This document shows, one piece after another, positions 1 to 64,000 of a stretch of DNA of 64,000 bases. Numbering within the stretch: position 1 is the first letter of the stretch; each line of letters starts with the position of its first letter. The stretch comes from Enteractinococcus coprophilus (lineage in GTDB: Bacteria; Actinomycetota; Actinomycetes; Actinomycetales; Micrococcaceae), in contig NZ_VFOU01000001.1 of NCBI RefSeq assembly GCF_006716305.1, positions 372,001 to 436,000 of the forward strand, in the 5' to 3' direction. A program made the position numbers and the translations under genes. A model generated the notes under the pieces. It was not told where the DNA came from, did not search any database, and was given only the letters and a program-made list of their open reading frames with translations.

Positions 1-230
1 TCATTAATCAGCCCGGCTTGGCCCATGGCCCGGGCGACTTCTAGCGGATAGTGGTGCTCGTTCCACCCCTGGCGCATGGTGTCAACGTGCGCTTCGGCGA
101 ACTGACGGGTGCGCTGCCAGATGATTCTATCGGCGGCTGGGATGTCAGCAAAGACGTCGTAGTAGTCGATGTCTTGGGCGTCGGTGAGCTGGTAGTCGGG
201 TTGCTGATTTCCCGGAAACGATGTGGGCAT
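1..230 (-). CDS. acyl-CoA dehydrogenase family protein, N-terminal part (runs off the window)
   Basis: The open frame starts at an ATG (complement of 228-230) preceded by a GAAAGAAG ribosome-binding site and stays open to the left edge, giving 76 codons. The translation begins MPTSFPGNQQPDYQL and continues with YDVFADIP, a WQRTRQFAEAH helix and YPLEVARAMGQAGL. That is the layout of the helical N-terminal domain of FAD-dependent acyl-CoA dehydrogenases, with some resemblance to the glutaryl-CoA dehydrogenase branch. The FAD- and substrate-binding parts lie outside the window, so the substrate cannot be named. The family call is an inference from about 76 residues. Confidence 0.6.
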   Translation of the reverse strand, partial: MPTSFPGNQQPDYQLTDAQDIDYYDVFADIPAADRIIWQRTRQFAEAHVDTMRQGWNEHHYPLEVARAMGQAGLIN

Positions 231-520
231 GAGACTTCTTTCGACAAAGGGGCATATGAGGCTTAGGTCTCAATCTAGTCTGCTTTTGGACACGGAAATC
301 TAACATGAACTGCCGGTATCGGGTATCGGGTACTTTTGCAGTCCCACACTGCTCTTAGAAGACGGGTGTGATCCCAGCAGTGTTGCTGATGCGGTTGCGC
401 AGTCGAATCCGACGGTTGGCGGAGTCGTATTCGGCGTGCATAGCGTGTAAGCGATTTTGCTCTGACGCAGTCTTCCTTTTTGGATGCGCCAATTATGGGC
501 ATTGCCAGTATTCCACTGCG
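231..520. other. intergenic stretch with one uncertain 45-codon reading frame
   Basis: Between the acyl-CoA dehydrogenase start and the small membrane protein stop. On the minus strand a frame from a TTG (complement 490-492) to a TAA (complement 355-357) would encode a basic, Arg/Asn-rich 45-residue peptide ending NTAGITPVF. It has no convincing ribosome-binding site and no family I recognise, so I do not call it a gene. No tRNA cloverleaf was found. Confidence 0.3.
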
Positions 521-721
521 CTAATCTGACCGGTGAAACATCCACAGCCCAATGATGGCGCCAATGATTTTGACGGAACCCAAACCAAGCAGCATCCACT
601 GCTCAGTAGTGATCTGGCCGTCTTCGACGAAAATAGTGACGGCGGCAAACCCGGCAAGCAGCAGCCCAAGAATGAGTGTGAACACCCACAGGACTTTGAT
701 GCCGGGCGCCTCCTTGTGCAT
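521..721 (-). CDS. small two-helix membrane protein
   Basis: A 66-residue protein with two hydrophobic segments, about residues 8-30 (VLWVFTLILGLLLAGFAAVTIF) and 43-62, separated by a short acidic loop (EDGQITTEQW). It ends in a charged HRSD tail. Its ATG overlaps the rlmN stop codon in a TGATG arrangement, so it is co-transcribed and probably translationally coupled with rlmN. No catalytic motif is visible. I do not recognise a family; a small inner-membrane protein of unknown role is all the sequence supports. Confidence 0.6.
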   Translation of the reverse strand: MHKEAPGIKVLWVFTLILGLLLAGFAAVTIFVEDGQITTEQWMLLGLGSVKIIGAIIGLWMFHRSD

Positions 722-2079
722 CAGGCGTCTTCGGCGGCCAGCTGTCCGCAGGCCCCGTCGATTTCTTTGCCTCGAGTATCGCGCAGGGTGGTTGGGACAC
801 CGGCGTCGTTAAGTCGGTCGATGAACTCTTGAGTGATGTCGGGTTCGGAGGCCGTCCAGATGGAACCCGGGGTCGGGTTGAGCGGGATCGGGTTGACGTG
901 GGCCCAGCCGCGACCGCGGGCGTTGATCTTTTTGGCCAGCAGATCGGCGCGCCAGGCGTGGTCGTTCATGTCTTTGATGAGTGCGTATTCAATTGAGACG
1001 CGACGTCCGGTTTGCACGTAATAATTGAACGCGGCGTCGAGGGCTTCGTCGGCGTCCCAGCGCGAGTTCACCGGGATCATCTGATCGCGCAGCTCATTAT
1101 CGGGAGCGTGCAAGCTCAATGCGAAGGTGACCGGGATGCCCTCTCCGGCCAGCCTGTTAATGGCCGGCACCAGGCCGACGGTAGAGACGGTGATGTTGCG
1201 AGCGGACATACCCAGTCCGGCCGGGGCGTCGTCAACCATACGGTGCACGGCGTTCATCACGCGGCGGTAGTTGGCCAGTGGTTCACCCATACCCATGAAC
1301 ACGACGTTGGTAACGCGTTCGATGTTGCGACCGCCTTCTGGCACACCAAGTTGCCCCGCGGCGATGACGCGGTTGGCGGCAATGATTTGCTCGACGATTT
1401 CGGCGGTCGATAGGTTGCGGGTTAGCCCTGCTTGTCCGGTGGCACAGAATGGACAGTTCATACCGCAGCCCGCTTGCGAGGAGACGCAGAGGGTCACGCG
1501 GTTTTGGTAGCGCATCAAGACGGATTCCACGAGGACGCCGTCGAAGAGTTTCCACAGGAATTTGATGGTCTGGCGGTCTTCGGTTTCGATCCTGCGGACT
1601 TCGGTCAGCAGGTTCGGGAAGAAGATCTCGGCGAGTTCGTCACGCTTGGCAGCCGGCAGGTCGGTCATATCGGCAGGGTCGGTGGTGTAATGCGTGAAGT
1701 AATGGGTCGAGAGCTGGCGGGCGCGGAATGCAGGAAGCCCAAGTTCTTTGACCTTTTCCTCACGGTCTACCATCGACATATCGGCGAGGTGCTGAGCAGG
1801 CTGGGTAACGCGCGGCTGCTTGAACTCTAGCTTCGGGCGACCCTCGGCATCCGTGCGCTGGGTCCATCCCTCAGTACGTGGTTGCACCTGTGGACGAGGT
1901 TTCTCCATGGCCGGACGAACGCCGTGTTGCGCCAGGCGAGCCCGCTCATCAGCAAGCTGCTCAACCTCGGGATCTAAGAATTGTTTGCGCGGCGGATTCA
2001 GCTTCAGCCGACCAGCGCGGTCTTTCTGAGGCTTCATCGGTCGAGTACCGGGTTTCCGAGGAGTATACTTCTGTGCCAT
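721..2079 (-). CDS. rlmN: 23S rRNA (adenine-2503-C2)-methyltransferase / tRNA A37 methyltransferase
   Basis: Radical-SAM methyltransferase that makes 2-methyladenosine at 23S rRNA A2503 and tRNA A37. The radical-SAM cluster motif CGMNCPFC (CX3CX2C) is intact. Other family blocks are present: KFLWKLFDGVLVESVLM, CVSSQAGC, VFMGMGEPLANY, NITVSTVGLVP, ALSLHAP and a C-terminal TLRDTRGKEIDGACGQL carrying the methyl-carrying Cys. About 105 N-terminal residues form a basic, Pro/Arg-rich extension typical of actinobacterial homologues. I chose the ATG giving MAQKYTPRK (452 aa); the open frame extends 13 codons further up but without a better ribosome-binding site, so the start is tentative. The stop overlaps the start of the downstream small membrane protein. 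Confidence 0.95.
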   Translation of the reverse strand: MAQKYTPRKPGTRPMKPQKDRAGRLKLNPPRKQFLDPEVEQLADERARLAQHGVRPAMEKPRPQVQPRTEGWTQRTDAEGRPKLEFKQPRVTQPAQHLADMSMVDREEKVKELGLPAFRARQLSTHYFTHYTTDPADMTDLPAAKRDELAEIFFPNLLTEVRRIETEDRQTIKFLWKLFDGVLVESVLMRYQNRVTLCVSSQAGCGMNCPFCATGQAGLTRNLSTAEIVEQIIAANRVIAAGQLGVPEGGRNIERVTNVVFMGMGEPLANYRRVMNAVHRMVDDAPAGLGMSARNITVSTVGLVPAINRLAGEGIPVTFALSLHAPDNELRDQMIPVNSRWDADEALDAAFNYYVQTGRRVSIEYALIKDMNDHAWRADLLAKKINARGRGWAHVNPIPLNPTPGSIWTASEPDITQEFIDRLNDAGVPTTLRDTRGKEIDGACGQLAAEDA

Positions 2080-2234
2080 TTGCCATATTGTCTCACACGC
2101 AACCGCCATCCAATACACGTATAATGGCCACTTCTCTCACGGCATGAGCCCGCTTCGCAGATGACCACCGTGGGCTCCGGTCTCGGTGTGTGTCGGGACA
2201 GCATATCCGCGATGACGTATATCACATTTAACGT

Positions 2235-2240
2235 TAGGCT
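2235..2240 (+). promoter_or_regulatory. -10 element TAGGCT, six nt before the DUF779 start
   Basis: TAGGCT ends six bases before the ATG at 2247, and a TGAC-containing -35-like stretch lies at 2212-2217. No Shine-Dalgarno sequence fits between. This is the geometry of a leaderless actinobacterial transcript. The same arrangement recurs at several other genes in the window. Confidence 0.45.
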
Positions 2241-2246
2241 GCGTAT

Positions 2247-2651
2247 ATGACTACTATTATTGCCTCTCGTCCAGACATCCCGGGGGAAGACTTCTCCCGG
2301 GTTGCCATGACCGAAGAAACGCTGAGCCTTCTACAAAAATTGCGCGGCATCCACGGTGATTTGATGTTTCACCTATCGGGGGGATGCTGTGACGGCTCCT
2401 CCCCGATGTGTTATCCGGTGGGGGATTTTCGCATCGGCGGTCAAGACCTGCTGTTGGGAACATTCGACCTGCCCGCAACGGATGACCTACCTGCCACCGA
2501 GATCGGCTTCTGGGTTGCGAAACCCCACTTCGAGTACCTGCGCGGATCGCACATCACTTTAGATACAGTCGATGGTCGCGGCGCAGGGTTCTCTGTGGAA
2601 TCCCCAGAAGGCAAACGCTTTATTATGCGCTCGACCTTGCTGCCATCATGA
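2247..2651 (+). CDS. DUF779 family protein, aldehyde dehydrogenase partner
   Basis: A 134-residue DUF779 protein. The family hallmark is seen in FHLSGGCCDGSSPMCYP (about residues 47-63), with a Cys pair and a third Cys that could bind a metal, followed by G-F-W-V and SVESPEGKRF. Its biochemical function is not established. It is almost always linked to aldehyde dehydrogenases of the AcoD/ExaC type, and here it is the first gene of such a unit. The stop overlaps the start of the GAF regulator in an ATGA, implying one transcript. The promoter appears leaderless. Confidence 0.85.
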   Translation: MTTIIASRPDIPGEDFSRVAMTEETLSLLQKLRGIHGDLMFHLSGGCCDGSSPMCYPVGDFRIGGQDLLLGTFDLPATDDLPATEIGFWVAKPHFEYLRGSHITLDTVDGRGAGFSVESPEGKRFIMRSTLLPS

Positions 2652-3928
2652 CGGTTCTGGCACGTGCGCACCACAACCCCGCCGACGACGCGTACCAGGC
2701 GGTCGTAGCGGCCGCCCACCAAAAACTGCACGACGCCGTGGTCGATACTCGATTCGTCCGTTCCGCAGTATCTGAATCGTGGCGGCGGTGCCTGAAACTC
2801 CACCACACTCCCGAGCGCGTCACGGCTCCGACCACGATTTCCACCGATATCCTGGACAATCACCGAAAGACCCACCCGGTGACTGAGGTCCTTCCCCTGG
2901 TCGAAACGCTGCTGGCACCGGCGCACGAGGTCGGACTCATTACGGCAATATCCAATACCGACGGTCATCTGCTCTGGGTTGATGGCGCTCACCCGATGCG
3001 AGCGCAGGCCGAAACGATCGGCTTTGCTCCGGGTGCCGATTGGTCCGAAGAATCCATGGGCACGTCTGCGCCCGGGGCCGCCCTATCGACCGGTGCTCCC
3101 GTCCAGGTGGCCGGGGCCGAACACTTCTCTCACGCTGTGCACGGCTTCTATTGCAGCGCCGTCCCGCTGCGACACCCCTCTGGCAATATCGTGGGCATGC
3201 TGGATCTTACCGGCTCCGAGGCTGCCGTTACCCCGTTGGCTCTGGCCATGTTGTCCAATACCGCTCAGGTCATCGAGCAGTACTGGGCGAGCCAGACATT
3301 CCCCGACGCTCACCACAGCGCCCCGGTTGCCCTACCGAATACGCCACTGATTGAGGTCGCGACCGGACGCACCCCGCGCGTTGGGCAGTTGCGTCTATCG
3401 AACCGTCACGCAGAAATCTTGACCATTTTGGACTGGCATCGCTCCGGCCTCTCGGCCACCCAGTTGGCCCACGAACTCTTCGGCGACCTGACACCCGATG
3501 AGCTGCCCGCCCGGTTGACCACGGTGCGCGCCGAGATGTCCCGGTTGCGCAAGCTGTTACTCACCCGGAAACTACCCATCAGCATTGACTCTCAGCCCTA
3601 CCGACTACAAACCGCAGTGGCCACCGATGCCCACGCGGCAATGCGCGCGCTACACCGCGGTGACTTGACCACTGCCCTCCAGGTCGCCCCGGCCGACATT
3701 CTGCCCGGCTCGGACGCGCCCGGTATCGTCGACATTCGCCAACATTTTGCCGTCACGCTGCGCGAAGCCGTATTGGCCGATGCGACTCCCGACCAACTGT
3801 GGTCCTATCTGGGTCGCCACCAGGCGGCCAACGACGTCGAAGCCTGGATGCTGGCCCTGAAAATCCTGCCGTCCCACAGTCCCCGTCGGGCCATTGTGAC
3901 CGCCACGCTCCAACGCCTGACCAACTGA
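2648..3928 (+). CDS. GAF-domain transcriptional regulator of the aldehyde dehydrogenase unit
   Basis: A 426-residue regulator resembling the sensory half of AcoR-type activators. Residues 1-60 are a helical cap (FVRSAVSESWRRCLKLH). A GAF-like domain occupies about 75-205 (DGHLLWVDG, GADWSEESMGTSAPGAAL, HGFYCSAVPLRHPSGNIVGMLDLTG). A C-terminal part contains a winged-helix-like segment (LSNRHAEILTILDWHRSGLSATQLAHELFG). It has no sigma-54 AAA+ domain, unlike classical AcoR. It is coupled to DUF779 by an ATGA overlap and lies just upstream of the aldehyde dehydrogenase, so sensing an aldehyde or alcohol and controlling that gene is the likely role (inference). Confidence 0.75.
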   Translation: MTVLARAHHNPADDAYQAVVAAAHQKLHDAVVDTRFVRSAVSESWRRCLKLHHTPERVTAPTTISTDILDNHRKTHPVTEVLPLVETLLAPAHEVGLITAISNTDGHLLWVDGAHPMRAQAETIGFAPGADWSEESMGTSAPGAALSTGAPVQVAGAEHFSHAVHGFYCSAVPLRHPSGNIVGMLDLTGSEAAVTPLALAMLSNTAQVIEQYWASQTFPDAHHSAPVALPNTPLIEVATGRTPRVGQLRLSNRHAEILTILDWHRSGLSATQLAHELFGDLTPDELPARLTTVRAEMSRLRKLLLTRKLPISIDSQPYRLQTAVATDAHAAMRALHRGDLTTALQVAPADILPGSDAPGIVDIRQHFAVTLREAVLADATPDQLWSYLGRHQAANDVEAWMLALKILPSHSPRRAIVTATLQRLTN

Positions 3929-3937
3929 TCCGCAAGC

Positions 3938-3960
3938 GGGTTGCAACGTTGCTGCAACCC
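3938..3960. promoter_or_regulatory. palindrome GGGTTGCA-N7-TGCAACCC upstream of the aldehyde dehydrogenase
   Basis: A perfect 8-bp inverted repeat with a 7-nt spacer sits between the GAF regulator stop and the aldehyde dehydrogenase start, just upstream of a TAGAGT -10-like element near 3971. There is no T-tract, so it is not a typical terminator. It is a good candidate operator for the adjacent GAF regulator (inference). Confidence 0.45.
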
Positions 3961-4041
3961 ACCCAACCTTAGAGTGGGACACGTCACACCACGTCGCCCA
4001 TCGGGCGCTGACACTCCTCCACGCTAGGGAAAGGTATCACC

Positions 4042-5565
4042 ATGGTCGTGTACGCAAATCCGAATACCGACGGCGCCGTCGTAGATTTCAAGGATCGCTA
4101 TGATCACTTCATTGGCGGCGAATGGAAGGCCCCCGCCAAGGGGCAATACTTTGAAAACCCCACCCCGATCACCGGCCAGTGCTTCACGATGATCGCCCGA
4201 GGCACCGCCGAAGACATCGAAGCCGCCCTGGACGCCGCGCACGCCGCTGCGAAAACCTGGAATAAATCCTCGGCAACTGAACGCGCCGCGGTACTGCTGG
4301 CCGTCGCCGACCGGATGGAACAAAACCTCGAAAAACTCGCGGTCGCCGAATCTTGGGACAACGGCAAAGCCGTGCGCGAGACGCTCAACGCAGACCTGCC
4401 GCTGGCCATCGACCACCTGCGCTACTTTGCCGGCGCCATCCGCGCACAAGAAGGCTCTCTGTCGCAAATCGATGACGACACCGTGGCCTACCACTATCAC
4501 GAACCACTGGGTGTGGTCGGCCAAATTATCCCGTGGAACTTCCCGATCCTGATGGCCATCTGGAAAATCGCCCCGGCATTAGCCGGTGGCAACTGTATTG
4601 TGCTGAAACCCGCCGAACAAACCCCTGCATCAATCATGGTGCTGATGGAACTGGTCGGCGACCTCATCCCACCGGGCGTGCTCAACGTCGTCAACGGCTT
4701 CGGTTTAGAAGCCGGCAAACCGCTAGCGTCCTCGCCACGTATCGGCAAGATTGCGTTCACTGGTGAAACCACCACCGGGCGCATGATTATGCAGTATGCC
4801 ACCGAGAACATCATCCCGGTCTCCCTGGAGCTCGGCGGCAAATCCCCGAATATCTTCTTCGGCGACGTCATGGACGCCGACGACGGCTACCTGGATAAAG
4901 CGCTGGAAGGGTTCACGTTCTTTGCGCTGAACCAGGGTGAAGTCTGCACCTGCCCATCGCGTGCACTCATTCAGGAGAGCATTGCCGATGACTTTTACGA
5001 TCTGGGCATCGAACGCGTCAAGCAGATCAAACAGGGCAACCCGCTGGACACCGACACCATGATGGGCGCTCAAGCATCCAATGACCAGTTCGAAAAGATC
5101 ATGTCCTACATCGATATCGGCAAACAGGGCGGTGCCGAAGTCCTGATCGGCGGCGAAGCCGTGGATCTCGGCGGCGAACTGTCCGGCGGCTACTACGTGG
5201 CCCCAACCGTGCTGCGCGGTTCCAACGATATGCGCGTCTTCCAGGAAGAAATCTTCGGGCCGGTGGTTGCTACCACGACCTTCAAGGATTACGACGACGC
5301 CCTATCGATCGCCAATGACACGCTGTTCGGTCTGGGTGCCGGTGTCTGGTCACGCAACGGCAACGTTGCCTACCGTGCTGGACGTGACATCCAAGCCGGT
5401 CGGGTGTGGGTCAACAACTACCACGCCTACCCGGCACACGCAGCCTTCGGTGGCTACAAGATGTCCGGTTTTGGTCGCGAGACTCACCTGATGTTGCTCG
5501 AGGCCTATCAGCAAACCAAGAACCTGTTAGTGTCCTACTCCGAACAGCCACAGGGTTTCTTCTAA
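4042..5565 (+). CDS. NAD-dependent aldehyde dehydrogenase (AcoD/ExaC/AdhA type)
   Basis: A 507-residue class of aldehyde dehydrogenase oxidising short aliphatic aldehydes, such as acetaldehyde, to acids. The cofactor/catalytic landmarks are in place: PWNFP at about 165, the general base Glu263 in [10 protein letters not shown], and the nucleophile Cys302 in [11 protein letters not shown]. The second Cys right after (CTC) is typical of the AcoD/ExaC group. The ATG follows a GGGAAAGG ribosome-binding site. Upstream lie DUF779 and its GAF regulator, a constellation typical of inducible acetaldehyde or ethanol catabolism. A strong terminator follows. Confidence 0.93.
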
Positions 5566-5582
5566 AACTCACCCATTAACAC

Positions 5583-5622
5583 ACTGGAGCGCAGATCGGT
5601 TGCGATCTGCGCTCCAGTTTTT
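5583..5622 (+). terminator. strong rho-independent terminator after the aldehyde dehydrogenase
   Basis: A perfect 16-bp stem (arms 5583-5598 and 5603-5618) with a GTTG loop is followed by TTTTT. It ends the aldehyde dehydrogenase unit 18 nt after the stop codon. Confidence 0.93.
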
Positions 5623-5633
5623 AAACGCTATTT

Positions 5634-5828
5634 TTAGGAGTGTTCGATGTCGTCGTCATCAACAGGTACATCAATATGTTGTTCGACCCAGTCAGCTTCA
5701 TTGACCGTGATCGGTTTGGGTGTTCTCGGTAGTATCGGCTGGTCCTCGTCTCCTTCAGCGTCGACGAAGTTTTCCAGGAGACCTTCTTCCGGAACTTCAA
5801 GTTGCGGTTTCTTGCGATCTGCGGGCAT
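5634..5828 (-). CDS. small acidic protein downstream of the MerR regulator
   Basis: A 64-residue protein, very acidic at the C-terminus (VPVDDDDIEHS), with a NEADWVEQ motif around residues 43-50. It has an AAGGAG ribosome-binding site 6-8 nt before its ATG, and lies 5 nt beyond the MerR regulator stop, so the two genes form an operon. I do not recognise a named family. A second small acidic ORF on the other side of hsp20 (6738) carries a similar Asp/Trp stretch. A role tied to the heat-shock locus is only suggested by position. Confidence 0.65.
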   Translation of the reverse strand: MPADRKKPQLEVPEEGLLENFVDAEGDEDQPILPRTPKPITVNEADWVEQHIDVPVDDDDIEHS

Positions 5829-5833
5829 AACAA

Positions 5834-6127
5834 CTACTCCTTTCGCTGGGCTCTTAGCCTTGCATTCTCATCTTGAAGTTTCAAGACCACATCAATCCCG
5901 GCGAGGTTCAATCCGTCTTCCAGTAGTGCGGTGATGCGTTGCAAACGTTCGATGTCATCATTGCTATAGCGTCGTGTCCCGCCCGGCGTGCGTGCCGGCT
6001 CAACCAAGCCGCGACTCTCATACAGGCGTAACGTCTGTACCCCCGCCCCTACCAGCTCGGCAGCCACCGAGATGGTGTACACGCCCCTGGAATCATCAAT
6101 CTCGTCTAAAGTCTCCGCTTCGTTCAT
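5834..6127 (-). CDS. MerR-family regulator, HspR-like
   Basis: A 97-residue MerR-type repressor. The winged HTH is clear: [21 protein letters not shown], then [18 protein letters not shown], and a C-terminal dimerisation helix ([16 protein letters not shown]). It is divergent from hsp20, the arrangement of HspR-like repressors that turn off chaperone genes. The start is taken at MNEAETLDE, where AAGGGAAAG precedes the ATG; an upstream ATG 13 codons earlier lacks such a site. A perfect palindrome between the two divergent genes is the likely operator and would give autoregulation. Confidence 0.85.
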
Positions 6128-6164
6128 ACTTTCCCTTGTGCGAATGTCCATATTATGGTATATC

Positions 6165-6190
6165 AAATCTATAGCGGATGCTATAGATTT
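6165..6190. promoter_or_regulatory. perfect 11-bp palindrome between MerR and hsp20
   Basis: The arms AAATCTATAGC (6165-6175) and GCTATAGATTT (6180-6190) are exact reverse complements around a 4-nt spacer. The element is AT-rich in a GC-rich region and centred between the divergent MerR and hsp20 starts. It differs from the CTTGAGT-N7-ACTCAAG HAIR element of streptomycete HspR. Likely operator for the adjacent MerR protein. Confidence 0.7.
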
Positions 6191-6238
6191 CCTCCGCTAA
6201 CAAATGAATCAAACCGTCGAATGAAAGGGGTATTCTCC

Positions 6239-6667
6239 GTGCTTATGCGCAGTGATCCATTCCGTGAACTCGACCGTCTGACTCAACAGCTCTTGGGTTC
6301 CACGGGCACCCGGATGCGGCCAACCATGATGTTGATGGATGCGTGGCGCGACGGCGACACGTTCCACATCGAATTCGACTTGCCAGGTGTCGATCCCTCC
6401 AGTATCGACCTGGATGTTGAACGCAATGTCATCACGGTTAAAGCCGAACGCGCTCCCTTGTCCGACGACGTCGAACGTCTGGCATCTGAACGCCCACGCG
6501 GGCACTTCAGTCGTCAGCTGGTGCTCGGCGACAACCTGGACACCGACAATATCTCGGCGAACTATGAGGCCGGCGTCCTTGCGCTGGAAGTTCCAGTCGC
6601 AGAGACAGCCAAGCCACGCAAGATTGAAATTAGCAGTGGCAACGACTCGAAGTCGATCACCTCATAA
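6239..6667 (+). CDS. Hsp20 / alpha-crystallin family small heat-shock protein
   Basis: A 142-residue ATP-independent holdase. The alpha-crystallin domain spans about residues 30-130: [31 protein letters not shown], a [14 protein letters not shown] strand pair and the [13 protein letters not shown]-x-L motif. The start is set at a GTG 8 nt after an AAAGGGG ribosome-binding site; an ATG two codons later is possible. The N-terminal [16 protein letters not shown] is typical of actinobacterial Hsp20. Expression is probably repressed by the divergent MerR protein at the palindrome just upstream. Confidence 0.93.
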
Positions 6668-6737
6668 CGCACCGGGCGCTGCTGACCTAAGAAATATGAC
6701 CGCCGCATAGTCAACCCCTGGAAGGAGGCACTTGATT

Positions 6738-6848
6738 ATGACAACGTTATTTAACTTCCTTACCCCTGAGCCTGAGCCCAACCCACATCAGGTGCCGGAC
6801 GACCAGGGTGACTTCGACTGGATCATGGTCAGTGAGCCACCCTGCTAA
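6738..6848 (+). CDS. 36-residue small ORF with strong ribosome-binding site
   Basis: An ATG 8 nt after GGAAGGAGG opens a 36-codon frame, MTTLFNFLTPEPEPNP at the start and GDFDWIMVSEPPC at the end. It lies 70 nt after hsp20 and just before a hairpin, so it is probably the last gene of the heat-shock transcript. The peptide is Pro/Glu/Asp-rich with a single Cys at the C-terminus. The FDW segment resembles the ADW segment of the 64-residue protein on the other side of the locus. Function unknown. Confidence 0.55.
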   Translation: MTTLFNFLTPEPEPNPHQVPDDQGDFDWIMVSEPPC

Positions 6849-6866
6849 TACAAAATCCATCCGATG

Positions 6867-6899
6867 AGCGCCGCCGCCCCTTTTGGGGTTCGCGGCGCT
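6867..6899 (+). terminator. hairpin after the heat-shock small ORF, probable terminator
   Basis: An 8-bp stem AGCGCCGC/GCGGCGCT encloses a CCCC-TTTT-GGGG inner hairpin. Only a loose T-rich tail (CTTGTCGTCTGTC) follows, so termination is likely but not certain. Confidence 0.5.
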
Positions 6900-6996
6900 T
6901 GTCGTCTGTCCATCGCGCGGCGAGGAAGCTACGCTAGATCAGGTGAGCCGCGAGGAAGCATCAAGTGCAATATCCTCGATCAAAGAAAGTCCACCT

Positions 6997-7485
6997 ATGA
7001 CACAACGCGAGATCTTCTACACCTCGGATATCTATGATCAGTTCGAAGATGAGGTAGCCTCCCTCGACTTGCCGTTGCATTCCCTGGGCCAGCATAAACA
7101 ATTTCATGGTCGCATTCGCACAGTCCGGTGTCTGCATGACAACGGGTTAGTCAAAGCCATCGCTAATGAACCGGGCAACGGACAGGTGCTCGTCGTCGAC
7201 GGCGGTGGGAGTCTGCGATCAGCGCTGATGGGCGGCAATATTGCCAAAGCCTTTGCAGATAGCGGATGGGCCGGGGTCATCATTCACGGCGCTGTGCGGG
7301 ATCGTCATGAAATCGAGGCATTACCGCTCGGTGTCAAAGCGCTGGGGTCCAATCCACGCAAGTCCGCTAAGGACGGCGTTGGAGTACGTGATGTGCCGGT
7401 GGCCATCGGTAACGTTGAGTTCATCCCCGGTGCGCTGGTCTACGCCGATGAAGACGGCGTGATTGTGGATGCGCGCGCTTTATAA
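6997..7485 (+). CDS. RraA-like protein (RNase E regulator / HMG aldolase family)
   Basis: A 162-residue RraA-fold protein. Visible family motifs are DIYDQFED at the N-terminus, VLVVDGGGSLRSALMGGNIAKAF, and GVIIHGAVRDRHEIEALPLGVKALG with the R-D pair that binds substrate or metal in the aldolase branch, then GALVYADEDGVIV. Members include RraA, which inhibits RNase E, and 4-hydroxy-4-methyl-2-oxoglutarate/oxaloacetate aldolases; both activities may coexist. The ATG at 6997 was chosen over an upstream in-frame GTG/ATG stretch because the conserved region begins here. A strong terminator follows directly. Confidence 0.85.
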   Translation: MTQREIFYTSDIYDQFEDEVASLDLPLHSLGQHKQFHGRIRTVRCLHDNGLVKAIANEPGNGQVLVVDGGGSLRSALMGGNIAKAFADSGWAGVIIHGAVRDRHEIEALPLGVKALGSNPRKSAKDGVGVRDVPVAIGNVEFIPGALVYADEDGVIVDARAL

Positions 7486-7494
7486 GCACCAGCC

Positions 7495-7531
7495 GTGGTG
7501 CGTCATCAGTCAAGGATGACGCACCACTTTT
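7495..7531 (+). terminator. rho-independent terminator after the RraA-like gene
   Basis: A perfect 13-bp stem (7495-7507 with 7515-7527), a 7-nt loop and a TTTT run. Confidence 0.9.
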
Positions 7532-7601
7532 CAAGCTGAATAGGGCAGTCCCGGAATGTGGCCACGTGGGCTTTTCAACCAGTGCCATGGGCCAGTCAAG
7601 A

Positions 7602-8924
7602 TTATGCTGCGGCGGCCCAGGCGATGTCGATGGCCCCGAGGGGTGGGGGTGGGTCGCTGTTCCAGTGTTTGATCTCGGCCAGGGGTGGGCGGGTGTCCAC
7701 GGTGTAGGTGTGTCCGGTGGGGGTGGTGACGGTGAGTTCATCCACGGTGCCGGTGTAGGTCCAACCCCGATTTTCTTTGCGTTGGTTGCAGCGTTTGCAC
7801 AGTCCGGTGGCATTGTCCCAGCTGGTGGGCCCACCTTCGGCCCAGGGGTGGCGGTGATCGGCGTCCTGGACCGGGCTATTACACCACGGTGTGGCACAGA
7901 CATCGTCGCGGAGTCGCAGCATTTTGGTCAGATTCTTGGGGAAGTGGCGGCGCCGGGAATCCATGGCCACCAGTTGCCCATCGGTGGGTCGGGTGTAGAG
8001 CCGCCGTAAGAAGATGTTTGCGGCTGGGTCGGCTAGCCAGTCGGTGATCATCCCGGCCGGGACCGGGCCGTCGCCGGGCAACCAAGCCGGCAGGTCATCG
8101 GCCCCGAACAAGGTCGTGTCGTGCATGACGACGATGACTTCAGCCTGCACCCCGTTGGCGGTGGTTTGCCCGGTGAGTAACTCCACGAACAGATCGGTCA
8201 TCACCTGGTCTCGGGTCAACGGTGTGCCATCGGCATCCACGGCTTGGCCTTGGTCGAGGCGTTGGTTGGTGAGGCGCGTGAGCGTTTCCATCACGGCGGC
8301 CCCTTGGTGGGCGGGCAGCTCAGCGGTGACATACACCAGGCCATCCCCGGCGGGGTCTTTGCACACCCGGCGCCGGGATGTGTTCTCTGCGGCCCGGGCT
8401 TCGGCGGCGGCCCGATCTAACCGGTAGGCATGGCCCTGGATGAGCCGCCGCAATTGGGTGGTGGAGGCTTTGCCCAACCGGTGGGCAATCAAAGCATCGA
8501 TTGCCCGGCGGTGGGCATCAGACAGATGGAGGGTTTCCTGGGCGACCACCCGGGCATGAAATTCACTGACCCGACCCTCGGTCAGCGCCGCCAACGTATG
8601 GGGCAACACGGTGCACAGTGCCGTGGCCGTATGGGTCAACGCGGCCCCCACATATGGGGACTCGCCCCGAGCAAACCCGACTTCGGCCTCGATGCCCTTG
8701 CACCGCTCGGAGGTAGGGATCCGTAACGCGGCCTCGTCAGCATGCCGGTAGTCGACGAGTTTCGAGGTCGTCAAGGCCTGATCGCCCCGCAGCATCCGGG
8801 CGGCTTGTTCCACCAGTTGGAGCCGATCAATACAAGCTTCCGGGGACTCCGGGGCCGGTAACGAGCCCAGCACGGCCATCGCCCGCTGCACCACGTCTCC
8901 TGCGACCTCATCCCGTGTTTCCAT
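7602..8924 (-). CDS. DUF222 / 13E12-repeat HNH endonuclease
   Basis: A 440-residue protein with an N-terminal DUF222 region (about 10-290, helical, e.g. ELPAHQGAAVMETLTRL) and a C-terminal HNH nuclease. The nuclease has CATPWCNSPVQDADHRHPWAEGGPTSWDNATGLCKRCNQRKENRGW, here described by its key residues: zinc Cys pairs CX4C and CX2C and the DADH/H catalytic histidines. This family is repeated in actinobacterial genomes and its mobility and role are unclear. A second, divergent member lies at 45427-47085. A DnaA-box-like TTTTCCACA lies upstream in the sense direction. Confidence 0.9.
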   Translation of the reverse strand: METRDEVAGDVVQRAMAVLGSLPAPESPEACIDRLQLVEQAARMLRGDQALTTSKLVDYRHADEAALRIPTSERCKGIEAEVGFARGESPYVGAALTHTATALCTVLPHTLAALTEGRVSEFHARVVAQETLHLSDAHRRAIDALIAHRLGKASTTQLRRLIQGHAYRLDRAAAEARAAENTSRRRVCKDPAGDGLVYVTAELPAHQGAAVMETLTRLTNQRLDQGQAVDADGTPLTRDQVMTDLFVELLTGQTTANGVQAEVIVVMHDTTLFGADDLPAWLPGDGPVPAGMITDWLADPAANIFLRRLYTRPTDGQLVAMDSRRRHFPKNLTKMLRLRDDVCATPWCNSPVQDADHRHPWAEGGPTSWDNATGLCKRCNQRKENRGWTYTGTVDELTVTTPTGHTYTVDTRPPLAEIKHWNSDPPPPLGAIDIAWAAAA

Positions 8925-9004
8925 ACCCCAACCCTAGTCAGCCACACGGACACGATAAGAAAACGCAATGCGGTTGTGCACTACCACCACCCGCCACCAC
9001 ACAC

Positions 9005-9013
9005 TGTGGAAAA
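9005..9013 (-). promoter_or_regulatory. DnaA-box-like 9-mer upstream of the first HNH gene
   Basis: On the minus strand this reads TTTTCCACA, one mismatch from the consensus TTATCCACA. It lies about 80 nt upstream of the DUF222 gene start. The other DUF222 gene in the window has a perfect TTATCCACA in the same orientation upstream. Confidence 0.3.
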
Positions 9014-9065
9014 CCACCACAGACCGCGAAACTATCTGCTAGGCATGCTGGGTTATGCTGTGAAA

Positions 9066-10400
9066 GTGAGCACTATTTTCGCCGATATCACCCCGCTAAA
9101 GGTCAGCCGCGACTATCGCAGACTGTGGATCGGCAACTCGTTATCGGCCATTGGTACCCAGCTGACACTGGTCGCAGTGTCACTCGAGATTTTTGCCCTC
9201 ACCGGCTCCTCCGCCTATGTGGGATTACTGGGCGCATTTGCGCTGGTACCGCTGATCATCACAGGGCTCTACGGTGGCGCGATCGCCGATCACGTCGACC
9301 GGCGCAAAGTCGCCTTATACTCCGCGTTGGTACTGTGGCTCACCACTGTGGCAATTTGTCTGCATGCCTGGTTGGGCATCGAAAATATCTGGCTGCTCTA
9401 CGGTCTGATTGCGATTCATTCCGGCGCTTCGGGGATCAATCAACCAACACGAGGGGCGATTATTCCAGCACTGGTCGGCACGGAACTGCTCGCATCAGCC
9501 AATGCCTTGAACATGCTCTCCATGTCTATTTCGATGATGCTAGGGCCGCTACTTGCCGGTGGGCTGGTCGCGACGATCGGCTATTCGTGGACCTACACGA
9601 TTGATGCTGTCACATTTTTATTAACGCTCTATGCCGTCTATCGTCTACCGGCGCTGCCACCCGTCCATCCAGACGGAGAACCGGTCTCAGACCGGAAAGT
9701 TGGGCTGCGATCCGTTTGGGAAGGCTTCCAATTCTTGGCCACACGCAAGAATTTGCGGATGACGTTCATCCTGGACATCATCGCCATGGCAACGGCTTTC
9801 CCGCGCGCCGTCCTGCCGGCGATGGGTGTACTGATCATTGGTTCCAGCTATGCACAAGGGGTTGGCCGATCGACAGATGACCCTGCAGAACTCGTCACGG
9901 GATTGCTGCTCGCGGGTATTGCAGCTGGTGCATTTATCGCAGGCCTGTTCTCCGGCACGTTCACCCGCATCACCGCTCAAGGCAAAGCCGTCTACTGGTC
10001 GATTGTGGTCTGGGGTCTGTCCATCGCGCTGTTTGGGTTCTTCGGCTGGCTTGCCATTCGTAGCGCGGCCAGCGGCGAGCCTAGTCTGATGTTGCTGTGC
10101 GCTGCCGTGGCCATGCTCATGGTTGCGGGGGCGGCGGACTCGGTCTCGGGAATTTTCCGAAATACGATCCTGCAAACCGCGACACCCGATCATTTACGAG
10201 GACGGCTGCAAGGAGTCTTCATCGTTGTCGTTGCCGGTGGTCCAAGGGTCGGTGAAATGCTCACCGGCGCTGTCTCGGCTGGGATCGGCGAAGCCGTCAC
10301 CATGATGTTGGGCGGCCTGCTATGCGTCATCGCAGCAACGCTGGCCGTGCGGCTGGTCCCAGGATTTCTGCGCTACGACTCTCGGACCCCGGTCGCATAG
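9066..10400 (+). CDS. MFS transporter (EntS-like exporter)
   Basis: A 444-residue major facilitator protein with about 12 hydrophobic segments. The N-terminal LKVSRDYRRLWIGNSLSAIG and the loop GGAIADHVDRRKVALYS (motif A between TM2 and TM3) are typical of the MFS_3/EntS group, which export siderophores or drugs. The central loop (DGEPVSDRKVGLRSVWEGFQF) separates the two halves. The start is set at a GTG that follows a TATGCT -10 element by six nt, implying a leaderless message; upstream codons read as non-coding. No gene nearby defines the substrate. Confidence 0.85.
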   Translation: MSTIFADITPLKVSRDYRRLWIGNSLSAIGTQLTLVAVSLEIFALTGSSAYVGLLGAFALVPLIITGLYGGAIADHVDRRKVALYSALVLWLTTVAICLHAWLGIENIWLLYGLIAIHSGASGINQPTRGAIIPALVGTELLASANALNMLSMSISMMLGPLLAGGLVATIGYSWTYTIDAVTFLLTLYAVYRLPALPPVHPDGEPVSDRKVGLRSVWEGFQFLATRKNLRMTFILDIIAMATAFPRAVLPAMGVLIIGSSYAQGVGRSTDDPAELVTGLLLAGIAAGAFIAGLFSGTFTRITAQGKAVYWSIVVWGLSIALFGFFGWLAIRSAASGEPSLMLLCAAVAMLMVAGAADSVSGIFRNTILQTATPDHLRGRLQGVFIVVVAGGPRVGEMLTGAVSAGIGEAVTMMLGGLLCVIAATLAVRLVPGFLRYDSRTPVA

Positions 10401-10545
10401 TCAGCACAGCCGCATGATGTTCAGCTCACCCTCGGGTCATCAGAAAATTCTGGTGGCCCGCCACGGCATTTAAGTGGGCTCTGAGTGATGCTGAATATAG
10501 ATACCCTGTGGGGCATGTCTGCTGCGGGTGAAGCATTGTCCATCT

Positions 10546-10564
10546 TATACCCCTAGGGGGTATA
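10546..10564. promoter_or_regulatory. CsoR operator overlapping the csoR-copZ-copA promoter
   Basis: TATACCCCTAGGGGGTATA is a near-perfect palindrome matching the known actinobacterial CsoR box (TACCC..GGGTA core). It overlaps a TATAGT -10 element at 10561-10566, so bound apo-CsoR would block transcription and Cu(I) would relieve it. A weaker ATACCC..GGGGCAT match at 10501-10516 could be a second half-site. Confidence 0.85.
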
Positions 10565-10603
10565 GTAGCCGAGTGAGAGACCAGCTCAGATCAAGGGACC
10601 ATC

Positions 10604-10912
10604 ATGACGAAACAACAGTCAGACCACAACGCAGTGGGCTACACCGACGATAAAGCGGCTTACCTCAAGCGCTTGGCGCGCATCGAAGGCCAGGTACGGG
10701 GCATCAAACGCATGATCGAAAATGACGCGTACTGCATTGACGTGCTCACCCAGGTGTCCGCCGTCAATAAAGCACTGCATGCCCTGAGCTTGGGACTGGT
10801 TACCGACCATATGAACCACTGCGTCATCGATGCTGCGGCCTCGGGCGATGAAGCCGTCATCGAAGAAAAAGTTCAAGAGGTCTCGGCCACTATCGGCCGA
10901 CTTCTCCGCTAG
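10604..10912 (+). CDS. csoR: copper-sensing transcriptional repressor CsoR
   Basis: A 102-residue all-helical CsoR/RcnR repressor. The Cu(I) ligand set is present as Cys44 (AYCIDVLTQ), His69 and Cys73 (DHMNHC), i.e. the C-HX3C signature of CsoR. The LKRLARIEGQVRGIKRMIE helix is the family DNA/tetramer surface. It heads an operon with copZ and copA, and a CsoR palindrome covers its promoter. The ATG gives MTKQQSDHN; the spacing to copZ is 15 nt. Confidence 0.95.
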   Translation: MTKQQSDHNAVGYTDDKAAYLKRLARIEGQVRGIKRMIENDAYCIDVLTQVSAVNKALHALSLGLVTDHMNHCVIDAAASGDEAVIEEKVQEVSATIGRLLR

Positions 10913-10927
10913 GAAGGATAGCTATTC

Positions 10928-11143
10928 ATGGCACAAACCACGCTGAAACTCCAAGGACTTACCTGCCAGGGCTGCGTCGGCTCGGTCACCAAAGCTCTTT
11001 ACGGGCTGCCCGGCGTCACGGACGTCAACGTTGACCTGGTCGACGACGGGGTCTCAACCGCAACCGTGACCTCCAACCCGACACCATCTGCAGAGCAGTT
11101 CACCCAAACCATTACCGACGCCGGATACACCGTCGTCAACTAA
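10928..11143 (+). CDS. copZ: copper chaperone CopZ (HMA domain)
   Basis: A 71-residue single heavy-metal-associated domain with the Cu(I)-binding motif GLTCQGCVGSV (CX2C at about residues 13-16). It delivers Cu(I) to the downstream CopA ATPase and probably to CsoR. The AGGAAGGATAG ribosome-binding site lies directly before the ATG. It is co-transcribed with csoR and copA. Confidence 0.93.
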   Translation: MAQTTLKLQGLTCQGCVGSVTKALYGLPGVTDVNVDLVDDGVSTATVTSNPTPSAEQFTQTITDAGYTVVN

Positions 11144-11170
11144 CTTTCTCGTATCGACTCAAGGATCTTC

Positions 11171-13423
11171 ATGACAGCTGAAACCACCGACACCCGCGAA
11201 GTACAACTGGATATCTCAGGCATGTCCTGTGCCTCGTGTGTGGGGCGCGTGGAGAAGCAACTAGAAAAGATCGACGGCGTAGAGGCCTCGGTCAATCTGC
11301 CGCTGAATCAAGCCTTCATTAAGGTGCCGAGCGGGTTAGAAGATCAGATCTTGGTCGATGCCGTGTCCAAGGCCGGGTATGACGCCGTCATCCACGGCCA
11401 AGACCAGCCACAGAGCGCTGCGACTGATGAGGCGGAATCCGACCTCGAGGAGTCGAACGTCGATGACGCACCCGGGGCAGCAGAGCTGAAACCGCGGTTG
11501 ATTATTTCTGCAATCCTGACGGTTCCGCTCTTTCTGATTTCGATGTTCACCGCTTTCCAGTTCCCACACTGGGGCTGGGTGGCAATGGTGCTGTCACTAC
11601 CGGTGACATTCTGGGGCGGTTGGCCGTTTCACCGTGGTGCAGTCAAAGCTGCCCGGCACGGTGGCTCGACCATGGATACGCTCGTGTCGATCGGCGTGAC
11701 GGCAGCCTGGGTGTACTCAACCGTAGAGTTGTTGCTGGATCCCGGTATGACGCACATGGCCGGTTCACACGATCACTCGCTGTACTACGAGACGGCCGGT
11801 GTGGTCACCACGTTCCTCCTACTTGGACGATACCTTGAGGCTCGGGCTAAGAATCGGGCCAGTGAAGCGCTGCGGTCGTTGCTGAATTTGGCGGCCACGA
11901 AGGCGACCGTCGTCCGTGACGGCCAAGAGGTCATCATTGACGCGGCGGACCTGCACGTGGGGGAGGAATTTATTGTGCGCCCGGGCGAGAAGATCGCCAC
12001 CGACGGGTTTGTGGTGTCGGGGCACTCGGCTATCGACACCTCGCTGATTACCGGTGAATCCGTACCCGTAGAAGTATCGGAACACGATACCGTGACCGGC
12101 GCGACGATCAACACCTCGGGCCGACTCGTCGTCAAAGCCACCCGCACCGGCGCCGATACCACCCTGGCACAAATGGGTCAGCTCGTCTCCCGCGCCCAAT
12201 CCGAAAAAGCCCCGATTGCCCGCCTAGCCGACCGCATTTCGGCAGTCTTTGTGCCGATCGTCTTGCTCATTGCTGCGGTCACGCTCATCGGCTGGCTGAT
12301 CGCTGGCGACCCAGCTACCGCCTTCCGAGCTGCTGTCACCGTCCTGATTATCGCGTGCCCGTGTGCCCTCGGCCTGGCGACCCCCGTTGGCCTACTGGCC
12401 GGAACCGGTCGCGCTTCACAGCTGGGAATTCTCATTAGCGGGCCACAGGTCTTAGAGGACTCCCGCGGAGTCGACACCGTTGTGTTAGACAAAACCGGGA
12501 CCGTCACCAAAGGCGAAATGGCCGTTTCGAATGCACAAACCATGAATGGCCACCAGTCTCATGACGTCCTTGGGGCCGCCGCAGCCGTTGAACTGGGTTC
12601 CGAACACCCCATCGCCCAAGCCATCGTGGAAGCCGGGCGACAGCTTGGGGAGCTTTCAGAAGTGACCGAGTTCGAATCTACCGCGGGTGGTGGCGTCATC
12701 GGCACCGTTACCATGCACGGCACCAAACACCGCGTTGCAGCAGGCCGGTCAACCTTTATCACCCAGCAGGTCGGTGAACTCACCGATACGCAGCATCAGG
12801 CACTGGCCGATGCAGAAGCAGCCGGCGCCACGGCAATCTGGGTTGTCATCAACGGTGAGGTCGCCGGCATTATCTCACTGCAAGACCAAATCAAAGATAC
12901 CTCGGCTCCGGCTATTGCCGAACTCAAAGACCTGGGGATCACGCCGATCCTGCTGACCGGCGACAATGCATCAGTGGCCCGACAGGTCGCCGCCGAAGTC
13001 GGGATTGACCCAGAAAACGTCTTTGCCGGAGTCCGCCCGGAAGACAAGGTTGACAAGGTACAAGAGCTCCAAGCCGCTGGCAAGACTGTGGCTATGGTCG
13101 GTGACGGGATCAACGACGCTCCAGCATTAGCCCAGGCTGACCTGGGCATCGCGATGGGATCAGGAACCGATGTGGCGCGTGAAGCAGCCGATATCACCGT
13201 CATGGGTTCGTCGTTGACACAGGTCTCCCAGTCTCTGCAGTTGTCACGCAAGACCTTGAGCATTATTCGCACCAACCTGTTCTGGGCGTTCGCTTATAAC
13301 ACGGCTGGCATTCCGATCGCGGCCTTTGGGTTGTTGAACCCGATGTTCGCCGGTGCTGCGATGGCGGCATCTTCGGTGTTGGTGGTGCTCAACTCGCTAC
13401 GACTCACCCGCTTCGGACGCTAA
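11171..13423 (+). CDS. copA: Cu(I)-exporting P1B-type ATPase CopA
   Basis: A 750-residue copper efflux ATPase. Order of landmarks: one N-terminal HMA domain (GMSCASC, about 17-23), eight membrane segments, the actuator TGES loop (SLITGESVPV), the transmembrane CPC copper site (IIACPCALGLATP), the phosphorylation motif VVLDKTGTVTKGE, an HP motif (GSEHPIA) and the hinge MVGDGINDAPAL. It pumps Cu(I) out of the cytoplasm. It is the last gene of csoR-copZ-copA. A short decayed copy of its phosphorylation region is found downstream at 14438-14560. Confidence 0.96.
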   Translation: MTAETTDTREVQLDISGMSCASCVGRVEKQLEKIDGVEASVNLPLNQAFIKVPSGLEDQILVDAVSKAGYDAVIHGQDQPQSAATDEAESDLEESNVDDAPGAAELKPRLIISAILTVPLFLISMFTAFQFPHWGWVAMVLSLPVTFWGGWPFHRGAVKAARHGGSTMDTLVSIGVTAAWVYSTVELLLDPGMTHMAGSHDHSLYYETAGVVTTFLLLGRYLEARAKNRASEALRSLLNLAATKATVVRDGQEVIIDAADLHVGEEFIVRPGEKIATDGFVVSGHSAIDTSLITGESVPVEVSEHDTVTGATINTSGRLVVKATRTGADTTLAQMGQLVSRAQSEKAPIARLADRISAVFVPIVLLIAAVTLIGWLIAGDPATAFRAAVTVLIIACPCALGLATPVGLLAGTGRASQLGILISGPQVLEDSRGVDTVVLDKTGTVTKGEMAVSNAQTMNGHQSHDVLGAAAAVELGSEHPIAQAIVEAGRQLGELSEVTEFESTAGGGVIGTVTMHGTKHRVAAGRSTFITQQVGELTDTQHQALADAEAAGATAIWVVINGEVAGIISLQDQIKDTSAPAIAELKDLGITPILLTGDNASVARQVAAEVGIDPENVFAGVRPEDKVDKVQELQAAGKTVAMVGDGINDAPALAQADLGIAMGSGTDVAREAADITVMGSSLTQVSQSLQLSRKTLSIIRTNLFWAFAYNTAGIPIAAFGLLNPMFAGAAMAASSVLVVLNSLRLTRFGR

Positions 13424-13445
13424 ACACCGCACAGCGGTGGTGCCC

Positions 13446-14360
13446 TCACGTATCGAACTGCAACGATTCTTCATCGCTGACCGATAACGAGAGGACTGCT
13501 TCGGCGATCTGTTCGTGCTGCTCGATTGCATATTCGATACGCCGCAGCTGAGTAGCGACGTCGTCCTCACTGGCGTCTCCGACCAGGTCTACTTCAGCAA
13601 CGAGGAACAACCGGGAGGGACCAACATATTCCAGGTGCAAGTAGGTCACGCGTTCAATCTCGGGTTGCGCCAGCAATCGTCGACCAACCTGGTTCCGCAA
13701 TGCGGCCGAGGATGCCGCCCCCACCAGAAAGTGGCGACTGCGTTCGATCAGCACCAGGGCGACCACACCAAGCAGCACACCGATGGTGATCGAGCCCACG
13801 GCATCCCACACCGCGTTGCCGGTGAGTTGGTGCAGCCCGATGCTGCCGGCTGCGATGACCAGACCGACAAGTGCTGCGAAATCTTCAAAAACTACAGCAC
13901 GTAAAGTCGCATCCGAACTGCCGAAAATCAGGCGCAACGGTGACACCGCGATTTGCCGGGCCCGTCGTCGGACTTGGATGGTGGCTTGAGTAAAGGAGAT
14001 GCCTTCAAGTACGAAGGCGATCCCCAGCACCGCATACGCAACGCCCGGCGACTCCACCGGCCCGGGATTGGAAAGTTCCTGAATCCCGTGCATAACCGAA
14101 ACCACAGCGCCGACGGTGAAAATACCGAATGCGGCGATCAATGACCACACGTAGGCTTCTCGCCCGTAACCCAGCGGGTGGCGCTCGTCGCGTGGCTTGA
14201 CGGAGCGCTTATCAGCAATGATGAGAAAAATTTCGTTACCCGCATCCGACCACGAGTGTGCTGCCTCGGCGAGCATCGAAGCCGACCCCGTCAACGCGGC
14301 TGCTATCGATTTCGCGATCGCAACGAGCACATTGGCACAGAATGCAATCAAAACTGTCAT
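13446..14360 (-). CDS. cation diffusion facilitator family transporter
   Basis: A 304-residue CDF efflux protein with about six membrane segments. The zinc/divalent-metal site residues are visible in TM2 (SMLAEAAHSWSDAGNEIF, an HX3D pair) and in the later FEDFAALVGLVIA segment (D-x-x-x in place of the usual HX3D second pair). The cytoplasmic C-terminal domain (VTYLHLEYVGPSRLFLVAEVDL) is the CDF dimerisation fold. The second metal pair is FEDFA rather than HX3D, as in the group of CDF proteins with 'DHFA/EDxxA' variants, so the metal may be Mn, Fe or Zn. It converges on copA. Confidence 0.88.
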   Translation of the reverse strand: MTVLIAFCANVLVAIAKSIAAALTGSASMLAEAAHSWSDAGNEIFLIIADKRSVKPRDERHPLGYGREAYVWSLIAAFGIFTVGAVVSVMHGIQELSNPGPVESPGVAYAVLGIAFVLEGISFTQATIQVRRRARQIAVSPLRLIFGSSDATLRAVVFEDFAALVGLVIAAGSIGLHQLTGNAVWDAVGSITIGVLLGVVALVLIERSRHFLVGAASSAALRNQVGRRLLAQPEIERVTYLHLEYVGPSRLFLVAEVDLVGDASEDDVATQLRRIEYAIEQHEQIAEAVLSLSVSDEESLQFDT

Positions 14361-14437
14361 GTTGCTACTCTTAGCATGACGGCCTGGAGATTGCCCGGCG
14401 AGATCGCCGAGGTTCTATAGCACCGACCCGCCACTGC

Positions 14438-14560
14438 ATTGTGTTAGACAAAACTGACACTGTTACCAAAGGCGAAACGACTATTCCGGATCCGCTAACC
14501 ATCAGGAGTGCAGTCCCGGAGAATTTTGCTGATGACATCTGCCGTCACGCTGGGTTGTGA
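14438..14560 (+). pseudogene. fragment of a copA-type P-ATPase (phosphorylation site region)
   Basis: In one frame this reads IVLDKTDTVTKGETTI and continues to a TGA at 14558-14560. It closely matches the phosphorylation region of the intact copA (VVLDKTGTVTKGEMAV) at DNA level over roughly 45 bases near 12478-12525. The invariant DKTGT is changed to DKTDT, the flanks do not match an ATPase, and no start is present. This is a decayed partial duplicate or the last remnant of a second copper ATPase. Confidence 0.8.
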
Positions 14561-14898
14561 ATAGTCATTCGACTAAGTCATCGCAGCACTCGCCCCGACA
14601 ACCTGCCCTCCCGGCGGTCAGCGAGCTCGAGTCTACTGTCTGAGCATTACACCTCGGTCAGATTTATTGCCAACATAAAACGAGGGCCAGCCGAGTCTCG
14701 CCCCGGAACACTCGTTGATGCCGAGACGGCGGACATGATTCGCCCTACTCAACGCGACAATCACAGAGGTCTCGATGGCCGCATCTTCATCGCTGGCTGC
14801 GCTGAACTGCCATGTTTTTGAAACGGCTCGGCTGCTCACCCCTGGGCCGAGCTTTCAGCGCTCTCGGCCGCACCCTAAAACCTTCGGTTGCTCAATAC
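14561..14898. other. non-coding or decayed stretch
   Basis: No gene is supported here. A 68-codon minus-strand frame (14633-14839) ending WPSFYVGNKSDRGVMLRQ has no recognisable family and no ribosome-binding site, and could be another gene remnant like the copA fragment beside it. Confidence 0.4.
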
Positions 14899-14914
14899 TG
14901 TGACTTGTGTCACA
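14899..14914. promoter_or_regulatory. CRP/GlxR-like site TGTGA-N6-TCACA
   Basis: TGTGACTTGTGTCACA is a 16-bp match to the CRP/GlxR consensus, with 6-bp perfect arms TGTGAC/GTCACA. It lies about 90 nt upstream of the small GTG-initiated ORF at 15004, a distance compatible with activation of a promoter in between (GTATAT/TACTAT-like elements near 14974-14990). Confidence 0.5.
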
Positions 14915-15003
14915 ATGATCTGCACGTTTCGCCACGAAGCGCTACCGGACCAAAGCTCCAGTTCTGGACCGGGGTATATCTCAGTACTATCAGGGAGGGC
15001 ACC

Positions 15004-15171
15004 GTGCTGAAACTTATTGGCATCATCCTGACGATTTTCCCAACACCGCCAGGCAAACAGGCAGCAGTCCCAGACCTTCAAGGGTTTGCTACCTATAGCG
15101 ACCTCGGAACCATCACATCCGATCCGTGGACTGGATGGGTACTCCACGAGCACCCTCGTATCGACCCTTAA
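15004..15171 (+). CDS. 55-residue small ORF with strong ribosome-binding site
   Basis: A GTG preceded by GGGAGGG (14994-15000) opens a 55-codon frame. The peptide starts with a short hydrophobic stretch (LKLIGIILTIFPTPPG) and continues with a polar Trp/Asp-containing part (YSDLGTITSDPWTGW, HPRIDP). A CRP/GlxR-like site lies upstream. I do not recognise it; it may be a small membrane-associated peptide or a truncated gene. Confidence 0.4.
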   Translation: MLKLIGIILTIFPTPPGKQAAVPDLQGFATYSDLGTITSDPWTGWVLHEHPRIDP

Positions 15172-15252
15172 ACCGTCCCCATGTTTTACCAGTTCAACGC
15201 TCTGAATCGATGAGCACCCTGTTCCGAAAGGCTAGTAAAGCGTACGCAACCG

Positions 15253-16194
15253 TTACGGGTTCGTCGGCATAGTTCTAGCCCGTGCAGCGTTCGACAGACG
15301 ATCCACCATCCGCGCTGCAACCGCTGCAGTCCGATGATCATTATCAAGTCTCGGATTCAACTCCGCGATATCCGCATGAACCAACTTGCCGGATGCCGCG
15401 ACGTGATCAATCACCGCTGAAACCAAAGGCAACGGCACACCATATGCTGCCGGAGCACTTAGTCCCGGGGCCACGGCGGCGGGCAATACATCAAGGTCAA
15501 TGGTCAGATAGACGATATCGGTCTGCTCAAGCAGCTGTGCTACGGCCCGGCCTGCCTCACCAGGGTAGGTAATCCACCGGTCGTCTGTCATCCACCCGAT
15601 GCCCGCCTGCCGTGCCCGGCCGAATAAATCAGCCGTATTCGACGCCTCAGCAATCCCCATCGCGGTCACCAGAGTGTCGCGCCCCGCTTCGGCTTTCATA
15701 ATCTGAGCAAAGCCGGTGCCCGACGTCGCCAGCTCACCCGGACGATTATCAAAATGCGCATCCAGATTAATGATGCCCAGTCGTGCATCTGGGAACGCCG
15801 CACGCACACCCAAATACGACGCCCACGTGATCTCATGACCACCACCCAGTCCCACGGTCACGTGGTTCTGGGATAACAAGCCAGCTAGGTTCTCGCCGTA
15901 ACGCTGTTGTGCGTTTTCTAAATCTCCGTCGACGACGTCGATATCCCCGGCATCATAAAGCGGGATCGAGTGATGGACGGCGAACGAGCCTAACGCAGCA
16001 CGGATCGCAGCCGGGCCTTCGACCGCGCCGGGTTGCCCTTGATTCCGGCGCACTCCTTCATCCGACGCGAAACCCAAGAGCACCAACCCAGGCTGGGATG
16101 GGTCAACGATTTGGATGCGATTGTGCCAGCGGGCGTGTTCTGGACCTGCTCCGTCATCACGGCCGGACCAGTTCGGGAAAGAAAATTCTGTCAT
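15253..16194 (-). CDS. hutG: formimidoylglutamase (ureohydrolase family)
   Basis: A 313-residue arginase-fold hydrolase, probably cleaving N-formimidoyl-L-glutamate to glutamate and formamide in histidine degradation. Manganese-ligand motifs are GLGGGHEITWASY, INLDAHFD and LTIDLDVLPAAVAPG. The GGGHE form (in place of GGDH) and APGLSAPAAYGVPL are HutG signatures and separate it from the agmatinase-type gene at 47616. No other hut genes are adjacent. A TAAGCT -10-like element ends 7 nt before the ATG, suggesting a leaderless or very short 5' end. Confidence 0.88.
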   Translation of the reverse strand: MTEFSFPNWSGRDDGAGPEHARWHNRIQIVDPSQPGLVLLGFASDEGVRRNQGQPGAVEGPAAIRAALGSFAVHHSIPLYDAGDIDVVDGDLENAQQRYGENLAGLLSQNHVTVGLGGGHEITWASYLGVRAAFPDARLGIINLDAHFDNRPGELATSGTGFAQIMKAEAGRDTLVTAMGIAEASNTADLFGRARQAGIGWMTDDRWITYPGEAGRAVAQLLEQTDIVYLTIDLDVLPAAVAPGLSAPAAYGVPLPLVSAVIDHVAASGKLVHADIAELNPRLDNDHRTAAVAARMVDRLSNAARARTMPTNP

Positions 16195-16277
16195 GTTCTC
16201 CAGCTTAGAGCCCGGCGAGGTCTGCAGTGAAACCCCTCATGACAAGCCAACCTCACGCGATGAAGCCGCATTATCAT

Positions 16278-16853
16278 CTACCGTGAACGTCCCAGTTTGC
16301 CGGGACCTGCTGTGAAGTACCACGTGTAGAACGCAGCCCAACCACCGACAAATAGCAGGCTCTTAGTTTTACTGCTGCATCCGCGTCGGTCTGCAAGCTT
16401 TCCTAAGGCCCCGACACCACCGGTGACGGCGAGAAATCGTCCCATGCGAGCCGGCACAGATAGTGCCATAAACCTAGCGAACGAGGCGTTGCCGTGGGCC
16501 AGTGTGCGCGCGTAGATCTTATACGGCACCCCGCGGGTTGGCCCCAATACGAGTGCGGACCACCCTTTTTCGTCGAGTTCGCGCTCGACGTCGGCAATCA
16601 TTGTTTTGGAGATGCCGGGGATCGCTGCCAGGGTCTCTTCAGTCTCGTCCGGCGACATGCGCTGGGTGACCAGGTAGTTCGTCGCACCCCCTGCCAATGC
16701 GCCGGCGAGTGCCGAGATGGTGGTGGCAAAACCGCGGCGCGGGTTGTGAAGGGCAAGCCAGCTAGTCCAGAGATCGGGGACGACGAAAAAGACGGTTGCT
16801 TCGGCGGTACCCCAGGCGGCGGCGACGCCGTGGTCCACATATGTACGGAACAT
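16278..16853 (-). CDS. membrane protein of the SNARE-associated/VTT (DedA-like) type
   Basis: A 191-residue protein with four to five hydrophobic segments. The N-terminal GVAAAWGTAEATVFFVVPDLW, the ISALAGALAGGATNYLV glycine-rich segment and the GPTRGVPYKIYARTLAHGNASFARFMALSVPARMGRF region fit small VTT-domain proteins (a GxP loop followed by an Arg-containing helix) related to lipid-scrambling DedA proteins. The match is by pattern only. It is divergent from a phospholipid-type operon across a shared promoter region with an IdeR-like box. Confidence 0.55.
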   Translation of the reverse strand: MFRTYVDHGVAAAWGTAEATVFFVVPDLWTSWLALHNPRRGFATTISALAGALAGGATNYLVTQRMSPDETEETLAAIPGISKTMIADVERELDEKGWSALVLGPTRGVPYKIYARTLAHGNASFARFMALSVPARMGRFLAVTGGVGALGKLADRRGCSSKTKSLLFVGGWAAFYTWYFTAGPGKLGRSR

Positions 16854-16888
16854 CTGGCATCAACTCCCAGAGTGTGCGGTCAGGAATA

Positions 16889-16907
16889 TCTAGGTTTAGC
16901 CTAACCC
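16889..16907. promoter_or_regulatory. IdeR/DtxR-like box between divergent membrane-lipid genes
   Basis: On the minus strand the sequence contains GGTTAGGCTAA, the left and central part of the IdeR/DtxR consensus TTAGGTTAGGCTAACCTAA, agreeing at about 14 of 19 positions. It lies just upstream of a TACACT -10-like element (16914-16919) for the plus-strand operon, so iron-dependent repression is possible. Confidence 0.4.
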
Positions 16908-16956
16908 ACCGCCTACACTGGAGCAGTACTTCCACCGCTGAGATTGACGAGGAACG

Positions 16957-17661
16957 ATGCCGGACATGAACACTCCGCAGGGCACCGATCGGCGTGCTAT
17001 CCCCCAGCGCTCGACGTCGTGGGCGGCCAAACTTGCTGATGTCATGTATGCCGCAAAGCTGACCCCAAATAAAGTGTCAGTAGGTTCTGTGTTCTTCGCC
17101 GCTCTTGGTGGTGTGGCGTTTATCGCCTCTGCTGTGGTCGCCACCGACGGCGCACGGGCTGCCTGGTTGGTTGTTGCGGTGCTATGTATCCCGTTGCGGT
17201 TACTGTTGAACATGCTCGATGGGATGCTGGCCGTGGAAAAGGGCATGCACACCCCAACCGGTGACCTCTTCAATGAAGTGCCAGATCGGGTGGCTGATCT
17301 GATCCTGCTGGCCGCCGCCGGGTACGCCACGCTGGGGGTCTGGGCAACCGACAGCCTCGATTGGGGCGTGGTACTTGGGTGGGCTGCTGCCTCGGCCGCC
17401 GTGATGACCGCCTATGTTCGCACGCTGGGGGCTGCGAACGGGATGGGGAATTTCTTTGATGGCCCAATGGCCAAGCCTGCGCGCATGTGGGTATTGGTCG
17501 TGGCCAGCCTGGCGTCGCTGTTCGAACCGCTTTTCGATGCTCACGGGCTGTTCCTTGCCACCGGATTGGTCATTATCCTGGTGGGCTCGATTGTCACGGT
17601 GATCATGCGGCTGAATCGGATCACCGCCGCGCTGCATGCACGAGAGGCCGATACTCAATGA
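16957..17661 (+). CDS. CDP-alcohol phosphatidyltransferase, YnbA-like
   Basis: A 234-residue membrane enzyme that would join an alcohol to a CDP-activated lipid. The CDP-AP signature appears as LDGMLAVEKGMHTPTGDLFNE followed by VPDRVAD; compared with the canonical DGX2ARX8GX3DX3D, the Arg is Val and the third Asp is Asn. The Asn form is also typical of the E. coli YnbA group. Six hydrophobic segments follow. A GAGGAA ribosome-binding site precedes the ATG. It overlaps the acyltransferase by ATGA and heads a three-gene lipid operon resembling ynbA-ynbB. Confidence 0.8.
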   Translation: MPDMNTPQGTDRRAIPQRSTSWAAKLADVMYAAKLTPNKVSVGSVFFAALGGVAFIASAVVATDGARAAWLVVAVLCIPLRLLLNMLDGMLAVEKGMHTPTGDLFNEVPDRVADLILLAAAGYATLGVWATDSLDWGVVLGWAAASAAVMTAYVRTLGAANGMGNFFDGPMAKPARMWVLVVASLASLFEPLFDAHGLFLATGLVIILVGSIVTVIMRLNRITAALHAREADTQ

Positions 17662-18368
17662 ATAAGCCCTCGGGCCTTTTGAAACGTGGCCTATCGAAAA
17701 CGATTATTGCCGCAGCCGGAGCGAATCTCATCGCCCAGGGCGACGACGGCTCCCCGCCGCATTTTCCAACACAGGCCATCTACTACGCGAATCACTCCTC
17801 GCACTTGGACTTTCTGATGCTGTGGGCCATCATGCCGGCAGAGCTGCAGCCTCGGGTCCGACCGATAGCGGCCGCAGACTACTGGGGTGCCGGCATTCGA
17901 CGCTCGATTGCCCGTGGAATCTTCAACGCGCATCTCGTGCAGCGCTATAAGGACCGCCCGTATACTCGTGCCGATGAGAAAACCACCGTCAGAACAGATT
18001 CGGGCAGCTCACCGAAACAAGGCCAGCTTACCGGGATGACCAAGATCCTCGATGAAGGCGATTCGCTCATCATCTTCCCCGAAGGCACTCGCGGACCGGC
18101 TGATCAGGTCGCCACCTTCCATGCTGGTCTGTACCGACTCGCCAAACATGCCCCGCACATCCCGGTGGTACCGGTGACGCTGAAAAACTTAGGACGCGTA
18201 CTACCCAAAGGAGAGCTCATCCCGGTCCCCCATCTGTCCACCGTCGTGGTGCATCATCCGATCTATCTGCAAGACGACGAGCCCCAGGAAATATTTCTCA
18301 ACCGCGCCCGCAGCATCCTTGCCGAAGAACTTAAAACCGAGGACGCCGTTGAAGGAGACGCCACATGA
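17658..18368 (+). CDS. lysophospholipid acyltransferase (PlsC family)
   Basis: A 236-residue 1-acyl-glycerol-3-phosphate acyltransferase-type protein. The catalytic HX4D motif is NHSSHLDF at about residues 44-51 and the acceptor-binding motif is FPEGTRG at about 141-147. It starts at the ATG overlapping the CDP-alcohol transferase stop (ATGA), and its own stop overlaps the following gene the same way. Together the three genes can make and use a CDP-activated lipid; the exact product is unknown. Confidence 0.85.
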   Translation: MNKPSGLLKRGLSKTIIAAAGANLIAQGDDGSPPHFPTQAIYYANHSSHLDFLMLWAIMPAELQPRVRPIAAADYWGAGIRRSIARGIFNAHLVQRYKDRPYTRADEKTTVRTDSGSSPKQGQLTGMTKILDEGDSLIIFPEGTRGPADQVATFHAGLYRLAKHAPHIPVVPVTLKNLGRVLPKGELIPVPHLSTVVVHHPIYLQDDEPQEIFLNRARSILAEELKTEDAVEGDAT

Positions 18369-19354
18369 TCGGACTCTTTGATGAGACCGTCGTGAGCCTC
18401 TTCGTCAGCATCGTCGGCATCCTCGTCGTGGCCACGATCGTTGCGGTCCTCCTAGGGCTGCGCCATCAAGGCAGCCAAAGTGCCACCTTGAAGAACCTAA
18501 ACCAGCGCATCGGTGCCTGGTGGATCATGGCCATCGGACTGGCGGTCACGTTGTTAATCGGTGAGACCGCCGTCGTCGTGTTATTCCTGGTGCTGTCGTT
18601 CCTTGCGCTGCGCGAATTTCTCACGATTGCCCCGACGCATCGATCAGATCATAAGACGCTGGTCTGGCTGGTCTACATTATTCCGCTGATCAACTACTGG
18701 TTTTTATGGGAGCACTGGTACGGCGCCTTTGCAGTGCTGATCCCGGTATATGCGTTCTTATTCTTGCCGATCCGCAACGCGCTGGTTGGCGACACCGATA
18801 ATTTTTTGCAGCGTGCGGCACTGATTCAATGGGCACTCATGGTGTGTGTCTATGCCATCAGCCACGTGCCGGCGATCATGCAATTACCGGTCATGATGGA
18901 CCTGGGTCGGCAGGAAGCTGAAGGAGCGCCGCTGGGTTCCGGCGGTGCCGAAGGTGCACTGCTGATGCTGTTTCTTGTGGTGGTAGTCCAGCTGTCTGAT
19001 GTGTTCCAGTATGTCTGGGGCAAGACGTTGGGCAAACATCCGGTCGCACCGAAAGTCTCGCCGAATAAGACCTGGGAAGGGCTGATCGGTGGCGTGCTGA
19101 CGGCAACCGCGATCGGAGCCGGCCTGTGGTGGATCACGCCGTTTACCTGGTGGCAGGCCGCGTTGCTGGCTCTGGTTTCCTGCCTGATGGGCTTCTTCGG
19201 TGGGCTAGTGATGTCATCGATCAAACGTGACCGCGGGGTCAAAGACTTTGGCGCGACCATTGCCGGGCACGGCGGGATCATGGACCGGCTAGATTCCCTG
19301 AGCTTCGCAGCGCCGGTGTTTTTCCACCTAGTCCGGTTCTTCTTTACCATCTAG
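18365..19354 (+). CDS. phosphatidate cytidylyltransferase (CdsA/YnbB-like)
   Basis: A 329-residue polytopic protein with about eight membrane segments. The CdsA signature lies near the C-terminus: KVSPNKTWEGLIGG, then SSIKRDRGVKDFGATIAGHGGIMDRLDSLSFAAP, with the metal-binding D-R-D/S residues. It would convert phosphatidate and CTP to CDP-diacylglycerol, supplying the CDP-lipid for the CDP-alcohol transferase two genes upstream. The overlap with the acyltransferase implies translational coupling. A paralogous housekeeping cdsA is expected elsewhere in the genome. Confidence 0.88.
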   Translation: MIGLFDETVVSLFVSIVGILVVATIVAVLLGLRHQGSQSATLKNLNQRIGAWWIMAIGLAVTLLIGETAVVVLFLVLSFLALREFLTIAPTHRSDHKTLVWLVYIIPLINYWFLWEHWYGAFAVLIPVYAFLFLPIRNALVGDTDNFLQRAALIQWALMVCVYAISHVPAIMQLPVMMDLGRQEAEGAPLGSGGAEGALLMLFLVVVVQLSDVFQYVWGKTLGKHPVAPKVSPNKTWEGLIGGVLTATAIGAGLWWITPFTWWQAALLALVSCLMGFFGGLVMSSIKRDRGVKDFGATIAGHGGIMDRLDSLSFAAPVFFHLVRFFFTI

Positions 19355-19509
19355 GTCGAATGCCACGCCTCCAGTACTGAAGATGCACCCGCAGGCCTGC
19401 CCGACCCGATTTTTCCACATATCTTGACGGTGCCGCTCCGCACATAGGGATAATCTCCTAGATTTGCTGGAAACAGTTGTTCTCTATGGTGCAGAATAGG
19501 AATGTGTAT

Positions 19510-19779
19510 ATGTCGGTAGAAACGCTTGCTATTCTCATTTCCGCCGCCGGTTTGCTCGTCACACTGGGCGGTGGGATTTTTGCTGGCTTCGCATGGATGA
19601 TACGACGCACGAACGCCCAATTCGCTGAAGTCCATGAACAGTTCCGTGCAGTTCGTGGAGAATTCCGTGCAGACCTTCACCAATTACGAGGAGAGCTCAC
19701 CGAGGTCAAAATCGCGGTAGCCCGTTTGGAGGGCCCTCGTGACCATCTCATCTGGCCCCGCGGATCAACCAACCAGTAG
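19510..19779 (+). CDS. small membrane-anchored coiled-coil protein
   Basis: An 89-residue protein with one N-terminal membrane helix (LAILISAAGLLVTLGGGIFAGFAWMI) followed by a heptad-like stretch (FAEVHEQFRAVRGEFRADLHQLRGELTEVKIAVARLEGP). The ATG at 19510 follows an AGGA ribosome-binding site; the frame is open further up without one. Similar short proteins with an N-terminal helix and repeating F-x-x-V/L segments are common in actinobacteria, of unknown function. It converges on the lipoprotein gene with only 13 nt between stops. Confidence 0.65.
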   Translation: MSVETLAILISAAGLLVTLGGGIFAGFAWMIRRTNAQFAEVHEQFRAVRGEFRADLHQLRGELTEVKIAVARLEGPRDHLIWPRGSTNQ

Positions 19780-19792
19780 AAGCCCCCGCAGG

Positions 19793-20221
19793 CTAGTTGA
19801 TTTCCGCTTCGCAGATCTCAATAAGGTTGCGTTCGGCTTCCATGATCTCGTTGAGGTCTGATGAACCCATCAGTTCTGCTTTCTCGTCAACGGATACATC
19901 TGGGTCTGCCAGGGTGTTGACGATCTCGAACATGGGCAGGGTTTTGGAGGCTTCTTCGACGAATATTTCGTCTTGGGAGTTATCAAGGAGTGCCTTGAAG
20001 TCGTTGGTGGCATCGTCGATCATGGCGCGGGTTGCATCGGCGTCGTAGGATGCACCGGAACCGACCTGCTGCATCGCTTCCCCGATGGCGCCGGCGTGCT
20101 CCTGATCAAATTCCCAGTAGTCCTCACAGGAACTTGCCAGTGCGCTGCCGCCACATGCGGTGAGACCAAAAACGGCTGCTGTAGCTACGCCAGCAAAGAC
20201 AAGGTGACGACGAATATGCAT
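19793..20221 (-). CDS. small lipoprotein of unknown function
   Basis: A 142-residue exported protein. The signal peptide ends in the lipobox LTAC (VFGLTACGGSALASSC), so Cys23 should be lipidated after cleavage. The mature part is acidic and helical (EEASKTLPMFEIVNTLADPDVSVDEKAELM). The HIRRH basic start and hydrophobic core are standard. No known domain was recognised. It stands alone between nagB and the coiled-coil gene. Confidence 0.75.
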   Translation of the reverse strand: MHIRRHLVFAGVATAAVFGLTACGGSALASSCEDYWEFDQEHAGAIGEAMQQVGSGASYDADATRAMIDDATNDFKALLDNSQDEIFVEEASKTLPMFEIVNTLADPDVSVDEKAELMGSSDLNEIMEAERNLIEICEAEIN

Positions 20222-20409
20222 GAGAAAATGGTTCCTTCAAGGTGAGTGATCAGCGCGTGGGGCGGGAAAAGCCCTGCCCCACGCTACCGAGGTTTCACAA
20301 GGAACCAAAATTGGTTGAAGGCGCTAGCAAACACGTTTCCAAAGTCGTCGGCGACAATTCATGAAACATTCACCTGCGACGGCGCCTGGCTGTTGGCAGC
20401 TATAGGGCG

Positions 20410-21162
20410 TTAGTTCACTTTCAGCGGCTCGCAGTCAACTTTTGCAGCGGCTGCTTCGTCTAGATAGAACACACAATCGCTGTGCAGTTGCAGCCCGGAT
20501 CCTGGGCGGTCTTCGGCCGGTGGCTGCGCCAAGGAGTCCCGAATGGCATCGGCTTTTGCTTCACCGAAAGCCATCAGGATGGCCTTGCGGGATTTCAGAA
20601 TGGTGCCGATGCCCTGAGTCACGGCCAGGGGTGGGACTTCATCGACGCTGTCAAAGAACCGAGAATTGTCTTGGCGGGTCATATCGGTGAGACGACCGAC
20701 GTGGGTTGGCGCATCAAAGGGTGTGCCGGGTTCGTTGAACCCGATGTGGCCATTGCGGCCGATGCCCAGCAACTGCAGGTCAATGCCGCCGGCGGCTTCA
20801 ATGTGTTCGTCATAGTAGCGGACCGGGCCTTCGGTGGCATCGTCGGGGGCTTCAGGTACGTGGACCTGGGATGGCTCGACACCCAGCGGAACGGTCACGG
20901 TGCGGTTGATGACGGCGTGGTATGACTCGGGGTGATCCCATGGCAGTCCGATGTATTCGTCCAGTGCAAAGAACTGCAACTGGGAAACATCGGTGTTGTG
21001 TTCTTTGATTTTTTCTGCCAGCAGCTCGTAGGCCAGTTCCGGGGTGGAACCGGTGGCGACGCCGATGACCGCGTTAGGTTTTTCCACGATCAGGTCGTGC
21101 AGCGTCTGAGCGACCTCTTCGGAGGCGTTGACCTTATCGGGCAGAATTTTTACTTTTACCAT
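20410..21162 (-). CDS. nagB: glucosamine-6-phosphate deaminase
   Basis: A 250-residue enzyme converting glucosamine-6-phosphate to fructose-6-phosphate and ammonia. Motifs are IGVATGSTPELAYELL (phosphate loop), FFALDEYIGLPWDHPESYH (catalytic Asp) and LLGIGRNGHIGFNEPG (catalytic His and Glu). Length and order match the family. It is a single gene here, without nagA or a sugar transporter nearby. It links amino-sugar use to glycolysis. Confidence 0.95.
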   Translation of the reverse strand: MVKVKILPDKVNASEEVAQTLHDLIVEKPNAVIGVATGSTPELAYELLAEKIKEHNTDVSQLQFFALDEYIGLPWDHPESYHAVINRTVTVPLGVEPSQVHVPEAPDDATEGPVRYYDEHIEAAGGIDLQLLGIGRNGHIGFNEPGTPFDAPTHVGRLTDMTRQDNSRFFDSVDEVPPLAVTQGIGTILKSRKAILMAFGEAKADAIRDSLAQPPAEDRPGSGLQLHSDCVFYLDEAAAAKVDCEPLKVN

Positions 21163-21302
21163 TCGTTATCCCCGTTCGGATTGTTTTAGGCATTAAGTGT
21201 AACGGCATCATCCGTGTTTCCTCACCGGCTGATTTCCCGCGTGCCGATTTCTTCACTTTACACCGGCGACCTATCCTCACCGCTATACGTAGCGGGTCAA
21301 AA

Positions 21303-21896
21303 TCAATCGAGCCCGCGAACGACCAGGGCATCTGCCATATCGTCGGCGTGTTTCAACGACAGCACTAATACCGGTACGACCCACGCCCAGGGGGCTAAGC
21401 GCACGCCGCGAGCGTGCTGGGCGTCACGGACCTGACCAATGAATCCCATAATCTGGCCTAGTGCCGACAGCATCAACGCGACTGCCAGTGCGACCTTGCT
21501 GGGGTTGACGCCCAAGGGCTCGAACGGCGTCATAAGTTTTTCCACCGTGACGACTAGGTGTTTGATTCTGGTGGTGCGGGTGAAGAGTTGGGCAGCCAGG
21601 ATGATGGTGGTTAGCCGCGCAACCACGGTGGTTGCGACTTCGGGCTCGTTGAAGATCAGTTGGGTGACCAGCAAGAAGACCAGCAGAAAGGCCATGCGCA
21701 GCACATCGGTGACCATGATGCGCAGCGGAATTCGGGCAAGGACGTAGCCCAGCAATGGGATGGCGACGACCAAGATGGACCAGTAGGAGTCCGGGAGGAA
21801 GAACAGGGCAGCCGAACCGATGGCTAACAGGGCGAGCTTGAGTCCGGTGGGCATTCGGTGTAAAAACGAGCCAGCAGGATAGTACAGGGAGAGCAT
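21303..21896 (-). CDS. bioN: biotin ECF transporter T-component
   Basis: A 197-residue EcfT-type membrane protein with four to five hydrophobic segments. The characteristic coupling motifs of EcfT (an A-R-G triplet in two cytoplasmic helices) appear as AQHARGVRLAP and ADALVVRGLD. The start was placed at MLSLYYPAGS, whose ATG lies right after the bioM stop; the open frame upstream lies inside bioM. It completes the BioMNY transporter together with bioM and bioY at the other end of the cluster. Confidence 0.88.
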   Translation of the reverse strand: MLSLYYPAGSFLHRMPTGLKLALLAIGSAALFFLPDSYWSILVVAIPLLGYVLARIPLRIMVTDVLRMAFLLVFLLVTQLIFNEPEVATTVVARLTTIILAAQLFTRTTRIKHLVVTVEKLMTPFEPLGVNPSKVALAVALMLSALGQIMGFIGQVRDAQHARGVRLAPWAWVVPVLVLSLKHADDMADALVVRGLD

Positions 21897-21897
21897 G

Positions 21898-22566
21898 TCA
21901 GCCGATGTGCTCCAAGTAGCGGTCGATCGCATCTGAGCCACGGTGGGCGATCTTGGCGTCATGAATCCAGATGATGTCCTGGCATTTGGCGGCCAGCTGC
22001 AGGTCGTGGGTGATGAGGATCAGCTGCCGGTCTTCGGAGGCAAAGAGTTGTTCCCCGACGAGTTTGGCATAGCGGGCATCCAGCATGGTGGTGGGCTCAT
22101 CGGCAATCAGCACATCTGGTCGGGTGGCTAGTACTGAGGCCAACGCGAGGCGTTGAAGCTGCCCGGAGGACAGCGACAGGGCGGGCCGATCGGCGAATTC
22201 GGCCAGATCGTGTTCGGCCAGTACCGCCTCCAGGGTCGCCTGGCGTTGGTCTTTGGGCAGATGACGCAGGGACAGTTCGATATCTTCGGCGACCGAGGGC
22301 ATAATCACTTGCGCTGCCGCATTGGCGATGATCATTCCGACGCGGCGGGCTAGCTGTTTGCGCCCGGTGGCGACTTCGATGTCGTGGATCTTGGCCGAGC
22401 CGGTGTAGTCCAGCAGCCCGGAGAGCACTTTGGCCAGGGTCGATTTGCCCGAGCCGTTCTCGCCAATGATCGCCGTCGTGGGCGCATCCAGGGTGGCCGA
22501 GACGTTGTCCAGCAGGACGGCGTCGTCTGGTTTGACCGTGACGGTCACGTTTTGCAGTTCAATCAT
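21898..22566 (-). CDS. bioM: biotin ECF transporter ATPase component
   Basis: A 222-residue ABC ATPase. Walker A is GENGSGKST, the signature is LSLSSGQLQRLALA, Walker B is VLIADEPTTMLD and the switch His is in LILITHD. It energises biotin uptake with bioN and bioY. Its start overlaps the thiolase stop by four nt, and its stop abuts bioN, so the five genes from bioY to bioN form one transcript. Confidence 0.92.
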   Translation of the reverse strand: MIELQNVTVTVKPDDAVLLDNVSATLDAPTTAIIGENGSGKSTLAKVLSGLLDYTGSAKIHDIEVATGRKQLARRVGMIIANAAAQVIMPSVAEDIELSLRHLPKDQRQATLEAVLAEHDLAEFADRPALSLSSGQLQRLALASVLATRPDVLIADEPTTMLDARYAKLVGEQLFASEDRQLILITHDLQLAAKCQDIIWIHDAKIAHRGSDAIDRYLEHIG

Positions 22567-23606
22567 AGGTTCCTCACCAGCACGGCGGCCCCCATGCCGC
22601 CTGCGACTGCGGCAGCAATGAGGCCGTAGGTTCCGGCCGGTGCGTTGTGTAGTTGTTCAATGGTGGTTAATAAAGCGATGACGCCCGATGCGGCCCATGG
22701 ATGGCCGTGAGCCAGGGCGCCGCCGTGGAGGTTGACCGCGGTTGGGTCGAGTTTGAGACGCTGGCAGACCGCAAGCACTTGGGCAGCATAGGCCTCAACG
22801 ATATCGATGACGCTGATGTCGTGGATGTGCAGGCGGTGGGCTGTTAGTAAAGCATCGATCGCAGGGGCTGCGGCGATGCCCGGCAGGGCGGGGTCGGCCC
22901 CAACCAGCCGGTAGTCTACGATTTCCACCCCGAGATGGCTGTCAACGGTGGTCTCGGGTGCTAGCGCCACGACGGCTGCGGCATCAGCGATGCGAGCGGC
23001 CGATAGTCCGGTCACGGTGGCCAGCGGGTGATTGGTCACGGGGTCAAGTCGGCCAAGTAGTTTGGTCACATCACGGGGGCCGTCGTCGGGACGACCGCCA
23101 ACCAGGAAGTGTGAGGGATGGTCCAAGGCACGCTGGTGGCTGTGTAGCGCGTAGGTTTCTTGAGCTTCGCGGCTGATGTCGTAGTCGATGGCGAGCCGGT
23201 CTGCCGCCTCGGTCATATCCGGGTCGGGGAAACCTTTCGGCGCGAAAGCCGCCTGGGTTCGTTTACCATCGGGCCAGGCGGTGGAGGGGGATTCGGTGCC
23301 GCCGGCGACCACGGTTTGCCCGGTCATTTTGGCATGGGCTGCGGCTTGGCCCACAGCTAGCAGGCTGGAGCCACACTGAGCATCCAGGGTGACGGCGCCG
23401 GTGGTTTCCCAGCCGGTGCCAAGCGTGGCGATTCGGGCTACATTGCCTCCGGGGCCCACGGTGTTGCCCAGCATGACCAGATCGGGTTGGCGCCGCATTG
23501 CGGAGAGGACGGTCGCGGCGAGCTGGTCGTCGGTCATGTCAGATTGGCCGCGGTGCCAGCCGGTGATCGCGGTCCGGGCACCGGCGGTGACAACAATGCG
23601 GGTCAT
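22563..23606 (-). CDS. thiolase-family protein in the biotin cluster (YhfS-like), second active-site Cys missing
   Basis: A 347-residue thiolase. The acyl-carrying Cys78 is present (TLDAQCGSS) and His302 lies in ALAHGHPWAAS. The usual second Cys in CxGGG near the C-terminus is replaced: the segment reads AAAVAGGMG with Ala333 at the Cys position. Without that acid/base Cys, normal degradative thiolysis is doubtful, while decarboxylative or acyl-transfer chemistry remains possible. The arrangement BioY-ligase-thiolase matches Bacillus yhfU-yhfT-yhfS, a biotin-regulated set of unproven role. It overlaps both neighbours by 4 nt. At 347 residues it is shorter than standard thiolases of about 390. 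Confidence 0.8.
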   Translation of the reverse strand: MTRIVVTAGARTAITGWHRGQSDMTDDQLAATVLSAMRRQPDLVMLGNTVGPGGNVARIATLGTGWETTGAVTLDAQCGSSLLAVGQAAAHAKMTGQTVVAGGTESPSTAWPDGKRTQAAFAPKGFPDPDMTEAADRLAIDYDISREAQETYALHSHQRALDHPSHFLVGGRPDDGPRDVTKLLGRLDPVTNHPLATVTGLSAARIADAAAVVALAPETTVDSHLGVEIVDYRLVGADPALPGIAAAPAIDALLTAHRLHIHDISVIDIVEAYAAQVLAVCQRLKLDPTAVNLHGGALAHGHPWAASGVIALLTTIEQLHNAPAGTYGLIAAAVAGGMGAAVLVRNL

Positions 23607-24700
23607 GCTACCTCCGGGACTACTCGCCGAATCTTACCCGAAGGGGTGCGCGGCAGCTGGTTCACGCGATGCCATTGCACCGGCCGGGCCGCTTTAGGTA
23701 ACCGAGAGCGCGCCCAGGCCCGTAGCTCAGAGATCTCGGCGTTGCCCACAATCCATGCGACGACGCGTTGACCAAGCACCGCATCAGGTTGTCCCAGCAC
23801 CAGACAAGCAGCCACCTGCGGGTGCGCGGTGATGACGCGTTCGACGTCGGCGGGCACCACGGTCGCGCCGGCGGTCAGAATCGCACCGTCGCCCCGGCCA
23901 AGGAACTCCAGGATGCCGTCGGTTTCGTGCACACGATCACCAACGGTTGCCCACCGCACGCCGTCGATGACCTCGGTGCGCAATGTGCCACCGATGACGT
24001 CCAGGGCGAGCTGTTGGCTAGCCACCCACAGCTCGCCATCGATGATGCGAGTGGTGACGCCGTCAAATGCCTGCATGCCATCCCCGGTATCCCAGGCAAC
24101 CAGGCTCAGCTCGGATGCACCAACATAGGGCACGACACGCAGCCCGAGTCGTTCAGCGTTTTCGGCTAGTTGAGCGGGCAGACGGTCGCCGCCGACCAAC
24201 ACGGTGTCAATGGTCGATGGGGTTCCGGCTTCCAGTAGCTTCACCAGGTGTTCCAGCCATAGTGGTGTGAGGTGTGCGGCCACCGCTCGATTCAGCCCGG
24301 GGTCACCGGTTTCCGGGATGACCAATGCCAGGTGGGATTCCTGTGCCCAAGCCGCTGAGAATAGCGCCATCGACGACACCTGGTGCACCGGCATCCATAG
24401 TCCGTCGCCTGGACGCAGGCCGAGCTCAGCATTGAGCGGTGCGAAGGCTACCCGCCAGCTGTCAGCGGTGCGCACCACGATCTTCGGGGCACCGGTAGTG
24501 CCAGAAGTTAGCACAGCCCAAGCCGCGGCCTCTGGCAGCGAGATCGCCAGCGCGTCGTCGGCAATCGGCGCCCTGGGATCGGTGATCAGTGGGACGCCAC
24601 CGTCGGCACGCACGCTTAGCGCTTGTGCCAACGCGTCGGCTGCTCGCGCTGCGTTAATGAGCGACAGGTTCCGGGGCACGTTTGGCTGATTCCATCGCAA
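23603..24700 (-). CDS. AMP-forming acyl-CoA ligase in the biotin cluster (YhfT-like)
   Basis: A 365-residue, compact adenylate-forming enzyme. The P-loop is AVLTSGTTGAPKIVVRT, followed by ELSLVAWDTGDG, VGDRVHETDGILEFLGRGDGAI (hinge GRGD) and the C-terminal catalytic Lys in QLPRTPSGKIRR. It lacks the N-terminal subdomain of full-length ligases, like YhfT and MenE-type short forms. The start region overlaps the bioY end by 47 nt; a GTG eight codons in is an alternative. Likely to activate a (di)carboxylic acid, possibly a pimelate precursor; this is inference. Confidence 0.78.
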   Translation of the reverse strand: MRWNQPNVPRNLSLINAARAADALAQALSVRADGGVPLITDPRAPIADDALAISLPEAAAWAVLTSGTTGAPKIVVRTADSWRVAFAPLNAELGLRPGDGLWMPVHQVSSMALFSAAWAQESHLALVIPETGDPGLNRAVAAHLTPLWLEHLVKLLEAGTPSTIDTVLVGGDRLPAQLAENAERLGLRVVPYVGASELSLVAWDTGDGMQAFDGVTTRIIDGELWVASQQLALDVIGGTLRTEVIDGVRWATVGDRVHETDGILEFLGRGDGAILTAGATVVPADVERVITAHPQVAACLVLGQPDAVLGQRVVAWIVGNAEISELRAWARSRLPKAARPVQWHRVNQLPRTPSGKIRRVVPEVA

Positions 24701-25223
24701 AAGCGCGCGGGTAGGCGCGGTAGAGTCCCATGGTCACTAAGGTGGCGATCACAACTTTGGTAAGGTCACCGGGCAGAAACACCAGGGAGGTGATGATGGT
24801 TTCGCCAATGCTCAGCTCAGTGAACCAAGCCTGGACGGGGATACCGAAGAGATACACCACGAGGATACCCCCGATAATTGAACCCAGCGCTACACGCCAC
24901 CACACGGGGCGGGACCCGACGATCAGACCAATGACAATTGGGGCAACCACCCAGCCGATCAGATAGCCGGCCGTGGGTGACATAAACACCCCGATACCCC
25001 CGCGCCCCCCAGCCAGCAGCGGCAACCCAATGGCCACCCCGAACAACAGGAGCGCCATGGACGCAGCTCCACGCCACGGCCCCAGCACCGCTCCGGCCAG
25101 CATTACGCCCAGGGTTTGGAGGGTAATTGGTACGGCACCACCCACGCTGATGGCGCCAATCAACCCCATCCCGGCGGTGAGGGCTGCAAATACCGCGATG
25201 CGCGCTATGTCTCGTGCCGACAT
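24654..25223 (-). CDS. bioY: biotin ECF transporter S-component
   Basis: A 189-residue BioY substrate-binding membrane protein with six hydrophobic segments. The family signature is GGAVPITLQTLGVMLAGAVLGPWRGAASMALLL and GGRGGIGVFMSPTAGYLIGW. A good AAGGAG ribosome-binding site precedes the ATG. It is the first gene of the leftward cluster, and its promoter contains the double BioQ box shared with the divergent regulator. It captures biotin outside the cell for BioMN. Confidence 0.93.
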   Translation of the reverse strand: MSARDIARIAVFAALTAGMGLIGAISVGGAVPITLQTLGVMLAGAVLGPWRGAASMALLLFGVAIGLPLLAGGRGGIGVFMSPTAGYLIGWVVAPIVIGLIVGSRPVWWRVALGSIIGGILVVYLFGIPVQAWFTELSIGETIITSLVFLPGDLTKVVIATLVTMGLYRAYPRAFAMESAKRAPEPVAH

Positions 25224-25247
25224 TGTGACTCCTTGACAAAAAATTGT

Positions 25248-25274
25248 TGAACACCGTTCATTGAACGGTGTTCA
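25248..25274. promoter_or_regulatory. double BioQ operator between bioY and bioQ
   Basis: Two adjacent TGAAC-N3-GTTCA palindromes, 25248-25260 and 25262-25274, separated by one T; the whole 27-bp element is itself a perfect palindrome. This matches the known actinobacterial BioQ box (TGAAC-N3-GTTAC type). It would control both bioY and the divergent TetR gene. Confidence 0.88.
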
Positions 25275-25358
25275 GTGTAGCCTGAAATTGCCGTGCCCGC
25301 TACAGTGTGAAACGACTTGAAGATCACTACTCATCCACCAGCATTATGATGGTCGGTA

Positions 25359-25862
25359 ATGTCTACGATTACTCGCGATTCCCTCAGCCGCGTTGGGCTG
25401 CGCCTGCTAGCCGCCCACGGGCTAGCCGATGTTTCGATGCGCCGGGTCGCCAAAGAATTCGACGTCGCCGTCTCCGCACTCTACTGGCACGTCAGGGACA
25501 AACAATCCCTATTGGGCGCCATGGTCGATCAGCTGTTGGAAGACTTGGATGTCGCTCCGCCCACCGGTAATCGGCGCGCGGATCTGGTTGCCCGAGCCGA
25601 ACTGCTCTACGACAAACTCGTCACCACCCGCGATGCCGCTGAACTCACCGCATCCGTCCTAGCCCTGGGCACCGGCGGCTCCCGGATGCGCGAAATCATC
25701 GCGGAGGTCTCTGGGGACACCGTGACTACCGATGCACTCATGGCACTGCTGATCGGACACGCAACCCTGAACCAGCAGCGCATGCAGGCCCAAGCACTGG
25801 GCCTTGAGGTCGACACGACCACAATCACCACGTTCCGTCAGGCGCTGGATCTGCTGCTCTAA
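25359..25862 (+). CDS. bioQ: TetR-family biotin regulator BioQ
   Basis: A 167-residue TetR repressor. The N-terminal HTH reads LRLLAAHGLADVSMRRVAKEFDVAVSALYWHV, with the ALYWH recognition helix characteristic of the BioQ branch. The short C-terminal ligand/dimer domain is helical. It is divergent from bioY over a double BioQ box. A TATGAT -10-like element lies 8 nt before the ATG, again a near-leaderless arrangement. BioQ represses biotin uptake genes when biotin is sufficient, by sensing BirA/biotin state indirectly in relatives. Confidence 0.88.
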   Translation: MSTITRDSLSRVGLRLLAAHGLADVSMRRVAKEFDVAVSALYWHVRDKQSLLGAMVDQLLEDLDVAPPTGNRRADLVARAELLYDKLVTTRDAAELTASVLALGTGGSRMREIIAEVSGDTVTTDALMALLIGHATLNQQRMQAQALGLEVDTTTITTFRQALDLLL

Positions 25863-25910
25863 GGTAGGGCCTCTCATTTTCGTCTCATGTTGACCCTGCA
25901 TACTGGAGCC

Positions 25911-26252
25911 ATGTCACGTGTCCTTGTCACCCGACTTATCTGGGTCCTCGTCGGGGTAGTTGCCGTCATCACTGCGGCCTTTGCGATCCAGCCCGTGATG
26001 AGCGGGCCCGACGATATCGACCTCGGCCCTGTTGTGCACAACACGCACGAACCCGCCCCCTCCACCACGGCGTCAGCGACCACCGAAACAGAAACGCCCG
26101 CGGAAGCTGAAAGTCCCTCACCTGAAAGTCAGCCCGTCCAGCCCGCTCCCCCGGTCGTGGTCGATGACGACGACCGGGATGACGATGATTGGGACGATGA
26201 CGACTGGGATGATGACGACGATGATGATTGGGACGACGATGACGACGACTAA
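25911..26252 (+). CDS. exported/anchored Asp-rich protein with Trp-punctuated repeats
   Basis: A 113-residue protein starting MSRVLVTRLIWVLVGVV, a single N-terminal membrane or signal helix. A Thr/Glu/Pro-rich linker (PSTTASATTETETPAEAES) leads to a C-terminal tail made almost only of Asp with regularly spaced Trp (DDDWDDDDW-type units, about residues 84-113). Such a polyanionic tail could bind Ca2+, Mg2+ or other cations outside the membrane. It is the first gene of a run with a histidine kinase, response regulator and, convergent, polyphosphate polymerase. Its last 14 nt overlap the kinase start. Confidence 0.7.
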   Translation: MSRVLVTRLIWVLVGVVAVITAAFAIQPVMSGPDDIDLGPVVHNTHEPAPSTTASATTETETPAEAESPSPESQPVQPAPPVVVDDDDRDDDDWDDDDWDDDDDDDWDDDDDD

Positions 26253-27771
26253 CGAGTCCCAGCGCGCTGCGGGCAGTCGCCTATCGGTTCGGGCTCGCCT
26301 GTTGATCGGCATGATCATGCTCGCCGGACTCACACTGCTAATCACCGGAACCGTCAACTACGTGCTCGAGCGCGAAAATCTCGAGTCCACCCTGGATGAC
26401 ACACTGACCCGCGATGTCGAAGAATTCCGCGTACTGGCCGACACCAGCATTGACCCCGACACCCAGCAGCACTTCACCCGAGCAGCCGACCTGATGTACA
26501 CGGCGATGCAGTATAACCACATCACCGAAACCCAAAGCATGCTCGCTATGCAAAACGGGGACATCGTGTGGAGTGCGCCGACAAACGTCACAATGCGCCT
26601 GGAAAACGATCCCCAGTTTGTGCACTGGGCTTCCCAGCTATCCCCCGAGGCCGTCTACCTCACGTCCTTTGAAACCGACATCACCCGGTATCGTTCGGCC
26701 GTCGTGCCCGTGCAATTAGCCGAAGATGACACCACGGCCGTGTTCCTGACCACCTTCGACGTCGAAGCCGAACTCCACAAGCTGCGCATGTCGCTGGTCA
26801 TTTTCACCGCTGCAGGAGCCGGTGCAATGCTCATCGGTGGCGTGGTTGCCTGGCTGTTGCTGGGACGCATGCTCCAACCGGTTCGCGACTTACAAGAAAA
26901 CGCCCGACGTATCTCCGAACAAGACCTCGACTCGCGCATCCAGGCCCGCGGTCACGATGAATTCGCCGAACTGACCGAGACCATCAACAACATGCTCGAC
27001 CGGTTGCAGCTATCCCTGGAACAACAAAAGCAACTGCTTGACGACGTCGGCCACGAACTGCGCACCCCGATCACCATTATTCGTGGGCACCTGGAGGTCA
27101 TGGACGAAACCGACCCAGCAGACGTGACCCAAACCAAAGACATCGCCTTAGACGAGCTGCACCGCATGTCGTTATTGGTCAATGACCTGGTCACCCTCGC
27201 CCAGTCCAACAGCACAGATTTCCTTCACCCCAAGCCGACCGATATCAATGCCCTGATGCACGACATCACCGCCAAGGCCGCAGCCCTGGGCGAGCGCGAC
27301 TGGTCGCTGAAAGCCAACGCCGACGGCGAGGTTCTGATCGACGGCCCGCGGCTGACCCAGGCCATGCTGCAGCTGTGCGCCAATGCCGTGAAGTTCTCCG
27401 ACCCCGGTAGCCCCATCGAATTGGGCAGCACCATCCGCCTGAGCATCGCCGGCGACACCGAACTGTGCCTCTGGGTTGCCGACGCCGGGATCGGCATCAG
27501 CGCAGAAGACCAGCAGACCATCTTCAAACGCTTCGGTCGCGGCGGCAACGGCCAACGTGCCCAAGGCTCCGGGCTCGGGCTGAACATTGTCGAAGCCATC
27601 GCGCTCGCCCACGGAGGCCACGTCCACGTGGAATCCGCACCCGGCCAAGGCTCGATTTTCATCCTGACCATCCCGTTAGCACCTGAGGAACAAACACCGG
27701 CGCTTGCCACCACGACAGGTACGCTGGAACCGTCCCGTTTTAGCGATCAGGAGTACGGTGTCGGTGAATAG
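26239..27771 (+). CDS. sensor histidine kinase
   Basis: A 510-residue membrane kinase. TM1 lies near residues 20-40, an extracytoplasmic sensor domain spans about 45-190, TM2 near 195-218, followed by a HAMP linker (LLGRMLQPVRDLQENARRISEQDLDSR). The H-box is DDVGHELRTPITIIRGH, then N-box LCANAVKFS, G1 DAGIGIS, F-box KRFGRGG and G2 GSGLGLNI. The start ATG (MTTTNESQ) lies inside the Asp-rich gene's 3' end, so translation is probably coupled. The upstream frame is open only because the Asp codons read through. Its response regulator follows with an 8-nt overlap. Confidence 0.9.
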   Translation: MTTTNESQRAAGSRLSVRARLLIGMIMLAGLTLLITGTVNYVLERENLESTLDDTLTRDVEEFRVLADTSIDPDTQQHFTRAADLMYTAMQYNHITETQSMLAMQNGDIVWSAPTNVTMRLENDPQFVHWASQLSPEAVYLTSFETDITRYRSAVVPVQLAEDDTTAVFLTTFDVEAELHKLRMSLVIFTAAGAGAMLIGGVVAWLLLGRMLQPVRDLQENARRISEQDLDSRIQARGHDEFAELTETINNMLDRLQLSLEQQKQLLDDVGHELRTPITIIRGHLEVMDETDPADVTQTKDIALDELHRMSLLVNDLVTLAQSNSTDFLHPKPTDINALMHDITAKAAALGERDWSLKANADGEVLIDGPRLTQAMLQLCANAVKFSDPGSPIELGSTIRLSIAGDTELCLWVADAGIGISAEDQQTIFKRFGRGGNGQRAQGSGLGLNIVEAIALAHGGHVHVESAPGQGSIFILTIPLAPEEQTPALATTTGTLEPSRFSDQEYGVGE

Positions 27772-28438
27772 AATCCTCATTATTGAAGACGAACCCCGCA
27801 TTAGCTCCTTTCTCGCCAAAGGACTCAAAGCCGCCGGCTTTACCACCCAAACCGCCGCTACTGCCGCCGAAGGCCGCGCCCAAGCGATCAGCGCTACCTT
27901 CGATCTGATCATCCTCGATCTGGGCCTGCCTGACGCCGATGGCTACAGTGTGCTGAACTACATCCGCTCGGTCGGTCTCGACATCCCGGTCATCATCCTG
28001 ACGGCTCGCAACACCGTGGACGACACGGTCGCCGGCCTACAGTCCGGCGCCGATGATTACATGGCCAAACCATTCCACTTCGATGAGCTCTTGGCTCGCG
28101 TCCAGTTGCGCTTGCGCGCCGAACCACAAGAGGCCGAAGTATCGATCCTGACGCATAACGGGTTAGAACTGGATCGACTGCGCCGGGTCGTCAAAGTTAA
28201 CGGCGTGGAAGTCGATCTGTCGACCAGAGAATTTGAGCTCGCCGAAACGTTTTTGCGCCACCCCGGCCAAGCGCTATCTCGGGAACAGCTATTATCCCGC
28301 GTGTGGGGCTATGATTTTGACCCCGCCTCCAACGTCGTCGACGTCTACGTCCGATATTTGCGCAATAAACTCGGCACCGACCGCTTCGAAACCGTCCGTG
28401 GTATCGGCTACCGCCTAGCCACCCAACCAGACAGCTAG
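27764..28438 (+). CDS. OmpR/PhoB-family response regulator
   Basis: A 224-residue regulator. The receiver domain (about 1-115) shows the acidic pair in LIIEDEPRIS, the phosphoacceptor Asp in LIILDLGLPDADG, and the switch Thr and Lys in ILTARN and MAKPF. A winged-helix DNA-binding domain follows (LSTREFELAETFLRHPGQALSREQLLSRVWG and VDVYVRYLRNKLG). The GTG start overlaps the kinase stop and has CAGGAG upstream. It ends tail-to-tail with the polyphosphate polymerase gene, with stops overlapping in a CTAG. Confidence 0.92.
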   Translation: MNRILIIEDEPRISSFLAKGLKAAGFTTQTAATAAEGRAQAISATFDLIILDLGLPDADGYSVLNYIRSVGLDIPVIILTARNTVDDTVAGLQSGADDYMAKPFHFDELLARVQLRLRAEPQEAEVSILTHNGLELDRLRRVVKVNGVEVDLSTREFELAETFLRHPGQALSREQLLSRVWGYDFDPASNVVDVYVRYLRNKLGTDRFETVRGIGYRLATQPDS

Positions 28439-29247
28439 CCACCGGCAGCTGTACGTTGCCAGTCGAGCCGCTTCAGAAGGCGCGACCAGTTATTCGCCGG
28501 CAACTGAGGGTTCAGTGTTGCCACCCCAAGGCAGTACTTCGACATGCTCACCGGACGAATATTCAACTCCGCCAGTGCTGTATCGGATATCCCGCGCCCA
28601 TCGGCAGTCTTAGTCTCCACGATCACCATGTCTGGCCCATGCACCACACCGTCCGTATCGGCGAAGCGCAAATCCACATCGCAGGTCACGCGCTCCCCAT
28701 CCACCGGGTCTACCAGTGTTGCCCGCCGATACGCATTGCGCAATGCCGGAACCAATTTTGGCATCTTGTGCCCATATTCTTGGGCGAGCACCTGGGCTGC
28801 AAATTCCAAGTTTTCCGGCGTCAGCACGTGAGCATCGGCTATCGGCTGCTCGCGACGATGCTTGACCGTCGCCCCGCGCAGACCTTTCGTCTTGATCTCA
28901 AACATGCACAGCTCAGATTCCACGTATGTCCGCGAGCGCACCTTGTACCGCCGACGACGCCCTTGGCGGTGAGCGACGTACTGTTCAAAGTCTGGGGTGT
29001 CGAAGTATGTGGAACGGTATTGGAAAGTGCGCAGCCCATTGATCTGCATGACCGAAAATTCCGGACCCAGCCGGTTGGTAAACTGGCGAAATTGTTCGGG
29101 AGTCAATAAGAATTTTTTATCTACCCGGGTCTGCAGAGCCGCGTTTTCCACGACGTCGGCCAGGGAAATCCCTGACCGATCATCAACCGCGCACTCCATG
29201 GCAATACGGGCTTGACTGAAGCGTTGTTTCTGGTTGGTTTCCTGCAT
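28435..29247 (-). CDS. VTC-domain polyphosphate polymerase
   Basis: A 270-residue protein with a VTC catalytic domain, the triphosphate-tunnel fold that makes polyphosphate from ATP in yeast Vtc4. Tunnel motifs visible are RVDKKFLLT, YRSTYFDTPDFEQY, RQGRRRRYKVRSRTY, MFEIKTKG, VTCDVDLRF and MVIVETKTADG, rich in Lys/Arg and Glu as required for phosphate and metal binding. It follows a DUF4956 membrane protein by 3 nt, a frequent bacterial pairing thought to couple synthesis to export or a membrane compartment. It has no signal peptide or transmembrane helix itself. Confidence 0.88.
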   Translation of the reverse strand: MQETNQKQRFSQARIAMECAVDDRSGISLADVVENAALQTRVDKKFLLTPEQFRQFTNRLGPEFSVMQINGLRTFQYRSTYFDTPDFEQYVAHRQGRRRRYKVRSRTYVESELCMFEIKTKGLRGATVKHRREQPIADAHVLTPENLEFAAQVLAQEYGHKMPKLVPALRNAYRRATLVDPVDGERVTCDVDLRFADTDGVVHGPDMVIVETKTADGRGISDTALAELNIRPVSMSKYCLGVATLNPQLPANNWSRLLKRLDWQRTAAGG

Positions 29248-29250
29248 GGA

Positions 29251-29961
29251 CTATCGACCCGTGATCGCATTGACGAGTCGGTTCGCAAACCCAGATGATG
29301 TGCGCTGCTGCGCACCGATCGGTTCTTGCAGCGCGATAGTTTGCTGCTGATCCAGGGGTTCTTTGCGGTTCTTGATGCGTTCCAGGATCTTATCGCCGGG
29401 CAAGGTCCCGACAGATTCATTGGTGCGATAGCGAACGTCCACAATGGTCATGTCGCGGACCATGTCCAATTCCATCACGACGGTGCGCAAGACTTTGGCA
29501 TCCAGCAGCTCTTCCAGTGCTGCCACGCGTTCTTGCTGGGATGGGTATGCCCGATCCAAGGTGACCATCTGTCTTTCGGTTTTCGCCCCGATCCAGTGGT
29601 GGTCAGCAATAAACATGACACCAACCAAAAACGCGGTAATCAATGGCGAAACCCATGCCGGATCTGGATGCAGTCCGTTGATCAGTCCAATCGCAAGCGA
29701 GATGAAGTAGTAGGCCACCTCTTCTTGGGTGAGAGTGTCAGAGCGTAGGCGGATGATCGACAGAATGCCGAACAATCCAAGACCAAGCCCCAGACCGGCT
29801 TCGGATTCCGAGAGCAGCAGCGTGACGGCAAAGATGCCCATACTTAACGCGATATAGGCAAGCGCAAGGTCCCGCCGGAAGTGGCGCCGGAAATAGACGA
29901 GATAAACCAGGATTGCCATCCCGACGATATTGGCTACCAGGCCCATCCACAATGCCATCAT
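29251..29961 (-). CDS. DUF4956 membrane protein, partner of the polyphosphate polymerase
   Basis: A 236-residue protein with four to five N-terminal membrane helices (about 1-125) and a soluble C-terminal domain. The glycine-rich SESEAGLGLGLGLFGILSIIRLRSDTLTQEEVAYYFISLAIGL block is the DUF4956 signature (given here only by its start and end: SESEAGLG to ISLAIGL). An AAGGAG ribosome-binding site lies 8 nt before the first of two ATGs. It is the upstream member of a two-gene operon with the VTC polymerase and probably forms its membrane platform. Confidence 0.85.
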   Translation of the reverse strand: MMALWMGLVANIVGMAILVYLVYFRRHFRRDLALAYIALSMGIFAVTLLLSESEAGLGLGLGLFGILSIIRLRSDTLTQEEVAYYFISLAIGLINGLHPDPAWVSPLITAFLVGVMFIADHHWIGAKTERQMVTLDRAYPSQQERVAALEELLDAKVLRTVVMELDMVRDMTIVDVRYRTNESVGTLPGDKILERIKNRKEPLDQQQTIALQEPIGAQQRTSSGFANRLVNAITGR

Positions 29962-30078
29962 GCTGATGTCTCCTTTTCATTTGCTTTTCAGTTCCTATTC
30001 ACCCTAGGAAGTGTTTATGAAACGAAAAGAAGAAGACGGTGAGAAGTTTCTCATTTATCAGCCGCTATTGGGCTGAGC

Positions 30079-30458
30079 TTAGACATCCCATATGGTGTAG
30101 TGCTTTAAGTCCTGGTGACGTGCTGCAACAACTTTCTCTCGTTGCTCCGGCGACACAGTTTCGACCAACAATGAGAACCTCGCGCGGGTCCAGGGTCGCT
30201 TTGATCCAGTGCAGTGTTGAGTCAGGCGGCGACTCGATGCACCATCGTGGATGCATCAGCGCGTTCCTTTTCTACGGTGACACTCATTAGCACTTCACCG
30301 AACTCTTGGGGCAATTCGGCTGCGAAACCGTGTTCTTGATCCGCCAGGTCGGTTCAAGTCAAATTAGCCAACACAGCAACAGCAAGATCGCGTGCCGCTT
30401 CGGGGGACTCAACTCCAGCACGCTGTTGAATACCGTCAATGATTGCTCGAGTGGGCAT
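30079..30458 (-). pseudogene. decayed DUF2267-family gene
   Basis: An ATG with a perfect AGGAGG ribosome-binding site (complement of 30463-30468) starts MPTRAIIDGIQQRAGVESPE, typical of DUF2267 proteins. An in-frame TGA interrupts after AVLANLT; the same frame then continues TDLADQEHGFAAELPQEFGEVL. Past a second stop the homology moves to other frames (ATLDPREV, then SPEQREKVVAARHQDL, the family C-terminus). At least one nonsense change and two frameshifts show that the gene is dead. The intact protein would be about 125 residues. Confidence 0.75.
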
Positions 30459-30672
30459 GAAAACCTCCTGATAAAAAGTTGCAATATATCGTTTGGTCCT
30501 TCATCTGCGCCTGTCACAACAATGCTGAAGAGGCTGCACCATATATCCCACTCTCGTATACCACGTCATAGAGCGCTACACTTCGGCCCCAGCAGGCTGC
30601 AGGATGCCACACCTTATATGCGACACTTGGGCACAAGCACCCACAGGGAAAAAACCGAAAGGCAGCATCGCT

Positions 30673-30984
30673 ATGATCTCCACTCCGCGACCACAAGTCA
30701 CTGCATTAGAAGAGGGCGCAATATTCGACACCAAAGAAATGGAGGCTTCTGAGGGCGTCCAGTGGCCTCGACATAAAGCATCTGAAGAATCCGTTTTGGT
30801 GGTCACCGAGGGCCAACTTATCGTGGAATTTCCGGAGACCAAACCACAACTCATAGCCGGTCAGAGCATCGTGATTCCCGCTGAAGTGTGGCATGAGATT
30901 ATCCCAGACCCTACGTTCAAGGCCATCCACATCATGCCCAAGGGCATCCGTTTCACATTCGCAGGCGGACAAGCAACGTTATAG
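30673..30984 (+). CDS. small cupin-domain protein
   Basis: A 103-residue single-domain cupin. The barrel motifs are ASEESVLVVTEGQLIVEFPE and IAGQSIVIPAEVWHEIIP, with a metal-ligand His in VWHEI; the first motif lacks the usual His pair, so metal binding is uncertain. The ATG follows GAAAGG. It stands just upstream of the leader of the FMO gene but is separated from it by 90 nt and a promoter-like region. No substrate can be assigned. Confidence 0.7.
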   Translation: MISTPRPQVTALEEGAIFDTKEMEASEGVQWPRHKASEESVLVVTEGQLIVEFPETKPQLIAGQSIVIPAEVWHEIIPDPTFKAIHIMPKGIRFTFAGGQATL

Positions 30985-31090
30985 AAGCTCAACTGTCATG
31001 CAAGCGACTTCACGGGACCATTATCAACACGCCGATTGAGAGGTTTTAAGTATAAAAGTCGAGAATTTGATACAATGATCCTGTTGAGCA

Positions 31091-31177
31091 TGCCTAAGAC
31101 AAGGCATAAAGCAGGGTCATTATCTGCCCGTTCCCAGGAGAACGGAGCCACCCTGCCACCGCGGATTTCGTGGGGTG
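31091..31177 (+). ncRNA. structured 5' leader of the FMO gene, candidate cis-regulatory RNA
   Basis: Downstream of a TACAAT -10-like element at about 31070, the leader can form a TGCCT/AGGCA hairpin (31091-31106), then GCAGGGT (31111-31117) paired with ACCCTGC (31150-31156) enclosing a CCGTTC/GAACGG hairpin (31128-31145), followed by a CCAC/GTGG hairpin (31156-31173). The ACCCTGCCACCGCGG-GGGGTG part recalls the core of actinobacterial SAM-IV-type riboswitches, but conserved positions differ and the closing helix is not evident. The class is therefore unassigned. Confidence 0.4.
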
Positions 31178-31250
31178 TAGAGGCTACGCACACAGCGCTT
31201 GAATCGTCTCCACCGGCCTACCGGCATGCATACATTTGCGAAAGGACACT

Positions 31251-32660
31251 GTGCAAAAACAACGTATTGCAATTATCGGCGCCGGCCCGAGCGGCCTGGC
31301 AGCATTGAGAGCCTTTGAATCGGCGGAACGCGCCGGGGCAGAAGTCCCTGAAATCGTTTGCTATGAGAAGCAAGATGATTGGGGAGGTCAGTGGAATTAC
31401 TCATGGCGCACCGGTATCGACCAATACGGTGAACCCGTGCACTCCTCGATGTACCGCAACCTCTGGTCCAACGCACCAAAGGAAGCACTCGAATTCGCCG
31501 AATATACGTTTGATGAGCACTTCGGACGTCCCGTTTCCTCATACCCACCGCGCGAAGTCCTGTGGGATTACATTGACGGACGCCTACGCTCCAGCAAGGC
31601 CAAAGACAAAGTAAAATTCGCCACCGCGGCTCGTTGGGTGCAGCACCACGAGGACACCGACACTTTCACCGTCACGGTAGAAGATCTCAAAACTCGTACT
31701 ACCTCGTCATCAGAATTTGATCGTGTCATTGTAGCAACTGGGCACTTTGCCTACCCGAACGTTCCAACCTTTGAGGGTATCGAAACCTTTCCAGGATCAA
31801 TCGAGCACGCACATGATTTCCGTGGTGCCGAGAAATTCGCGGATCAGCGCGTACTGATGATCGGTTCCTCATACTCGGCTGAGGACATCGGTGTGCAAGC
31901 CTATAAGATGGGCGCGCGCAGCGTTACTCTGAGCTACCGTACTAAAGCTATCGGACACGATTGGCCACAGGGTATGGAAGAACTGCCTCTGGTAGAGCGC
32001 TTCGAAGGTAATAAAGTGCACTTCGTCAACGGCCAAGTACGCGAGTTTGATGCCGTGGTCATGTGCACCGGCTACATCCACAACTACCCATTCTTGCCAA
32101 GTGACCTGGCCATCGATTCACCAAATAACGTCTACCCGTCTGGCCTCTACCGCGGTGTGGTTTGGCAAGAAAACCCGAACCTCTACTACCTGGGTGCACA
32201 GGATCAATGGTTCACGTTCAATATGTTCGATGCCCAAGCATGGTATGTTCGCGACCTGATCCTCGACCGTGCCGAACTGCCCTCCGCCGGGGATCGTGCA
32301 GCCCACATTCAAACATGGGTGAAACGTTTCCATGACTTGAGCACCGAAGCTGAAGAAGTCCGTTTCCAGGCCGATTACATTCGGGATCTCATCGATAACA
32401 GTGATTATCCTATGTTCGATCTGGACGCCGTGGTGGAGATCTTCTTGGCATGGGTTCGTGATAAGAAAGAAAACGTCCTTACTTATCGGGATAAGCAGCA
32501 CCGATCAGTGATGACCGGAACGATGTCAGCACGTCACCACACTCCGTGGATACGCGAACTCGACGATTCTTTGCAGCGCTACCTGTCGCAACCAGAAAAA
32601 GACGAGATCGAAAAGATGATGGACGACGAAGACGTTGTCAAATCCGTCAGAACAAAATAA
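31251..32660 (+). CDS. flavin-containing monooxygenase, trimethylamine monooxygenase (Tmm)-like
   Basis: A 469-residue class B flavin monooxygenase. The FAD motif is IIGAGPSGLAALRAF, the FMO fingerprint is FPGSIEHAHDF and the NADPH motif is MIGSSYSAEDI. Blocks such as YEKQDDWGGQWNYSWRTG, HSSMYRNLWSNAPKE and MTGTMSARHHTPWI are shared with bacterial Tmm enzymes, which oxidise trimethylamine to its N-oxide and can also act on dimethyl sulfide and other soft nucleophiles. The GTG start follows GAAAGGA. A structured leader lies upstream and a strong terminator downstream. The Tmm assignment rests on remembered family motifs, not a search. Confidence 0.82.
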   Translation: MQKQRIAIIGAGPSGLAALRAFESAERAGAEVPEIVCYEKQDDWGGQWNYSWRTGIDQYGEPVHSSMYRNLWSNAPKEALEFAEYTFDEHFGRPVSSYPPREVLWDYIDGRLRSSKAKDKVKFATAARWVQHHEDTDTFTVTVEDLKTRTTSSSEFDRVIVATGHFAYPNVPTFEGIETFPGSIEHAHDFRGAEKFADQRVLMIGSSYSAEDIGVQAYKMGARSVTLSYRTKAIGHDWPQGMEELPLVERFEGNKVHFVNGQVREFDAVVMCTGYIHNYPFLPSDLAIDSPNNVYPSGLYRGVVWQENPNLYYLGAQDQWFTFNMFDAQAWYVRDLILDRAELPSAGDRAAHIQTWVKRFHDLSTEAEEVRFQADYIRDLIDNSDYPMFDLDAVVEIFLAWVRDKKENVLTYRDKQHRSVMTGTMSARHHTPWIRELDDSLQRYLSQPEKDEIEKMMDDEDVVKSVRTK

Positions 32661-32684
32661 CTCCTCGACTCGAACTAATGCTTC

Positions 32685-32727
32685 AAGCTCAGCTGCCAAC
32701 AAGGTTCTTGTTGGCAGCTGAGCTTTT
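32685..32727 (+). terminator. strong terminator after the FMO gene
   Basis: A perfect 19-bp stem (32685-32703 with 32707-32725), a GTT loop and a TTTT tail. It separates the FMO gene from the convergent ATP-sulfurylase homologue. Confidence 0.93.
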
Positions 32728-32742
32728 CAGGTCGATTGTGTC

Positions 32743-34452
32743 CTAGTAATACCGGTCGTAGGGCGCAATATTCCAAACCCGGTCCGCGGTTTTTTCTTCC
32801 GTAATGGGTTCTCCGGTCTCCGTCAGAATCTTCCGGGCGACATCGAGTTCCTGTTGTGCTTCGTCTCGGCCCTGATACATGAATTCATCCGAGGCTTCTT
32901 CGGAAGCATTGGCGACCTTATCTTCCAACGTGCGAATCACACGTTCTTGTTCTTTGCGAACGTCAGCCTGAGCTTTCTCGACCCAGGCAGGTTGCCGTGC
33001 GCGGTTAATGTCTGCGGAGCGTGCATACTCCTGGGCGGTCTGTTTGTAAATCAGCCCAGCATTTTCCTGAATATCGAGCATGATGGTCTCAATGTCATCC
33101 TTGGTCAGGTCATCTGGGTTTAACAATTTCTCACGTTTTCGTCCACCGATACCTTTATGTGTCAGATAGTACGGGAACATCGTTTGGATCAGTTTGCCAG
33201 CAGGTTTCACTGACTCCCCGTCTTCGTTGAGTCCCTTGGGCTGAACCCCCTGGATGCCGATGCGGCCAGATTCTGGTCGCGCAATCTCTTCTGGTGGGAT
33301 GAAACCGTGGCGCAGCAGTTCGCGAATCCCTGAGCCCGAGATGTAGATTCGCGTACTGTCATCATGGGCGCAGGTCTTCAACGTGGTGGGTTGTGCGCAT
33401 CGCACACAGTAGAACACTTCGTTGAAGAAGCGGATATCGATCCCGAGTTCTTCTGGCGTGAATTCATCAAAGATGCCCTGGCTTTCGTACAGCTCGTAGT
33501 AATCACCAACGCCTGCATAATCCCGGCCGACAATCTTGTGAGTACACCCCAGATTCTTCAGGATCAAAGCGTGTAAAACGGCCTCGCGAGGTCCGGCAAA
33601 AACGTAGGTAACTCGCAGTGGGAACATGATGGTTCGATCTGACGGGTAGTATTCATCGAGCACGCTGCGGTAGGCCAGCATGCGGAATTCGTGACGCGTA
33701 TATTCACGTTTCGCCATCTCCACCAGTGGCAAGAGCAGCAGTGCATCGACTTCTTCTAACAGATTCTTTTGCATATACTCATGCCCGCGGTGCATGGGGT
33801 TCGCGCCGGTCACGAACCCTGCGACACTGGTATATTTTCTTTCTTCGTAAAAGAGACGCCAGGTGTCTTTGGGTTCCATGCGCATGCCTTCAAACGGCCC
33901 CCAGTCTGGGCGGTTCAATAAGGTGATCTTGCCGGCGAGCGCGGTATCACCCATCCGGCGGTAGATTGCATCGACGCCCGGGTGTTTGCGGTCCGTGGTG
34001 CCAAAGATATGTTTCGCGCGATGCGCCCTGTCGTAGTTAAACAGGTCATCAAGCTTCAGCAGGGCTATCGGCTTGTGATCCTCATCGACTAATACCACTT
34101 CGTCGCCCACGGACAAGGATTTGACGACTTCGCTATTGCGCTCACCGATTGGGGCGAAGCTCAATGGAACGGGCCACGGTAGGCCATTAGTCATGCGACC
34201 GGTTTCCAAGCACGAGAGATACTCTTGTTCATTCATGAAACCTTCATTGGGTGACAGTACTCCTGTAGCGATGAGCTCCAAGGTGATGGCCGCTTCAAGA
34301 TCCACCATGATCTTCGGCAGTGTCTGAGCTCTTGCTAGTCCGTCTTCGCGAGCCTGACCTGTTGCTACCCGGTCCACCAACTTGCCACCGTGAGGTTGTT
34401 GTGGATACGTTGCGAACTTTTCTTGGTCTAGCACCAACGCTTTTTCTACCAT
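32743..34452 (-). CDS. ATP sulfurylase (sulfate adenylyltransferase) homologue with altered substrate motif and C-terminal extension
   Basis: A 569-residue protein. Residues about 20-165 form the PUA-like domain and 170-435 the sulfurylase domain of the dissimilatory/Archaeoglobus type, with GRDYAGVGDYY (about 309-319) and a zinc-type C349X2C352X8C361XH363 cluster. The nucleotide HxxH is kept (PMHRGHE, His221 and His224), but the sulfate-binding QTRNP is replaced by VTGANP (about 214-219), losing the Gln and Arg. The C-terminus adds about 130 residues, Glu/Lys-rich and helical, with no P-loop, so it is not an APS kinase. Only a single gene, without cysD/cysN or cysH nearby. Function as a sulfate enzyme is uncertain. 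Confidence 0.8.
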   Translation of the reverse strand: MVEKALVLDQEKFATYPQQPHGGKLVDRVATGQAREDGLARAQTLPKIMVDLEAAITLELIATGVLSPNEGFMNEQEYLSCLETGRMTNGLPWPVPLSFAPIGERNSEVVKSLSVGDEVVLVDEDHKPIALLKLDDLFNYDRAHRAKHIFGTTDRKHPGVDAIYRRMGDTALAGKITLLNRPDWGPFEGMRMEPKDTWRLFYEERKYTSVAGFVTGANPMHRGHEYMQKNLLEEVDALLLLPLVEMAKREYTRHEFRMLAYRSVLDEYYPSDRTIMFPLRVTYVFAGPREAVLHALILKNLGCTHKIVGRDYAGVGDYYELYESQGIFDEFTPEELGIDIRFFNEVFYCVRCAQPTTLKTCAHDDSTRIYISGSGIRELLRHGFIPPEEIARPESGRIGIQGVQPKGLNEDGESVKPAGKLIQTMFPYYLTHKGIGGRKREKLLNPDDLTKDDIETIMLDIQENAGLIYKQTAQEYARSADINRARQPAWVEKAQADVRKEQERVIRTLEDKVANASEEASDEFMYQGRDEAQQELDVARKILTETGEPITEEKTADRVWNIAPYDRYY

Positions 34453-34638
34453 GATTTCCCGCTCTCCTCTTCATATCTCAGACATCTCAAAAGCTCTCAA
34501 GCATTGGAACGCCGTCGGAAGGTGTGACGCTGCGCGTGACGGAGAAACTGGTACCGGCTCCTCTAACTGCAGGTAACCACAAATGGAAGTTAAGTGTCCT
34601 ACGTCACTGCAGCATGTACAGGGGATGGTACTGAGAAA

Positions 34639-34694
34639 GGCTTCAAAAGTGAACGGCCCACGGTCCAATGCGGTCGGAGCAGCCGTCTGAAGCC
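34639..34694 (-). other. nested inverted repeat between the nitrilase and ATP-sulfurylase homologue
   Basis: GGCTTCA (34639-34645) pairs with TGAAGCC (34688-34694), and inside it ACGGC (34653-34657) pairs with GCCGT (34682-34686). On the minus strand TTTCTC follows. It may be a terminator for the nitrilase gene or a structured leader of the downstream gene; the sequence does not decide between them. Confidence 0.35.
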
Positions 34695-34710
34695 CAATAG
34701 GTAAGGCGCC

Positions 34711-35508
34711 TTACTCTTTCGGGCTGACCCTGAATCGGCGCCCAGCAAGTGCTGGGTTGGTTGTACGTGTACTGGTGATCCGTTCTTCGGTGAGCTCTGC
34801 TCGTGCGATTCCTACGTCGTCGCCGATCATAGCGATCATGTTACCCATCGGATCAATAATGCAGCTATGCCCCACCCCGGTGGGCGCGGACTGATCTGCA
34901 GCCACAACATATACGGTGTTTTCAATAGCGCGAGCACGCAGCAGAGTAGTCCAGTGATTTTCCTTCAAAGGACCTGGAACCCACGCGGCTGGCAGTGCCA
35001 GCACATCTGCTCCGGCATCCACAAGCACTCGGGAGACTTCAGGGAAACGCAGGTCGTAACAGGTTTGCAGCCCGATTTTGTATCCGTTGACTTCTAGGAT
35101 TTGTGGATCCTGGATCGCTCCAGGCACGACCCATTGGGATTCCTGCTGCCCGAATGCGTCGTAGAGATGCAGTTTGCGATACGTGGCTTGGATTTCTCCG
35201 CCCTGGATACCAATCAGCGTATTGAAAATCCGCCCGCGCCCATCAGGTTCGCTGACACCCGCGATAAGAGCAATGTCGCGTTCTACGCTGAGCTTGCACA
35301 AGGCGGTGACCATAGGGCCGTCGAGATCTTCGGCAGATGCAACGAAGGACTCATCCACGCCTGGTTTACTGAAGGTGGCGTATTCCGGTAAGACGGCCAG
35401 CTCAGCTCCTTGGTCGGCTGCTTTGCCTACCAACTGTGTGATGAGCTCAAGGTTTGCTGTTTTGTCGGTGGTCGGAGCGTACTGGATCACTGCAGCGTGA
35501 AGATTCAT
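34711..35508 (-). CDS. carbon-nitrogen hydrolase (nitrilase superfamily amidase)
   Basis: A 265-residue nitrilase-fold hydrolase. The catalytic triad is Glu in AVLPEYATF, Lys in YRKLHLYDAF and Cys in GLQTCYDLRFPE. The YDLRFPE form and length are typical of the branch that includes omega-amidase/deaminated glutathione amidase (Nit1/Nit2). Substrate not determined. Its ribosome-binding site is GGAAGAAAG. It lies between the IclR regulator and the ATP-sulfurylase homologue on the same strand. Confidence 0.88.
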   Translation of the reverse strand: MNLHAAVIQYAPTTDKTANLELITQLVGKAADQGAELAVLPEYATFSKPGVDESFVASAEDLDGPMVTALCKLSVERDIALIAGVSEPDGRGRIFNTLIGIQGGEIQATYRKLHLYDAFGQQESQWVVPGAIQDPQILEVNGYKIGLQTCYDLRFPEVSRVLVDAGADVLALPAAWVPGPLKENHWTTLLRARAIENTVYVVAADQSAPTGVGHSCIIDPMGNMIAMIGDDVGIARAELTEERITSTRTTNPALAGRRFRVSPKE

Positions 35509-35576
35509 GCGCTTTCTTCCGTATATAGAGGGGTGCTAGAAGAATAACGCTGTAGCGGTCCGAGAAAAAGGTCCTA

Positions 35577-36362
35577 TCACCGTTGATTCCAGGCCTGCTG
35601 TTGCAGTGCCTGTGACAATTCGTGGGCATGATGCATCAGTAATTTCCCCAGTTCGTCCCGGCGCGGTTGTTTGAAGCGTGGTTCAATGCCGGTCAGACTT
35701 AAGGCGCCAGCGGGGAAGCCCGTGACGTCGAAAACTGGGGCTGCTATCCCCCAGCTGCCTTCAACAATGAGTCCAGGGTTCGTCACGTAGCCCTTTTGCC
35801 GCCCGTCAGCGATACGCTCTCGGATGGACTCGGCACTATGGGTGGCTGAGTGCTCCGGGACCAGGTCGTATTCAGCAAGATATTCTTCAACTTGGCGTTT
35901 CGGCATGAACGCCAGGATGGCTAATCCTGCAGAGGCTACCCCCAGGGGGAAGCGTCGCCCTTCGTAGAGCACGAAGGATCGAATCGGGAACGCGCCATCT
36001 TCACGGACCAAACAAACCGTCTCGTTCCCACGTAGCGTGGAGAAAAACGCGGACTCTTCGGTTTGCTGTGCCAGAGCATGCACATGTTTTTGGGCCGTTT
36101 CGGTCACGTCATAGCGTGCTCCTGCGATATTGCCCATGAGGAAGAGCTCTGGTCCCAATAGCCAGCGGCCAGTTTTCGTGTCCTGGTCACAGAACCCTTC
36201 GGTAGCTAGAGAGTCTAAAATACGGTGGGCCGTTGGCCGCGCAATACCGGTGGCACGTGCAGCTGCTGAAGTGGTGAGCCCGTCCGGCATCGCTGTCGAG
36301 ACGACTCGCAGCAGGGCTGCTGCCCGCGATAGTACCTGAACCCCGGATCCCTTTTTTGCCAT
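35577..36362 (-). CDS. IclR-family transcriptional regulator
   Basis: A 261-residue regulator with an N-terminal winged HTH (VLSRAAALLRVVSTAMPDGLTTSAAARATGIARPTAHRIL) and a C-terminal IclR effector domain (about 85-250, with SVREDGAFPIR-like and GVASAGLAILAF segments). It is divergent from the 3-oxoacid CoA-transferase operon, the standard PcaR/PobR-like arrangement, so it probably controls that operon. The start at MAKKGSG was chosen because a CATACT -10-like element ends six nt before this ATG (leaderless geometry); an ATG two codons earlier is possible. Confidence 0.85.
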   Translation of the reverse strand: MAKKGSGVQVLSRAAALLRVVSTAMPDGLTTSAAARATGIARPTAHRILDSLATEGFCDQDTKTGRWLLGPELFLMGNIAGARYDVTETAQKHVHALAQQTEESAFFSTLRGNETVCLVREDGAFPIRSFVLYEGRRFPLGVASAGLAILAFMPKRQVEEYLAEYDLVPEHSATHSAESIRERIADGRQKGYVTNPGLIVEGSWGIAAPVFDVTGFPAGALSLTGIEPRFKQPRRDELGKLLMHHAHELSQALQQQAWNQR

Positions 36363-36512
36363 GTCCATAGTATGGACGCTTCTGGCTGGCAGTGTCACCT
36401 TTTGAGCAATTGTCATCGAATTTTTGGGGAACTCTTGTTCTATTCCAAGGGCGTCAGTAGGTTCAACCTCAGATTAGTCAATCACCACATCGTGGACAGA
36501 TGAAGGAAAACC

Positions 36513-37223
36513 ATGCAATCGAAGTATCAAGATGATGCACTCGAGGCGTTGGCCTCGGTCGTGCAAGATGGAATGACCATTGCCGTCGGCGGGTTTGGAT
36601 TATCCGGCAATCCCACTCGCCTGATTCATGCGCTGCGTGAGACAGGGGCTAAGGACCTCACGATCGTTTCCAACAATATGGGCATCGATGGCAAAGGCTT
36701 AGGCATCCTGTTAGAAAACCGGCAGGTCTCAAAAGTTATCGCTTCCTACGTTGGTGAAAACAGTCTATTTGCCCAGCAGTATCTCTCCGGAGAGCTCGAA
36801 GTTGAGTTCTCCCCACAGGGCACCCTGGCCGAGCGACTACGTGCCGGTGGCGTCGGTATCCCGGCGTTTTTCACCGCGACCGGTGTGGGCACCGATATTG
36901 CTGAAGGAAAAGAAGAACAAGTCTTCAACGGGCAGCGCTCCATCATGGAAAAAGGCATCCGCGCTGATATCGCCCTGGTCAAGGCGCACACTGCCGACAC
37001 GGAAGGCAATCTGCGCTACCGTAAGACCGCGATGAACTTCAACCCACTGGCTGCTATGTCGGGTGAATTCACGCTCGCCGAAGCCGAGCACGTTCTGGAT
37101 GACTTCGTGGATCCAGATCAGGTGCATACGCCCGGCATTTTCGTTCAGGCGCTGGTGGATGCTGATCCGGTCAAGGAAATCGAAAACGTTACCGTCCGCT
37201 CCCTGCAGGAGGTTGCATCATAA
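36513..37223 (+). CDS. scoA: 3-oxoacid CoA-transferase subunit A
   Basis: A 236-residue alpha subunit of succinyl-CoA:3-ketoacid CoA-transferase. The coenzyme-A transferase I motif is [17 protein letters not shown], followed by [31 protein letters not shown]. It transfers CoA from succinyl-CoA to acetoacetate (or 3-oxoadipate). The first gene of a three-gene operon with subunit B and a thiolase; its TAA overlaps the next ATG. An IclR regulator is divergent. Confidence 0.92.
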
Positions 37224-37870
37224 TGTGGACCCGCAATGAAATGGCAGCGATCGCTGCAGCAGAACTCACCGATGGCCAATATGTGAACTTGGGCATCGGT
37301 ATGCCAACGCTGGTGGCCAATAATCTGCCCGAGGGTGTCTCCGTGAAACTGCAGTCCGAAAACGGCCTACTGGGGATGGGCCCTTTCCCGTATGAGGGTG
37401 AAGAAGATGCCGACCTGATTAATGCCGGCAAACAGACCGTGACGATCGAACCGGGCGGCAGCTTCTTCGATTCGGCGACTTCATTTGGCATGATCCGCGG
37501 CGGTCACGTCAAAACCGCGATCCTGGGTGCCATGCAGGTCGCGTCAAACGGTGACCTGGCGAATTGGCAGATCCCGGGCAAACTGGTCAAAGGCATGGGT
37601 GGAGCCATGGATCTGGTGGCAGGCACCCCGCGGGTGGTCGTGATGACCGATCACGTGGCCAAAGATGGCACCCCAAAAATCGTCACCGAATGCACGCTCC
37701 CGCTGACCGGCGCGGGTGTGGTCGACCGTATTATCACCGACCGGGCCGTCTTCGACGTCGTTGACCACCAACTAGTCCTACGTCAGATCGCACCGGGACA
37801 CACAATCCACGAACTGCTTGACATCACGGATGCACCGTTCGCTGTAGAGCTGGAGGAAGTAGCCGCATGA
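37223..37870 (+). CDS. scoB: 3-oxoacid CoA-transferase subunit B
   Basis: A 215-residue beta subunit. The SENG catalytic motif carrying the Glu that forms the CoA thioester is seen in [15 protein letters not shown]; the [16 protein letters not shown]-terminus and [23 protein letters not shown] block are family-specific. Starts in a TAATG overlap with subunit A and ends in an ATGA overlap with the thiolase, so all three are made together. Confidence 0.94.
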
Positions 37871-39036
37871 CCGCCTATATTGCAGGATACGCGCGTACCC
37901 CATTTACCAAATTCACCGGCCAGTTGGCCACCGAAACCGCCGTTGATCTTGGTGCGCACGCGGTGACTGCAGCCCTAGAACGCGCGGGCATCTCCCCAGA
38001 GGACGTGGACCAGCTGATCGCCGGCCAAGTATTGCAGGCTGGTGCCGGACAAAACCCTGCCCGACAGACCGCGATCGGTGCCGGGATTGGGTTCAATAAA
38101 CCCGCTCAGACACTCAATGTGGTGTGCCTGTCAGGGACCGAAGCCGTCTCGCAGGCCAACCGACTGATCAATGCTGGCGAAGCCGAGGTCGTGGTCGCTG
38201 TCGGACAAGAATCGATGTCGCAGGCCCCGCACGTGGCGAACCTACGTTCAGCAACCAAATACGGGGCAGCAAATTTCCAAGATACCGTTGATCATGATGG
38301 ACTGACCGACGCCTTCGAGCGCATTGCAATGGGTACGCTGACGGATCAGGGCAACTGCCAGTTAGGACTCGACCGAGACGACCAGGACGCCTACGCCGCC
38401 CAGTCTCATCAGCGGGCGGCACAGCATCAGGCGTTGCTCGCCGAAGAGATCGCACCGTACACCGTCAAGTCTCGTCGCGTGGAAACGGTCGTCGAACATG
38501 ACGATGGGGTGCGTGGTGATGCCACCGCTGAGTCGCTGGCCAAGCTGCGCCCGGCTTTTACCCCGGATGGCACCGTGACCGCTGGCAATGCCTCACAAAT
38601 TACCGACGGCGCGGCTGCCGTTGTGGTGGTTTCCGAGGCCGCCGTTGAGCGTATGGGGTTGAAACCCCTGGCGCGGATTGAGTCCACCGCTTTTGTTGCC
38701 GGGCCGGACGTGCAGTTGCACTCGCAACCGGCCAATGCGATCCGGTGCGCGCTGGATAAAGCCGGGTATGACGCCGCTGAGTTGAAGGTCGTGGAAATCA
38801 ACGAAGCCTTCGCAGCTGTCTCGTTACAGTCGGCAAAGGAGCTGGGCATGGATTTGGAGAAGATCAACCCGCGTGGCGGGGCGATTGCCCTGGGACACCC
38901 GATCGGTGCTTCTGGAACGCGAATTGTTGGAACGTTGGCACGCCAACTGGCTGAAGTCGGTGCCGGATCCGTCGGCGCAGCCGGTATTTGCGGCGGTGGT
39001 GGCCAAGGCAGCGCCATCATCCTCCGCGCCGTCTAG
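37867..39036 (+). CDS. acetyl-CoA acetyltransferase (thiolase)
   Basis: A 389-residue thiolase of standard length. The nucleophile Cys lies in [11 protein letters not shown] (about residue 89), the His in [12 protein letters not shown] and the second Cys in GICGGGGQG, so it is fully catalytic, in contrast to the biotin-cluster thiolase. With ScoAB it would take acetoacetate to two acetyl-CoA (or 3-oxoadipyl-CoA to succinyl- and acetyl-CoA). No aromatic ring-cleavage genes are nearby, so acetoacetate use is the simpler reading. Confidence 0.9.
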
Positions 39037-39309
39037 AGCCAACACACGTCATTGGCGTTGCCTTTCTACTAGGCCGGTGGTCCCCTCAACGGCTCAGGCC
39101 GCATAGAGTGAAATCCTTTAGTAGAGCGTTGGATACGTTGCTTCGTTGTTGGACAAGCTCATGTCGGTCGTCTGCACGATGTGCTCCGTGTGAAGGCTTC
39201 TACGATTGTCTGTTATCACGGCGCCCAGTTGTCGGGCATTATGGAGGTAAGCGCAAATGTCCTAATTACGGACACGATCTGCAACACCCCGCAGAAGTGG
39301 AGCATATTT

Positions 39310-40626
39310 ATGTCACAAGAACCAGCTGATCCCGAATCCCGGCCGGCCGTTGACGGCGCCACCGTAGCCGACGACGGGCGCGGATCCACAAAACGTCGTC
39401 AGTTCGAAAACAGTTGGGCGATTTCCCTCTTTGGCACCGCTGTCGGCGCTGGCATCCTGTTTCTTCCAATGAACGCCGGGGCCGGAGGCCTCTGGCCGCT
39501 GGTTATCGCGACTGTGCTCATTGGGCCAATGACGTTTTTCGCGCATCGTGGGCTATCGCGATTCGTGTCAGCTTCACAGAACCCCGGTGCGGATATCACC
39601 GTAGTTGCCCGCGAGCTTTTCGGCGCAGTTGGCGGACAGGTTGTCACGGTCCTCTACTTCTTGGCGATTTTCCCCATCGTCCTGATCTACGGAATTGCTA
39701 TCACGAACACCGTCGATAGTCTGCTGGTCGCTCAGTTGAATTGGGGTTCTCCTCCCCGCTGGTTACTTTCGGGGGTGTTGATTGCGCTGATGATGCTCGT
39801 GATGATCCGAGGTCAACGCGTGATGCTGGTGGTCATGCAGTGGTTGGTGTATCCGCTGATCGCCGCTCTGCTCGGCGTCACCCTGTACCTCATCCCGTCG
39901 TGGCAACCAAGCTTCGTCTCGGAGACGACACACTCTTGGGGTGAGATGGGCCAAGCTCTCTTGCTGGTCATTCCGGTGTTGATCTTCGCGTTCAACTTCT
40001 CTCCGGCAGTTTCTCAATACACTTTGGCGATGCAGCGACGGTATGGCTCCGAATCTGATGCCCGCGGCAATGTGGTGCTACGTCGCACCACGATTCTGCT
40101 GGTCATTTTCACCATGGGATTCGTTTGGTCGACCATCTTGGCACTGGGGGTCGATGGACTCCAGGAAGCTCGTGAGGCGAACCTCCCGGTGCTGTCTTAC
40201 CTAGCTCAGGTGATGGATAATCCGTTCATAGGCTATATCGGACCGGCGGTTGCGATTGCGGCAATCGGTTCCTCGTTCTTTGGGCACTATCTCGGCGCGG
40301 CGGAAGGAGCCGCCGGCATCATGCGCTCTGTCGCCACAAAGGCCAGGAAGAATCCTTCGGAACAGACCATCAGCGTCACAGTGGCGGTCTTCATCTTCTT
40401 ATCCACCTGGCTGGTCGCTATCCTCGACATCGGCATTTTGGACATGATCGAAACTCTTGCAGGCCCAATCATTGCCGTGGTGCTGTATCTGATGCCAATG
40501 TATGCGATCCATCATTTCGACGCGTTAGAAAGATACCGAGGCAAGGTCTCCAACGTTTTCACTGCCGTCGCCGGGATCGCGGCGGTGGCTTGCATTATTT
40601 ACCGCATCACCGTAACCGGTCTCTAA
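39310..40626 (+). CDS. amino-acid permease of the SdaC (HAAAP/serine-threonine) family
   Basis: A 438-residue transporter with 11 hydrophobic segments. The N-terminal FENSWAISLFGTAVGAGILFLPMNAGAGGLWPL is the HAAAP fingerprint, and the HRGLSRFV and FNFSPAVSQYTLAMQ segments match SdaC-type serine carriers. The ATG at 39310 has GGAG upstream; the frame is open 43 codons earlier but that part is not conserved. Likely H+-coupled uptake of serine or a related amino acid. It stands alone, followed by the convergent SulP gene. Confidence 0.85.
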   Translation: MSQEPADPESRPAVDGATVADDGRGSTKRRQFENSWAISLFGTAVGAGILFLPMNAGAGGLWPLVIATVLIGPMTFFAHRGLSRFVSASQNPGADITVVARELFGAVGGQVVTVLYFLAIFPIVLIYGIAITNTVDSLLVAQLNWGSPPRWLLSGVLIALMMLVMIRGQRVMLVVMQWLVYPLIAALLGVTLYLIPSWQPSFVSETTHSWGEMGQALLLVIPVLIFAFNFSPAVSQYTLAMQRRYGSESDARGNVVLRRTTILLVIFTMGFVWSTILALGVDGLQEAREANLPVLSYLAQVMDNPFIGYIGPAVAIAAIGSSFFGHYLGAAEGAAGIMRSVATKARKNPSEQTISVTVAVFIFLSTWLVAILDIGILDMIETLAGPIIAVVLYLMPMYAIHHFDALERYRGKVSNVFTAVAGIAAVACIIYRITVTGL

Positions 40627-40658
40627 TCCAGAGCCAACCCGCATGTGCGGCGTCGTTG

Positions 40659-42143
40659 CTAATGATCTTTCGTTGAGACGTTTTGACGACCAAATGGGAA
40701 GGACCCGCGCAGACCGAGAAACTCTACGGTTTTACCACGTTCGGTGTAGCGCTCGTTGATCGCATCGAGGGTGGCTGCAGTGGAATGGTCCCAGATATTA
40801 GCTTGGCGCAAATCGATGACCACGTGGTCGGGGTCGAGAGCATATTCGAACTGATTGGCTAGGTCATGCGATGAGGCAAAGAACAGCTGGCCGGTGACCA
40901 GGTAGGTGGCAGTGGTGTCATCGACGCTGCGGGAGACCTTGGCAAAGTGGGAGACGCGACGGACGAAGGCGATCATCGCGGCCAGGACACCTAAGCCCAC
41001 ACCGACGGCCAAGTTGCCAGTGACCACGGTGGGAATGACGGTGATGAGCATGACCAGGGTTTCGGATTTGGGCATGTTCTTCAGGGTGCGCGGGGCGATC
41101 GAGTGCCATTCGAACGTGGCGTAGGCGACGTAGACCATCACGGCGACCAGCACGGCCATGGGCATCATGCCGACAATATCGCCCAGGCCGATGGCCAGGA
41201 TGAGCAGGAAGACGCCAGCGACGAAGGTCGAGATGCGGGTGCGGGCTCCGGAGGCGCGCACGTTGATCATGGTTTGGCCGATCATCGCGCAGCCGCCCAT
41301 GCCGCCGAAGAATCCGGCCAGCATGTTGGAGGCACCCTGGCCAATGGATTCGCGGGTTTTATTCGAACCGGTGTCGGTGATGTTGTCGACCAGTTGCGCC
41401 GTCATTAAGGATTCCAGCAGTCCGACCACGGCCATGGCCAGTGCTGCTGGGAAGATGATTTCCAGGGTTTCCAGATTGAACGGGACATCCGGGATGAAGA
41501 AGAATGGCAGTTGGCTGGGCAGTTCGCCTTTATCTGCCACGGTGGGGACATCGATGTTGAAGATGATGACGATCAGGGTCACCACGACGATGGCGACCAA
41601 GGCCGACGGGACAACTTCGGTGACTTTGGGCCACAGGAAGATGACGGCCAGTCCGAGAGCGAACAGCGGGTAGACGGCCCAGGGGACGTCGATCAAATCG
41701 GGCAGCTGGGCAATAAAGATGAGAATGGCCAGGGCGTTGACGAAACCGGTCATGACCGATTGCGGGATGAACTTCATGAGTTTGGCAACGCCGACCACGC
41801 CGAGCACAATCTGTAAGATGCCGGCCAGAATTACGGTGGCAAACAGGTATTGGATCCCGTGCGATGCCACAATTGGTGCGATGACGAGGGCGGTTGCGGC
41901 GGTGGCCGCGGAGATCATTGCGGGGCGTCCGCCGAGAAACGAGATCGAGATGGCCATGATGCCGGCCGCGTAGAGTCCGACTTTGGGATCGACGTCGGCG
42001 ATGAGGGCAAACGCGATGGCCTCGGGAATCAATGCGAGCGCGACCACCAGACCGGCCAGGATTTCCGTGCGCATCCAGGCTGGTCGTTTGAAGGTTTCGC
42101 GAACGGATTGGCGTAAGGCAGGCGTAACCGTCGCCGCGGACAT
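40659..42143 (-). CDS. SulP-family anion transporter with STAS domain
   Basis: A 494-residue SulP protein with a membrane domain of 10-12 segments (about 25-390) and a short C-terminal STAS domain (about 400-485, DPDHVVIDLRQANIWDHSTAATLDAI). The SulP signature region is IPEAIAFALIADVDPKVGLYAAGIMAI. This size and layout fits the BicA-like/bicarbonate or sulfate uptake branch; the anion is not fixed by the sequence. It could supply sulfate, but no other sulfur assimilation genes are adjacent. Confidence 0.88.
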   Translation of the reverse strand: MSAATVTPALRQSVRETFKRPAWMRTEILAGLVVALALIPEAIAFALIADVDPKVGLYAAGIMAISISFLGGRPAMISAATAATALVIAPIVASHGIQYLFATVILAGILQIVLGVVGVAKLMKFIPQSVMTGFVNALAILIFIAQLPDLIDVPWAVYPLFALGLAVIFLWPKVTEVVPSALVAIVVVTLIVIIFNIDVPTVADKGELPSQLPFFFIPDVPFNLETLEIIFPAALAMAVVGLLESLMTAQLVDNITDTGSNKTRESIGQGASNMLAGFFGGMGGCAMIGQTMINVRASGARTRISTFVAGVFLLILAIGLGDIVGMMPMAVLVAVMVYVAYATFEWHSIAPRTLKNMPKSETLVMLITVIPTVVTGNLAVGVGLGVLAAMIAFVRRVSHFAKVSRSVDDTTATYLVTGQLFFASSHDLANQFEYALDPDHVVIDLRQANIWDHSTAATLDAINERYTERGKTVEFLGLRGSFPFGRQNVSTKDH

Positions 42144-42193
42144 AAAGCACCTCTGTAGCTGAGTATTTGTGGTCAGATATGCGCGTTGCAGCG

Positions 42194-42199
42194 TAGTCT
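42194..42199 (+). promoter_or_regulatory. -10 element TAGTCT, six nt before the SRPBCC start
   Basis: TAGTCT is followed by GTGAAG and then the ATG at 42206, with no ribosome-binding site between. This repeats the leaderless geometry seen at 2235 and before the MFS and IclR genes. Confidence 0.4.
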
Positions 42200-42205
42200 G
42201 TGAAG

Positions 42206-42706
42206 ATGAGTGAACATGAGTATTCTACCGATCGGGTCCGCGAAGTTGACTCTGGGTCTTTTACCATCAGCTATCGGGTGCGAGTCAACACCACCGTTGA
42301 TCAGCTCTGGCCGATGGCAGCAAACCCACACCGGCACCATGAGCTGGACGGCAGTGGCTCGCTATCAAAGAAAGTCCGTGGCCCCGAGGTGCTGGCTGAA
42401 GGTGACACCTTTAATATTTGGATGCGCCGACTCGGGATCCCCTACACCTTGAAAATGCGAGTGCTGATAGCGGACCCGCAGCATGAGATTGCGTGGCAGC
42501 ATCCCTCCAAGCACGTGTGGCACTGGGTGTTTGAGCCTGCCGACGACGGCGGGACGTGGGTGACCGAAACATTTGACTATCGGCAGGCCAGTCCGTTGAC
42601 TATCCGGTTGTGGAAGCTTGGCGATATTTTCAACCAGAACGCCAGCGATATCCGGTCAACATTGCAACAACTTCAAGACCGCTACGCAAAGGAAGCCCAT
42701 GTCTAA
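42206..42706 (+). CDS. SRPBCC (START-like) family protein
   Basis: A 166-residue protein with the helix-grip START/Bet v1 pattern: SYRVRVNTTVDQLWPMAANPHRHHELDGSG at the N-terminus, a central WQHPSKHVWHWVFEP strand and GGTWVTETFDY before the long C-terminal helix. Such proteins bind hydrophobic ligands or act as polyketide-cyclase-like proteins. The frame allows a GTG two codons earlier. It overlaps the LOG gene start, so the two are co-translated. Confidence 0.75.
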   Translation: MSEHEYSTDRVREVDSGSFTISYRVRVNTTVDQLWPMAANPHRHHELDGSGSLSKKVRGPEVLAEGDTFNIWMRRLGIPYTLKMRVLIADPQHEIAWQHPSKHVWHWVFEPADDGGTWVTETFDYRQASPLTIRLWKLGDIFNQNASDIRSTLQQLQDRYAKEAHV

Positions 42707-43316
42707 ACCACGAGAACTCCGCCGTATCACGGTATTTACGGGCTCGCGTCACGGCAACAGTGACGCCTATGTTCAAGCCGTTGAGGCCTTCGCCCACGCT
42801 CTGACCGACCACGGGTACGGGGCCGTCTTTGGTGGCGGCAATGTTGGGCTGATGGGTGTCCTGGCCGATACCGTGTTGGCCGCTGGTGGCGAGGTAACTG
42901 GCATCATGCCCGAAGCACTAACGACCGCAGAAATTCCCCACCCGAACCTGACGACGTTAGAGATCGTGCCCAATATGCACGTGCGTAAGGAACGCATGGC
43001 CGACCTAGGTGACGCGTTTGTTGCCCTACCGGGTGGGGCCGGTACCCTCGAGGAACTTTTTGAAGCCTGGACCTGGCAACAGTTAGGTATTCATGAAAAA
43101 CCGGTCGCCCTGCTGAACGTGGCAGGCTTCTGGGATCCGCTACTTGCCATGATCGATCATATGGCTGCTCAGGGTTTCATGCGCCGCGAATTTACTGAGG
43201 CGCTCATTGTGGAAACTGAACCAAAGGCACTGCTTGCTGCACTGTCAACATGGCAGCCTCCCAAGCATCCGTGGAAAGATCCCCCGACGAACCGCACTGA
43301 ACTGCACTCGGGATGA
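42699..43316 (+). CDS. LOG-family protein (cytokinin riboside 5'-monophosphate phosphoribohydrolase type)
   Basis: A 205-residue TIGR00730-type protein. The nucleotide-binding signatures are VFGGGNVGLMGVLADTVL and the catalytic PGGXGTXXE motif in ALPGGAGTLEELFEAWTW, with Arg in MHVRKERMAD. Members remove ribose phosphate from N6-substituted AMP or act on other nucleotides. The ATG follows GGAAG and lies inside the end of the SRPBCC gene. Confidence 0.9.
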   Translation: MSKPRELRRITVFTGSRHGNSDAYVQAVEAFAHALTDHGYGAVFGGGNVGLMGVLADTVLAAGGEVTGIMPEALTTAEIPHPNLTTLEIVPNMHVRKERMADLGDAFVALPGGAGTLEELFEAWTWQQLGIHEKPVALLNVAGFWDPLLAMIDHMAAQGFMRREFTEALIVETEPKALLAALSTWQPPKHPWKDPPTNRTELHSG

Positions 43317-43395
43317 CGCTGGGAATCTGAAGACAAAGAGGTGCATTCGCAGGACTAGCAACCGCTCACTTTTGTTCCTCACGAAAGGCCCCTTG

Positions 43396-45243
43396 ATGGA
43401 ACCCTGCACAACGTCATGGAACGACAGCCCTCCTGCGCAACTCGGTGGTAAAAAGTCTCGTCTCCTACGAACTATCGTGGCCTCCGGTGCAGCTGCACTC
43501 GGTTTGTTGTTCACTGGGCTCAGCCCTCCCGCACACGCCGACGTCACGACAAACATCGCTTCAGCTTGTGCTGGGTTAACCGAGTTCACATTTCCCGCCA
43601 CGACGATAGCCTCCGCCTCAACAGTGCCCAACGGCACCCTGTCACACCGTGGCAAGCCGATCGCACAACACTGCCTGGTCACCGGACGAATGAATGAACG
43701 CGTCAGCGCGGTTGATGGCGAAGAATATGCCATCAGTTTTGAGATGCGGCTTCCCACAGACTGGAGCGGGCAATACCTCTACCAGGGCAACGGAGGGCTC
43801 AATGGCTTCGTCACTACCGCATTAGGCACTGCAGGCGGCAGCGAAAGTGCCTTACAAATGGGCATGGCCGTCATCAGTTCTGACTCCGGACACACCTCCA
43901 GCCAAAATCCCACGTTTGGTCTTGATCCACAGGCACGCCTCGACTACGGCTACCAGGCAACCGGAACTCTGACGCCGATGGCCAAAGCACTCATCGACAC
44001 GGCGTACGGCTCCGAACCAGAATTCTCTTATATGGCTGGCAGCTCGAATGGCGGACGCCACACCATGGTCGCAGCATCGCGCTATGCCGATGACTACGAC
44101 GGTTTTTTAGCAGTCGCGCCGAGTTTCCATCGTCCACAAGCCGCCATCGCACAATTATGGGGTGCTCAACAATGGAATACAGTAACCACCAACAAGAATC
44201 TCGATTCGGCATTCACCAGTGAGGAACGCGTTCTGGTCGCCGAAGCGATCCTCGAGCAGTGTGATGCGCTCGACGGTCTCGCCGACGGAATGGTCTTTGC
44301 CAGTGCCAATTGCCAGGAAATGTTCAATGTTGCACACCATGTTCCCATGTGTGCATCTGATCGTGATGGCACGTGCCTGACGAGTGAACAACAACGCGTT
44401 ATCACCGACGTGTTCGATGGTGCAACGACAAGCGACGGCTCTGCAATCTATTCCTCGTTTCCTTACGATCCCGGTCTCGTGTCGGAGAGTTGGGCATCAT
44501 GGCAGTTCAAGGCACCTGTCACGCGAGATTCCGTTGTGCTCGGCTACATATATTCGTCCCCGCCCTACGCTCCTGCGATGAGCTCACTGGGGCAGTTTGT
44601 GCTGACTCTAGACATTGATGAAGCCAACGAATCTATCTATGCAACCTCTGAACGGTATGCTCAAAGCGCGGTGGGCTTTATGGTCCCACCGGATCTGACA
44701 TACCAGGACTTGAAGGCCAGCGGCGGCAAAATGATGGTGCTGCATGGAGCGTCTGACGGAGTCTTTTCCATGGAGGACACATCTTCTTGGTATCGCAATC
44801 TGCAGGCCGCTCATGGCGGGAATGCTGCGGACTTCGTTCGATACTATGAAATACCCGGCATGGCGCACACCCGTGGCGGACCAGCAACAGATCAACACGA
44901 CTCCTTAACTGCGCTGATCAATTGGGTGGAAAAGAACGAACAACCGGAGGCGCTGAATGCCTGGGTGAATCCAGCAAATAAGGCACTGCCAGCTGACTGG
45001 TCAACGAATCGCACTCGACCGCTGTGTGCCTACCCAGAAATCGCTTTCTACACCGCAGGTGACCCTGAACGTGCGGCAAGTTTCAAGTGTCGAGTTAGTG
45101 AAAGGTCGGAGATACTCAACGCGCGAGTAGCAGCGACCGACGGACAACCCGGCAGCGCAGCTCTTACCCTCACGATCCTGTTCCTAGTGATCCCTGGAAT
45201 TAGTACTGTGGCGTACATGTGGAAGCGTCGCAAGCATAGCTAG
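43396..45243 (+). CDS. secreted, membrane-anchored tannase/feruloyl-esterase family hydrolase
   Basis: A 615-residue esterase. A signal peptide (RLLRTIVASGAAALGLLF to AHA) is followed by the tannase fold with the nucleophile Ser in AGSSNGGRHTM, a later Asp in GASDGVFSMED and His in GMAHTRGGP. It would hydrolyse aromatic esters such as gallates or ferulates outside the cell. The C-terminus has a single hydrophobic helix (LTLTILFLVIPGISTVAYMW) and a basic KRRKHS stop-transfer, so the enzyme may remain anchored; this tail resembles a sortase anchor but lacks a clear LPXTG. The ATG at 43396 follows GAAAGG. Confidence 0.85.
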   Translation: MEPCTTSWNDSPPAQLGGKKSRLLRTIVASGAAALGLLFTGLSPPAHADVTTNIASACAGLTEFTFPATTIASASTVPNGTLSHRGKPIAQHCLVTGRMNERVSAVDGEEYAISFEMRLPTDWSGQYLYQGNGGLNGFVTTALGTAGGSESALQMGMAVISSDSGHTSSQNPTFGLDPQARLDYGYQATGTLTPMAKALIDTAYGSEPEFSYMAGSSNGGRHTMVAASRYADDYDGFLAVAPSFHRPQAAIAQLWGAQQWNTVTTNKNLDSAFTSEERVLVAEAILEQCDALDGLADGMVFASANCQEMFNVAHHVPMCASDRDGTCLTSEQQRVITDVFDGATTSDGSAIYSSFPYDPGLVSESWASWQFKAPVTRDSVVLGYIYSSPPYAPAMSSLGQFVLTLDIDEANESIYATSERYAQSAVGFMVPPDLTYQDLKASGGKMMVLHGASDGVFSMEDTSSWYRNLQAAHGGNAADFVRYYEIPGMAHTRGGPATDQHDSLTALINWVEKNEQPEALNAWVNPANKALPADWSTNRTRPLCAYPEIAFYTAGDPERAASFKCRVSERSEILNARVAATDGQPGSAALTLTILFLVIPGISTVAYMWKRRKHS

Positions 45244-45366
45244 ACCAGGAAATCTGTCGCGACGGACCCTCAACAAAGCAGCGGCTTTTAGCTGCGATCT
45301 TGATATCGCCTTGTGCCCTCGTCCCAGAAGTAGATCGATATTCCTCAGGTATGGATACCAGAGACG

Positions 45367-45375
45367 GTTATCCAC
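45367..45375 (+). promoter_or_regulatory. perfect DnaA box upstream of the second HNH gene
   Basis: TTATCCACA matches the DnaA consensus exactly, 51 nt upstream of the DUF222 gene ATG and in the same orientation. A single box does not make an origin. A near-match lies at the same side of the other DUF222 gene. Confidence 0.4.
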
Positions 45376-45426
45376 ATTTCTTAGGTCGCATGCCACTGGA
45401 GTGCAGATCAGTGGTGGAGTCTCGGT

Positions 45427-47085
45427 ATGACTCAACATCTAGGTACCGAGACCAACCCTGCAGGTCTCATCAGCCAAGCCCTAAAGCTACTGGCCGAAGC
45501 GCTCGCGCGCTATCGCGAACCGGATGCCTATGCCAAGCTTGCGCGTTTTACCGTGGAACAGGCGTCAATTGATTGGGGAACCGTTTGGGGTGCTGGGTCT
45601 TCACCGCCTCAAGGGACAGCGCGCCCACCAGATATGCCCTTCCCGGTGCTGATCCGAAACATCGAACAACTGTCACGTACGGTTGCAGCGATACAGACCA
45701 TCATGGCGGGGTTCGCCTCAAATGCGTACTATTCGGACATTGAACGCGTCGAGATTTTCGGCATGCCCGCAGGAAAACCCGCGTTTCGCAACATCGCAGA
45801 GTATTTGCGCGACACTTTGCATATCCCGCTGCGGCAAGCCAAGGCTCGCGTGAAGTTAGCCGCAGAACTTGCGCCGGCACCCAGCTTTGACGGCGGACAC
45901 GTTCCGCAGTCTCGCTACCCTGAAGTGGCACAGCGATTTTTCGAGGCGGTCATTGATTCCTCTGCTGCCGAGATCGTGGTGGATACGGTCAATCAGGTGC
46001 AGCGCGAAGCGGTCCAGGCCAAAGCACTTACACCAGAGGTTCAGGACCGTTTGGACTCCGGCCAACAGCATCTCACTGCACTGGCTGCTCAATTAGATCC
46101 GGATGGGCTACGCCAAGTGGCCAAGCGATGGTCTCAGCACACCACGTATTGGTTTAACCAAGATGGCGTCCTCAATGACGAGGTCTTGGACCGTAAAAGA
46201 GGCGCCTTTTATCGCGGTCACGTCCGAGGCCTGCACAACTGGGTCTTGCGCGTGGATGATCTCTTCCATGAGCGTCTCCGGGTCCTCGCGTCGGTGGTGA
46301 ATAATCCCAATACCAATTTTGACCCCCTCAAGACCCTGCTCGAAAAACTCTTCGGCACCTCACTACCCAACTTCACGACCCCGGTCATTCGGAAAAAACT
46401 TGACGACGCTACCGGACAGCAACCCCTGTTTAGTGAAGACGAGGTCGGAAATCCGGTGACCGCTGCGGACGAACGCACACGCGAGCAAAAGCTGCTTGAT
46501 GGTATCACCGCAGTCATCGACACCGGTATGTCCTTGGCATCCACGACCTTCCCCGTCGTGGGTGGTAAGCCGCCGCAACTGAGCGTCATCATGGATTATC
46601 AGACGCTCTATGACCAACTCACCCACGACTGTCCTGCGACTGGACCGTCACGGCCAAACGCCACGACGTTCATTTCACAGGCGCTCTTCACAGGGCCTAT
46701 TTCACCATCATCAATAAGACCGTTGTCCTGCGAGGCAGAATTGATCCCAGCGGTCCTTGGCTCAAACGGAGCGTTGCTTGACCTAGGACGCACCGCACGG
46801 TTGTTCAGTACAGATCAACGACGAGCGCTCATTGCTCGAGATCGCGGGTGCTCGGCACCGAACTGTAAAATCCCGGCACCCTGGTGCGATGCCCACCATG
46901 TAGAAGCCTGGCATACCGGCGGAACAACATCGATCGGTAACGCCGTGCTCTTGTGTTCGCACCATCACCACGCGGTACACGCCGGGATGTGGTCTATCAG
47001 TATGCAAGACGGTATCGCCTGGTTCATTCCCGCTGAATACCTCGATCCGGACCGTCGGCCACGACGTAACCGCTTTTGGCGGTGA
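45427..47085 (+). CDS. second DUF222 / 13E12-repeat HNH endonuclease
   Basis: A 552-residue relative of the protein encoded at 7602-8924. A longer DUF222 region (about 1-460) carries an extra low-similarity segment; the C-terminal HNH domain has CSAPNCKIPAPWCDAHHVEAW, SIGNAVLLCSHHHHAVH with zinc Cys pairs and catalytic His. The two copies differ strongly in sequence, so they are old paralogues, not a recent duplication. No ribosome-binding site is obvious at the ATG. Its role (DNA repair, homing or defence) is unknown. Confidence 0.88.
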   Translation: MTQHLGTETNPAGLISQALKLLAEALARYREPDAYAKLARFTVEQASIDWGTVWGAGSSPPQGTARPPDMPFPVLIRNIEQLSRTVAAIQTIMAGFASNAYYSDIERVEIFGMPAGKPAFRNIAEYLRDTLHIPLRQAKARVKLAAELAPAPSFDGGHVPQSRYPEVAQRFFEAVIDSSAAEIVVDTVNQVQREAVQAKALTPEVQDRLDSGQQHLTALAAQLDPDGLRQVAKRWSQHTTYWFNQDGVLNDEVLDRKRGAFYRGHVRGLHNWVLRVDDLFHERLRVLASVVNNPNTNFDPLKTLLEKLFGTSLPNFTTPVIRKKLDDATGQQPLFSEDEVGNPVTAADERTREQKLLDGITAVIDTGMSLASTTFPVVGGKPPQLSVIMDYQTLYDQLTHDCPATGPSRPNATTFISQALFTGPISPSSIRPLSCEAELIPAVLGSNGALLDLGRTARLFSTDQRRALIARDRGCSAPNCKIPAPWCDAHHVEAWHTGGTTSIGNAVLLCSHHHHAVHAGMWSISMQDGIAWFIPAEYLDPDRRPRRNRFWR

Positions 47086-47167
47086 CGTGGGGCGAATCAC
47101 CACGTATTCGCTATGCTTGAGGTCACCAGGTTACCGAAGTGATGAGCTGAAGAAAGGATCCGCAGCC

Positions 47168-47587
47168 ATGGCAAGAAAACCCTTCAACATGCCACCGAAA
47201 GCTTTCGGGCCTGCAGAAGCTGATCCGAATGTTGCTGTCCATGTGTTTCACGCATCAGACGCCCCGGAACCTCGAACGGGGACACCACCCGCCATCACTC
47301 GGAAACTCGAAGGTGACGGTGCGAACCTTATTTTCTTGACCTTCACCCCGGGCCAGGTACTCCGCGCCCACACCACAGCCCACCCTATTACGCTGCAAAC
47401 CCTGCAAGGCACCTTGAAAGTCGTCACCGATGACGGCGAGGTTGATTTGCTGCCAGGAAGCGTAATGCATCTGCACGCGATGGTCGTCCACGAAGTCTCC
47501 GCTCCGGAAAATGCTGAGAAACGCAACGTGTTGTTACTGACCATGCTCACCGGCGAACAACATTCAACAGACCCCGAAGCATCCTAG
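47168..47587 (+). CDS. cupin-domain protein upstream of the ureohydrolase
   Basis: A 139-residue single cupin. The barrel motifs are [28 protein letters not shown] (metal-ligand His in motif 1) and [20 protein letters not shown] (HLHAMVVH, His ligands of motif 2). The ATG has AAAGGATCC upstream. It is 28 nt before the ureohydrolase gene and probably in the same operon; a regulatory or small-metabolite-binding role is likely but unproven. Confidence 0.75.
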
Positions 47588-47615
47588 AGCGACACCATCT
47601 GAACAGGCGGACGGC

Positions 47616-48605
47616 ATGCGTGAGATCCCGAGAATCATCGACAACGGCAACATCGGACCCGTCAATTCCACACTGATCCCGCGCTACAGCGGCGAATCGA
47701 CCTTCGCACTGTTACCGCGCCTACGAGATCTAGAAGCTGCAGGACGCAGCGCAGATATTAAAATCATTGGCGCCCCATTTGATACCGGGGTTTCATACCG
47801 TCCCGGTGCACGCTTTGGCCCCACCCACGTTCGTCAGGCCTCCCGGCTGCTGCGACCCTATAATCCGGCCACGGGCACATCACCATTTGCCCAAGTACAG
47901 GTCTCCGACGCCGGCGATATGGCGTTGAACCCGTTCAATATCGAAGAAGCTATCACCGCGGTAGAACACGACGCGCTGGAACTCACCGCGGACGGCGCTT
48001 CACTGCTAACCATCGGCGGTGACCACACCATCGCACTGCCCTTATTGCGTGCGGCATCGCAATGCGCAGGACAACCCGTTGCCCTGTTGCACTTTGATGC
48101 GCATCTGGACACGTGGGATACCTATTTTGGGGCTGACTACACCCACGGCACACCGTTTCGACGAGCTGCTGAAGAAGGGCTACTCGATACTTCAGCACTG
48201 TGCCACGTCGGCACTCGTGGACCGCTCTACAGCAAGAAAGATTTAGACGACGACGCCCGCTTTGGCTTCGGCATCATCACCAGCGCTGATCTTTACTACA
48301 AGGGCGTTGAAACGGTAGTGACTATGCTGCGCGAACGTATCGGAAACAAACCGGTCTATATCTCGCTCGACATCGATGTGCTCGATCCCGCCCACGCACC
48401 AGGCACCGCAACACCCGAAGCCGGTGGGCTCACGAGTCGCGAACTATTAGAACTGCTGCGCGGCCTCCGAGGGCTGAACATCATCGGTGCCGATGTCGTC
48501 GAAGTGTCACCCAGCTATGATCACGCTGAACTCACCGGGATCGCGGCCGCTCATGCGTGCTATGACCTGCTGTCGTTGATGGCTGACCTCCGTGCTGCCG
48601 AGTAA
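47616..48605 (+). CDS. agmatinase-family ureohydrolase (agmatinase or guanidinobutyrase)
   Basis: A 329-residue manganese ureohydrolase. The metal motifs are complete: [26 protein letters not shown] and [15 protein letters not shown]. The substrate loop [20 protein letters not shown] is typical of agmatinase/guanidinobutyrase. The following gene is a ThDP enzyme of AruI-like size, so the pair may hydrolyse 4-guanidinobutyrate in the arginine transaminase route, or agmatine to putrescine, which would feed the putrescine oxidase operon at 57233. Sequence alone does not tell the two apart. Confidence 0.88.
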
Positions 48606-48632
48606 ACGATGGCCAACGCACAGGAGATAGAC

Positions 48633-50288
48633 ATGCCAACCGGTGGGGACCTGGTCATTGAAACACTATCCGTGCTCGGAGCGACCACCGTTTTTGGTAT
48701 CCCCGGCCAACATGTCCTGGGACTCTTCGACGCCCTGGGTCGCAGCCCGTTGCGGCTCGTCTCATCGCGGGTCGAAAATAACGCTGCTTTTGCAGCTGAT
48801 GGTTTCGCTCGTGTGACAGATCAGCCCGGGGTGCTGATCGTCTCGACCGGGCCCGGAGCACTAACCGCGTTAGCAGGTCTCCAAGAAGCCTACGCCAGCA
48901 GTATCCCGATGATTGTGATCGCCTCACAAATACCGGAAGCAGGTCTGGGTGGGCGCCGCAAAGGTATGCTGCACGAGCTCGATGACCAAAAAGCTGCTGC
49001 GCGCAACGTGACGAAAACACAACACACGATCCATCATGTCTCATCGATTCCAGCGGTCTTGGAAGACGCTTGGCGGACGGCGCTGACTGCTCCCCAAGGG
49101 CCGGTGTGGGTCGAGATTCCCCAAGATGTACTGCTCGCCCCCGCTCCCGTACCGTCGCCCGGCGAACTGAACGTCACGATTCCTCAGCTCACACCGCATT
49201 CCAGCAGTGTGGCTCGTGCCGCTGAGATCCTCCACGCAGCACGACGTCCTGCCATCGTGGCCGGTGGCGGTGTGCGCCGCTCCGGTGTCGCAGCCCAACA
49301 AGCACTGTCCAGGCTTGCTCAACTACTCGACGCGCCGACCGCGTGTACTCCGGGCGGTAATAGCGCGTTTCCCGACGATCATCCCCTATCACTCGGTGGG
49401 TGGGTTGAAGACCGCTACCTGACCGAAGTACTGGAGGACGCCGATGTCTTGCTGGCGGTGGGCACTTCGTTAGGAGAAGTCAGCTCGAACTACTACACGA
49501 TGCAACCGCGCGGCCAGCTCATCCACATCGACGCGGAACCACGCGTGTTGGAATCAAATTATCCTGGCCTCGGCATCAGAGCCGATGCCGGACTGGCACT
49601 CGAAGCGATCCTGGCAGCCCTAGAGCGCAGCCCAAAGCCCACCGAAAGTACCTGGCATGGGGTGACCTCCGCCGACTTGGTGCACAACGTGCGCCGGCAG
49701 ATCGCAGATCGTCTTGGCCAACAAGACCTCGAGCATGAACAGTCCATCATGCGATCCATCCGCAACGCGCTGCCCGATAAGGCGCACACGTTCTGGGACA
49801 TGACCATTGCAGGCTATTGGGCCTGGAACACCTGGGATGCCAAGCAGGGAGCATTTCATTCTGCACAGGGCGCCGGAGGTATCGGCTACGCATTCCCCGC
49901 AGCGCTAGGTGGTGCGGTTGGTTTAGAACAACGCGTGCTGGCCGTTTCCGGCGATGGTTCGGCGATGTATTCGATTGCCGAACTTGCCACCGCCCGCCAG
50001 CACGATCTCGCCGTGACGTGGTTGATCATTGATGACGGCGGCTACGGGATCCTGCGAGAATACATGCAAGTTGCCTTCGGAGCCACCGTCGGCACCGAGC
50101 TGACGCGTCCGGATTTTGTTGCATTGGTCCAATCATTCGGCATCCCAGCCACGTTGGCTGCGCCCGACTCACTGGCGGATGATCTGCAGGCAGCATGGCT
50201 GGCCACCGGTCCCAATGTGCTGGTGCTGCAAACCACGCTGAAAATGTGGCAGCCCACGCATCAGATCAGCGCTCCTCCTGAGCAATGA
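48633..50288 (+). CDS. thiamine-diphosphate-dependent decarboxylase-type enzyme (AruI-like candidate)
   Basis: A 551-residue three-domain ThDP enzyme. The catalytic Glu is in SRVENNAAFAADGFAR, the middle domain has PAIVAGGGVRRSG, and the cofactor motif is AVSGDGSAMYSIAEL to LIIDDGGYG. Acetolactate-synthase-like fold, but the context points elsewhere: it follows a ureohydrolase with 4 nt spacing. 2-Ketoarginine decarboxylase (AruI) is of this size and fold, making 4-guanidinobutyraldehyde. The start was set at MPTGGDL, with AGGAG 6 nt upstream; an ATG 8 codons earlier is also open. Confidence 0.72.
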   Translation: MPTGGDLVIETLSVLGATTVFGIPGQHVLGLFDALGRSPLRLVSSRVENNAAFAADGFARVTDQPGVLIVSTGPGALTALAGLQEAYASSIPMIVIASQIPEAGLGGRRKGMLHELDDQKAAARNVTKTQHTIHHVSSIPAVLEDAWRTALTAPQGPVWVEIPQDVLLAPAPVPSPGELNVTIPQLTPHSSSVARAAEILHAARRPAIVAGGGVRRSGVAAQQALSRLAQLLDAPTACTPGGNSAFPDDHPLSLGGWVEDRYLTEVLEDADVLLAVGTSLGEVSSNYYTMQPRGQLIHIDAEPRVLESNYPGLGIRADAGLALEAILAALERSPKPTESTWHGVTSADLVHNVRRQIADRLGQQDLEHEQSIMRSIRNALPDKAHTFWDMTIAGYWAWNTWDAKQGAFHSAQGAGGIGYAFPAALGGAVGLEQRVLAVSGDGSAMYSIAELATARQHDLAVTWLIIDDGGYGILREYMQVAFGATVGTELTRPDFVALVQSFGIPATLAAPDSLADDLQAAWLATGPNVLVLQTTLKMWQPTHQISAPPEQ

Positions 50289-50317
50289 ACCCGATGGCCA
50301 TGGCATATGACGAGCGG

Positions 50318-51961
50318 TTAGCGTTTGATCGTCAACTCGATGATTTCCAGAATGTAGGGTGCGACGATATTGCGTGAAATGCGCAGATCCACCACCAGCG
50401 TGCCGCGTGCGCCATCGTCCACCCAGGTTTGGACTTGGTCTAGCTCATCCAGAGTGTTCACCACGACTCCCTGAGCTCCGAAACCCTTGGCGACCGTGGC
50501 AAAATCGAGCTGTTCAATCTCCATGATCTGCTCATCGAGACCTTGGGAGCCGTACTGGTGGATTTCCGCGCCGTAGCAAGCGTCATTAAAAACCAGCACG
50601 ACGGCGCTCTTGGCGGTCTGCACTAGCGCGTGGAGATCGGGCAGGCCCATGGCACCACCGCCATCGCCGGTTGCAACGATGGTTGTGGCATCAGGGCGTG
50701 CCCGGGCTGCACCGGGCGCCGAAGGCAAACCTAAGCCGATGGATTGATATTGGGTGCCGACCATGATGAGGCTATCGGGCGCTGGCAGATCGAAGTAGTA
50801 GCTGGACCAACCAATGAAGTGTCCACCGTCGGAAACGACCTGCCGGTTTACCGGCAGGATCTCATTGAGACGGTGCATTGCGCTGCGGGGATCTAACAGT
50901 CCGTCCTCTGCCTGGCCGGTGCCGGTATCGCGGGTAAAATTCAACGTTGAATCTCGAGCATGTTCAGCTTCGCCTGCCCAAGGCGTGGCCGGTGGCGCGT
51001 GAGTTTCGAGTCGTGACAAGAGCGCTTCGAGGGTGGGTTTAGCGTCGCCGCGCAAGAAGACATTCACGCGGTCGTTGGTTTTATCCTGTGCCAGGTCGAT
51101 CTGGATTAGCTGTGCGTCAGGGTTGAATTGGGTGTTGAATGCCGTGGTGAACTGGTTGAGTCCGGCACCCGCGACCAGTACGACGTCGGCGGTACGGATC
51201 AGATCTGAGGACGCTTCAGAAGCAAAGCCACCGCACACGCCGAGATCGTAGCGTCGGCCCGCAAATGTTCCGCGTGCTGGTGCTGAGGAGGCGGTCAGCC
51301 CGCCGAGTCGATCGGCCAGTTCGCCCAGGAGACCTGCGGCTTCACGAGCTCCGCGACCTGCAATGATGAGCGGGCGTCTGGCCCCGACCAGCAGCGGGAC
51401 GACGTCATCCAACACGCGGCCAGGAACTTCTGGCGCAGCAGGGACTGCAGCTGCGACGACGTTCGGCTCAGGCTCGGCTTGCGCAGCGCCGATGTCATGT
51501 GGGATACACAGCACGACCGGCACACGCTGGGCAAGAGCCATGTCAAAAGCGTCTGTTGTCGCCTGGGCTGGATTCGACGTCATGACAGTGATGGTTGGTG
51601 CACCAACGCTGGTGGCGATGGCCACCTGGTCAACGTCCCAGGGTCGCGGGCCGGTAGTTGGTTGGCCACCGACAACGAAGACCATCGGGGTGCGCGATTG
51701 CACGGCCTCGGCCAGCGGGGTGATGGCATTGGTGTAACCGGGGCCGAAGGTCGTCGTCGCCACCGCGATTTTACGACTGACCCGGTAGTAGGCGTCTGCC
51801 GAGGCGACGGTGCCGGCTTCGTGGCGTAGCCCCGTCATACGAACCTTGCCATCGCGAGCCAGAGCATCAGTGAAATAGGCGTTGCCGTTACCCATCAGAG
51901 CGAAAATTTCGCTGGTATGCTCGGCGACAATGCGAGCTACAACTTCAGAAACGGTAGTCAC
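50318..51961 (-). CDS. second thiamine-diphosphate-dependent enzyme
   Basis: A 547-residue ThDP enzyme, convergent with the previous one and clearly distinct in sequence. The Glu is in GLRHEAGTVASADAYYR, the middle domain has RPLIIAGRGAREAAGLL, and the cofactor motif reads VATGDGGGAMGLPDLHALV to VFNDACYG. The GTG start follows AAGGAATC. The reaction is unknown; acetolactate-synthase-like or 2-oxoacid decarboxylase activity is possible. Regulated perhaps by the Lrp protein that precedes it on the same strand. Confidence 0.7.
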   Translation of the reverse strand: MTTVSEVVARIVAEHTSEIFALMGNGNAYFTDALARDGKVRMTGLRHEAGTVASADAYYRVSRKIAVATTTFGPGYTNAITPLAEAVQSRTPMVFVVGGQPTTGPRPWDVDQVAIATSVGAPTITVMTSNPAQATTDAFDMALAQRVPVVLCIPHDIGAAQAEPEPNVVAAAVPAAPEVPGRVLDDVVPLLVGARRPLIIAGRGAREAAGLLGELADRLGGLTASSAPARGTFAGRRYDLGVCGGFASEASSDLIRTADVVLVAGAGLNQFTTAFNTQFNPDAQLIQIDLAQDKTNDRVNVFLRGDAKPTLEALLSRLETHAPPATPWAGEAEHARDSTLNFTRDTGTGQAEDGLLDPRSAMHRLNEILPVNRQVVSDGGHFIGWSSYYFDLPAPDSLIMVGTQYQSIGLGLPSAPGAARARPDATTIVATGDGGGAMGLPDLHALVQTAKSAVVLVFNDACYGAEIHQYGSQGLDEQIMEIEQLDFATVAKGFGAQGVVVNTLDELDQVQTWVDDGARGTLVVDLRISRNIVAPYILEIIELTIKR

Positions 51962-52016
51962 GGTAAAGATTCCTTGGTGAGCTGACTGATGGTGCATTGA
52001 GAACAAGACTACCGAG

Positions 52017-52508
52017 CTAGTGCAGTGCGCTGCGCGACACCAGATCGTCAAAGATCATAAATGTTTGAGTATCGACCACGCCCGCCAGCGGCTGGATTTC
52101 GTCAAAGACCACTCGGCGCAGGTCTGCGGCATCTTTCGCCCGAACCAACAGGATCACATCCATCGGCCCGCCGGTCAGGGCGACGTGCCAGATTTCTGGG
52201 ATGTCGAGTAGTTGTTGGCGCAGGGCACGCCAGTTATGTTGACGAAGCTTCAGAATAACGTGCGCTGAGGCTCCAAACCCCATTTTTAGGGGATCAACTT
52301 TCACCGTAAAACCGGTGATCACTCCGGTGTTCTGTAAATGCTGGAGCCTTGCGTGGCAGTGTGCGCGCGAAATGTGCGCTTTCTCGGCCAGTGCGGTCAT
52401 CGATATCCGGCCGTCCTGGGCCAGGATCGAAATGATATTTCGGTCGGTCGAATCCAAGGCAGGAGCCTGCACAGACCACTCTTCCGGCGTCGTCACGGCC
52501 ATCACCAT
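52017..52508 (-). CDS. Lrp/AsnC-family transcriptional regulator
   Basis: A 163-residue regulator. An N-terminal HTH (LDSTDRNIISILAQDGRISMTALAEKAHISRAHCHARL) is followed by an AsnC ligand-binding domain (VKVDPLKMGFGASAHVILKL, GGPMDVILLVRAKDAADLRRVVF). It is divergent from the branched-chain 2-oxoacid dehydrogenase operon, the usual place of BkdR-type activators, and upstream of the ThDP gene. The start is uncertain: two ATGs two codons apart (52508, 52502), none with a clear ribosome-binding site. Confidence 0.85.
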   Translation of the reverse strand: MVMAVTTPEEWSVQAPALDSTDRNIISILAQDGRISMTALAEKAHISRAHCHARLQHLQNTGVITGFTVKVDPLKMGFGASAHVILKLRQHNWRALRQQLLDIPEIWHVALTGGPMDVILLVRAKDAADLRRVVFDEIQPLAGVVDTQTFMIFDDLVSRSALH

Positions 52509-52664
52509 TTCGCTATTGAAATTCAAACTTTTCGGACAATGTGTATACCAGTGTAGAGGTATTAGTGATATCTGTCGCTGATTCTCGAAGTACGGTCCAC
52601 TGTTCGATTCCTCCGGTCATACTGGAGGCATTGTTACTATGCTCACACGAGAGGACCGTCAGCT

Positions 52665-53849
52665 ATGATGCCGGACAACGTGCAACCTGATCTCTCAGAA
52701 GAACAAGCTAAGAAGCTCGGGATCAGTCTTGAAGACTATTTACTTCCCACCCACGGACGTATTCAAATGATCTCGGAAACCGGCGAGCTCTTGCCACCCG
52801 AGGAGCAGGGCCACACCCCTGGCCACGAGTACCCGATGCCCGAGGTCGATGAGCTGTTAGAAGGGTATCGCCAATTAGTCATTGGCCGCCGAGTCAATGA
52901 TCAAAACTACGCGCTGGTCCGCCAGGGCCGTATGGCCGTCTATCCGTCGTCACACGGCCAAGAAGCCTCTGAGGTCGCGGCCGCCCTGTGTTTGTCCCCC
53001 AGCGATTGGCTCTTTCCGACCTATCGTGACACGGTAGCGGTCATCGCGCGAGGCGTGGACCCTCTCGAAGTCATGACTTCATTTCGAGGGGACTGGCACC
53101 AGGGGTATAACCCTCATGACCGCAACACTTCGATTCAATCGACCCCGCTGACCACCCAGCTCTTGCACGCCGTGGGCATGGCACATGCAGCACGTCTGAA
53201 GGGCGAAGATGTCGTTGTGCTAGGCATGGTCGGCGATGGTGGGACTTCCGAGGGAGATTTCCACGAAGCCTTGAACTTCGCATCCGTCTTCCGGCTACCG
53301 GTCATCTTTTTTGTGCAGAACAATAAGTATGCGATTTCGGTTCCGCTCTCCCGCCAGACCGCCGCCCCGTCGCTGGCGCATAAAGCGGTGGGTTATGGCA
53401 TGGCCGGAGAACTTGTGGATGGCAACGATCTAGCAGCGCTGCTGGCCGTCCTTGGCAGGGCTGTCAAGCTCTGTCACGAAGGTGGCGGACCGTTTTTGGT
53501 CGAAGCGGACACGTATCGGATTCAGTCGCATACCAACGCCGATGACGCGACCCGGTACCGGCAGAGCAAAGAAGTTGATGAGTGGACTCGGCGGGATCCC
53601 ATTACCCGGATGCGTGCCTACCTGCAGTCGCAGGGCGCCCTGACAGAGGAGCTGGAAGCCCAGTATCAGGCCGATGCCGAAGACGTCGCTACCGCGCTGC
53701 GTGAGGCGATGGGACAACAACCTGACCTGCAACCACTAGACCTGTTCGATCACGTCTACACGGTGCAAACTCCGCAGCTGGCCGAACAGCGGGCCCAGCT
53801 TGCTGAAGAACTCGCCCGCGACAACCACACAGACGACACGACAGCGTAA
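52665..53849 (+). CDS. 2-oxoacid dehydrogenase E1 alpha subunit (branched-chain or pyruvate type)
   Basis: A 394-residue E1 alpha. The ThDP-binding motif is VGDGGTSEGDFHEALNFASVFRLPVIFFVQNNKYAIS, and SSHGQEASEVAAAL and YRDTVAVIARGVDPLEVM are further E1 blocks. A phosphorylation-loop-like IQSHTNADDATRYR follows. It decarboxylates a 2-oxoacid with the E1 beta encoded next. An Lrp/BkdR-like regulator is divergent, favouring branched-chain 2-oxoacids. A GAGAGG ribosome-binding site precedes two adjacent ATGs. Confidence 0.9.
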   Translation: MMPDNVQPDLSEEQAKKLGISLEDYLLPTHGRIQMISETGELLPPEEQGHTPGHEYPMPEVDELLEGYRQLVIGRRVNDQNYALVRQGRMAVYPSSHGQEASEVAAALCLSPSDWLFPTYRDTVAVIARGVDPLEVMTSFRGDWHQGYNPHDRNTSIQSTPLTTQLLHAVGMAHAARLKGEDVVVLGMVGDGGTSEGDFHEALNFASVFRLPVIFFVQNNKYAISVPLSRQTAAPSLAHKAVGYGMAGELVDGNDLAALLAVLGRAVKLCHEGGGPFLVEADTYRIQSHTNADDATRYRQSKEVDEWTRRDPITRMRAYLQSQGALTEELEAQYQADAEDVATALREAMGQQPDLQPLDLFDHVYTVQTPQLAEQRAQLAEELARDNHTDDTTA

Positions 53850-53859
53850 GGAGCCTGGC

Positions 53860-54945
53860 ATGAGTAAGGAAAAATCTACCCTGACCCTGGCCGCAGCACT
53901 CAATGCGGCACTGGCCGATGAGATGTCGGCCGATGATCTCGTGGTGGTTTTCGGTGAGGATGTCGGCACGCTGGGCGGCGTGTTCCGAATTACCGAAGGC
54001 TTGACCCAGCAATTCGGCGATGACCGCTGTTTTGACACCCCGCTCGCGGAATCTGGGATTGCCGGCACTGCCATCGGGATGGCGATCGGCGGGGTGCGGC
54101 CGGTCATCGAAATGCAATTCGATGCCTTTGCCTACCCGGCCTTTCAACAAATGATCAGTCATATGGCCAAGATGCGCAACCGGACTAAGGGCGCCGTGTC
54201 GCTGCCGATTACCGTACGGATTCCCTACGGCGGTGGCATTGGCGGGGTCGAACACCACTCGGATTCTTCAGAGTCTTTCTATGCACACGCCGCGGGACTG
54301 AAAGTGTATACGCCGGCAAGCGTGGAAGATGCCTACCTGATGCTGCGGTATGCGATTCGGTTGGATGATCCGGTTATTTTCATGGAACCCAAGAAACTGT
54401 ACTGGACCAAGGCAGACGTCTCACTAGAAGAGCTGCGCGAAGAATTCAACACTCGCTGGGCACAGGTCGAAGACCGCCGCGAACACGGTGAAGCCTATGC
54501 TCGAGCTGCCGTGGTCCGGGAGGGAGACGACGTCACCCTCGTGTCTTACGGCCCGTCGGTTACCACGTGCTTGTCGGCCGCCGAAGCAGCCGAAGATGAG
54601 GGCATCAGTGTCGAAGTCATCGATCTACGCACCATCAATCCCCTGGACGAACGTACCATCGTAGACTCGGTCACCAAAACGGGTCGGGCCGTTGTCGTTG
54701 CCGAGCCGCAAGGTTTCGCATCGGTTGCCTCCGAACTGGTGGCACGCATTCAGCAGCGTTGCTTCCACTCGCTGGCGGCCCCGGTGTTGCGCGTGACAGG
54801 TTTCGACATCCCGTATCCGCCACCGATGCTGGAGAAGTACTACTTGCCCAATGTTGATCGCATTTTGGATGCCATTGATGATCTGCAATGGGACGATACC
54901 CCAGTCGATTACCGTTCGGCCGTGACAGTAGGAGGCAACCGATGA
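53860..54945 (+). CDS. 2-oxoacid dehydrogenase E1 beta subunit
   Basis: A 361-residue E1 beta. Motifs are FGEDVGTLGGVFRITEGL, FDTPLAESGIAGTAIGMA, VEMQFDAFAYPAFQQ and the C-terminal transketolase-like VVVAEPQGFASVASELVARIQ. The ATG at 53860 follows AAGGAG. The stop overlaps the E2 ATG (ATGA). With E1 alpha it forms the heterotetrameric decarboxylase. Confidence 0.93.
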   Translation: MSKEKSTLTLAAALNAALADEMSADDLVVVFGEDVGTLGGVFRITEGLTQQFGDDRCFDTPLAESGIAGTAIGMAIGGVRPVIEMQFDAFAYPAFQQMISHMAKMRNRTKGAVSLPITVRIPYGGGIGGVEHHSDSSESFYAHAAGLKVYTPASVEDAYLMLRYAIRLDDPVIFMEPKKLYWTKADVSLEELREEFNTRWAQVEDRREHGEAYARAAVVREGDDVTLVSYGPSVTTCLSAAEAAEDEGISVEVIDLRTINPLDERTIVDSVTKTGRAVVVAEPQGFASVASELVARIQQRCFHSLAAPVLRVTGFDIPYPPPMLEKYYLPNVDRILDAIDDLQWDDTPVDYRSAVTVGGNR

Positions 54946-56318
54946 CGACCCAAGTATTCGACCTGCCGGATCTCGGCGAAGGGCTGACCGAAGCCGACCT
55001 TGTCAACTGGCTTGTGGCCGTTGGCGACACCATCACCGTGGACCAGCCGATCGCCGAGGTCGAAACCGCTAAAGCCCTGGTGGAAGTGCCCTCCCCGTAT
55101 GCCGGGACGGTGCACACGCTGCACGGCAACCCGGGTGACACATTGCACGTGGGCAATCCCCTGATCACCGTTGCAACCACGGCCGACGACGGCGAGCGCC
55201 CCGGTGCACTGGATTATCGAGAAGAAGAACGCGCCGGCATCACCATCTCGGAAGATAGTGATGATGGGGCGTCCGGCAATGTACTCATCGGCTACGGGAC
55301 CTCGGGCGGCACAACGACCGGGCGCACGCGCCGGTCCAAACGGGCTGTGAAACCCGCCAGGAATGGCACATCGGATCCGCAGGGGGCATCAGATGGCGCC
55401 AGCGCGCCCCGGGTGATTTCTCCGCTGGTACGCCAGTTAGCCAGACGCCACGAGATCGATCTTCGACAGCTCACCGGCAGCGGACCCGAAGGCGTTATCC
55501 TGCGAGCAGACGTCATGGCAGCTATCGACGGGGTCGCGCAGCAGCCCGCGCCCACAGCCTCACAACCAGCTCAAGCCCAACCGGCCGCCGATCACGCGAC
55601 TGCTCCAGCGGGCCTTGCGATTGCCGAGCGCGTCCCGGTGACCGGAGTCCGCAAGATGATCGCCGACCAGATGGTGCGCTCGCGCTCGACCATCCCGGAC
55701 GCGACCTCATGGGTAGATGTGGATGTCACCGAGCTACTGGACCTCCAAAGCCGGCTCAAAGCCGAGAACCCGGAGACTGCACCGAGCTTCTTGGGCCTGA
55801 TTGCCCGGTTCGTGACCGCCGCACTGCGCCGCTACCCGGTGCTCAACACGCGGTTCGTAGAGACCGACGACGGCGCTGAGCTCGTCTATTTTGATGGGAT
55901 TAACTTAGGCATTGCCACCGACAGCGAGCGCGGGCTGGTGGTTCCGGCGGTGGAACACGCCGAACGCTACTCTGCACGCGAGCTCACCGGCGAGATCCGA
56001 CAACTGGTTGACAAAGCCCGCCGCGGCCAATGCACGGTAGCAGAACTGACCCGCGGCACGTTCACCCTGAATAACTACGGGGTGCTGGGAGTCGATGGCG
56101 CGGCTGCGATTATTAATGCACCCGAGGTCGCCATCATGGGCCTGGGTCGGATCATCGACCGCCCGTGGGTTGTGGAGGGACAGCTGGCGGTGCGCAAGGT
56201 GACCGAACTGACGCTGTCCTTTGATCACCGTGTGACGGACGGCGCGACTGCATCAGCATTCCTGACCACGGTGGCCGACGCGATGCAGCACCCGACCTCA
56301 ATCCTGGCCGATCTGTAA
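54942..56318 (+). CDS. dihydrolipoamide acyltransferase E2 subunit
   Basis: A 458-residue acyltransferase. The single lipoyl domain carries Lys44 in EVETAKALVEV, a Pro/Ala/Gly-rich linker follows, then the E1/E3-binding domain (VISPLVRQLARRHEIDLRQLTGSGPEGVILRADV, about 165-200) and the catalytic domain with the HX3DG motif DHRVTDGA near residue 428. The structure matches branched-chain or pyruvate E2 with one lipoyl domain. No E3 gene (lpd) is in the operon, so a shared dihydrolipoamide dehydrogenase is expected elsewhere. Confidence 0.92.
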   Translation: MTTQVFDLPDLGEGLTEADLVNWLVAVGDTITVDQPIAEVETAKALVEVPSPYAGTVHTLHGNPGDTLHVGNPLITVATTADDGERPGALDYREEERAGITISEDSDDGASGNVLIGYGTSGGTTTGRTRRSKRAVKPARNGTSDPQGASDGASAPRVISPLVRQLARRHEIDLRQLTGSGPEGVILRADVMAAIDGVAQQPAPTASQPAQAQPAADHATAPAGLAIAERVPVTGVRKMIADQMVRSRSTIPDATSWVDVDVTELLDLQSRLKAENPETAPSFLGLIARFVTAALRRYPVLNTRFVETDDGAELVYFDGINLGIATDSERGLVVPAVEHAERYSARELTGEIRQLVDKARRGQCTVAELTRGTFTLNNYGVLGVDGAAAIINAPEVAIMGLGRIIDRPWVVEGQLAVRKVTELTLSFDHRVTDGATASAFLTTVADAMQHPTSILADL

Positions 56319-56340
56319 GGCTGACACTGCCACTTCACGG

Positions 56341-56389
56341 TCGCGGGGTCTTCGAGCACAAGCTCGTAAGGCCTCGCGATCGTTAGTTT
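56341..56389. terminator. bidirectional terminator-like hairpin between E2 and TetR
   Basis: TCGCG (56341-56345) pairs with CGCGA (56375-56379), continuing through GG/CC and CTT/AAG to CGAGC/GCTCG around an ACAA loop. TTAGTTTT follows on the plus strand. It lies between convergent genes and could serve both. Confidence 0.6.
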
Positions 56390-57081
56390 TCAACCAGTGA
56401 GGATGTGTGGCGGATGAGCGCGGCGAGCCCGAATTGAAAGGGCGGTTCCGCATACTGGTTTCGTACGGTCCCAGCTGCATTATCACCGAGGTCAGGAGTG
56501 TGGACCCGGGATGCTTTGACCACGCGATCCAACCAAGCGCTATCTTCCGTGACGTCGTCGGTAGCAAAAATTGTCGATGGCGCATCAACATCTAGAGCCG
56601 AACCGAAGAGGAATGACTCAAACGCCACGACCACGCTGAGTATCTGAGTATCCGGGATGCCAGCGCTGGCCAGTGCCTGCGCCACTGTGTTGTACATGCG
56701 CAAGGTTTTGGGCGCTTCGGACACCGGGGTTACCGCGATAGTGGGAATCAGCGACGGGTACTCTGCGAACACCGCACGATAGGACACTGCCCAGTCGCGC
56801 AGCGCCTCCTCAAGCGTGGCCTGTTGGTCAAGGAGCCGCTGCATGCCCTCAAGCGACACCTGAGATACCAGTGCATCCTGAATGAGCAGTATGATATCGG
56901 CCTTATTCGTCACATGGTTATACAACGCGGATGCTGCAACTTTGAGCTGTTTGGCCAGCTTGGTCATCGTCAAGTTTTCAAGCCCCCGAGCGGTGACGAG
57001 CTCGAGTGCTTGTTCACCAATCAGCTCGCGACTCAACACCGGTTTGACGGGGCGACCCGCACTGCGTTTCGTAGTGTTCAC
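56383..57081 (-). CDS. TetR-family regulator of the putrescine oxidase operon
   Basis: A 232-residue TetR protein. The HTH is ALELVTARGLENLTMTKLAKQLKVAASALYNHV, followed by a TetR_C-type ligand domain (LRDWAVSYRAVFAEYPSLIPTIAVTPV, VVVAFESFLFGSALD). It is divergent from the putrescine oxidase operon, across about 150 nt with an AATGAA-N5-TTCATT palindrome. The likely inducer is a polyamine or its aldehyde, but that is inference. Confidence 0.82.
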   Translation of the reverse strand: MNTTKRSAGRPVKPVLSRELIGEQALELVTARGLENLTMTKLAKQLKVAASALYNHVTNKADIILLIQDALVSQVSLEGMQRLLDQQATLEEALRDWAVSYRAVFAEYPSLIPTIAVTPVSEAPKTLRMYNTVAQALASAGIPDTQILSVVVAFESFLFGSALDVDAPSTIFATDDVTEDSAWLDRVVKASRVHTPDLGDNAAGTVRNQYAEPPFQFGLAALIRHTSSLVEN

Positions 57082-57202
57082 TATGTCCTCAAATCCAGAT
57101 GTGATACGTCGACCATCTTACAAGTGCGGCGCAGTTTTCCCAGGCTGACGTGTTGAGTTCCGGGGCTTTGCAACAGGACCTACAGTGTGTATCATGTCAC
57201 TA

Positions 57203-57219
57203 AATGAACCGCATTCATT
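57203..57219. promoter_or_regulatory. palindrome AATGAA-N5-TTCATT before putrescine oxidase
   Basis: Perfect 6-bp arms around CCGCA, situated between a TACAGT -10-like element (57181-57186) and the GTG start at 57233. A good candidate operator for the divergent TetR protein; occupancy would block transcription of the whole operon. Confidence 0.45.
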
Positions 57220-57232
57220 ATCAGGGGAATCT

Positions 57233-58741
57233 GTGACAAGTTTGTATCAAACACAACCAAACCGTCCAACCATTCAACGCGATGTCGTGGTGATCGGTGC
57301 CGGCCCAGCCGGCCTGATGGCCGCCTATACGCTGAAGAAAGCCGGCAAGTCCGTTGCGGTTCTTGAGGCGCGCAGCCGCGTGGGCGGGCGCACCTGGAAC
57401 GGGAAGGTCCAAGACGAAGCGGGTAATGAACACTTCATCGAAATCGGCGGCCAATGGATCTCACCGGATCAGACACGCCTGATCGACCTGGTCGATGAAC
57501 TGGAGCTAACAACGTTCGCCCGTTACCGTGACGGCCAGAACGTCTATGTCTCACCCGATGGCACCCGCCACACCTACACGGGTGACCAGCTGCCGGTATC
57601 CGAGACGACGGCAGCAGAGATCGACAAGCTCATTGACCTGTTGAATGCCAAGGTCACCGAAATGGACGTGGCACAGCCCTGGGCGATGCCCGGGGCCGAA
57701 CAGTTAGATGCGATCTCGTTTCGGGACTGGTTGAAACAGCACTCGGATGATCAAGAGGCCATTGATAACGTTTCGATCTACATTGCCTCGGGCATGCTGA
57801 CCAAACCCGCTCATACGTTTTCAGCGCTGCAGGCGATTCTCATGGCGGCATCCGCCGGATCCTTTACCAACCTGGTGGACGAAGACTTCATTTTAGACAA
57901 ACGCGTGGTGGGCGGCATGCAGTCGGTCTCCCAGAAAATGGCTAAATATCTTGGCGAGGACGTGTACCTGTCCTCCCCGGTACGCCAGCTGGACTGGGCC
58001 ACCGTCGATCCCGACACCGCCGATGCGCTGAATCACGTAGCCGCAGACGTGCGCAATGGGGTACCCGACGACGGCGCTCCGGGTGATGTAACAGCGTATT
58101 CGGATACCGTGATTGTTCACGCCACAAACGCCGTACTGGCCGTTCCGCCGAACTTGTATCACCGGATCCAATACGTACCACCGCTGCCCCGCGAGCACAT
58201 GGTCGCCCACCAGCACATCTCCATGGGTCTGGTCATTAAAGTCCACGCCGTGTATGAAACCCCGTTCTGGCGCGATAAGGGACTCTCCGGCACCGGCTTC
58301 GGGGGCGGGCGCATGGTCCAGGAGGTCTATGACAACACGAACTACGGCCCAAACCTGGTCGACGATGCAACGGCAGAAAACCCTCACGGCACCCTGGTGA
58401 GCTTTGTATCTGATGTCCACGCCGAGACCCTGTGGGCGATGCCCGCCGAGGAGCGCAAACAGCGCATTCTGGAAGAACTCGCGGTGTATCTGGGCGACGA
58501 AGCCCTGCATCCGATCGCGTTTTTCCTGTCCGATATGGCCGCCGAGGAGTGGACCCGCGGCGCATATGCCACCAGCTATGACCTCGGCGGGCTCAGCCGC
58601 TGGGGGCACCTGCAAAACCGGCCAACCGGTTCCATCTATTACGCCTGTTCTGATATTGCCGCCGAGGGCTATCAACACGTCGACGGCGCAATCCGACAGG
58701 GCGAGCTGGTGGCCCAACGCATCCTGGAGAGGTTGTCATGA
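57233..58741 (+). CDS. puo: putrescine oxidase (FAD-dependent amine oxidase)
   Basis: A 502-residue flavin amine oxidase. The FAD motif is VVVIGAGPAGLMAAYTLKKAGKSVAVLEARSRVGGRTW (key GXGXXG and GGR), followed by EIGGQWISPDQTRLIDLVDEL, TKPAHTFSALQAILMAASAGSF, SLGLVIKVHAVYE-type and CSDIAAEGYQHVDGAI blocks, which agree with the bacterial putrescine oxidases of Kocuria and Rhodococcus. It oxidises putrescine to 4-aminobutanal, ammonia and H2O2. The GTG at 57233 with AGGGGAA upstream fits the family start better than the ATG 13 codons earlier. Heads a four-gene operon. Confidence 0.9.
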   Translation: MTSLYQTQPNRPTIQRDVVVIGAGPAGLMAAYTLKKAGKSVAVLEARSRVGGRTWNGKVQDEAGNEHFIEIGGQWISPDQTRLIDLVDELELTTFARYRDGQNVYVSPDGTRHTYTGDQLPVSETTAAEIDKLIDLLNAKVTEMDVAQPWAMPGAEQLDAISFRDWLKQHSDDQEAIDNVSIYIASGMLTKPAHTFSALQAILMAASAGSFTNLVDEDFILDKRVVGGMQSVSQKMAKYLGEDVYLSSPVRQLDWATVDPDTADALNHVAADVRNGVPDDGAPGDVTAYSDTVIVHATNAVLAVPPNLYHRIQYVPPLPREHMVAHQHISMGLVIKVHAVYETPFWRDKGLSGTGFGGGRMVQEVYDNTNYGPNLVDDATAENPHGTLVSFVSDVHAETLWAMPAEERKQRILEELAVYLGDEALHPIAFFLSDMAAEEWTRGAYATSYDLGGLSRWGHLQNRPTGSIYYACSDIAAEGYQHVDGAIRQGELVAQRILERLS

Positions 58742-59631
58742 GCACCCCCACCTTCCGAAACCTGATCATCGCCTACACCGCAACCGAGCCCGGCCGCGAT
58801 GCGCTGAACCTCGGGATCGCCATGGCCCGGACCTCCGGCGCCCATCTGAATCTGGTGACCGTGATCCCGGAAGACAACGTCTATGCTGCGGTCTACCCTT
58901 CGGATCGTGGCCACATGCCCATCATCCAACAACAGGTCCGCGAATGGCTCGAACAAGCCCAGGCGTCTCTGCCGGCGGATATTAGCAGCAGTATCCACAC
59001 GATCAGCGACTCTTCCGATGCTGCCGGACTACTTACGGCGACTCAACAGCTCAACGGCTCAGCCATCGTGCTGGGTGGTCGGCGCGGCGGGCTGCTGCGG
59101 CGCTTCCGACTCGGCGGCACAGCCACCACGCTATTGCACTCCAGCCCCGTGCCCGTGGCGCTGGCTCCGGGCGGCTACCAGAACCAAGAAAAACTCTCGT
59201 GGCTCACCGCGATGTTCGGGACACGACCCGGCGCCGAAGCCGTGATTCAATACGCGCTGGCCGCCGCGCAGTCCTTCAACCTCCCGCTGCGACTGGTCTC
59301 CTTATTATTCCTAGATCAAGCTCAAGCCGACTCCTTACCCGACGGCATCGAGACCGCAGATCTGATTGCCCAGGTCGAACAATTCGGCAACGAGCAACTC
59401 GCTGCCCAGGCCGCCGACATGGTAGCCAACGACCAGGCCGCCACGGTCGTGGCAACCGGCAAAGATGTCCACGACGCCGTCGAGGCGCTGACCTGGATGG
59501 AACACGAACTGGTGATCTTCGGCTCCTCACGACTCGCCTCAAACCAACACACGTTTCTAGGCGCTACAGCCGCCAGAATTCTGCGACACATCCCCTCCCC
59601 CATGATGGTCATCCCCGCGGAGACCACCTAA
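58738..59631 (+). CDS. tandem universal stress protein
   Basis: A 297-residue protein with two USP domains. The ATP motifs are GGRRGGLLRRFRLGGTATTLLHSSPVPVAL at the end of domain 1 and FGSSRLASNQHTFLGATAARILRHIPSPMMVIP at the end of domain 2 (each following the GX2GX9G(S/T) pattern). It overlaps putrescine oxidase in an ATGA, so both are made together. A role against oxidative stress from the oxidase's H2O2 is plausible but unproven. Confidence 0.85.
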   Translation: MSTPTFRNLIIAYTATEPGRDALNLGIAMARTSGAHLNLVTVIPEDNVYAAVYPSDRGHMPIIQQQVREWLEQAQASLPADISSSIHTISDSSDAAGLLTATQQLNGSAIVLGGRRGGLLRRFRLGGTATTLLHSSPVPVALAPGGYQNQEKLSWLTAMFGTRPGAEAVIQYALAAAQSFNLPLRLVSLLFLDQAQADSLPDGIETADLIAQVEQFGNEQLAAQAADMVANDQAATVVATGKDVHDAVEALTWMEHELVIFGSSRLASNQHTFLGATAARILRHIPSPMMVIPAETT

Positions 59632-59674
59632 CAGCCGGCCGCAACCCGGCGACTTGAACCGAAAGAGGTATCTT

Positions 59675-61249
59675 GTGAGCACCTCCCCTCCTCTGAGCAC
59701 CCCCAGCTCAACGCCGTCTGGCAAGACTCCAGAACGCGGTCGCTCAGCCAAAGGCCTAGCAACCGGGCAGATCGGCATTATTGGGGCCACCGTCATCGGC
59801 GTCTCGTGTATTGCCCCGGCCTACACACTGACCTCCGGTCTGGGACCAACCATCTCCACGGTCGGCACCCAAGTCCCCGCGATCCTGCTCGTCGGTTTTA
59901 TCCCGATGCTGCTGGTGGCTTTTGGGTATCGAGAACTCAACAATCGCGTCCCCGACTCCGGCACGTCGTTTACTTGGAGCGTCAAGGCTTTCAACCCGTG
60001 GATCGGGTGGATGAACGGCTGGGGCCTGATCGCAGCAACCGTGATCGTGTTATCCAACCTGGCTGCGGTCGCCGTCGACTTCTTCTATATCCTGTTATCC
60101 CAGGTTCTCGGCAACCCCGATATCGCCCTGTGGACCCAGAACCTGTGGATCAATATTCCGACGACCCTGGTCTTCACCGCGATCGCTGCATGGGTGGCCT
60201 ACCGCGGTCTCGACACGACCCAGAAACTGCAATACCTGCTGGTCACCTTCCAGGTGCTAGTGCTGGGAGCATTTGTGGTTGCCGCATTAGTTCAGACCAA
60301 CAACGGTCAGGCCTTCGATGCCACACCGGTCAGCCTGGACTGGTTCAACCCGCTAGAAATCACCGACTTCTCGGTCTTTGCCGCCGGGATCTCGCTGTCG
60401 ATCTTCATGTTCTGGGGCTGGGACGCGGTGTTGACCATGAACGAAGAAACTCGCAACCCGGAAAAAACCCCGGGCCGGGCAGCCACCCTGACCATTTTGA
60501 TCATCATCACCCTCTACATCCTGGTCACCATCGGTGTAATCGCCTGGGCCGGTATCGGCGATCAAGGCTTAGGCGCTGGCAACCCAGAGAACCAGGAGTC
60601 AATTTTCGCCGTCCTGTCCGGTCCAGTCCTTGGGCCAGTGGCCATCCTGATGTCGATCGCGATCCTGGCTTCGTCGTTTGCTTCCCTACAAACCACCATG
60701 ATCTCCCCGTCCCGAACCATCCTGGCTATGGGCTACTACAAAGCGTTCCCACCGGCCTTTTCGAAAATCTCGCCACGGTTCCGCACCCCGTCGGTTGCGA
60801 CCATCGCCTCGGCGGTCGGCACCGCAGGGTTTTACACGATCACCCGTCTGATCAGTGAAAACGCCCTGTGGGACACCATCACCGCCTTGGGGTTGATGAT
60901 CTGTTTCTACTACGGGATCACGGCCATGGCCTGCGTGTGGTTTTTCCGCAAAGAACTCACCGGTTCCGTGCGCGACTTCCTATTCCGCGGCCTGTTCCCG
61001 GGCATCGGTGGCGTGGTGCTGCTGGTCATGTTCTTCCAGACGGCCGTAGACTCGATTGACCCGTCCTATGGTTCGGGCACTTCCCTGGGTGGTATCGGCA
61101 TGGTATTCATCCTAGGTATGGGGGTTCTATTACTCGGTGTGGTCCTGATGATCTGGACGCGCATCAAACACCCTGCGTTTTTCGCCGGTGAAACCCTACC
61201 GAAAACGACTTCTCTTACCGACGACACAACAACCATCACCACGATTTAG
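59675..61249 (+). CDS. APC-superfamily amino acid/polyamine permease
   Basis: A 524-residue transporter with about 12 hydrophobic segments. The N-terminal TGQIGIIGATVIGVSCIAPAYTLTSGLG is the APC fingerprint, and the FMFWGWDAVLTMNEETRNPEKTPGRAATLT region is typical of polyamine/amino acid carriers. The GTG at 59675 follows GAAAGAGG; the frame extends 7 codons further up without a site. In context it most likely imports putrescine (inference). Its stop lies 11 nt before the aldehyde dehydrogenase start. Confidence 0.85.
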   Translation: MSTSPPLSTPSSTPSGKTPERGRSAKGLATGQIGIIGATVIGVSCIAPAYTLTSGLGPTISTVGTQVPAILLVGFIPMLLVAFGYRELNNRVPDSGTSFTWSVKAFNPWIGWMNGWGLIAATVIVLSNLAAVAVDFFYILLSQVLGNPDIALWTQNLWINIPTTLVFTAIAAWVAYRGLDTTQKLQYLLVTFQVLVLGAFVVAALVQTNNGQAFDATPVSLDWFNPLEITDFSVFAAGISLSIFMFWGWDAVLTMNEETRNPEKTPGRAATLTILIIITLYILVTIGVIAWAGIGDQGLGAGNPENQESIFAVLSGPVLGPVAILMSIAILASSFASLQTTMISPSRTILAMGYYKAFPPAFSKISPRFRTPSVATIASAVGTAGFYTITRLISENALWDTITALGLMICFYYGITAMACVWFFRKELTGSVRDFLFRGLFPGIGGVVLLVMFFQTAVDSIDPSYGSGTSLGGIGMVFILGMGVLLLGVVLMIWTRIKHPAFFAGETLPKTTSLTDDTTTITTI

Positions 61250-61259
61250 GAGCACCATT

Positions 61260-62645
61260 TTGGTCACCCCTGGCGTATTCCAAACCATCAACCCCGCAAC
61301 CGGAGAGGTCCTTGCCGAGTATCCCACTATTGCCGACGGCGACGTCGACGGTCTCGTTGCGACATCACGCGAGGCTTTTGCCTCCTGGCGCAGCCTGCCC
61401 ATCGAAGAACGCGCCGCAAAGGTCGAAAAACTGGCGAGCCTGCTGGAAGAAAACGCTGACGAGCTCGCGTCGATCATGACCAAGGACATGGGCAAACCAC
61501 TGCACGAGGCCAAAGACGAGACCGAGTTCAGCGCCGAGATTTTCCGCTACTACGCAACCAATGGCCCGAAGTTTGCCGCGGATCAGCAGGTCAGTGAGGA
61601 CGACGACACGGTCTCATATATTCAGCGTCGTCCGGTCGGTCCCCTGTTGGGGATCATGCCGTGGAACTTCCCGTACTATCAGATCGCCCGGTTCGCAGCA
61701 CCGAACCTGGTGTTGGGCAACACCATCATCCTGAAACACGCCGAGTCGTGCCCTGAATCCGCGCTGGCTATGCAGCGGATGATGGATGAGGCCGGCATTC
61801 CGGAGGGCGTCTATCAAAATGTATTTGCCACCCATGAGCAGATCTCAGCATTCATTGCCCACCCGCACGTCCAGGGTGTTTCACTCACCGGCTCCGAGCG
61901 CGCCGGTGCGGCCATTGCCGAACAGGCTGGCAAGCACCTCAAGAAAGCCGTGTTGGAGCTGGGCGGTTCGGACCCGTATGTCATTTTGAGTACCGATGAT
62001 GTCAAAGCAGCAGCCGAGCAGGCCTTTGCCGTGCGCATGGAAAACATGGGTCAGGCCTGTAACTCGAATAAGCGCATGATTGTCATGGACGATATTTATG
62101 ATGATTTCGTTTCCGAGATGGTCAACCTGGCGTCCGATCTCAAACCGGGTGACCCGAGCCAACCCGAGGACAATGCCTACTCACCGCTGTCGTCGGAAAA
62201 AGCCGCCGAGGGTCTGGTTGATCAAATTCAGCGGGCCAAAGCAGCTGGCGCGACCGTTCATGTCGGTGGTGACCGTCCAGACCTGCCGGGATTCTATGTC
62301 CAGCCCACCGTGGTGACGGATGTGCCGCAAGGTTCCGAAATTTACTATGAAGAATTCTTCGGACCGGTCATCAATATCTTCCGGGTGGAATCCGATGAAG
62401 AAGCCCTGCAGCTGGCCAACGATTCCCAGTACGGCCTGGGTTCTGCAGTGTTTGCCACCGATGCCGATCGTGCCCGCAAATTCGCTGATCAACTCGATGC
62501 CGGTATGGTCGGGGCCAACACCTCGCCGGAAGAATCCGCCGAAGTGCCCTTTGGTGGAGTCAAACGCTCAGGCTACGGACGCGAACTCGGCCCGGTTGGC
62601 ATGGACGAATTCGTCAACAAACGCCTGTTCACGGTCAAAAAATAA
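61260..62645 (+). CDS. NAD(P)-dependent aldehyde dehydrogenase (4-aminobutanal / succinate semialdehyde type)
   Basis: A 461-residue aldehyde dehydrogenase. The start is a TTG (VTPGVFQT) with TAGGAG 7 nt upstream; no ATG/GTG fits. The base is Glu233 in VLELGGSDPY and the nucleophile Cys267 in NMGQACNSNKRM. The short N-terminus and NPATGEVLAEY fit the GabD/AldA-like branch. In this operon the natural substrate is 4-aminobutanal from putrescine oxidase, giving GABA; succinate semialdehyde is the alternative. A terminator follows. Confidence 0.88.
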   Translation: MVTPGVFQTINPATGEVLAEYPTIADGDVDGLVATSREAFASWRSLPIEERAAKVEKLASLLEENADELASIMTKDMGKPLHEAKDETEFSAEIFRYYATNGPKFAADQQVSEDDDTVSYIQRRPVGPLLGIMPWNFPYYQIARFAAPNLVLGNTIILKHAESCPESALAMQRMMDEAGIPEGVYQNVFATHEQISAFIAHPHVQGVSLTGSERAGAAIAEQAGKHLKKAVLELGGSDPYVILSTDDVKAAAEQAFAVRMENMGQACNSNKRMIVMDDIYDDFVSEMVNLASDLKPGDPSQPEDNAYSPLSSEKAAEGLVDQIQRAKAAGATVHVGGDRPDLPGFYVQPTVVTDVPQGSEIYYEEFFGPVINIFRVESDEEALQLANDSQYGLGSAVFATDADRARKFADQLDAGMVGANTSPEESAEVPFGGVKRSGYGRELGPVGMDEFVNKRLFTVKK

Positions 62646-62659
62646 CTGCACGAGATAAC

Positions 62660-62698
62660 AAATGCGGGAGCCAGCCTAATGCTGACTCCCGCATTTTT
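62660..62698 (+). terminator. rho-independent terminator after the putrescine operon
   Basis: AAATGCGGGAG (62660-62670) pairs with CTCCCGCATTT (62686-62696), with an inner CAGC/GCTG hairpin and a TTTTT tail. The left arm sequence AAAATGCGGGAG recurs at the right end of the window. Confidence 0.88.
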
Positions 62699-62709
62699 CA
62701 TTGAGCTAG

Positions 62710-63342
62710 TTACCATCGGACCCGAATACCCAACGGAAAGCAGATATCTGCCAGCCAGTTTCTGTCGGGCATCCTGCTGAAAATTCTAGCCACGGAGGGG
62801 TCGGCGACGAGCGCATCTGATTCGACGCGGTCACCAAAGAGTACAACCGCTACGGTATCGTTACAGCGATTACTCATCCACGCCACCCCTTCGTATCCTG
62901 CACGATGCGCAGCTTGCGCCCAGCGGACAGTCTTGGGATAAGTGTGCATGTCCGATGACGTGAGCGCCTGATGAGTGGTGCCAAGCGCCCGAAGCCCGGT
63001 GCCCATAAACTTTGCTAATTTCAGTGTTCTACGAGTACGAAACGCCGCCATAACTGTCCGCATATAGTCTGCTGGGATGAGGGCGCCACCAGCGGCTGGA
63101 ATATCCCTGAGCAGGGTCTCAGAGATTGCGGCTTCAGCCGAGTACGCTGCGTACAATACCGGAACAATATCTCCGGCATCATCAGTAAAAAATGCAAAAC
63201 GAGTCGGTGCTCCGTAGCCTGGGTTGAAGTCAGTGACTCGTCTCCCACCGTCATTGTTCAAAACCCGGTACAACAGTTGTTGGGTTTGAACAGTAAAGGT
63301 CTCTGCGACTCGTAGACCCGTAGGCCACTGAGTTTCTACCAC
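62710..63342 (-). CDS. RES-domain toxin
   Basis: A 210-residue protein with a RES domain, the NAD-degrading toxin fold of type II modules such as MbcT. The conserved residues for which it is named appear as Arg in LLYRVLNNDGG, Glu in SAEAAISETLLRDIP and Ser in EGVAWMSNRCNDTVAVVLF, and PTRFAFFTDDAGDIVPVLYAAYSAE is the core. It would deplete NAD+ when free. It is co-transcribed after its antitoxin with a 7-nt overlap. Confidence 0.85.
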   Translation of the reverse strand: MVETQWPTGLRVAETFTVQTQQLLYRVLNNDGGRRVTDFNPGYGAPTRFAFFTDDAGDIVPVLYAAYSAEAAISETLLRDIPAAGGALIPADYMRTVMAAFRTRRTLKLAKFMGTGLRALGTTHQALTSSDMHTYPKTVRWAQAAHRAGYEGVAWMSNRCNDTVAVVLFGDRVESDALVADPSVARIFSRMPDRNWLADICFPLGIRVRW

Positions 63343-63866
63343 TGGGCTCCAAATCGGCCACGGAATACGGCCAGCACCTGTTCGGAGTTAGCAATCACAT
63401 CCACGGGTCGCTTACCACCCAGACTCGGGGACTCCAGGAGAAACCACTGTGCCACATCCTCATCAGTAACGTTAAGCTCCGTGGCTTCACGCAGTACTTG
63501 CAACACTGACTCGTAGATCTCGCCGGACTCGGTGAATTGGAAGCCCGGGTAGCGATAGGCATTGCGCCGAGAAATACCTAAGATTTTGTGAGCTTTCCGG
63601 CGGTCATTGGCGAACCCGCCGGTGGTCTGTTTTGAACCTGAGATCTGCGCTACCGTTCGGCCATCGAGGAAGCCAAACTCCGTTTCCATATCGCGCCAAG
63701 CATTTTCCGTTGCGACAACCCCTGCCGCCATCTGCGGTGAGATCGGTTGTTCCAACGCTTCCACAGCTTCACCCAATAACCGCATGGAATGTACCATCTG
63801 TTGGTATGCAACGGTCTCTTTGATCGCGAACCGCTCTGCTTGAGGGTCGGGCCTATGCGATACCAT
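63336..63866 (-). CDS. Xre/MbcA/ParS-type antitoxin
   Basis: A 176-residue antitoxin. The C-terminus carries the antitoxin toxin-binding region, FLLESPSLGGKRPVDVIANSEQVLAVF (W-x-x-x-P-x-L-x-G-x-x-P pattern), which occludes the RES active site. The N-terminal half is helical with a HTH-like stretch (RRKAHKILGISRRNAYRYP). It precedes the toxin in the operon, the normal order. An AAGGAGG-type ribosome-binding site precedes the ATG. Confidence 0.82.
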   Translation of the reverse strand: MVSHRPDPQAERFAIKETVAYQQMVHSMRLLGEAVEALEQPISPQMAAGVVATENAWRDMETEFGFLDGRTVAQISGSKQTTGGFANDRRKAHKILGISRRNAYRYPGFQFTESGEIYESVLQVLREATELNVTDEDVAQWFLLESPSLGGKRPVDVIANSEQVLAVFRGRFGAQW

Positions 63867-64000
63867 GTGACCCTCCTTTCCTTCGATTCAATCTTATATC
63901 CCTGATAGACGGAAATGAAGGGGCAGGTCATGTGGCCTGCTGAGCTATTTCTGGAATGACGCTGTGCATGTTCTGCCAACACAGATAAAAAATGCGGGAG
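63867..64000. other. end-of-window intergenic stretch with a terminator arm
   Basis: No gene is supported. The last 14 bases (63987-64000) read AAAAATGCGGGAG-type sequence, identical to the left arm of the terminator at 62660. It is probably the 3' half of a terminator for a leftward gene beyond the window. The second arm is cut off. Confidence 0.45.

Follow-up and report, generated by a model that had tools for sequence, protein, structure and literature searches.

In a window of 64,000 nucleotides from the Enteractinococcus coprophilus genome, the genes of a predicted ECF biotin transporter enclose those for an acyl-CoA ligase and for a member of what, judged from alignments and a tree, is a distinct family of thiolase-fold enzymes lacking the thiolase base. 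We found this ligase–thiolase pair, referred to in the following as the module, in 40 genomes of Actinomycetota and Bacillota, after removing L181, L217 and L218 as duplicates of L080, L012 and L015. The operon hints at the rebuilding of shortened biotin imported from outside the cell. Our favoured explanation, held tentatively and with more doubt than confidence, is a biotin-starvation operon that couples ECF biotin uptake to the dedicated C2 elongation of a carboxylic acid, most likely bisnorbiotin; the elongation is deduced from gene content, and bisnorbiotin as the substrate is a guess.

The five genes form one run on the minus strand. It begins with bioY (24654–25223; 189 aa), the S component of an ECF biotin transporter, whose product matched PF02632 (BioY) with 118.2 bits and was the only match to that family in the genome. 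The gene for a short adenylate-forming acyl-CoA ligase follows (23603–24700; 365 aa; PF00501 and PF13193, AMP-binding and AMP-binding_C); its open reading frame begins with a TTG 47 nt within bioY, and the start is uncertain. Downstream are the thiolase-fold enzyme without Cys378 (22563–23606; 347 aa), assigned from PF00108 and PF02803 (Thiolase_N and Thiolase_C) and from alignments, the ECF ATPase gene bioM (21898–22566; PF00005, ABC_tran, 89.5 bits) and the ECF T component gene bioN (21303–21962; PF02361, CbiQ, 48.2 bits), for which inspection of the sequence pointed to an ATG at 21896, directly past the bioM stop, as the likelier start. The gene for a BioQ-like TetR repressor (25359–25862; 167 aa; PF00440, TetR_N, 38.3 bits) is on the plus strand. 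All of these Pfam matches were over the cut-off. Open reading frames, Pfam matches and boxes agree with the earlier note, which had described a single run from bioY to bioN, divergent from a BioQ-like TetR gene over a double BioQ box. BioY, BioM and BioN homologues are present together, completing the ECF biotin transporter set, and are predicted to form BioMNY.

Two exact copies of the TGAAC-N3-GTTCA box are located 25–51 bp upstream of the bioY start, box 1 (TGAACACCGTTCA) at 25248–25260 and box 2 (TGAACGGTGTTCA) at 25262–25274. They account for two of the four exact TGAACnnnGTTCA sites in the 2.88 Mb genome; at the other two (L007 and L008), no biotin gene was recognized by eye among the open reading frames of 3 kb. 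The best PDB matches to the window TetR were 5xs9, 5yej and 5yek (E ≈ 1e-13), entries whose titles say no more than "TetR family transcriptional regulator"; we take 5yej and 5yek to be the M. smegmatis BioQ. Going by the titles of papers on it, BioQ acts in biotin regulation in both Corynebacterium and Mycobacterium. The window operon is predicted to be under BioQ control, with the two boxes as putative repressor sites. Besides the window, exact boxes were found in L072, L073, L156–L160, L254 and L255, paired in L156, L157, L159 and L160, and with a divergent TetR homologue in these four and in L073. Just 6 of 26 loci of the window's order had exact boxes; BirA-type palindromes were found at 4 of 6 Bacillota loci. 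The window resembles the C. glutamicum bioYMN/BioQ system in its BioY, BioM, BioN and TGAAC-N3-GTTCA boxes (PMC3398298, accessible part), but in C. glutamicum the three genes have consecutive locus tags (cg2147–cg2149) with no ligase or thiolase gene between them.

Among the 26 genomes of the order in which a module thiolase was first found, 19, the window's included, have all five genes arranged and oriented alike, so this is not due to chance; three more of the 26 loci were interrupted by contig ends. Across all members, 36 of 40 adjoin bioY or bioM/bioN genes. This speaks to a point raised in the earlier note, in that the orthologues are not mostly away from bioY genes; the remaining four (L182, L220, L222 and L230) were included through ligase adjacency and the signature described below. 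In a sample of 119 genomes of the order, BioY was present in 107 and the module in at least 27, a lower bound because one carrier (G005) turned up later, so most BioY-bearing genomes are without the module. Matches to the query thiolases occurred in 146 of 299 genomes of Bacillota and in 51 of 296 of Actinomycetota, and 30 loci from each phylum were read. In a scan of genome contigs, 5 of 80 loci among the matches listed were bioY-linked, the rest being mostly other thiolases.

The window thiolase resembles the biosynthetic thiolase of Z. ramigera in fold (TM-score 0.86–0.89 in the entries listed) and, by alignment, in the equivalents of Cys89 (Cys78) and His348 (His302), but differs from it at Asn316 (Val270) and Cys378 (Ala333); the roles of these residues are described in the accessible part of PMC3406046. 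The nucleophilic Cys89 of the N-terminal CxS loop was Cys in 39 of 39 readable members, and His348 of GHP was present in all 40. Cys378, the catalytic base of CxG, was found in 0 of 40 members, all of which have Ala, Ser or Gly, versus 126 of 127 other thiolases, a count that is partly circular because the four members without adjoining transporter genes were included through the signature (n = 36 without them). An aromatic residue directly past GH[PAG] occurred in 40 of 40 members versus 1 of 127 others. The oxyanion-hole Asn316 of NEAF was Asn in 10 of 40 members versus 127 of 127 others; a condensing enzyme would presumably rely on this residue, and its loss from 30 members counts against condensation. 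All 35 module thiolases placed in a tree fell on one side of a single branch (100/99), in an analysis that included every second one of the non-member thiolases collected up to that point and whose bootstrap was not fully settled (0.985 vs. 0.99); the window enzyme formed a very long branch. Its AF2 model (pLDDT 93.8, pTM 0.93) had the thiolase fold, with TM-scores of 0.85–0.92 across the 50 matches listed, which gave nothing on substrate. Because Cys378 is absent, the aromatic signature is present and the branch is separate, the module enzyme is not an ordinary thiolase of the EC 2.3.1.9/16 type.

The window ligase carries the P-loop, the SW motif, G-A-S-E and the C-terminal Lys of PSGK, and the ANL-superfamily motifs (P-loop, GxxE, GD, GR and the C-terminal Lys) were all found. 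A Foldseek search with its AF2 model (pLDDT 86.3, pTM 0.74) gave McbA and MenE as first matches, which identified the fold as ANL but was uninformative on substrate. The SW motif was present in 34 of 34 module ligases versus 0 of 11 other ligases, one of which is a fragment gapped there. Identity as MenE (OSB-CoA ligase) was considered and rejected: a MenE model gave the best NCBIfam score, but at 118 of 345 bits, and the SW motif is absent from the 11 other ligases, which may or may not include a MenE.

Like the yhfT–yhfS pair that accompanies bioY in Bacillus and Staphylococcus, the window has a ligase and a thiolase homologue under predicted biotin control. According to the accessible parts of the sources, genes of this type are under BirA in S. 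aureus (PMC6391492, PMC7235819) and in B. subtilis (PMC11089781). The window set differs from these in having BioQ boxes and in being joined to bioM and bioN, and its ligase has 365 residues, versus 441–504 in six Bacillota loci. We take the NCBIfam models PRK07638 and PRK06690 to represent YhfT and YhfS, respectively; the link runs through two bioY-linked loci, L080 (Fictibacillus barbaricus) and L212, whose ligases and thiolases were over the respective cut-offs. Against PRK06690 (NF005212, cut-off 498 bits), L080 and L212 scored 509.2 and 594, whereas L025 (302.5) and the more divergent window thiolase (185.7) fell below. L080 and L212 have the tree branch, the Cys378 loss and the ligase SW motif in common with the window family, and this branch (100/99), apart from other thiolases, supports kinship with the Bacillota set, in line with the similar Bacillus set named in the earlier note.

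In Bacillota, likely dehydratases are often added to the operon. MaoC/FAS1_DH pairs over the cut-off were found in L080 and L211, and weak or homologous dehydratases in L213 (without a Pfam match), L214 and L145 (both below the Pfam cut-off); the L145 protein has Gln at the position of the usual His of the FabZ motif. FabG-like and FabK-like genes were found in L211 only, and this one full-cycle operon has no bioY alongside and no BirA palindrome that we could find. Beside the module in 29 actinobacterial stretches, there was no dehydratase or FabK-like match, so an elongation cycle in Actinomycetota would be either borrowed or absent; SDR matches in L156, L160, L168 and L174 sit outside the five-gene run.

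None of bioA, bioB and bioD was over the cut-off in 29 of 40 carriers, the window genome included, while 6 had bioB only, 5 had all three and 35 had neither bioA nor bioD; absence here refers to an NCBIfam cut-off, which misses alternative enzymes for the same step, and some genomes are incomplete. In five of the six bioB-only carriers (Bacillota), no other de novo gene was seen by eye in the stretch around bioB. We also tried bioF as a marker, which was uninformative, as it was over the cut-off in 0 of 119 genomes and missing even where bioB, bioA and bioD were present. The operon appears to belong mostly to biotin scavengers without biotin synthesis genes; the five carriers with all three genes count against a scavenger reading. 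They would suit an explanation in which the pair supplies de novo biotin synthesis with pimelate or pimeloyl-CoA, for example by a BioZ-like elongation of glutaryl-CoA. BioZ, the ketoacyl synthase of alpha-proteobacterial biotin synthesis, is a thiolase-superfamily enzyme that carries out a FabH reaction with an acyl-CoA primer, using glutaryl-CoA and malonyl-ACP (PMC7645780, accessible part). Against this, the lack of bioA and bioD in 35 carriers, 29 of them also without bioB, rules out pimeloyl-CoA synthesis as a general role, and the earlier suggestion of processing toward pimeloyl-CoA fails for most carriers. The window genome has none of the three genes over the cut-off and, at E 1e-60, nothing matching bioF. 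In the order sample, bioB occurred in 3 of 27 genomes with the module and in 11 of 92 lacking it, so it is not enriched among carriers. We consider this explanation very unlikely.

An unlikely, though less strained, explanation is biotin-sparing lipid metabolism, in which acetyl-CoA carboxylase fails without biotin and the module activates and lengthens short or fatty acids. The ligase resembles acyl-CoA synthetases, FAS-like dehydratases and, once, reductases occur in Bacillota operons, and such a role would suit auxotrophs and prototrophs alike. However, bypassing malonyl-CoA would need a base such as the missing Cys378, unless another residue serves, a malonyl-dependent version would fail at low biotin, and a pair encoded among biotin transporter genes would more readily be expected to act on something biotin-like. 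The ligase might instead make the CoA thioester of imported biotin or a vitamer, with the thiolase-fold enzyme transferring or hydrolysing the acyl group and forming no C–C bond. Retention of the Cys nucleophile with loss of the base and, in 30 members, of Asn316 fits such trapping or acyl transfer, as does the position of the pair among transporter genes in genomes mostly without biotin synthesis genes, but it leaves the Bacillota dehydratases and FabG/FabK-like genes unexplained, and we rate it quite unlikely. That an ordinary beta-oxidation ligase and thiolase drifted into the operon is barely credible: among NCBIfam models, acetyl-CoA acyltransferases and CoA ligases come closest, but the separate branch, the missing base and a linkage kept across two phyla speak against a generic pair, which the earlier note had named as a danger to its proposal.

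We thus return to the starvation operon with C2 elongation. When biotin is short, BioQ would leave its two boxes and the operon would be read. BioMNY would import biotin and perhaps, as a guess, shortened biotin too; the ligase, judging from its intact motifs, would form an acyl-CoA, and the acyl group would be loaded onto Cys78 of the thiolase-fold enzyme. Because that enzyme lacks the Cys378 base, we propose a BioZ-like decarboxylative condensation with a malonyl thioester instead of 3-ketoacyl-CoA cleavage. A ketoreductase, a hot-dog dehydratase and an enoyl reductase would complete the cycle; these are encoded in some Bacillota operons, and in Actinomycetota the enzymes of fatty acid synthesis would have to stand in. 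The window protein would resemble BioZ as a biotin-dedicated condensing enzyme with an acyl-CoA primer but, unlike BioZ, it is closest to true thiolases in sequence and fold, and is found mainly in genomes from which bioA and bioD are absent. Bisnorbiotin is a known biotin metabolite with a side chain two carbons short; one round would convert it to biotin. This choice of acid is a guess, in keeping with the absence of bioA, bioB and bioD. Recycling of biotin side-chain degradation products, as suggested earlier, is retained as the favoured reading, but rebuilding is preferred over degrading because biotin-repressor sites precede the operon and reductive-cycle genes occur in Bacillota. A literature search, judged by titles or the start of abstracts, found no paper showing bacterial use of bisnorbiotin.

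More doubtful, though still conceivable, is a salvage pathway in two phyla comprising uptake of beta-oxidation-shortened biotin (bisnorbiotin, tetranorbiotin), activation, and side-chain rebuilding by a base-less condensing enzyme derived from a thiolase, together with a reductive cycle of the fatty-acid type; our literature search found no description of such a pathway. To our knowledge, the role of yhfS–yhfT in the biotin regulon has awaited an explanation since 2002. Papers from 2019 and 2020 give the pair as putative homologues only, in their accessible parts (PMC6391492, PMC7235819). The present results narrow the question to a base-less thiolase-fold family tied to biotin uptake, mostly in genomes without biotin-making genes, and leave a short list of candidate substrates. 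If the salvage pathway is real, a branch of the thiolase family would have turned into a decarboxylative ketosynthase, which would explain the biotin-controlled yhfS–yhfT pair, and these bacteria would be able to use breakdown products of biotin from soil, the gut and host fluids as a vitamin.

The run of bioY, ligase, thiolase, bioM and bioN that the earlier note had described, divergent from a TetR-type gene over a double BioQ box, was found in full. By ORF and Pfam analysis, bioY (24654–25223), an adenylate-forming ligase of 365 residues (23603–24700), a thiolase homologue of 347 residues (22563–23606), bioM (21898–22566) and bioN (21303–21962, alternative start 21896) all run leftward on the minus strand, adjacent genes abutting or overlapping, and the TetR gene (25359–25862) lies in the opposite direction on the plus strand. 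Two exact BioQ boxes (TGAAC-N3-GTTCA) lie between bioY and the TetR gene, at 25248–25260 and 25262–25274. Exact boxes number four in the 2.88 Mb genome, two of them in this operon; because the ORFs within 3 kb of the other two (L007 and L008), judged by eye, include no recognisable biotin gene, the operon is the sole visible BioQ target in its genome, as judged by exact box match. The BioY model matches this genome once, at this bioY. The same window also encodes a small protein (25887–26252; no Pfam match), Asp-rich in its tail (DDDDWDDDD), directly 5' of a histidine kinase (HAMP-HisKA-HATPase, 26332–27771) that is followed by a response regulator, as well as adjoining minus-strand genes for VTC-domain and DUF4956 proteins (28435–29247 and 29251–29961, Pfam).

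Judged by its aligned active site, the thiolase homologue is not a normal thiolase. We aligned 167 sequences, comprising the thiolases of 40 module-bearing genomes (carriers) and 127 others, with the catalytic roles taken from PMC3406046. Cys378 (Z. ramigera numbering), the catalytic base, was present in none of the 40 members, where Ala (24), Ser (10) or Gly (6) took its place, versus 126 of the 127 others. Asn316 was retained in 10 members versus all 127 others, and an aromatic residue followed GH[PAG] in every member (Trp 27, Tyr 9, Phe 4) versus one of the others. His348 was found in all 40 members and Cys89 in 39, being unreadable in one truncated locus. In the window's protein, Cys78, Val270, His302 and Ala333 occupy the positions of Cys89, Asn316, His348 and Cys378, respectively. 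Its structure was predicted with high confidence (pLDDT 93.8, pTM 0.93), and all 50 PDB matches listed in a fold search were thiolases, with TM-scores of 0.85–0.92. When 87 rows, 35 of them members and 52 others, were placed in a maximum-likelihood tree, the members fell on one side of a single branch with support of 100/99, recovered in all of 200 bootstrap trees, with bootstrap convergence still incomplete; by phylogeny, the thiolase is thus separate from generic beta-oxidation enzymes. With an end branch of 3.31 versus a median of 0.51, the window's thiolase is evolving much faster than its relatives.

The ligases were compared as 34 module proteins (33 locus ORFs plus the window's) against 11 controls, one a fragment, from 128 control loci. 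An SW motif shortly after the P-loop was present in 34/34 module ligases versus 0/11 controls. All aligned module ligases carried G-[AST]-x-E, and every one except that of L175 had the aligned C-terminal Lys. The window's ligase has 365 residues, versus 441 to 504 in six Bacillota loci; its closest solved sequences were MenE (E about 2e-21), and its first fold matches were McbA and MenE. A second adenylate-forming ligase follows bioN at L072:8382-9770, with the SW motif, and at L255:2038-3603.

Within the window's order, the thiolase query gave 30 loci in 119 genomes, which were followed up by tblastn with the window proteins and by wider stretches. The module-type thiolase was found in 26 genomes of this sample, the window's included, and a later search added G005, for at least 27 order carriers. 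The ligase adjoins the thiolase in 25 of the 26; in G010 the contig begins within the thiolase. The neighbourhood comparison called for earlier showed the five-gene order in one direction in 19 of 26, counting L151, whose bioN was detected only by tblastn with the window proteins. Three further loci (L155, L162, L167) have the same order interrupted by contig ends, L172 (G064) has about 10 kb between ligase and thiolase in an otherwise normal operon, in L154 and L174 the ligase–thiolase pair faces bioN-bioM-bioY, and no bioM or bioN was seen in the L175 stretch. BioY occurs in 107/119 genomes of the order; therefore, most BioY-bearing genomes there lack the module.

In wider searches, bioY linkage was seen in five of the 80 named loci listed, those of Microbispora siamensis, Nocardia donostiensis, a Mycetocola MAG, Fictibacillus barbaricus and Candidatus Avacidaminococcus. 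Searching 299 Bacillota genomes (146 matched, 30 loci read) gave at least five carriers, L181 (the same as L080), L182, L183, L192 and L194, and 296 Actinomycetota genomes (51 matched, 30 loci read) gave at least seven, two already found. The set thus came to 40 genomes (26 + 5 + 4 + 5), with L182, L220, L222 and L230 counted via ligase and signature rather than bioY; L182 and L230 have ECF-module genes nearby. The thiolase adjoins bioY or bioM/bioN in 36/40 carriers, so its orthologues do not lie mostly away from bioY.

Four loci (L156, L157, L159, L160) have a BioQ-like gene divergent from the operon and paired boxes, and L073 has such a gene with a single box. A lone exact box was also seen in each of L072, L158, L254 and L255, the one in L158 lying about 1.1 kb ahead of bioY. 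Because exact boxes occur in only 6/26 order loci, BioQ is probably not the sole regulator of the module. In four loci, L080, L212, L213 and L214, the start of the operon has a BirA-type palindrome, versus a chance expectation of 0.025–0.045 per Bacillota locus (mononucleotide shuffling); none was found in L145 or L211.

One of the two roles proposed earlier for the ligase and thiolase, processing an acid toward pimeloyl-CoA, does not hold for most carriers. Scored as present only over cut-off, bioA, bioB and bioD were all missing from 29/40 carriers, the window's genome among them (its bioB and bioA matches were sub-threshold relatives, and no bioF matched at E 1e-60). All three occurred in 5/40 (G005, G062, G121, G122, G470), the only carriers with bioA or bioD, and bioB alone in six (G085, G119, G120, G262, G300, G334), making 11/40 with bioB. 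In the order, bioB was found in 3/27 carriers versus 11/92 non-carriers; of these 11 non-carriers with bioB, 6 had bioA and 7 bioD over cut-off. Around bioB in the five Bacillota bioB-only carriers (L246–L250), no bioF, bioA, bioD or bioW was seen in the ORF lists by eye; BirA-like palindromes occur at L246, L247 and L248, and a second BioY (Pfam) adjoins bioB in L247 and L250. These carriers look like importers of biotin or desthiobiotin rather than makers of biotin, and the lone bioB stretches suggest desthiobiotin use.

Some Bacillota loci carry further genes beside the module. The L080 operon runs on into two hot-dog proteins over cut-off (FAS1_DH_region, 26.3 bits; MaoC, 85.5 bits). L211:4449-13019 (G145) combines the ligase, a base-less thiolase, two hot-dog proteins over cut-off and a FabG-like SDR with two ECF ATPases, a CbiQ protein and an NMO protein, for which FabK is the sole NCBIfam match at E 1e-30 (277.9 of 453 bits); L211 has Vut_1 and no bioY beside the module, and may serve another vitamin. 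L213 and L214 share a homologous protein (34%) upstream of bioY; the L214 protein matches MaoC at 0.5 bit below cut-off, and the L213 protein matches nothing in Pfam. L145 has a FabA-like protein, below cut-off, after the ligase. A dehydratase is thus likely in five of six Bacillota loci, two of them over cut-off; none was seen in L212. In 29 actinobacterial stretches, tblastn gave no dehydratase or FabK-like match, and generic SDR matches (L156, L160, L168, L174) all lay outside the five-gene run.

The biotin regulon was reportedly the subject of a paper by Rodionov and others in 2002. In the portions consulted of the literature on BioY, BioQ, BioZ, yhfS/yhfT, bisnorbiotin and thiolase chemistry, we found no account of the actinobacterial operon and no role assigned to the ligase–thiolase pair. 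From the observed gene content and active site, we infer a two-carbon elongation cycle, in which an acid would be activated, condensed by the base-less thiolase relative and passed to a ketoreductase, a dehydratase and an enoyl reductase. According to PMC7645780, BioZ is a precedent for a condensing enzyme serving biotin metabolism, and the module thiolase would likewise be one. Biotin metabolites already known include bisnorbiotin and tetranorbiotin (PMC10670868). With pimeloyl-CoA of no use to most carriers, we hypothesize that shortened biotin is the acid that best fits the module.
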